Both the position numbers and the translations under genes were made by a program. From a virus, in the IMG/VR virus record IMGVR_UViG_3300044638_008813, positions 1 to 25,846 of that record: DNA of 25,846 nt; one strand, 5' to 3'. Within the stretch, counting starts at the first letter, position 1. Each line of letters opens with the position of its first letter. The notes beneath the pieces are model-generated. The model was not told the origin of the DNA and searched no databases. It saw only the letters and a list, made by a program, of their open reading frames with translations. This document shows, in pieces, positions 1 to 25,846 of the stretch.

Positions 1-461
1 CAATCATTCTTAATAATATTTCTGATGAATCTCAGACGACCTTAGACTCTAGAAAATATTTCATTCAGAATTATGACTTCACTATGTTAGGGTATTTGAT
101 TGACGAAGAAGAATTTCAAGTCAAACCAGCAATTTCAAGGGTTGCCCAAATTATGGAATTGGATACCACAGTATTAAAAAGAAGAAGACCAAAGTTCCCT
201 GAAAACCCTGACGATTTCTTATCTAATTTTTTATTTATTGTTGGAAATAACACTTTAAGTGAAATAATTGATTTTCGTGCCAACATGACTTTACTCGGAA
301 CAACTAATGTTGAAAGTTTTGATGTCTATATAAATGATGACTATTACGGTAGTGATGTGTCTGAAATTCAAATTACAACAAATGATATCTTAAGGATTGA
401 GGTGGTTAAGGATAATAACACTTTGGAATCAACAATCAAGTTTGAATCCCAGTTGGTTTAA
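1..461 (+). CDS. C-terminal part of a phage virion protein (5' end outside window)
   Basis: The reading frame is open from position 3 to the TAA at 459-461, giving at least 152 residues. An ATG at 84 is internal: the 27 codons before it have no stop and read as ordinary protein (a RKYFIQNYDFTMLGYLIDEE stretch spans it), so the gene starts upstream of the window. It lies directly before the tail sheath gene, in the orientation of the structural genes. By position, and by a weak likeness to neck/tail completion proteins of the T4 gp15 kind, it may be a tail sheath stabiliser, but I see no diagnostic motif. The C-terminal 60 residues look like a small beta domain (alternating hydrophobic residues, VYINDDYYG). 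Its stop codon overlaps the end of the convergent minus-strand gene. Function is a guess; that it is a real coding region is nearly certain. Confidence 0.8.
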   Translation, partial: IILNNISDESQTTLDSRKYFIQNYDFTMLGYLIDEEEFQVKPAISRVAQIMELDTTVLKRRRPKFPENPDDFLSNFLFIVGNNTLSEIIDFRANMTLLGTTNVESFDVYINDDYYGSDVSEIQITTNDILRIEVVKDNNTLESTIKFESQLV

Positions 462-619
462 TCCTCACCATAGATATCTTTCTTTTCTTTACACTTCTCC
501 ATTATAAGATTTTCTAAAAACTTATAAATTTTTATCCCACGCTTTTCACAGTACTTTTTTAATATCTCATGTGATTCGGGGGATATTTTGATATTCTTTA
601 TTTCTTTGGTTGTTTTCAT
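458..619 (-). CDS. Small ribbon-helix-helix-like putative DNA-binding protein, 53 aa
   Basis: Reading the minus strand from the ATG at 619-617 to the TAA at 460-458 gives 53 residues beginning MKTTKEIKNIKISPESHEIL and ending KKDIYGED. The pattern is a short basic N-terminal strand (IKNIKIS), an N-capped helix (PESHEILKKYCEKRG), a turn, then a second helix (KIYKFLENLIMEKCKEK). This is the usual architecture of MetJ/Arc/CopG ribbon-helix-helix repressors, which bind DNA as dimers through the strand. It is the only minus-strand gene in the window, convergent with the gene before it and divergent from the sheath gene. I infer that it could regulate the divergent sheath promoter or its own. No clear Bacteroidota promoter is visible upstream. 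RHH membership rests on pattern only; the coding call is strong because the ORF fills the gap between two plus-strand genes and has sensible composition. Confidence 0.72.
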   Translation of the reverse strand: MKTTKEIKNIKISPESHEILKKYCEKRGIKIYKFLENLIMEKCKEKKDIYGED

Positions 620-658
620 GGGCAGAAAAAAGGTAGAATAAATTCATACTACTTACAA

Positions 659-695
659 ATAGATATTCAAAAGTCAAGTTTTTTCACATAGATAT
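659..695. promoter_or_regulatory. Tandem ATAGATAT repeats between the RHH gene and the sheath gene; possible operator
   Basis: ATAGATAT occurs at 659-666 and 688-695, 29 bases apart, in the divergent intergenic region. The second copy lies just upstream of the TATTTAT promoter core. Ribbon-helix-helix proteins commonly bind tandem or inverted short sites, so these are candidate operators for the adjacent small protein. The word also occurs at 470-477 (inside the RHH gene), at 6388-6395 (overlapping another late motif) and at least once inside a coding region, so in this AT-rich DNA it could be chance. Confidence 0.3.
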
Positions 696-698
696 GAA

Positions 699-705
699 TA
701 TTTAT
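699..705 (+). promoter_or_regulatory. Putative late promoter core TATTTAT, sheath gene
   Basis: The core TATTTATC lies 35 bases before the sheath ATG, exactly the spacing seen before the tail tube gene. It belongs to a set of seven such cores upstream of tail and methyltransferase genes. T4 late promoters consist of a single -10 element (TATAAATA) read by the phage sigma gp55, and this motif could be the equivalent. Read on the minus strand the same site is GATAAATA, one mismatch from the T4 consensus, so firing towards the RHH gene cannot be excluded here. Confidence 0.55.
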
Positions 706-740
706 CATTAAAATAAATTTGCTAACAATAATTTTGAACT

Positions 741-3700
741 ATGTTTTTTCAAGCAACACAAGTAAATCAAAAGGTATACGTATCGCCTGGAGTATATACG
801 TCTGAAACTGACTTATCATTTGTTGCTCAAAGTGTAGGTGTTACTACGTTAGGTTTAGTGGGAGAAACAATTAAAGGCCCCGCTTTTGAACCTATCTTTA
901 TCACAAACTACGATGAGTTTCAAGCATATTTTGGGGGGACTGAACCTACAAAATTTATAAACACACAAATCCCAAAATATGAGGCAGCATATATTGCAAA
1001 ATCATATTTACAACAATCTAACCAACTTTTTGTAACAAGAGTATTAGGTCTATCTGGTTATGACGCAGGACCTTCTTGGAGTATTAAGGTTATTGCGAAC
1101 GTTGACCCACTAACAGTTGGATTAAACCCTGCAACTGGAACAACATGGACTGCAAACTTCACTGGATCTTCGACAGGAAATACGGTACAGTTTGTTGGAG
1201 GAGCATTACCACCTCAAGTGCTTGTTAACTTAAACCAACAATATAGATTGTCAGATGGAAGTACATCAACTTTGGCTTTGGATTTTACCGCCAATTTGAA
1301 TGATATAATGGATGACCCATCACTTTCAGCAAATACTGCTGTTGTGTATGGTGCTATTTCTGAAAATGACTTTTATGAGTTAACCTCGGTCTATTCTAAT
1401 GTGATAAACCAATTTGATTGTGACAGTGTTAATTTAGCAACAAACGATTTATCCGCAGATTCTAATGACCCTTGGTATTACGCTAACTTCGATATTACAT
1501 CAGGAAATGCATATTCAGGATATTCATTCTTTTATAATGTTAGTTCATTAACTTCTGGTGCGTCATCCACATTTAGTGGTACTATTACAGGTAAAACATA
1601 CACCTATTCAGGTACCGCTTACTCAGAATACAACAACATGGTTGTTGCAACTTTACGTTCAAGAGGTATTTCTTTATTTACTAATAGTGCTACAAGTGAT
1701 AACCACGGTCCGATTTATGAAGTAAGTGGGTTAACTGATTTACAGTTAGTTTGTACTGAACAATATTCAGGAGTAACACAATCACCGTTTGAATCATTCT
1801 TAATTTCAGGTGTGACTAAAGACGGAGACAATTTTTCTTTTGAAACTTCAATGTCGGCATCTTCTTCAAAATACATCACAAAAGTATTAGGAGTTGATAA
1901 CTTCGGTAAATCAAGAAATGAAGTTCCTGTTTATGTTGAAGAGATTTATCCTGCAACTTTGACTTACGCTTACAATCAAGGATATATTCGTGGATTAAAT
2001 TGTAATTTGATTGCACTACCTGAGGCAAGAACTGAAGATCCAACATCAATCGCTTATAACGTAACACAATATAAGGCACCAAGTACACCATTCTTAGTTT
2101 CTGAATTAAGAGGTAATAAAGTGTATAACTTATTTAAGTTCGTTTCAATTTCTGATGGTAACTCAGCAAACACTGAAGTAAAAGTTTCAATAACTAACTT
2201 ATCATTTAACAACATGACATTTGATGTGTTGGTTAGAAATTTCTTTGACACCGACGCAAACCCTGTAGTTATTGAGAAATTTACAAACTGTAACATGGAC
2301 CCATTATCCAACAACTTTGTTGCTAAGAAAATAGGTTCTACTGATGGTGAGTACGCATTGATTTCACGATACATAATGATTGAAATGGCGGATGAAGCAC
2401 CTGTAGATGCAATTCCTTGTGGTTTCTACGGATATACTCAAAGAGAATACGAATCTGTAACAAACCCTTCACCAGTTCCAATTTTCAAAACAAAATATTA
2501 TTTCCCTGGTGAGGTTATTTACAATCCTCCTTTCGGAGCACCAACTGACGTTGTTGAATCTTCAGGTGATATTGTAAGAAGAAGTTATTTAGGTTTCTCA
2601 AGTCAATTTGGTGTTGATGATTCATTCTTACAATATAAAGGAACACAGAACCCATTGAATTGGATTCAGTCTCCACTACCTGTTGATGGTTCTGCTTGGA
2701 ACTATTTAAGTAAAGGTTTCCACATGGACTCAGGTGCAACTGTTGTTACGATTTCTAACTCATTTATGACAAGTGGTCAAACTGCATTCGAGTGTGGTGT
2801 TGCTGACTTTACAAGAGACCCTGAAACTCAAGAAAACCCATACTACTTTATCTTCTCAAGAAAATATACAGTGTGTTTTGCAGGTGGATTTGATGGATGG
2901 GACATCTATAGAGAGTTCAGAACTAACCAAGATAGATTCGTGTTAGGAGCGACAGGATACTTGGCAGGAGCAGCTCCTTCAACAAGATATCCAAATGCAA
3001 CTGGTGATGGTCTATTCAAGAGAATTGTAGTTCAAAACAATACTCAAGATTTTGCAAACACTGACTACTACGCTTACTTACTCGGTATCTTGACATTTGC
3101 AAATCCTGAATCAACTAATATCAACGTATTTGCAACATCAAGTATCGATTATGTAAACAACTCTAACCTTGTAGAAGAGACTATCGACATGGTACAATTC
3201 TCAAGAGCGGATTCAGTTTACATTGCAACTACTCCTGATTATCAAATGTATACTCCTGATGCAACTAATCCTTTAGATATCATTTACTCTCAAGAAGCGG
3301 TTGATAATTTGGATAACACAGGTATTGATTCTAACTACACAGCAACTTATTATCCTTGGATTCTTACAAGAGATACTGTTAATAATACACAAATCTACTT
3401 ACCTGCAACAGGTGAAGTTTGTAGAAACTTAGCATTGACAGATAATATTGCATTCCCTTGGTTCGCTTCAGCGGGTTACACAAGAGGTCTTGTAAATTCA
3501 ATCAAGGCGAGAGTTAAGTTGACTCAAGAAGATAGAGATACTCTTTATCAAGGTAGAATCAACCCTATCGCAACTTTCTCTGATGTGGGAACAGTAATTT
3601 GGGGTAACAAAACTTTACAAGTTGCTGACACCGCACTTAACAGATTGAACGTAAGAAGATTATTACTTCAGGCAAGAAAGTTAATTTCAGCGGTAGCAGT

Positions 3701-3950
3701 AAGATTGTTGTTCGAACAAAACGACCAAATCGTTAGACAACAATTCTTGGATAGTGTTAACCCTATCTTAGATTCAATTAGAAGAGATAGAGGTCTTTAT
3801 GACTTCAGAGTAACAGTTTCTTCTACACCTGAAGACTTAGATAGAAATACATTAACAGGTAAGATATACTTAAAACCAACGAAGGCATTAGAATTCATCG
3901 ATATCGAATTCTTCATCACTCCAACAGGAGCTTCGTTCGAAAATATCTAA
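741..3950 (+). CDS. 18: Tail sheath protein (T4 gp18-like), enlarged, 1,069 aa
   Basis: This is the contractile sheath subunit that surrounds the tail tube and drives injection by contraction. The N-terminus carries the typical sheath opening (VSPGVYTSETDLS, residues 13-25, then VGLVGETIKGPAFEP-like text and a YFGG turn). The C-terminal ~350 residues hold the conserved core: a GATGYLAGAAPSTRYPNATG-like loop near residue 735, an IAFPWFASAGYTRG motif near 910, a run of NVRRLLLQARKLI helix near 975, and a final beta strand ending in SFENI. T4 gp18 has 659 residues; the extra length lies mainly between about residues 110 and 650, in Ser/Thr/Gly/Tyr-rich beta-like sequence, probably surface domains on the sheath exterior. 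The gene has its own late-type promoter and is followed by a strong hairpin, consistent with very high separate expression. The start at 741 gives the expected N-terminus. Confidence 0.93.
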   Translation: MFFQATQVNQKVYVSPGVYTSETDLSFVAQSVGVTTLGLVGETIKGPAFEPIFITNYDEFQAYFGGTEPTKFINTQIPKYEAAYIAKSYLQQSNQLFVTRVLGLSGYDAGPSWSIKVIANVDPLTVGLNPATGTTWTANFTGSSTGNTVQFVGGALPPQVLVNLNQQYRLSDGSTSTLALDFTANLNDIMDDPSLSANTAVVYGAISENDFYELTSVYSNVINQFDCDSVNLATNDLSADSNDPWYYANFDITSGNAYSGYSFFYNVSSLTSGASSTFSGTITGKTYTYSGTAYSEYNNMVVATLRSRGISLFTNSATSDNHGPIYEVSGLTDLQLVCTEQYSGVTQSPFESFLISGVTKDGDNFSFETSMSASSSKYITKVLGVDNFGKSRNEVPVYVEEIYPATLTYAYNQGYIRGLNCNLIALPEARTEDPTSIAYNVTQYKAPSTPFLVSELRGNKVYNLFKFVSISDGNSANTEVKVSITNLSFNNMTFDVLVRNFFDTDANPVVIEKFTNCNMDPLSNNFVAKKIGSTDGEYALISRYIMIEMADEAPVDAIPCGFYGYTQREYESVTNPSPVPIFKTKYYFPGEVIYNPPFGAPTDVVESSGDIVRRSYLGFSSQFGVDDSFLQYKGTQNPLNWIQSPLPVDGSAWNYLSKGFHMDSGATVVTISNSFMTSGQTAFECGVADFTRDPETQENPYYFIFSRKYTVCFAGGFDGWDIYREFRTNQDRFVLGATGYLAGAAPSTRYPNATGDGLFKRIVVQNNTQDFANTDYYAYLLGILTFANPESTNINVFATSSIDYVNNSNLVEETIDMVQFSRADSVYIATTPDYQMYTPDATNPLDIIYSQEAVDNLDNTGIDSNYTATYYPWILTRDTVNNTQIYLPATGEVCRNLALTDNIAFPWFASAGYTRGLVNSIKARVKLTQEDRDTLYQGRINPIATFSDVGTVIWGNKTLQVADTALNRLNVRRLLLQARKLISAVAVRLLFEQNDQIVRQQFLDSVNPILDSIRRDRGLYDFRVTVSSTPEDLDRNTLTGKIYLKPTKALEFIDIEFFITPTGASFENI

Positions 3951-3961
3951 TAACAAATTAC

Positions 3962-3983
3962 GGGGGGATTATATCCCCCCTTT
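3962..3983 (+). terminator. Hairpin GGGGGGAT-TAT-ATCCCCCC after the sheath gene
   Basis: A perfect 8-bp stem (3962-3969 with 3973-3980) and a 3-base loop are followed by only three T residues. It sits 11 bases after the sheath stop and ends 9 bases before the next ATG. Such a GC-rich stem stands out in this AT-rich DNA. It is probably a partial terminator or an mRNA 3'-end stabiliser, lowering expression of the downstream gene relative to the sheath gene. Confidence 0.7.
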
Positions 3984-3989
3984 AGCCAA

Positions 3990-4820
3990 ATGAGAAAAGA
4001 GTTTACAGAAGGATTCAAAAGTGAAGGAGCACCAGACCTCAAATATTATGCGTTCGATTGGGACGATAATATTGTTCACATGCCAACAAAAATTTTGGTC
4101 AAAGATGAGGAAGGTAATGAAGTTGGAATGTCAACTGATGATTTTGCAGAGTTTAGACATCTAATAGGGAAAGAACCATTCACATATAAAGGTAATAAAA
4201 TTGTGGGATATTCAGACTCTCCATTTAGAAACTTTAGAACTGACGGGGACAAAGATTTTTTGGTGGATTCATTAAGAGCGAGAAAAGGACCGGCATTCGA
4301 TGATTTCAGAGAAGCGATAAATAATGGTTCAATATTTGCAATAATAACTGCGAGAGGTCATAATCCAAACACTATAAAAGAAGCAATTTATAACTATATT
4401 ATAGAAGGTTTCAACGGAATCGATAAGGATGAGTTAATTAAAAATCTTAAAAAATATAGGTCTTTTGTCGGAGAAGATGAAATGACGGATGAAGAACTTA
4501 TCAAATCTTATTTAGAACTTAATAAGTATCATCCGGTATCTTTTGGAGACGACAAAGGTGCGGTTAATCCTGAAGAAGCCAAAGTCGAAGCGATGGAAGA
4601 TTTTGTTAGTTATATTAAAGGAATGGCAGCAGTACTTAATAAAAAAGCATTCTTAAAAAAGGATATTGCTAATAAATTTAATCCAGAAAAATTATCAATA
4701 GGATTTAGTGACGATGATCCAAAAAATATAGAAGTAATGCAAAAGCATTTCAAAAATAAACCAGATAATATTGTTAAAACTTATTCTACTGCTGGAGGCT
4801 ATAAGAAAGAAGTAAATTAA
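3990..4820 (+). CDS. HAD-superfamily phosphatase-like protein, 276 aa
   Basis: Haloacid dehalogenase-fold hydrolases use an aspartate nucleophile to remove phosphate from small molecules, proteins or nucleic acid ends. Motif I is FDWDDNIV with Asp23 and Asp25; motif II is AIITARGH with Thr120; motif IV is IGFSDDDPKN with acidic residues 241-243; Lys231 or a lysine in the HFKNKPDN segment could supply motif III. The long segment between motifs I and II (about 95 residues) and the acidic helical insert after motif II (about 135-215) would form cap modules. The gene sits between sheath and tube genes, with no late motif of its own, so it is probably expressed by read-through of the hairpin before it. 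The substrate is unknown. T4 has an HAD phosphatase in Pnk (PseT), but no kinase domain is present here. Fold assignment is good; role is open. Confidence 0.8.
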   Translation: MRKEFTEGFKSEGAPDLKYYAFDWDDNIVHMPTKILVKDEEGNEVGMSTDDFAEFRHLIGKEPFTYKGNKIVGYSDSPFRNFRTDGDKDFLVDSLRARKGPAFDDFREAINNGSIFAIITARGHNPNTIKEAIYNYIIEGFNGIDKDELIKNLKKYRSFVGEDEMTDEELIKSYLELNKYHPVSFGDDKGAVNPEEAKVEAMEDFVSYIKGMAAVLNKKAFLKKDIANKFNPEKLSIGFSDDDPKNIEVMQKHFKNKPDNIVKTYSTAGGYKKEVN

Positions 4821-4870
4821 GAATACGGATCTCAAAAAAAAAGTAAATAGAAAAATTTTTGAGTACGGAT
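4821..4870 (+). repeat. Direct repeat GARTACGGAT, two copies 40 bases apart, with A/T stem
   Basis: GAATACGGAT (4821-4830) and GAGTACGGAT (4861-4870) lie between the HAD and tail tube genes, the second abutting the late promoter core. Between them CTCAAAAA and TTTTTGAG could pair, with a 17-base loop, as a weak terminator-like hairpin. The meaning is unknown: candidates are a regulatory site or the remnant of a duplication. Confidence 0.4.
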
Positions 4871-4871
4871 A

Positions 4872-4878
4872 TATTTAT
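4872..4878 (+). promoter_or_regulatory. Putative late promoter core TATTTAT, tail tube gene
   Basis: The core TATTTATC is followed by an A-rich, SD-free leader and lies 35 bases before the tube ATG, the same spacing as at the sheath gene. It fits the set of late cores described for the other tail genes. Confidence 0.55.
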
Positions 4879-4913
4879 CTATAAAATAACAAAAACAAAA
4901 AAATTAAAAACAC

Positions 4914-5402
4914 ATGGCTGATTTATTAATGAAAATGCCGATTCCTTACGAACCAAAACGACAGAATCGTTTTATCTTAAGGTTTCCATCATCACTTGGT
5001 ATAAATGAGTGGTTTGTTGAATCTGCAGCAAGACCATCAATTAAAATAGGATCTACAGAAATCCAATTCCTAAATACATCAACATTCGTTGCGGGACGAT
5101 TCAATTGGGATCCGATTAGTGTGAAATTTAGAGACCCAATTGGTCCATCAGCGGCACAGGCTCTTATGGAGTGGGTTCGTTTACACGCTGAATCTGTAAC
5201 AGGTCGTATGGGATATGCCGCGGGTTATAAGAAAGATATTGACCTTGAAATGCTTGACCCAACCGGTGTTGTTGTAGAAAAGTGGATTCTTTATGGAACA
5301 TTCTTAACAGATGTTAACTTTGGTTCATTAGGATATAGCACAGACGGATTAGCAGAAATTACTGCTAGTTTGAGAATGGACAGATGTGTGTTAGTCTACT
5401 AA
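4914..5402 (+). CDS. 19: Tail tube protein (T4 gp19-like), 162 aa
   Basis: This subunit forms the inner tube of the contractile tail, through which DNA passes. Its length is almost that of T4 gp19 (163 residues). Family features include an N-terminal PYEPKRQNRFILRFP strand (residues 11-25), an AARPSI motif (39-44), the NWDPISVKFRDPIGPSA segment (64-80), an ALMEWVRLHAE helix and a C-terminal strand with EITASLRMDRCVL. The gene has its own late-type promoter, an A-rich leader without SD, and a strong terminator-like hairpin downstream. In T4, gene 19 is followed by the portal gene 20; here it is followed by tail assembly and tape-measure genes, so the portal must lie elsewhere. Confidence 0.94.
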   Translation: MADLLMKMPIPYEPKRQNRFILRFPSSLGINEWFVESAARPSIKIGSTEIQFLNTSTFVAGRFNWDPISVKFRDPIGPSAAQALMEWVRLHAESVTGRMGYAAGYKKDIDLEMLDPTGVVVEKWILYGTFLTDVNFGSLGYSTDGLAEITASLRMDRCVLVY

Positions 5403-5415
5403 TTTATCAAGATAC

Positions 5416-5422
5416 TATTTAT
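5416..5422 (+). promoter_or_regulatory. Putative late promoter core TATTTAT, upstream of tail assembly gene
   Basis: The core TATTTATT lies 61 bases before the next ATG, the longest distance in the set, because a 14-bp hairpin lies between core and start codon. A transcript started here would carry that hairpin at its extreme 5' end. Confidence 0.45.
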
Positions 5423-5442
5423 TAAAAATAAAACACTTTTAT

Positions 5443-5482
5443 ATTTAACCGTAAAGCAATAAACTTTACGGTTAAATTTTTA
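5443..5482 (+). terminator. Perfect 14-bp hairpin with T-run, ending at the next start codon
   Basis: ATTTAACCGTAAAG (5443-5456) pairs fully with CTTTACGGTTAAAT (5464-5477) around a 7-base loop, followed by a T-run (5477-5481). The ATG of the next gene is at 5484, three bases after the T-run. By form it is a Rho-independent terminator for the tail tube unit. By position it could also act as an attenuator or as a structured 5' leader for the following gene. Confidence 0.8.
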
Positions 5483-5483
5483 T

Positions 5484-6227
5484 ATGGATAATCAATCAAG
5501 AGATTACGGTCAAAACAACTTTTCGTTACCTCACGATGTTGTACCTTTACCTTCACAAGGTGTATTCTACAAGAATAAGAAAAAATCAATTAAAGTCGGA
5601 TATCTCACAGCAAACGACGAAAACATTTTGATGGGTGGTGGGAATGACATGACTCAAACTTTATTGAGGTCAAAAATATATGAACCAGATGTACGTATCG
5701 AAGATTTGTTAGAAGGGGATATTGAATCTATTCTAATTTTTCTTAGAAACACTGCGTTCGGTCCTGAGATGGAATTGAATTTGGTGGACCCAATTACCAA
5801 AAAACCATTTAAGGGAACGGTTAGGTTAGACGAATTAAATGTAAATAAGGGTCAACTCCCTTCTGAAGATGGAACATTTATAACTATGTTACCAAAATCA
5901 CAAACAACTGTGAAATTGAAACCAATGACTTATGGTGAAATCATGGAGGTTCAAAAAATGGTGGAGTCTTATCCACAAGGAAGAACCGCACCGAAGGTTA
6001 CTTGGAGATTGAATAAACAAATTATTGAAATAAATGGAGTAGAAGATAGGTCAGAAATTTCTAAATTTATCGACCAAATGCCCATAGCGGATTCAAAATA
6101 CATTAGAAAGTTCATGGATGATAATGAACCTAGATTAGACTTAACGAGAACAGTAATAGCCCCATCAGGAGAGAAACTAACAGTCAATGTTGGATTTGGG
6201 GTGGACTTTTTTCGCCCTTTCTTCTGA
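5484..6227 (+). CDS. Tail assembly / baseplate hub protein (T4_baseplate, gp26-like), 247 aa
   Basis: It resembles the T4 base plate family that includes gp26 and functionally overlaps with tail assembly chaperones encoded just before tape-measure genes. Recognisable parts are a VVPLPSQGVFY opening (residues 19-29), a VGYLTANDENILMGG segment (38-52), the helical RIEDLLEGDIESILIFLRN segment (71-89), and a TVKLKPMTYGEIMEVQKMVE segment in the second half. The usual cysteine pair of some relatives is absent. The last 40 bases overlap a second open frame in the +1 register that runs to 6366, directly before the tape-measure gene. This is the classic place for a frameshifted chaperone pair. A late core lies upstream but a hairpin intervenes, so expression may be restrained. 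Exact role, chaperone or hub component, is uncertain. Confidence 0.72.
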   Translation: MDNQSRDYGQNNFSLPHDVVPLPSQGVFYKNKKKSIKVGYLTANDENILMGGGNDMTQTLLRSKIYEPDVRIEDLLEGDIESILIFLRNTAFGPEMELNLVDPITKKPFKGTVRLDELNVNKGQLPSEDGTFITMLPKSQTTVKLKPMTYGEIMEVQKMVESYPQGRTAPKVTWRLNKQIIEINGVEDRSEISKFIDQMPIADSKYIRKFMDDNEPRLDLTRTVIAPSGEKLTVNVGFGVDFFRPFF

Positions 6228-6366
6228 TTATAGAAAGGGACAAATAGATGAATTTTACTATCTGAAAACACTTTTAGGCATTTCATATTCTGATTTTTTA
6301 ATAATGCCATTGTTTGTTAGAAAGTATCTTTTGGATAAATGGGTTGAATTAAATAGAAAGGACTGA
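6187..6366 (+). CDS. Overlapping +1-frame ORF: candidate frameshift extension of the tail assembly gene, or a separate 59-aa protein
   Basis: Frame 1 is open from 6181 to the TGA at 6364-6366. From the ATG at 6187 it encodes 59 residues, including DEFYYLKTLLGISYSDFLIM and then PLFVRKYLLDKWVELNRKD. This is compact helical sequence of the sort found in the downstream half of tail assembly chaperones. Its first 41 bases overlap the end of the previous gene. A possible +1 shift site is TTT-C at 6210-6213: Phe-tRNA on TTT could move to TTC, which the same tRNA reads, while CGC waits in the zero frame. Alternatively the ATG at 6187 is used by itself through translational coupling. The terminator hairpin starts within its last codons, which marks 6366 as a real gene end. 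Only about 80 bases lie between its non-overlapping start and the next gene unit otherwise unexplained, supporting coding. Confidence 0.62.
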   Translation: MLDLGWTFFALSSDYRKGQIDEFYYLKTLLGISYSDFLIMPLFVRKYLLDKWVELNRKD

Positions 6367-6385
6367 TTTTTCAGTCCTTTTATAT
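6357..6385 (+). terminator. Rho-independent terminator after the tail assembly ORFs
   Basis: AAAGGACTGA (6357-6366) pairs perfectly with TCAGTCCTTT (6371-6380) around a TTTT loop and is followed by T/A-rich sequence. The TGA of the small ORF lies inside the left arm. The late promoter core for the tape-measure gene begins three bases after the stem, so units are packed back to back. Confidence 0.82.
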
Positions 6386-6389
6386 TTAT
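6383..6389 (+). promoter_or_regulatory. Putative late promoter core TATTTAT, tape-measure gene
   Basis: TATTTATA starts right after a terminator and 17 bases before the ATG. Because the terminator isolates this unit, a promoter is needed in these few bases, which makes this one of the strongest sites in the set. An ATAGATAT word overlaps its 3' end. Confidence 0.62.
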
Positions 6390-6406
6390 AGATATAACAC
6401 AATATT

Positions 6407-8260
6407 ATGTTTCAAGGAGCACCAGCATCAGGTACAGGGCCAACACCAGAAAGTTTTACATATGGAGGGGGAGGTAAACTCGACCCAAGAGATATGGATT
6501 TTGTCAAATCTCAAACAGCCTTATCAGAATATAGTAATAGAGTACTAAAAACATTTACTCAAACAAGGGAGAGGATTTATGAGATACAAACTGCTATCGC
6601 AGATGCAGTACCTGGTGTTAATAAATTGGGTGGAGAAATTAAAGATGTTTCTGAAATTATAAGTCAAGTTGCGATAGAATCGAGACGGAATGTTATAACC
6701 ACCGCAGAAGAAGTTGAAAAGTTATTTACAATTCAAAAAGTTTTAGGATTAGGTGCAGATGTTTTATCTAAGAGTTTCTTAGATGTCGGTATGAGTATAG
6801 AATCAATACCAGATGCTCTTAAAGACTCCATGAATTATGTTCAAAGTATTGGTGGTAATGCTAAAACAGTTATCGGTGATGTCCAAAAAAATATGGAACA
6901 AATGAACCGATATCAGTTTGAAGGAGGGGTTCAAGGTTTAACAAAAATGGCAGCAAGGGCCTCAATGTTGAGGTTCGAAATGAAAGAAACCTTTGCATTG
7001 GCAGAAAAAGTTTTAGACCCCGAGGGAGCAATAGAAGTCGCAGGGGCATTCCAAAGATTGGGAGTTGCCGCTGGTAACTTAGTTGACCCATTCCAATTAA
7101 TGAATATGTCAATTAATGACCCTTCAGGATTACAAGACAGTTTAGCGGACATTGCGAAACAGTTTACTGAATTCGACGCTGAGACCAAAACTTTCAAAAT
7201 TAATCCTCAAGGGGTTTTAACATTAAGAGAAATGGAAAAAGCTGCGGGGTTATCTGCAGGATCATTGTCTAAAATGGGATTAGCGGCCTCAGAACTTGAT
7301 AAAAGATTATCCGCGGTAGATGCTGCGGGTCTTACAATTGCAAGTGAGGAGGACAAACAATATTTGGCAAATATTGCTAAATTGGATAGTAAGACCGGGA
7401 CATATAAAGTAACATTAGAAGATGGAACACAACAAGAACTTGCGGATTTAACTCAACCTCAATTTGATAGATTAATAGAGTTTCAAAAGAACCAACCAGC
7501 AACTCTTGAAGAGACTGCTAAAGCATCGTTAAGGTTAGATGAAATTATGAATTATAATGTGGCAGCAATTAAATCTGCGATTGTTGGTGGTACTTTAACC
7601 GCTCCCACAATGCAAGATATGAATGAGTCAATTCGAAACATTACACAAAAATTATATGAAAAAGTAGGAGAAGAATTCACAACTAAAGGAATGAGAGATA
7701 ACGTTCAAGGTGTGTTTGAAAATGCTCGTGAGGATATAAAAAATATAATTAGTTCAGGTAATTTTACTCCAGAAGCCATATTCGGTGAATTAATGAAAGG
7801 TTCGGGTGCTAACATCGCATCTTTAGGTGTGGAGGCATATGAAAAAATTAAAGAAATATCTGTAGATATGTCAAAAGAGTTATTGGCAGAATTTGAAAAT
7901 TTCGGACGTGGATTCAAACCAAGCTCACCAACAACTACAACAACTTCAGCAACCGGCATCTCAAAAACCTCAGATACCACATCATATGGAAATATTTCAG
8001 TGCTCGGTCAGACAGGTGTGAATCCAAACTTTAGCCAAGGGTCTGTTCCAGGCTCACCACAAAAACCCATCGAAGTTGATGGAGATATAAAAGTAGATGT
8101 TCAGTTCCAAAATTTACCAACTAATTTGACATCTGAACAAATGGCGGAAGTAATTAAGGCATTTAATATGGCAATCAATGAACAATCATTCAAGAATTAT
8201 ATTATTAATCTTAACAGACGAGAAAATTCGTTTGGACCCAATCAAATGGCTACTTTTTAA
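6407..8260 (+). CDS. Probable tail tape-measure protein, 617 aa
   Basis: The tape-measure protein sets tail length and occupies the tube lumen. This product is mostly helical with long runs of heptad-like sequence (for example residues 40-130 and 170-230), contains an EVAGAFQRLGVAAGNLVDPF segment near residue 215, and has a low-complexity Thr/Ser/Pro linker (about 505-545) before a small C-terminal domain ending NRRENSFGPNQMATF. Length is close to T4 gp29 (590 residues), which would give a tail of roughly T4 length if the usual 0.15 nm per residue holds. It follows the tail assembly gene pair, as tape-measure genes do in many phages, and precedes the baseplate genes. No transmembrane segment is obvious. 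The start at 6407 follows a late core and an SD-free leader. The family assignment is by architecture and position, not by a clear motif. Confidence 0.68.
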   Translation: MFQGAPASGTGPTPESFTYGGGGKLDPRDMDFVKSQTALSEYSNRVLKTFTQTRERIYEIQTAIADAVPGVNKLGGEIKDVSEIISQVAIESRRNVITTAEEVEKLFTIQKVLGLGADVLSKSFLDVGMSIESIPDALKDSMNYVQSIGGNAKTVIGDVQKNMEQMNRYQFEGGVQGLTKMAARASMLRFEMKETFALAEKVLDPEGAIEVAGAFQRLGVAAGNLVDPFQLMNMSINDPSGLQDSLADIAKQFTEFDAETKTFKINPQGVLTLREMEKAAGLSAGSLSKMGLAASELDKRLSAVDAAGLTIASEEDKQYLANIAKLDSKTGTYKVTLEDGTQQELADLTQPQFDRLIEFQKNQPATLEETAKASLRLDEIMNYNVAAIKSAIVGGTLTAPTMQDMNESIRNITQKLYEKVGEEFTTKGMRDNVQGVFENAREDIKNIISSGNFTPEAIFGELMKGSGANIASLGVEAYEKIKEISVDMSKELLAEFENFGRGFKPSSPTTTTTSATGISKTSDTTSYGNISVLGQTGVNPNFSQGSVPGSPQKPIEVDGDIKVDVQFQNLPTNLTSEQMAEVIKAFNMAINEQSFKNYIINLNRRENSFGPNQMATF

Positions 8261-8282
8261 TAATAAAAAACAAGAATATACC

Positions 8283-8289
8283 TATTTAT
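8283..8289 (+). promoter_or_regulatory. Putative late promoter core TATTTAT, baseplate operon
   Basis: TATTTATA lies 16 bases before the ATG of the 1,699-residue baseplate gene, between two genes and followed by an A-rich leader (AAATAAAAAAACATAG). It would drive the three overlapping baseplate genes to 21502. Confidence 0.6.
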
Positions 8290-8305
8290 AAATAAAAAAA
8301 CATAG

Positions 8306-11300
8306 ATGGCAAGTCCGTTAGATTTTGTAAATTCAGATGGGTTTAGAAAGAAACTTATTGTTAGGAACTTGACTCCCTACGCTAAGGCTCCAAACAGACC
8401 AACACAACCTATTAATACTGAATATATTCAGTCGGACACATCTGTACAAGATAGTCCTGATAAGTTAATTGACGAACCGTCTTTTGCAAATAAATTATTT
8501 CCATTGAATCAATATGGGAATGAGGGTGGTTATGAACAAGTACCAGATCCTGGATCGTTATTAAATACGAAGTCTAATGAGGGTGAATATGGATACCAAG
8601 ACGCAAATATAGTTGGTCAATCATTACCTGAATCTCAAAAATGGAAACCCCTCAATGTTTTTTCCAATGGAAGTCAAGTCCAATTGGATAGTGCTGAATT
8701 TTTTGGATCATTAAATAGACCACTTACTACCAATAGTAATAATAACCAACCATATCCAACAACATTTGTATCTTCCAATTATACACCTGTATCAATATTA
8801 TTGTCACCAGATCCAAGTGGAAGTAATGGTTTATTAAGTCAAGATTCATTTATTGCTCGTTTAGGAGCACAAACTTTGAGAAGAGAGTTTGAACAAAGAA
8901 TTGCTGCCCAAATACGACAAGATACATTAGGTAGGGCAAACATTCTTAATGTTAGTAGTGGAACAGACTTAGTTAATATATTAACAGGTGTTGTCCCAAT
9001 TATAGAACCTGTTTATACAATTACGGTAACTGCGAATCCAGTATTAGCCGCGACTAACTTTGCGTTGAGATTGGCTGGTAGTATTTTACCTGTGTCTCCA
9101 ATACCTGGTTCGTATTTCGATCCTAATGTAACATTAGGACAACCTACAACTATTCAACAGTTAGGTAATGCTTTCAGAAGAAGTGGTGTTGGAAAGTTTT
9201 TTAATCGATTAATGGGAGGTGGAGAGACAGGATCTCAAATCATGTTCAACAACATGGGAGCAGGACAAAGGTCTAGACTATTCAAGAACATTGATTTCAA
9301 CAGATATAAGCCGAATTTTCCGAGAAACTTTTTCCAAAGGTTAGGAGGGACTCTTTTGGGTACGGTTTCAGACAACAGTAATTTTTATGTTGGAAGTATT
9401 AATTCTAATCCATCTCAAGTTTTTTCACCTGTAGGTGATGTTCCTGTTAATCAATTTGGTATTGAACAACAATCACCAGTTTATGGACCATCTGAATTAG
9501 CTCAATTATATGAAGGGCCGGGTCAATCAGTTAGACTTGGTGCGAATGGACCTACATATAGTAACGGAGGTGGTATTGAAGGAGGATTTACTTGGGTTTC
9601 ACCAAAATATAGAGGGAATGCTGGTAAAAAAGTTGGTATTGGTGGAGAGGTTACAAATGAAGATGAAGACTTTAGACCATCATCATATGTAAATACAGAA
9701 TCGGTTGGGATACCACTTAAAGAAGGTTCCATACTCGATAACACTCAAAGACTAATAGATAGTCAACCTCAAGGTGGAAAACGTCTTCAACATGTTGGAA
9801 ATGCTATCGACCAAGTCAGTAAAGTTTTTAACGATGGATATAAGGAATTAACCAAAGGTTCAAGAGTTTATAGATATGTTGGAGCAATCGGACAAGAAGT
9901 TGGAACGGAATATTGTCGTGTATTTGCTAAAGATTTACCTTACCTACAATATAATGACTTACAAAAACAAGACGGTATTACAACTGAAGGTAGAAGATTT
10001 GCATATTCTGTTTTAGATAAAACTTACAACTTGAACATTGTACCAAATAAACAAGAAGGAGGACAGGATTCAACAAACATTGTTGGTACAATCAACAACG
10101 CAGTTGCAAAAAAATACATGTTTTCTATTGAAAATTTGGCTTGGAGAACATCTAATACACCAGGATTTTCAACATCGGACTTACCTGTTTGTGAGCGTGG
10201 ACCAAATAATGGAAGGGTTATGTGGTTTCCTCCATATGATTTAACATTCACTGAATCGGTCAGCGCGAGTTGGAATCCCTCTGAATTCTTAGGACGACCA
10301 GAACCAATTTACACTTATAAAAGTACATCTAGATCAGGTACATTGAGTTGGAAAATAGTTGTTGACCATCCGTCAGTATTAAATGTTATTGTCAATAAAG
10401 TGTTAGCCAATGAGACAAATAGGACTCGTGTAGATAGTATTTTGGAATCATTCTTTGCTGGTTGTAGAAAATATGACATTTATGAATTGGCGAAGAAATA
10501 TGTAACTATTAATCCAAATGATTTGTATGAATTACAACAAGCAATTTCTTACCAGGAGTTATCCCGAGAACAATTAATTTATGCCAAAGTTACAATTCAA
10601 TCAGGAGACAATTCTCCAAACGGAGGTGACCAATCTGTTTCTCAAGAAGGTGCAGGAGGAAATACTGACTTATCATTCAAAAAATATTTACAACTTGGCT
10701 TCTATTTTGGAAATGATTATCCAAAACCAAATACGCAAATCAATTATACTACAGAATATAATAGATATACCTCGGAACCAAATAGGAAGTATTATAATAC
10801 GAAGTCAAATGCCGAGGCAACAAGTAATTTCTTTGATACTGTAGTAATACCAAATTATGAGGCGATAAATGAATTTGCAACAGAATTAGGGAAACAATTA
10901 GAAGTTAATACTGGAATTGTTACCATTTATATTAGTTCGAGTTGTTCAGCACCAGCAACTGTGGATTACAACAAAGGATTGTCCCAAAGAAGAGTTGAGG
11001 CAATGAGAAAGTATTTTGCTGAAAATACTGCCACAAGTAAGTTTGTAGGAACGAGATTACTTGTTAAAGAAGATCCAAATGAAGGGGCAGGGGCTCAAGG
11101 GGAACTTGCTAGATCTACACCTATGAAAAGTAGTAAGACGGAAGGTCCATATCCTCCTGAAGTTTTTAGTCCGAATGGAACTACTTTCAACTGTTCTGAC
11201 ACAACTACCGGTGGAGCGGGGGATACTCAAGTTGGTGCTAATGAAATATTTACAGTTGGAGCAATGGCATGTAGAAGAGCATACATATCACAAATTGTGT

Positions 11301-13405
11301 CTACATTGAACGCACCTCAACCAACAAATCCAAGTGGAGGACCTCAACCAACAGATCCAACTGGAGGAGGAGAAGGAGCAGGAGGAGGATTTTTGTTAGG
11401 TGTTGGAGTAACCCTTCCAGAATTTGTACCCGTAGTTACTGATGAATGGAGACCTAGAGATAATATAACCAAAAGAGTTGTAAGAGCGTTATTAACTGAA
11501 TGTGATTATTTTGAAACCATAAAGGAAACTACCCCTATGGTTTATGATAACTTAAAAGATAAGTTGAAGTTTTTTCAACCAGCTTTCCATTCAATGACAC
11601 CAGAAGGGTTGAACTCAAGATTAACGTTTCTACAACAATGTATGAGACCTGGTGATACAATTCCTACTGTCAAAAAATCGACATCTAACAGTGACCCTCA
11701 GTTACAGTACAACAATGCTACGAATACATCATTTGGAGCACCTCCTGTATTGGTATTAAGAGTTGGTGATTTTTATAACACAAAGATTATACCGGATTCA
11801 TTATCACTTTCATATGAAGGTTTAGATATTAACCCTGAAGGGATTGGTGTCCAACCCATGATTGCAACAGTCAGTATGCAATTCAAATTTGTTGGAGGCA
11901 GTGGACTGAAAGAATCGGTTGATAAACTACAAAATGCTTTGACATTTAATTATTATGCCAACACTGAAATTTATGATGACAGAGCGGATGCGACTGACTT
12001 GGAATCGTCAAGAGTTTTAGACCAGATATTCTTAGAGGGACAAACACCTCCACCAATACCTGGCGCGGGTAACACGGCATCTAATGGTGGACAAAATAAT
12101 AATAGTACTATAGGTGATATTGTTAGTTCATTAACAAATACAAGTGGAGTTACAACTGGTGTAATAAGTTATAGTGGATTTATGGATAAAGTAGTTTCTG
12201 AAACACAAACGTATTTTACAAATGTTGTAAATAAAACTAAAGAAACTGTTAATCAATATAATAATGCTGTGAGACAACAATGGATGTTGGAGAGAAATTA
12301 TACTCAAGGTAATCTCGCTATTAGTACTTCCCGTACCGTAATTTTTGGTAAACCCAATAATGTCGAAAAAAGGTTTGATGAAATTTTTGCTGAGTTAAGT
12401 GAAAACATAAAAAATGATACTGAAGGATTTATTCAGTATGTTTCAGAACCGTCAAAAAACTTATCACCACAACTAATTAGAACTCTAAAAGAAAATTATT
12501 CTAACTTTGTTTCAAAAAAACGTGGCTCGTTTCAGAATGCTATATCATCGATAATACAAAGTTTAGTTAACCAAGAACAAACTTACATTCAAACTTTAGG
12601 TAGATTAAACACTATTTTATATAGCCCGACCTCAGGAAGTACAGGTACTGACGGTTTCCAATCAAATAATGGACCAGTAACCATTTATGTTACATCAGGT
12701 ACTACAGATGTTCATCCAACATCTACAGGGGGAAATACATATTCAGAATTGGAGAACGACACCAAAAAAATAGATTTGGATATACGTGCCTTTAATGATA
12801 TAATACAGAGTAAAAAAACATTCGTATATCCTGGTGATAATAAAACATATGAAGGTATTTTAGTTTTCACCACTGATAATGGGAAATCCAACGTAGTAAC
12901 GGTTAAACAAGTTTTTACACCGTTTAGTCAGAACGCAAGTTTTGGAAGCGAACCTTTCAGGAGAGTATATATGATTGTTTCCGATGATGTAATTGATGAG
13001 AAAAAATATGAAACTTTCAAGCAACAAATGATTGGGAACATAGTTGGAAACCAAGCTCTGACTGGTAACGGATCTCTTGACATTGAAGGTATCTTTGATA
13101 CATATTGGATTAGGACTGTGAAACCAATTTTCTTAGAGGAAAACAATATTACCAAATCATTCATAGAAAATTTGGAAAAAAATGACTTGAAAGATTATTT
13201 AATATATACACCTTTCGATGTAGTAAAACAAAGAAATTTCACATTTACTACTGAAAATTTCTTTAATACAGCGCAGAAAGAAACTCAACAAAATATGATT
13301 AAAGGTTTGGGTAATACTACTAATCAAAATACAGATGTATTAACTTGGAATGACCTTAATAATAACTCATATCCTGGATACATATCTAAAGCAAAACTTA
13401 ACTAA
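8306..13405 (+). CDS. Giant baseplate/tail protein with embedded OmpA-like domain, 1,699 aa
   Basis: I recognise this as a structural protein of the baseplate or tail-tube initiation complex, not as one T4 gene product. The first ~450 residues are Asn/Pro/Gly-rich. Residues ~610-740 hold a beta-rich segment (ENLAWRTSNTPGFS, then SASWNPSEFLGRPEPIYTY and SRSGTLSWKIVVDHPSVLN). Residues ~845-1000 match an OmpA-like peptidoglycan-associated domain: NKGLSQRRVEAMRKYF (889-904) matches the N-x-x-LS-x-x-RA-x-x-V pattern and CRRAYISQIV (989-998) resembles the terminal arginine-rich strand. A Pro/Gly repeat linker (PQPTNPSGG, PQPTDPTGG, ~1007-1030) leads to a conserved block with FFQPAFHSMTPEGLNSRLTF and LRVGDFYNTKIIPDSLSLSY, ending near 1210. 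The last ~450 residues are helical. The stop overlaps the next start by one base (TAATG), implying coupled translation. The domain calls are mine by eye; the role as baseplate component comes from context. Confidence 0.72.
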   Translation: MASPLDFVNSDGFRKKLIVRNLTPYAKAPNRPTQPINTEYIQSDTSVQDSPDKLIDEPSFANKLFPLNQYGNEGGYEQVPDPGSLLNTKSNEGEYGYQDANIVGQSLPESQKWKPLNVFSNGSQVQLDSAEFFGSLNRPLTTNSNNNQPYPTTFVSSNYTPVSILLSPDPSGSNGLLSQDSFIARLGAQTLRREFEQRIAAQIRQDTLGRANILNVSSGTDLVNILTGVVPIIEPVYTITVTANPVLAATNFALRLAGSILPVSPIPGSYFDPNVTLGQPTTIQQLGNAFRRSGVGKFFNRLMGGGETGSQIMFNNMGAGQRSRLFKNIDFNRYKPNFPRNFFQRLGGTLLGTVSDNSNFYVGSINSNPSQVFSPVGDVPVNQFGIEQQSPVYGPSELAQLYEGPGQSVRLGANGPTYSNGGGIEGGFTWVSPKYRGNAGKKVGIGGEVTNEDEDFRPSSYVNTESVGIPLKEGSILDNTQRLIDSQPQGGKRLQHVGNAIDQVSKVFNDGYKELTKGSRVYRYVGAIGQEVGTEYCRVFAKDLPYLQYNDLQKQDGITTEGRRFAYSVLDKTYNLNIVPNKQEGGQDSTNIVGTINNAVAKKYMFSIENLAWRTSNTPGFSTSDLPVCERGPNNGRVMWFPPYDLTFTESVSASWNPSEFLGRPEPIYTYKSTSRSGTLSWKIVVDHPSVLNVIVNKVLANETNRTRVDSILESFFAGCRKYDIYELAKKYVTINPNDLYELQQAISYQELSREQLIYAKVTIQSGDNSPNGGDQSVSQEGAGGNTDLSFKKYLQLGFYFGNDYPKPNTQINYTTEYNRYTSEPNRKYYNTKSNAEATSNFFDTVVIPNYEAINEFATELGKQLEVNTGIVTIYISSSCSAPATVDYNKGLSQRRVEAMRKYFAENTATSKFVGTRLLVKEDPNEGAGAQGELARSTPMKSSKTEGPYPPEVFSPNGTTFNCSDTTTGGAGDTQVGANEIFTVGAMACRRAYISQIVSTLNAPQPTNPSGGPQPTDPTGGGEGAGGGFLLGVGVTLPEFVPVVTDEWRPRDNITKRVVRALLTECDYFETIKETTPMVYDNLKDKLKFFQPAFHSMTPEGLNSRLTFLQQCMRPGDTIPTVKKSTSNSDPQLQYNNATNTSFGAPPVLVLRVGDFYNTKIIPDSLSLSYEGLDINPEGIGVQPMIATVSMQFKFVGGSGLKESVDKLQNALTFNYYANTEIYDDRADATDLESSRVLDQIFLEGQTPPPIPGAGNTASNGGQNNNSTIGDIVSSLTNTSGVTTGVISYSGFMDKVVSETQTYFTNVVNKTKETVNQYNNAVRQQWMLERNYTQGNLAISTSRTVIFGKPNNVEKRFDEIFAELSENIKNDTEGFIQYVSEPSKNLSPQLIRTLKENYSNFVSKKRGSFQNAISSIIQSLVNQEQTYIQTLGRLNTILYSPTSGSTGTDGFQSNNGPVTIYVTSGTTDVHPTSTGGNTYSELENDTKKIDLDIRAFNDIIQSKKTFVYPGDNKTYEGILVFTTDNGKSNVVTVKQVFTPFSQNASFGSEPFRRVYMIVSDDVIDEKKYETFKQQMIGNIVGNQALTGNGSLDIEGIFDTYWIRTVKPIFLEENNITKSFIENLEKNDLKDYLIYTPFDVVKQRNFTFTTENFFNTAQKETQQNMIKGLGNTTNQNTDVLTWNDLNNNSYPGYISKAKLN

Positions 13406-13728
13406 TGTCATATCAATATTGGAACCGATACAGTGATTTTCTTATAAATGGAGAACAAACAGTTGTCCCCTTTGTTAGAGTGCCTTCAAAACCAACTGAC
13501 CAAACTTTTATCTATAAAGTCGCAAAAAGTAGATTAGACAAAGTTTCACAAGAATTTTATAATTCACCTGTATTTGGATGGTTGATTCTTCAAGCAAATC
13601 CACAATTTGGAGGACTCGAAAATAATATATATGATGGTGCTATATTGATTATTCCGTTTCCATTGGTACCTTCTTTACAGGATTATAAGGCAGCAATAGA
13701 AAATTATTTTTATTATTATGGCAGGTAA
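13405..13728 (+). CDS. Baseplate wedge gp53-like / LysM-like small protein, 107 aa
   Basis: The sequence follows the LysM-type pattern used by T4 gp53 and similar tail proteins: a tyrosine-rich opening (YQYWNRYSDFLING), IYKVAKSRLDKVSQEFYNSP (residues 36-55), GWLILQANPQFGG (59-71) and a final GAILIIPFPLVP strand (78-89). In other phages such proteins connect baseplate wedge parts or bind glycan chains of peptidoglycan. Its start shares a base with the previous stop, and its own end overlaps the next gene by 11 bases, so the three proteins are probably made in fixed ratio and assemble together. Assignment to gp53 specifically is tentative; a small LysM-like tail protein is the safer statement. 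Confidence 0.68.
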   Translation: MSYQYWNRYSDFLINGEQTVVPFVRVPSKPTDQTFIYKVAKSRLDKVSQEFYNSPVFGWLILQANPQFGGLENNIYDGAILIIPFPLVPSLQDYKAAIENYFYYYGR

Positions 13729-16700
13729 CGTACAGGCAGACGCAAGTGGGAACATTTTAGTTGAATTTGACTATGATAGTATAATTGTTGTCGACCCCAA
13801 CAAGACCATAGATGATTTTGGTAATATTAAAGAAAGACTTGTTGACCACGAGAATCTTGTAATGTATGCCAATTTAGAAGCGGATGTTTTACCAAGAACC
13901 AAACTTGCGGTTGGAATTAGTCCTCAAAACAGTGGATTTGAGACAATTTCAGTGGCAAAAATCAATTTCTTAAAACCAACAAAAAATTCATACTTGGGGA
14001 CTGGTTACTATGATGAATTAACTGGAAAAAACACAACACAAGCAAAGGGAATAAATCAACCCTTAGAATTAACAGAGGGTGGAAATAATGGAGAAAATCC
14101 ATATACTCGTACTTCAGTTGTCGACGAAAAAAATATTATAGACACTGGCTTATTGGGGATTACATCGATTAATATAAGAACAAATACAAGTTTTGTACCT
14201 ACTGTTGAAATACTTTTAGAAGACGTACAAGGAAGAGGTTTATTTCAGTTAGGAGACAATTCTCCCTACTCAGCCTTTTTCCAATTACCGTACCCACAGT
14301 TTTATTTGACACTTAAAGGATACTATGGTCAAGCGGTAAGATATCAGTTGAATCTAACCAAATTTCACGCTTCATTCAATGGAATTAGTGGTAACTACAC
14401 TGTGAGGTTGCAATTTGTGGGATACAAATTCAATATCCTGAATGAAATTTCGATGGGACACTTGTTGGCGGCGCCGCACATGTATAGCCAAAGATTTGAT
14501 ATCAGTCAAACAGTTGAAGGACCTCAACAACCAAATAAGTCTACAGAATCTCAAGCAAGTACTCAAGCAGAAAAGGGTGCAAACAATTTAGGTTCTAACC
14601 AAGCGGTAGTTACACAAATTGTTGCAGAAAAGGGATACCAAAAAATAGTAGAAGTTTATAGTGAATATAAAGCAAAAGGGCTGATTGAACCTAACTTTCC
14701 TGAATTAACATTAGTTCAGTTGATGACAAAGTTAGAAAATTTTGAAAATAATATTACATCATCGTTCGACAAAGTAGATGTTGCTCCGTTAACAAACGTT
14801 AGAAATTATAAGGGAGATTTAACAAAATATTTTAGTGCCGTTAGAGGAAGTAATACATCCTGGTTTATTACTTATCTGAGCCCCAAACCATTTGTACTGA
14901 AATCTGGACAAAAATTATATGCTTTCAAGCAAATATCAAGACAACAAAAGAATGATGCGATAGTAGAATTAAAAAAAATAGTTACGGAATCTAACACCTC
15001 ATTAGCGGAAAACGCCACTTTAGGGGCTAAGGGAGTAACACCGATTCCAAATCCTATCAAGTATGACATGTTGGCTGCGAAACCTCCTGGAATAAACGAT
15101 ATTGATTGGAGAGAGACTACAAGAATTCAAACAGGAATAATAAATCCAACATTACAAGATGAGGTTAGGGTCAAAAGTTCTGTGACATCTTTATTTACAC
15201 CTCAGGAAATTGAACTTACTAGTAATGCAAATGGTGGTGCAGTTGGGGCTTCTTCAAACATATTAAATTCCAGTAGTAGTCTTGTAGAACAAGAATGGTT
15301 TGTTTTTGAAGGTGAAGATAGATTTGATAAACAAATTACTTTACTCGAGACTCAAGCAAACAAAAAACTTTCAGATTTCGAAAGTGAAATCACAACGTTA
15401 TTACTTAGAAAAATTGAGGACACTGCAACAGGTATTGGTTTCAAACCAACAGTCAGAAATATGATTGCGGTAATAATGGCATCCGCAGAAGGATTTATTC
15501 GTCTAATGGATGAAGTTCATACAAATGCATGGGCGGTAAAATATGACCCTATTAGATCTAATGCAATTTTAGAAAACCCTTCTTCAGCTCAAAGTAGTGA
15601 GACAGTAGACTTTGTATCTAGAGACAAATCAAACTTGATGAATGAAAACCAAATGGATTCTGCAGCGGTAAATTCTCAAATTCCAGTTTATCCATGGCCT
15701 CAATTCTTTGTTGAAACAAATGAAGATGGGGAACCAAAATTTCAATTAAAATATATTGCAGATCCAACTGTTGTTGATTTGACCCAAGGGTACCTTTTTG
15801 ACAAGTGGCCCGAAGTTGAATTTGTTGAGGAGTATATGAAAGGTTTAACTCAAAAGTTTCAGAACCCAAATGTTGCTCCACCATTGGATAATGAGAGAGA
15901 TACTAACGTAATTAACATCAATGCTATTGAATATCCATCAGCTGGGTTGGCATATTCAAATAAAGAAGAAGTCAAATTTTTCTACGAAATATGGGAAAGA
16001 CAATTCATTACTTCTCATTATTCTGGTTTGATTAGAGCAAATTTGAACCAAGTTGATGAATTGATTAAATTAAATGTTGAAACTGAGGTTAACAACATTG
16101 TAACTAAACTTGGAATCAGTTCACCTTACCTCTCATTAAAACTTAAAAATTTTAATCTAAATTCATCAAACTATCCTGAGTTTTTGAGAACAATATCAAA
16201 CTCAGGAACTGGTCGGGCTTATCAAGATTATATAAGAGATTTCTTTGTGACACCTTACTTAAGAGGTGTAACGGAAAATTCTTATGAAATTCTAAGTACA
16301 CTCGATTTAGGTAAAATACCACAAGTTTCAACAAAATCAGAAGCGTTAAGGTCATTAATTGTTAATGATTCGAATACACCATTGATTGTCGATACTTTAC
16401 CTTATACAAACCCGAATTGGTGCTTGAATAATTTGAATCAAGGTAATACCGCAGTTTCTAATCAAGTATATAATACAAATAAGTCTCTAACTATTTTTGA
16501 ACCAAGAAAAATAATTGCAAACTTCACAGACGTTTATAATTATACAACTAATAGACCTGTAACAAATTTTTCTTACTTAATTAATCAAAATCCTTACACT
16601 ACGGTTCAAACAAGTGGTATTGGCACATTTGGTCCAGTTGGTGTAGGATTTTTATATACTTTTAGGAGTCCGAAAGATTTTGTTGCTACTGAAGGATATG

Positions 16701-19700
16701 TGGATGGAAACACACCAACAGGTGTAGTTGGTTCGAGAACAACCACATCAATGTTGAATACTCCATATTTTATAAATGCTATTCAAAATGGAGTTTATAA
16801 CTCAAGATTTTCGGGTAACACATATCCATATGTTCAGGCGGCGTATTTGTTTCTGAATTCTTTACCGTTGGCGACACTTCGAGAAAAATACAAATCGTAC
16901 GAAAATAATGTTACAAGTGATTTGGATTATATTTCTTCGGCGTTAAAAAAATTCGGAGCAATACACAAATTACCATATGCATGGATATTAAAGTATGGGT
17001 CTATATGGTACAGATATAAAAAATATAAAGAGTCTAATGTAGATATATTAGAAACTGCGTGGAAAAACTTTAACTACCAAGAAAATTTTTATCCACCTAC
17101 AAGTTCAACAACCAAAGTTTATTTTTTTCAATACAAAGGTTCAACGAGAGACATTCAATTACAAAGTGAAGGCGTTGCGGATATATCAATGCAGGTTGGG
17201 TTTTACCCGAAACTAATCAATGATTTTAATGTTTTTTACAATGGATATGATTTGTACTTAAATTACACAGACAAGGAAATCCAACAAAGTGTGAACGCGG
17301 GTATGAAATTGTATAATTTCAGTGACTCAAACATTGTGAATGCCAAACAAGGTGATAAAAGTTTAAGATTAATTACTTGGTCGGTAGTGTTACCAAATAC
17401 AACACCAGAAGCACCAATAGATTGTAATCCAAATGATAATACAAAAGGTTCCGATTATTTTGTAGTACCTTCTTTTGGTAGTCCGTTAAACCAGTCTGTT
17501 GCGGCTTGTATTGAAAATGTATCTACTATACCAACAACAAAAGTAAACTTTACGGACAACACAAGTGTATTCAATGGATCAGTTCGTTGTTTATGGTCTA
17601 CTCCAAATTATGGGTATTTTGATAGTAATCAGTTAGCATTTCCACAACCCGACTCATACTTGAATTTTATTACTACGGGTTCAACTGTCCAAACACCGTT
17701 ACACTTTTTGACTCAAGACAATTATAGTAAAATTGAGGAAGTTTTCTCGGTTTTCGAAAAGAAAATATTGGATTCATTTGAGTTAGAATTTTTGAATTTC
17801 TGTAAGTCAATTAACAATGTTACTGGCGGAGTTCAGAATGTAACTTTCGGTCAATCACCTGTCGATATGAATGCGAACTTCAGAAATTTTCAATCTTTAT
17901 TCAGAAGTTTGATGACAGTTCCTGTTCAACTACAGGGTGAAACAGATGAACAATATTTTACAAACACAATTAATAATCAATATTCACTTTTCCAAAATGG
18001 AATAAAATCATTCATTGAGTATGATGTGATATTCAAGTATGGTAATCCATCGAACTACCAACGAAGAATATTTGATTCATATTTGTCTCACAATAATACT
18101 GATGTAGTTGTTGACCCAATAACCTTCAATCCATACGTTCCGAATTCTTTACCTCAAATTGGTGGTAATTTGACGCTAAGTCAATCACAAGCCATTAATC
18201 CGCAAGCATGGTTAGCATTAGAAACTGAAGTTGGTTTTTCAACAATACCAAATATCAGATATAGTTCTTTTGGTTCTTATATAACTGATTTCTTCATTGA
18301 CAATAACATTGAGTTTACAAGTCAGAATGTTACTTTGTTGGCTCCGATTATTAAAATGTTTGCAACTCAGAAGTTAAACAATCCAAATATAAGTGCAAGT
18401 CAGTTTCAAAATCAGTTAAGTCAATATTTGCGAAGAGAAACGAGTCTCCAAAATAATTTCTTGAATGAAGTTTTGACAGGGGTTAGAAAAAGTCTACCTA
18501 ATCAACAACAGTTACCTGAACGAGTTATTAACAGTGTAATTACTGGAGAACAAAGTAAAGTTGAAAACTATGAAGTATTCAAAGCATTAAACGACAAATG
18601 GATTGCTGGTGGAGATTATACTACTAAAACTTTATTTGAAGACTTCTTATTTTTGGATAGAGCATCAAGAAACATCGGTGATAAAATTCTCATAGATATA
18701 TTCGCACTTAAAAAGGTATTCAATACAGAATCATTAAATCAAGCGATGAGTGTTTTTACATTCGTAAGTGGTATTTTAATCCGTAACAACTTTACTGTTA
18801 TGCCTCTTCCCTCTTATGTAAATTTTTACAATGTTCAAGAAATTGACGGGACAGACATAGTAAAACCTGAGGGGTCTTTGGAATTTGCGAATAATCTATG
18901 GGGAACATTTTTGGATGTTGATTATCGAAACTCGAGTTCCAAATTCTTGTGTTTCTTTGTTGGAAAACCTTCACAGTATCCGAACTTACCGAAACAAAAT
19001 TCTAAATACAGGAGTGACGCTTTTGAAATGAGGAGGGCATCTGGAAATCCATTATTGTCTCAATTACCTTTTACACGAAGAGACCGAGCGTTATCTAATA
19101 GGTGTGTGGGATTCAATGTTGATGTTGGTATTAGAAATCAAAATATATTCTACTCATTTACTGTATCCCAAGATAATGGTAATGCGACATCTGAATCTAT
19201 CAATATACAGTTAGATATGGCAAATCAAGCCTCAGGCAGAGCGATTGCAACACAAAATACTGGATTGTACAACTACTATAAGAACAGGTCTTACAAGGCA
19301 ACAGTAACTAGTTTGGGAAATGCGTTGATACAACCGACTATGTATTTCAACTTGAGACACGTACCGATGTTTGAGGGGTCTTACATGATTACAGATGTGA
19401 GTCATTCAATTCAACCTGGTTCGTTTCAAACCACATTTGATGGTGTCAGACAAGGATTTTTTGACTTACCTACGATTGATAGTTTACTTCAGAGTATCAA
19501 TCAGAACTTAGTCACAAAGTTAGAGGAAATACTCAAAATAAATAAAGACCAAGTAAAAACTAGTGCAACTACTAATAATATTAAATCTACTGAAGTTGTG
19601 CAATCCGCAGACAATACATTGGATACAACAAACTCATGTAGTTCTAAAATTACTGCAGGTGTTTATACAAATGCAAATCCAGGTTATGTTGCGGAAGTTG

Positions 19701-21502
19701 GAACTTTAACCAAAGTTACTCCTACAGATTTTGCCGCGGCCTTGAAAAGATTATTGCCTGACGAACCAGATTTACGAACTGTTATATATTCTATTTCGTA
19801 TATCAGAACCTTCCAAGAAAATTCTAATTCTAAAGAAGGAACTTTCAATGGATGGAATAATAACTTGGGAACATTATCATTGAGTGTAGATTGGCAAGGT
19901 CAAGTTCAATTATTCCCTAGAGTTTATAGTTGTGTCAACATAAGGACTAACCCTTCAACTAGTTCTTCACAACCAATAATTCACTTCGAATCTTTGGACA
20001 AATATATAAGTTTCATGGCTGGTAGATTAAGATCAAGAGTTAATCAAATTTTAGAACCAAATATGGGATTGGCTAAGTACTATGTTTGTCATTGGCCTGT
20101 AGATAATATTTCTGAACAATATTTTGACAACAATCAAACCGAGTTCAATCAGACTATAGAAACATTCAAGAAGGCTTTGGCATCTGCAAAATCAGTCGAT
20201 TTATTAGATGTAGATAAGTTACTTGAATACAAAAAGCCTTTGGATGATGGTAAAAATAATAATACACCAGGAGTTACACCAACACCAGTTCCACCAAATG
20301 AAGGACAGACCTGTCCACCTCCTGTGGTGTCAACGTTCTCACCATCGGCAGGATTTACAGGAACAATAGTTCAAGTCAATGGTAGAAACTTTGAGTCTGT
20401 AAAGGCAATTACTGTTATGGGACAAAATGTCGACATCAATAGTATTACGGTGTTCAATTCCGAAACTTTACGATTTGTCTTACCGGCAATTACTATTCCA
20501 GAAGGACAAGATGTTGCAACTGGAAGAATAATAGTAACAACCGAATATGGAACATCGGGGAGCTCAGTTAATTTCACATTTAATCCTGCATTAAAGAATA
20601 CAATAACATCATCCCCTGGAGGAAACGCAGATACAACCACTCAACAACAACCGACAGTGTCACAACAGGATAGGCTTGGTGAGAATATTAACCCACAACA
20701 AACAGGTCCATTGACAATGATTGAAACGGCAGTTCAACTAAACGCAAGTAAAACTCAATCCTTAAATGTAAAAATAAATCCAGAATTAACAGATTGGGTT
20801 TTAGGAACTACCGTAGATATGAATTATCAGGTATACGAACTACAAGAACTTAACAATCAAGTAACAAGAAAATTTATATCTCAAAGTTTGCTTAAATTAG
20901 GTGGACAAGTTACCAACGGAGAGTTCAATATTACATTACCACAAGTAGAATCTTATTTATCTAATAATATACCTAAAATAGAAGGAAAAACACAGATTGA
21001 TATTGTGTTTGGATTATTATCATATAAGGGTAAAGAGTCTCCTGTCAGACAACAGTTTCCTTTTAGGCTTTGGTACACATTACCGAATCAAAATCAAGTA
21101 CCACTTGAAAATGTTCCGGTAAATCAAACATTACCCACCTTTCCTCAGCAACAACTTTCAATAATAAAACTTCCAGATTCCGATGCAATACGAGGAGAAG
21201 GTAACAGTTATTACAATATTAAAAAACTTGCGGGCGGTTACATACCTTTTGATTTCACTTTACCTTCAGGACAAATTTTTAATAGTCAAAATATTTCAAG
21301 TATTAATATATTGGATAGTAGTTACAATAATGTATCATTTGGTAGTGTATTAGGACCCGATACTAAGTATACTAATGAAGTTACAATTAATTCGAAAGGT
21401 GTATTTAGATTACAAATACAATATAGGCCATATGGATTTACTTCACCTATTGGAGGAGAGGTACTTGTCCAAACAGTATTAAGTGATACTTTTACTTTAT
21501 AA
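13718..21502 (+). CDS. Giant baseplate hub protein (gp27-like elements, lysozyme-like region, IPT/TIG domain), 2,594 aa
   Basis: At 7.8 kb this is the largest gene here. The N-terminal region (residues ~145-255) has GITSINIRTNTSFVPTVEIL, then a YPQFYLTLKGYYGQA segment and a VRLQFVGYKF strand, as in hub beta-barrel proteins. Residues ~1795-1915 carry a second hub-like block: VTSLGNALIQPTMYFNLRHV (from 1863), MFEGSYMITDVSHSI and FQTTFDGVRQG, a pattern typical of gp27/gpD hub domains. Residues ~1975-2165 look like a glucosaminidase- or lysozyme-type region: SYIRTFQENSNSKEGTF with Glu2034, FNGWNNNLGTLS, and FESLDKYISFMAGRL (2090-2104). Residues ~2200-2290 form an IPT/TIG immunoglobulin-like domain (STFSPSAGFTGTIVQVNGRN). 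The rest is beta-rich. It probably combines the jobs that T4 divides among gp27, gp5 and wedge proteins: hub, local cell wall opening, and cell contact. Enzyme activity is an inference from a loose pattern. Confidence 0.72.
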   Translation: MAGNVQADASGNILVEFDYDSIIVVDPNKTIDDFGNIKERLVDHENLVMYANLEADVLPRTKLAVGISPQNSGFETISVAKINFLKPTKNSYLGTGYYDELTGKNTTQAKGINQPLELTEGGNNGENPYTRTSVVDEKNIIDTGLLGITSINIRTNTSFVPTVEILLEDVQGRGLFQLGDNSPYSAFFQLPYPQFYLTLKGYYGQAVRYQLNLTKFHASFNGISGNYTVRLQFVGYKFNILNEISMGHLLAAPHMYSQRFDISQTVEGPQQPNKSTESQASTQAEKGANNLGSNQAVVTQIVAEKGYQKIVEVYSEYKAKGLIEPNFPELTLVQLMTKLENFENNITSSFDKVDVAPLTNVRNYKGDLTKYFSAVRGSNTSWFITYLSPKPFVLKSGQKLYAFKQISRQQKNDAIVELKKIVTESNTSLAENATLGAKGVTPIPNPIKYDMLAAKPPGINDIDWRETTRIQTGIINPTLQDEVRVKSSVTSLFTPQEIELTSNANGGAVGASSNILNSSSSLVEQEWFVFEGEDRFDKQITLLETQANKKLSDFESEITTLLLRKIEDTATGIGFKPTVRNMIAVIMASAEGFIRLMDEVHTNAWAVKYDPIRSNAILENPSSAQSSETVDFVSRDKSNLMNENQMDSAAVNSQIPVYPWPQFFVETNEDGEPKFQLKYIADPTVVDLTQGYLFDKWPEVEFVEEYMKGLTQKFQNPNVAPPLDNERDTNVININAIEYPSAGLAYSNKEEVKFFYEIWERQFITSHYSGLIRANLNQVDELIKLNVETEVNNIVTKLGISSPYLSLKLKNFNLNSSNYPEFLRTISNSGTGRAYQDYIRDFFVTPYLRGVTENSYEILSTLDLGKIPQVSTKSEALRSLIVNDSNTPLIVDTLPYTNPNWCLNNLNQGNTAVSNQVYNTNKSLTIFEPRKIIANFTDVYNYTTNRPVTNFSYLINQNPYTTVQTSGIGTFGPVGVGFLYTFRSPKDFVATEGYVDGNTPTGVVGSRTTTSMLNTPYFINAIQNGVYNSRFSGNTYPYVQAAYLFLNSLPLATLREKYKSYENNVTSDLDYISSALKKFGAIHKLPYAWILKYGSIWYRYKKYKESNVDILETAWKNFNYQENFYPPTSSTTKVYFFQYKGSTRDIQLQSEGVADISMQVGFYPKLINDFNVFYNGYDLYLNYTDKEIQQSVNAGMKLYNFSDSNIVNAKQGDKSLRLITWSVVLPNTTPEAPIDCNPNDNTKGSDYFVVPSFGSPLNQSVAACIENVSTIPTTKVNFTDNTSVFNGSVRCLWSTPNYGYFDSNQLAFPQPDSYLNFITTGSTVQTPLHFLTQDNYSKIEEVFSVFEKKILDSFELEFLNFCKSINNVTGGVQNVTFGQSPVDMNANFRNFQSLFRSLMTVPVQLQGETDEQYFTNTINNQYSLFQNGIKSFIEYDVIFKYGNPSNYQRRIFDSYLSHNNTDVVVDPITFNPYVPNSLPQIGGNLTLSQSQAINPQAWLALETEVGFSTIPNIRYSSFGSYITDFFIDNNIEFTSQNVTLLAPIIKMFATQKLNNPNISASQFQNQLSQYLRRETSLQNNFLNEVLTGVRKSLPNQQQLPERVINSVITGEQSKVENYEVFKALNDKWIAGGDYTTKTLFEDFLFLDRASRNIGDKILIDIFALKKVFNTESLNQAMSVFTFVSGILIRNNFTVMPLPSYVNFYNVQEIDGTDIVKPEGSLEFANNLWGTFLDVDYRNSSSKFLCFFVGKPSQYPNLPKQNSKYRSDAFEMRRASGNPLLSQLPFTRRDRALSNRCVGFNVDVGIRNQNIFYSFTVSQDNGNATSESINIQLDMANQASGRAIATQNTGLYNYYKNRSYKATVTSLGNALIQPTMYFNLRHVPMFEGSYMITDVSHSIQPGSFQTTFDGVRQGFFDLPTIDSLLQSINQNLVTKLEEILKINKDQVKTSATTNNIKSTEVVQSADNTLDTTNSCSSKITAGVYTNANPGYVAEVGTLTKVTPTDFAAALKRLLPDEPDLRTVIYSISYIRTFQENSNSKEGTFNGWNNNLGTLSLSVDWQGQVQLFPRVYSCVNIRTNPSTSSSQPIIHFESLDKYISFMAGRLRSRVNQILEPNMGLAKYYVCHWPVDNISEQYFDNNQTEFNQTIETFKKALASAKSVDLLDVDKLLEYKKPLDDGKNNNTPGVTPTPVPPNEGQTCPPPVVSTFSPSAGFTGTIVQVNGRNFESVKAITVMGQNVDINSITVFNSETLRFVLPAITIPEGQDVATGRIIVTTEYGTSGSSVNFTFNPALKNTITSSPGGNADTTTQQQPTVSQQDRLGENINPQQTGPLTMIETAVQLNASKTQSLNVKINPELTDWVLGTTVDMNYQVYELQELNNQVTRKFISQSLLKLGGQVTNGEFNITLPQVESYLSNNIPKIEGKTQIDIVFGLLSYKGKESPVRQQFPFRLWYTLPNQNQVPLENVPVNQTLPTFPQQQLSIIKLPDSDAIRGEGNSYYNIKKLAGGYIPFDFTLPSGQIFNSQNISSINILDSSYNNVSFGSVLGPDTKYTNEVTINSKGVFRLQIQYRPYGFTSPIGGEVLVQTVLSDTFTL

Positions 21503-21512
21503 CTTAACAACA

Positions 21513-21519
21513 TATTTAT
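21513..21519 (+). promoter_or_regulatory. Putative late promoter core TATTTAT, two-gene unit
   Basis: TATTTATA lies only 14 bases before the ATG at 21534, so a transcript starting about six bases downstream would have a very short leader. It follows the giant hub gene, with no terminator between, and would boost the next two genes. Confidence 0.55.
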
Positions 21520-21533
21520 ATAAAAAGATTCTT

Positions 21534-21758
21534 ATGAACATAAAAACGGCATTAGACAATTATCTTGGTAAATCGGTTAGATATTCTCAAGAAGACAACG
21601 GAGATGGAACTAAACAAGTTTGTGACTTGGATACAGGTGATTGTTACACAGTAAGAGAAAGAGATGGTCTTATTGAAAGAGCGGGTCATCAAACTACTGC
21701 AAATCGAAGAGTGAGAGTGGAAACTCCTAACGGGATAAAAACATTATTAAACGGATAA
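21534..21758 (+). CDS. Small protein of unknown function, 74 aa
   Basis: I do not recognise this family. The start is placed at 21534 (MNIKTALDNYLGKSVRYSQE) because an earlier in-frame ATG at 21483 lies within the previous gene, upstream of the late promoter core. The product is soluble, charged and probably beta-rich: LGKSVRYSQEDNGDGTKQVC, DTGDCYTVRERDGLIERAGH, then RRVRVETPNGIKTLLNG. Two cysteines (residues 30 and 37) are close together. It is separated by three bases from the following gene and shares its promoter, so a virion or assembly role is likely but unproven. Confidence 0.8.
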   Translation: MNIKTALDNYLGKSVRYSQEDNGDGTKQVCDLDTGDCYTVRERDGLIERAGHQTTANRRVRVETPNGIKTLLNG

Positions 21759-21761
21759 AAA

Positions 21762-22445
21762 ATGAGTTTAGACAAGAAAATTATTAAGGAGATTGAAAGA
21801 CACAGAAAAATCAATCAATATATATTGGAGCAAGTTGGAGCGGCCCCAGAGGAAGATGTGTTAGGAGCATTGGCACCTGCAACTGGAGCAGAACCTGCAC
21901 CAGCACCTGCGGAGGCAATACCACCTGCGGCACCTGAAGTAGGGGCAACTGAACCACAACCAATTGATGTTGAATCAGATCCTGACGTTGAGAAAATTGA
22001 TGACGAAGGTGAATCGCAAGAAGGAGGAGAATCAGGTTCTGAAGAATTAGATATTACTGAATTGGTAGATTCACAAAAAAATATCGAAACCAAACAAGAA
22101 GAATATTTCAACAACTTATTTAATCAACTTAATGATTTACAATCTAAGTTAGGAGAGATGGATACGATTATGAATAAACTTAACTCTCTTGAAAATAAAA
22201 TAGAGAAGTATAGAGAAAAAACTCCACAAGAAAAGTTAGAGTTAAGAACCTATGATTCATATCCATTCAGTCAAAAACTTTCACAATTTTTTGATGACAA
22301 GCAAGACGAAATGGAAAAGACAGGAAAAAATGATTATGTTTTAACTGCTGACGAGGTTACAGATATTAATGTAAATGATATAAAAAATTCGTTCCAACCT
22401 GGTGGAGGTTTAGACAAAGAAGTCTATAAAACATCGTTCAGGTAA
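21762..22445 (+). CDS. Acidic, Ala/Pro-rich coiled-coil protein, probable virion component, 227 aa
   Basis: No family is recognised. Residues 1-26 form a basic helix (KKIIKEIERHRKINQYILEQ). Residues ~27-70 are an Ala/Pro/Glu-rich flexible linker with repeated AP and PA units, and residues ~70-97 are very acidic. Residues ~98-155 make a coiled coil (SQKNIETKQEEYFNNLFNQL, LNSLENKIEKYREK). The C-terminal part contains RTYDSYPFSQKLSQFFDD and ends PGGGLDKEVYKTSFR. Long helices joined by a disordered acidic linker suggest a flexible connector or fibre-attachment protein. It is the last gene of the late unit, and a strong terminator follows 18 bases after its stop. Confidence 0.78.
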   Translation: MSLDKKIIKEIERHRKINQYILEQVGAAPEEDVLGALAPATGAEPAPAPAEAIPPAAPEVGATEPQPIDVESDPDVEKIDDEGESQEGGESGSEELDITELVDSQKNIETKQEEYFNNLFNQLNDLQSKLGEMDTIMNKLNSLENKIEKYREKTPQEKLELRTYDSYPFSQKLSQFFDDKQDEMEKTGKNDYVLTADEVTDINVNDIKNSFQPGGGLDKEVYKTSFR

Positions 22446-22451
22446 TATCGA

Positions 22452-22473
22452 ACAAACTACATAAAAGGTACCT
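22452..22473 (+). repeat. Direct repeat, copy 1 (terminator upstream of the methyltransferase)
   Basis: These 22 bases, beginning ACAAACTACATAAAAGG, recur exactly at 23177-23198. The likeness continues through the terminator loop (TCTC against TTAC, partly diverged) and the right arm GGTACCTTT. Each copy directly follows a stop codon, and together they bracket the methyltransferase gene. Confidence 0.88.
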
Positions 22474-22489
22474 CTCGGTACCTTTTTTT
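22463..22489 (+). terminator. Rho-independent terminator at end of tail module
   Basis: AAAAGGTACC (22463-22472) pairs perfectly with GGTACCTTTT (22477-22486) around a TCTC loop, and the T-run continues to 22489. It ends the late tail unit. Confidence 0.9.
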
Positions 22490-22509
22490 ATTTAACATAG
22501 TAACAGTTT

Positions 22510-22516
22510 TATTTAT
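22510..22516 (+). promoter_or_regulatory. Putative late promoter core TATTTAT, methyltransferase gene
   Basis: TATTTATA lies 9 bases before the ATG and immediately after a terminator, so the gene has its own promoter. The leader would be only a few bases long. The overlapping TATATTTA also resembles a Bacteroidota -7 element (TAnnTTTG), but no TTTG stands at the proper distance upstream. Confidence 0.5.
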
Positions 22517-22525
22517 ATTTAGTTT

Positions 22526-23170
22526 ATGAACGAATTTGACAATATTGAGGAACAAAGGACTTGGAATAACTTAAATTTTTGGACTGATGGTGGTCACGAA
22601 TGGTCAAAATTCTTTGGAACAACTGAAAACCTTTGGAATAATTATCTTTTTGAACCATTAAAAAAATTTAGAGGAAAAAGAATTTTAGAAATTGCTCCAG
22701 GACATGGAAGAATATCTCAATTTTTAAGTGTGCTCGCAGATGAATTAATTGTTGTTGATTTGAACGAAACGTGTATTGAACAAACAAAAAAGAAACTTGG
22801 TAATCATATAAAAGAATATCACGTGAACGATGGGTTAAGTTTAACATCTATTCCAAGTAATTCAGTTGATTTGGTTTTTTCTTTTGATTCTTTTGTTCAC
22901 ATGCATAAAAATGTAGTGAAAAGTTATGTGAAAGAAATTTCTCGAGTTCTTGTTAATGATGGATATGGATTTATACATCATTCCTGTTTTCAAAATGGAT
23001 TAGATTATTCTTTCCAAAACTTAGCGGGAAGATCTAATATGGATGAAAAACTATTTAAGTCTTTCGTTGAAGAAAACAATATGAATATTATATCCCAAAA
23101 TACAATACAGTTTGAACCTGTTGGTTTTTGGAATGGTGTTGATACCCTTTCTTATTTTTACAAACCATAA
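22526..23170 (+). CDS. Class I SAM-dependent methyltransferase, 214 aa
   Basis: The enzyme should transfer a methyl group from S-adenosylmethionine. Motif I is RILEIAPGHGRISQFL (residues 52-67), the acidic residue that binds the ribose is Asp78 in LIVVDLNE, and a post-motif strand SVDLVFSFDSFVHMHK lies at about 113-128. The N-terminal signature LNFWTDGGHEWSKFFGTTEN followed by LW (residues 16-37) is, to my recollection, typical of methyltransferases in polysaccharide and surface-glycan clusters and in marine T4-like phages, not of DNA methyltransferases; the DPPY/NPPY motif of N6-adenine enzymes is missing. The target may thus be a sugar or small molecule. The gene has its own promoter core and terminator and is flanked by direct repeats, a self-contained cassette. 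The catalytic class is secure, the substrate unknown. Confidence 0.88.
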   Translation: MNEFDNIEEQRTWNNLNFWTDGGHEWSKFFGTTENLWNNYLFEPLKKFRGKRILEIAPGHGRISQFLSVLADELIVVDLNETCIEQTKKKLGNHIKEYHVNDGLSLTSIPSNSVDLVFSFDSFVHMHKNVVKSYVKEISRVLVNDGYGFIHHSCFQNGLDYSFQNLAGRSNMDEKLFKSFVEENNMNIISQNTIQFEPVGFWNGVDTLSYFYKP

Positions 23171-23176
23171 TATTAG

Positions 23177-23198
23177 ACAAACTACATAAAAGGTACCT
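23177..23198 (+). repeat. Direct repeat, copy 2 (terminator downstream of the methyltransferase)
   Basis: Exact second copy of the 22 bases at 22452-22473, 725 bases downstream. It lies seven bases after the methyltransferase stop and runs into a near-identical terminator hairpin. Confidence 0.88.
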
Positions 23199-23217
23199 TA
23201 CGGTACCTTTCTTTTTA
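23189..23217 (+). terminator. Rho-independent terminator after the methyltransferase
   Basis: AAAGGTACC (23189-23197) pairs with GGTACCTTT (23202-23210) around a TTAC loop, followed by CTTTTTA. It isolates the replication module from the late units. Confidence 0.88.
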
Positions 23218-23248
23218 TTTGACTTTGTCATCTTTTTTCTTATTTTTG
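23218..23248 (+). promoter_or_regulatory. Bacteroidota-type promoter for gene 32: TTTG-N19-TATTTTTG
   Basis: TTTG at 23218-23221 and TATTTTTG at 23241-23248 are separated by 19 bases, a full match to the Bacteroidota consensus TTTG / TAnnTTTG read by the host primary sigma factor. It lies between a terminator and the gene 32 start, giving a leader of about 28 bases. No TATTTAT core is present, which fits early or middle expression by the unmodified host polymerase. Confidence 0.82.
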
Positions 23249-23282
23249 TATAAACAATTTATTAATTTAATCTATAAAAAAC

Positions 23283-24134
23283 ATGATGAGTTCATTAGAC
23301 GCCGTATTGGCACAGTACGAAAAATCACAACAAGGGGGCGGGGCCCAATCAAAAATGTCGCAAGACGAAAGAATGAAAAAGTATTTCGCTTTAATCTTAG
23401 GAGACAAAGAGAAATCAGGACAGAGAAGAGTGAGAATTCTTCCAACTTCAGATGGTTCATCACCATTCAAAGAAGCATGGTACCACGAAATTCAAGTGGG
23501 TGGACAGTGGCAGAAATTCTACGATCCAGGAAAAAATGACAACGAACGTTCACCTTTGAATGAGGTTTACGAAGAATTGATGTCTACAGGTAAAGAGTCT
23601 GACAAATTATTGGCGGCTCAGTATCGTTCACGAAAATTCTATATTGTGAAAGTAATTGATAGAGACCACGAGGAAGACGGTCCAAAGTTTTGGAGATTCA
23701 AACACAACTTTAAGAATGATGGTATCCTTGATAAAATCATTCCTATTTGGAGAAACAAAGGGGACATCACTGACCCTGAAAAAGGACGTGACTTAGTCAT
23801 TGAACTCGCTAAAGCAAAAACTCCAAAGGGTAAAGAATACACGACAGTTTCAACTATTATGTATGATGACCCAACACCAGTACATGAAGATAAACAACAA
23901 GCAAAGGCTTGGATGGAAGATGAGTTGACATGGTTGGATGTTTATTCTAAGAAACCTGTTGATTACCTTGAGGCAATAGCAAGAGGTGAGACTCCAAAGT
24001 GGGATTCAGATAAAGGTGGATACGTTTACGGAGACAGTTCAGTTGAAACCGAATCATTCGGTGGAGGTTCCAAAAAATCTTCATATGTTGATCCACAATC
24101 TAACGACGAACCTGACGGAGACCTTCCGTTCTAA
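23283..24134 (+). CDS. 32: Single-stranded DNA-binding protein (T4 gp32-like), cysteine-free, with SSB-like C-terminal tip, 283 aa
   Basis: gp32 coats single-stranded DNA in replication, recombination and repair. Likeness to T4 gp32 is seen at RRVRILPTSDGSSPFKEAWY (residues 48-67) followed by a HEIQVGGQWQKFYD strand, matching the FLPSK...PF...NHGF...GKWY region of T4. His68 aligns with the zinc ligand His64, but the three cysteine ligands of T4 gp32 have no counterpart: the whole protein contains no cysteine. The middle (residues 110-215) has aromatic and basic OB-fold-type strands. A Gly/Ser/acidic tail follows and ends EPDGDLPF, closely like the DDDIPF tip of bacterial SSB. The start could be the ATG at 23283 or the one right after it at 23286. 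A host-type promoter precedes it, uvsX follows. The gp32 call is supported by neighbourhood as well as sequence. Confidence 0.85.
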   Translation: MMSSLDAVLAQYEKSQQGGGAQSKMSQDERMKKYFALILGDKEKSGQRRVRILPTSDGSSPFKEAWYHEIQVGGQWQKFYDPGKNDNERSPLNEVYEELMSTGKESDKLLAAQYRSRKFYIVKVIDRDHEEDGPKFWRFKHNFKNDGILDKIIPIWRNKGDITDPEKGRDLVIELAKAKTPKGKEYTTVSTIMYDDPTPVHEDKQQAKAWMEDELTWLDVYSKKPVDYLEAIARGETPKWDSDKGGYVYGDSSVETESFGGGSKKSSYVDPQSNDEPDGDLPF

Positions 24135-24145
24135 TTAAATAAAAT

Positions 24146-24175
24146 AACTCGGATACTATTATGGTGTCCGAGTTT
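24146..24175 (+). terminator. Hairpin between gene 32 and uvsX
   Basis: AACTCGGATAC (24146-24156) pairs with GTGTCCGAGTT (24164-24174), 11 pairs including one G-T, around a 7-base loop, then a short T-run. It probably limits read-through, so that less UvsX than gp32 is made. An ATG in its loop (24161) is therefore an unlikely start codon. Confidence 0.75.
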
Positions 24176-24190
24176 CATTTCCCTAACCTT

Positions 24191-25192
24191 ATGGCAATTA
24201 AGAAAAACGATTTCGAAAGTCTGAAGAAAAAATTTTCTACTTCAGCAAAGTATAAACCACAAAGATTTTTCGACTTAGGTCCTGATTTCTTGGATGCCGT
24301 TGGACTTCCTGGTCCAGCCATTGGACATCTTAACATGTTCTTGGGTCACTCCGATACGGGTAAAACTACGGCTTTGGTAAAGACTGCAGTTGACGCTCAG
24401 AATAAAGGTATCCTTCCTGTGTTTATTATTACTGAACAGAAATGGAGTTTCGAACACGCCAAATTGATGGGGTTCCAATGTGAAGAAGTTGTTGATGAAG
24501 AAACGGGTGAATTGGATTGGGATGGATTTTATATATTCAATAATAACTTTGAGTATATTGAACAAATAACTGACTACATCAATAGTTTGTTAGATGCTCA
24601 AGAAAAAGGTGAGTTAGATTATAGTTTGTTGTTCCTATGGGATTCAGTTGGTTCAGTTCCTTGTAAGATGACTTATGAAGGAAAAGGCGGAAAGCAACAC
24701 AATGCATCTACTTTAGCGGATAAAATTGGAATGGGTATTAACCAACGTATTTCAGGGTCTCGTAAAGCTGACTCAAAATATGAAAACACTTTGGTTATTG
24801 TTAATCAACCTTGGGTTGAACTTCCTGATAATCCATTTGGTCAACCTAAAATTAAAGCTAAGGGTGGTGAGGCGATTTGGTTAAACTCATCTTTGGTATT
24901 TCTATTTGGAAACCAAAAGGGTGCGGGAACAACTAAGATTACTGCGACCAAAGACAAAAGAACTATCAAGTTTGCGTCAAGGACAAAAGTTTCTGTAATG
25001 AAAAACCACATCAACGGATTGGGTTATGATGACGGAAAAATTATTGTTACTCCACACGGATTCATTGGAGGTAAAGAGGCGGCTGAAGAGAAAGTTTCAT
25101 TGGAGAAATACAAAAAAGAGTATGCTGACTATTGGAAAGATATTATCGGAACTGATGGTGATTTTACTCTGAAAGAAGAAAAAGAAGACTAG
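24191..25192 (+). CDS. uvsX: UvsX-like recombinase (RecA family), 333 aa
   Basis: UvsX forms filaments on single-stranded DNA with ATP and carries out strand exchange for recombination-dependent replication. Walker A is GHSDTGKT (residues 52-59), the probable catalytic glutamate is Glu82 in FIITEQKW, and Walker B is LLFLWDSVGS with Asp151. A loop segment with GMGINQRISGSRKADSKYEN and the strand LVIVNQPW follow, then a GGEAIWLNSSLVFLFG block as in RecA/UvsX cores. The C-terminus is Lys/Glu-rich. The start is taken at 24191 (MAIKKNDFESLKKKF), because the alternative ATG 30 bases earlier lies in the loop of a terminator hairpin. T4 UvsX has 391 residues; this one is shorter, near RecA length. 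No separate promoter is seen, so transcription probably comes through from gene 32. Confidence 0.88.
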   Translation: MAIKKNDFESLKKKFSTSAKYKPQRFFDLGPDFLDAVGLPGPAIGHLNMFLGHSDTGKTTALVKTAVDAQNKGILPVFIITEQKWSFEHAKLMGFQCEEVVDEETGELDWDGFYIFNNNFEYIEQITDYINSLLDAQEKGELDYSLLFLWDSVGSVPCKMTYEGKGGKQHNASTLADKIGMGINQRISGSRKADSKYENTLVIVNQPWVELPDNPFGQPKIKAKGGEAIWLNSSLVFLFGNQKGAGTTKITATKDKRTIKFASRTKVSVMKNHINGLGYDDGKIIVTPHGFIGGKEAAEEKVSLEKYKKEYADYWKDIIGTDGDFTLKEEKED

Positions 25193-25209
25193 TTTATTAT
25201 TCACACTTA

Positions 25210-25226
25210 AATCACGAATTGTGATT
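25210..25226 (+). promoter_or_regulatory. Small stem-loop covering the GTG start of the exonuclease gene
   Basis: AATCAC (25210-25215) pairs with GTGATT (25221-25226) around a GAATT loop. The right arm begins with the GTG start codon, so the structure could hold initiation down. With six pairs it is weak, and may be fortuitous. Confidence 0.35.
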
Positions 25227-25846
25227 AAAACGTTATTAGTGGACGGAGACAATCTGTTCAAGATAGGATTTCATGGAGTAAAGGAGTTGTATAATGGTGG
25301 AGACCACTTAGGTGGAATCTACCATTTTATAAACATCTTGAGAAAATTTTTAGAAGAACACAATCACGATAAGGTTGTGGTATTCTGGGATGGAAACTCT
25401 AACTCATCTATTCGTAAATCTATCTATCCCCAATACAAAGCGAATCGTCGTCAAGATATGAATGAGTTTAAGTACGAATCATATCTTCAACAGAAGTCTC
25501 GGGTCAAACAATACCTCGAAGAGATATTCGTGCGTCAAGTTGAAATGACTAACAACGAAGCGGATGACCTTATTGCTTACTATACCAAATTGTCTATCGA
25601 TGAAGAAATCATAATTTTTTCTGCAGACAAAGACTTAACTCAACTTATATCAGAACGGGTAACCATCTATTCTCCGACCTCTAAACAGTATTACAGGTAT
25701 GGAGACATGATTACTATCAATAAGGTCAACATACCCCACCAAAACGTCTTATTAACCAAAATTCTAACAGGGGACAAGTCTGATAACATAGATGGTATAG
25801 AAATGTTGGGGGAAAAGACTTTGGTTAAGTTGTTTCCTGAATTGTT
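25221..25846 (+). CDS. 5'-3' exonuclease / flap endonuclease (T4 RNase H-like), 3' end outside window
   Basis: This nuclease removes RNA primers and 5' flaps during lagging-strand synthesis. The visible 208 residues contain a PIN/FEN core: TLLVDGDNLF with Asp8 and Asp10, VVVFWDGN with Asp57, RKSIYPQYKANRR (65-77), the metal-binding cluster NNEADDLIAY (Glu113, Asp115, Asp116), FSADKDLTQL with Asp136 and Asp138, and a helix-3-turn-helix DNA-binding motif TGDKSDNIDGIEMLGEKTLV (183-202). The GTG at 25221 is chosen because the conserved first strand begins two codons later and no in-frame ATG is near. The gap after uvsX is 28 bases. It continues the replication module that starts at gene 32; in T4 the rnh gene also lies close to gene 32. 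The reading frame is open to the last base. Confidence 0.88.
   Translation, partial: MIKTLLVDGDNLFKIGFHGVKELYNGGDHLGGIYHFINILRKFLEEHNHDKVVVFWDGNSNSSIRKSIYPQYKANRRQDMNEFKYESYLQQKSRVKQYLEEIFVRQVEMTNNEADDLIAYYTKLSIDEEIIIFSADKDLTQLISERVTIYSPTSKQYYRYGDMITINKVNIPHQNVLLTKILTGDKSDNIDGIEMLGEKTLVKLFPEL

Follow-up and report, generated by a model that had tools for sequence, protein, structure and literature searches.

The locus and its phage setting

The stretch of DNA analyzed here, referred to throughout as the window, is an entire IMG/VR contig of 25,846 bp and represents a phage genome only in part. It contains T4-like phage genes, with tail sheath, baseplate and hub proteins followed by gp32 and a UvsX-like recombinase. 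Upstream of gp32 lies a methyltransferase gene that is bracketed by two copies of a short intergenic module, and the features of this locus are as follows:

21762..22445, + strand: upstream neighbor, a 227-aa ORF of unknown function, which adjoins gp32 in relatives with an empty site
22443..22520, + strand: left copy of the putative terminator-promoter module, as delimited by BLAST self-comparison
22452..22473, + strand: left copy of the 22-nt exact repeat
22463..22486, + strand: predicted left intrinsic terminator T (stem GGTACC, loop TCTC, U-tract)
22490..22521, + strand: promoter-like element of the methyltransferase gene, resembling the type-B gp32 promoter in degenerate form
22526..23170, + strand: cassette gene for a class I SAM-dependent methyltransferase (Methyltransf_11, 214 aa), variably present among relatives
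23168..23247, + strand: right copy of the putative terminator-promoter module, as delimited by BLAST self-comparison
23177..23198, + strand: right copy of the 22-nt exact repeat
23189..23210, + strand: predicted right intrinsic terminator T' (stem GGTACC, loop TTAC, U-tract)
23217..23248, + strand: predicted promoter A of gp32 (TTTG-N19-TAnnTTTG, strict match at 23218)
23283..24134, + strand: downstream neighbor, a gp32-like single-stranded DNA binding protein

In a protein search of the phage collection, the only annotated relatives of the UvsX-like recombinase came from Flavobacterium phages (42% identity), and this kinship, together with the Bacteroidota-type promoter at gp32, points to a member of the Bacteroidota as the likely host. 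The same collection contained no match to the DNA of the locus or to the methyltransferase and gp32 proteins, and no relative of the methyltransferase turned up when bacterial genomes were scanned. No sign of lysogeny was detected in the 25.8-kb partial contig.

A duplicated, predicted terminator-promoter module

The longest exact direct repeat of the window is a 22-mer (ACAAACTACATAAAAGGTACCT) found at positions 22452 and 23177, in both cases 7 nt past a TAA stop codon, with a spacing of 725 bp; in 100 order-1 shuffles, exact repeats reached at most 19 nt (mean 15). Each copy carries a hairpin with a GGTACC stem, for which we calculated minimum free energies of -12.9 kcal/mol (z -5.7) at 22463-22486 and -12.2 kcal/mol (z -5.1) at 23189-23210. 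This hairpin pattern occurs at only two places in the window, the two module copies, against a shuffle expectation of 0. The initial annotation, which had reported a 22-base exact repeat and a nearly identical hairpin on each side of the gene, 725 bases apart and right after stop codons, was therefore accurate in these respects. Its description of duplicated terminators applies to the hairpins but understates the repeat, which is about 80 nt long and takes in the promoter. In a BLAST self-comparison, 22443-22520 aligned with 23168-23247 over 80 columns at 79% identity (E 8e-12), and other direct repeats of 30-400 nt at spacings of 300-4000 bp were absent from the window. The similarity spans the stop codon and runs through the U-tract into the following ~35 nt, where the promoter lies; for this reason, the duplicated unit is best described as a predicted terminator plus promoter, more than a terminator alone. 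The terminator and promoter activities of these modules are both assigned from sequence.

The gp32 promoter (TTTG-N19-TAnnTTTG) begins 7 nt past the right stem, and its TTTGAC is kept 5' of gp32 in the relatives compared. TAnnTTTG corresponds to the -7 box of flavobacterial sigma-A (PMC9723704). Two versions of the gp32 promoter, type A (GTTTGACTTTGTCATCTTTTTTCTTATTTTTG) and type B (ATTTGACATAGTCACAGTTTTACTTATATTTG), can be distinguished among relatives, and the copy that precedes the methyltransferase gene (TTTA ... TATATTTA) shares 28/32 identities with type B and 20/32 with type A, the final G of TAnnTTTG being missing. Thus, of the promoter core and terminator that the initial annotation assigned to the methyltransferase gene, the terminator is clear, but the core is better read as a degenerate promoter-like element of the Bacteroidota type. 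We dropped a reading of these promoters as sigma-70 elements, for which the number of matches equaled the shuffle expectation.

The methyltransferase gene

The sole coding content of the insert is the methyltransferase, which clears the Pfam cut-off for Methyltransf_11. Its G+C content (29.5%) is the lowest among the listed genes of the window, which has 34.6% overall. Among named subfamilies, the nearest was TIGR04371 (putative sugar O-methyltransferase), with a score of 36.2 bits, under the NCBIfam cut-off of 44. Homologs with 51-63% identity were detected in other viral contigs, either as solitary genes or within glycan clusters (L159, L160, L161/L162, L164 and L169), and several of them (~58-62% identity) are found alongside glycosyltransferases, a DegT aminotransferase, and an FkbM methyltransferase in phage glycan clusters. 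Our best guess is that the enzyme is possibly a sugar or glycan methyltransferase.

Empty and filled alleles in relatives

A gp32 search yielded 80 loci, and more were added by pattern scans. The methyltransferase gene was present in nine contigs, representing three sequence types with differing left flanks. An intact junction with one terminator and no methyltransferase was found in 24 contigs, including eight with a type-A promoter (L013, L016, L017, L092, L093, L094, L095 and L101) and 16 with a type-B promoter, two of the latter being apparently the same genome. The order in empty alleles is the 227-aa gene, one terminator, one promoter, and gp32, such that the two neighbors of the methyltransferase in the window adjoin each other in relatives; more distant relatives likewise have a single terminator at this junction and lack the gene. 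The intergenic distance from the 227-aa gene to gp32 is 114-116 nt in close empty relatives versus 841 nt in the window, and the difference of 725 equals the repeat spacing, which is what a filled site made longer by the gene and one additional repeat unit would give. These alleles support two proposals of the initial annotation, namely that the gene is a movable unit bracketed by duplicated terminators and that relatives would have a single terminator at the empty site.

The two empty types differ in how they relate to the filled allele. In the window, a B-like promoter precedes the methyltransferase gene and promoter A precedes gp32. Type-A empties combine the 5' flank of the left terminator, and in most cases its TCTC loop, with the promoter of the right copy, which would place a crossover inside the terminator; the U-tract length of the right copy is also present in several of them. 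The type-A empty allele thus has the recombinant structure that a filled genome would be expected to give through a crossover within its two terminators. This junction of left terminator and right-hand promoter also lends support to the suggestion, made in the initial annotation, that recombination between the repeats would allow clean loss of the gene.

Pattern scans of viral contigs located promoter A in 16 contigs, eight with the methyltransferase gene and the eight type-A empties, and in no contigs beyond these, outgroups included. Of 21 viral contigs with the B pattern, five have it before the methyltransferase gene and 16 have it at gp32 in empty alleles. Outgroup promoters may be slightly closer to B than to A, with likeness scores of 28 versus 22 (L028), 26 versus 24 (L018), and 26 versus 23 (L029). 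Because promoter A was seen in methyltransferase carriers and type-A empties only, we infer that type A is an excision scar and type B the pre-insertion state. The reverse order is possible for type A, since tree methods leave gains and losses unrooted and these phages are highly mosaic, and type-A empties could accordingly precede insertion.

This mosaicism is evident at the scale of single genes. A type-A and a type-B contig (L013 and L111) differ at 14 positions in the ~100-bp module patch, but at only two in ~450 bp of the 227-aa gene on one side and at none in the first 300 bp of gp32 on the other. The window and L004 have methyltransferase genes with 98% DNA identity, upstream genes with 76-82% identity, and left terminators of different sequence, and therefore the identity starts at the terminator. 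Trees of gp32, the 227-aa gene and UvsX each show the methyltransferase gene to be polyphyletic in this sample, with three changes on each tree. The trees give no direction because the background is mosaic everywhere, and whether a given lineage gained or lost the gene is inferred and not proven.

Several further observations were made on the locus in relatives. The hairpin loop at type-B empty junctions is either ATGA or TCAT (e.g., L111 and L023 versus L014 and L019), and these are reverse complements within a perfect GGTACC stem, as though the loop had been inverted. The right-hand terminator, 3' of the methyltransferase gene, is altered in two groups of filled contigs, being weak in L004 (-5.7 kcal/mol; group L004-L007) and unrecognizable in L008, where the flank likeness is not significant (group L008-L010); as a result, gp32 may be read through from the methyltransferase promoter in both groups. 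The gap between gp32 and UvsX is also variable; on inspection, no bracketing by the module was apparent around its inserts. In L054, L055 and L060 this gap holds an extra, homing-endonuclease-like ORF with zinc-finger-like CxxC motifs, next to a small gene whose own presence varies.

Similar cassettes at other sites

Bracketed cassettes were also detected at a different junction in another group of phages. L165 carries a methyltransferase of the same family (61%) after the gene that follows a primase-like gene, and its bracketing repeats (26 nt, one mismatch) are 694 bp apart; the gap of 800 minus the 106 in the closest empty relatives is likewise 694. At the same junction, the repeats of L195 enclose a DNA methyltransferase-like gene and an HNH-type ORF at a spacing of 1412 bp, again equal to its gap of 1512 minus the 100 in close relatives. 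The duplicated element in both contigs is a promoter region without a hairpin. L165 and L195 provide two independent cassettes that follow the same rule as the window. The agreement between length difference and repeat spacing in three unrelated cassettes provides a simple test with which genomes could be scanned for such cassettes.

The junction occupied in L165 and L195 (c6/c7) has the appearance of a second insertion hotspot, always between the same two genes, in these contigs and their relatives (L172-L251), with cargoes that comprise the methyltransferase, the DNA methyltransferase with its HNH ORF, an 82-aa gene, and a lysozyme-like ORF. Inserts of ~250 bp at this site (L175, L189 and others) showed no clear bracketing repeat. 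Among the other methyltransferase homologs, flanking repeats were clear only in L165 and were weak or at chance level in the rest; a flank match in L170 was rejected as a bracketing repeat, as it looks like two tRNA genes.

In a 326-kb relative (G001), arrays of near-identical terminator modules are interspersed with small accessory genes at ~223-236 kb. Many small accessory genes in this part of the genome (~223-240 kb; L149-L150) also have short common N-terminal tags, such as MKKVVRLTESDLTRLVRRVIDE, MKYIITESRLE and MNRSYSKIRHIQE, that resemble the T4 capsid-targeting sequences ending in I/L-x-E. The N-terminus of the 227-aa gene of the window (MSLDKKIIKEIERHRKINQYILEQ) is similar to these tags. 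Long low-complexity direct repeats of a collagen- or mucin-like kind (PTxT and similar) occur in G001, G002, G003 and G007, where they are probably parts of tail fiber genes.

A model for cassette exchange and its alternatives

Taken as a whole, the locus is in our view very probably one at which a composite module has been duplicated around the methyltransferase gene, the copies providing recombination homology for loss and gain of the gene. An ordinary junction would have one module, in which a hairpin ends upstream transcription and is followed by a Bacteroidota-type promoter for gp32. The order in the window would then be gene, T, promoter B', methyltransferase, T', promoter A, and gp32, and the module copies would presumably serve as short homology for the phage's own homologous recombination. 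A crossover between T and T' would remove the methyltransferase gene with one module copy (725 bp), leaving a module of T and promoter A, and entry of the gene could occur by allelic exchange or by module-module recombination with another phage. It is tempting to go further and to speculate, as a possibility that falls somewhat short of probable, that the modules are reusable exchange sites across the group, with each gain or loss of a cassette swapping the promoter of the adjoining core gene. Here, the methyltransferase gene would have taken the old promoter B of gp32, and gp32 would have acquired promoter A as a lasting regulatory scar, suggesting that an essential replication gene can have its promoter altered by the turnover of accessory genes.

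A history of gain alone is the alternative that we take most seriously, although we regard it as unlikely. Here, T and promoter A would be the ancestral recipient, and promoter B', the methyltransferase gene and T' would have been inserted at T with no excision. The left terminator of the window matches most type-A empties in loop and flank, and a methyltransferase gene that is 98% identical across lineages with very different upstream genes must have moved horizontally. However, promoter A was detected solely in carriers of the methyltransferase gene and in type-A empties and in none of the outgroups, the promoters of which are somewhat more B-like, and a history of this kind leaves the cassette's copy of the gp32 promoter B unexplained. 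Direct repeats around an insert could also be target-site duplications left by a transposon, an integron, an intron, or a homing endonuclease; homing endonucleases are common in T4-like phages, and the insert of L195 at the other site has an HNH-type ORF. Nevertheless, we find this very improbable for a cassette that encodes a methyltransferase alone and has diverged repeats of ~80 nt, which are the native terminator and promoter of the junction and are unlike known target-site duplications of transposons.

The initial annotation had itself raised the possibility of a standard terminator that the phage reuses after most of its genes, in which case the methyltransferase would be an ordinary, stable gene. 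The GGTACC stem is indeed kept at this junction in many relatives. Yet among eight relative records (37-326 kb) the hairpin occurs at one place in five, the junction of the 227-aa gene and gp32, and is absent from the other three; with at most one per record, it is not a standard terminator. The other terminators of the window have stems unrelated to GGTACC, the identity of the two copies reaches 11 nt 5' of the stem and through the promoter, and the methyltransferase gene, far from universal, is missing from most relatives, all of which makes this account extremely unlikely. An assembly or binning artifact that fused two phages must be kept in mind when all data are metagenomic contigs, but it is scarcely credible for a filled arrangement that recurs in nine contigs, among them three sequence types that differ in their left flanks, and in which the expected neighbors continue beyond both junctions. 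The initial annotation was right in essence, and the methyltransferase is a real, mobile accessory gene bracketed by modules.

Comparison with known systems

The cassette shares several features with morons, which are defined mainly from prophages, where the gene is expressed and is dispensable for lytic growth (PMC6814406, PMC2147016). It is a single gene with a clear terminator and a degenerate promoter-like element, it lies between genes that are adjacent in relatives, and it has the lowest G+C content among the listed genes of the window. Its flanking signals, however, are copies of those at the insertion site, a feature that the definition of morons does not include.

Modules that unite a promoter with a stem-loop, the promoter-early stem-loops (PeSLs) of T4-type phages, were reportedly described by Arbiol et al. 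in 2010 and Comeau et al. in 2014, and the 2010 study is said to have included excised mini-circles as a feature. The PeSL promoter is sigma-70-like. PeSLs are presented as mobile regulatory cassettes that mediate gene shuffling between close relatives in T4-type phages (PMC4503421), and similar stem-loop structures are noted in a haloarchaeal virus (PMC3950731). A literature search, with limited coverage of subscription papers, found no description of PeSL-like modules in Bacteroidota phages.

The modules described here, judged by sequence only, resemble PeSLs in that a terminator stem-loop and a promoter occupy one intergenic module of a T4-like phage, that module copies bracket accessory genes (one pair in the window, arrays of other modules in G001), and that differences in gene content between close relatives map to the modules, with a crossover inside the terminator. 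They differ in that the promoter is of the Bacteroidota type (TTTG / TAnnTTTG) and in that the site adjoins a core gene, gp32, and not a dense accessory region, and that alleles in a population of uncultured phages show the presumed states before insertion, filled, and after excision. These before, filled, and after states of a probable module-mediated gene exchange can be read at base resolution in a natural population, in phages distant from the cultured T4-like representatives on which the description of PeSLs is based. We suggest that the methyltransferase cassette works in a manner that resembles PeSL modules, in a new group of phages.
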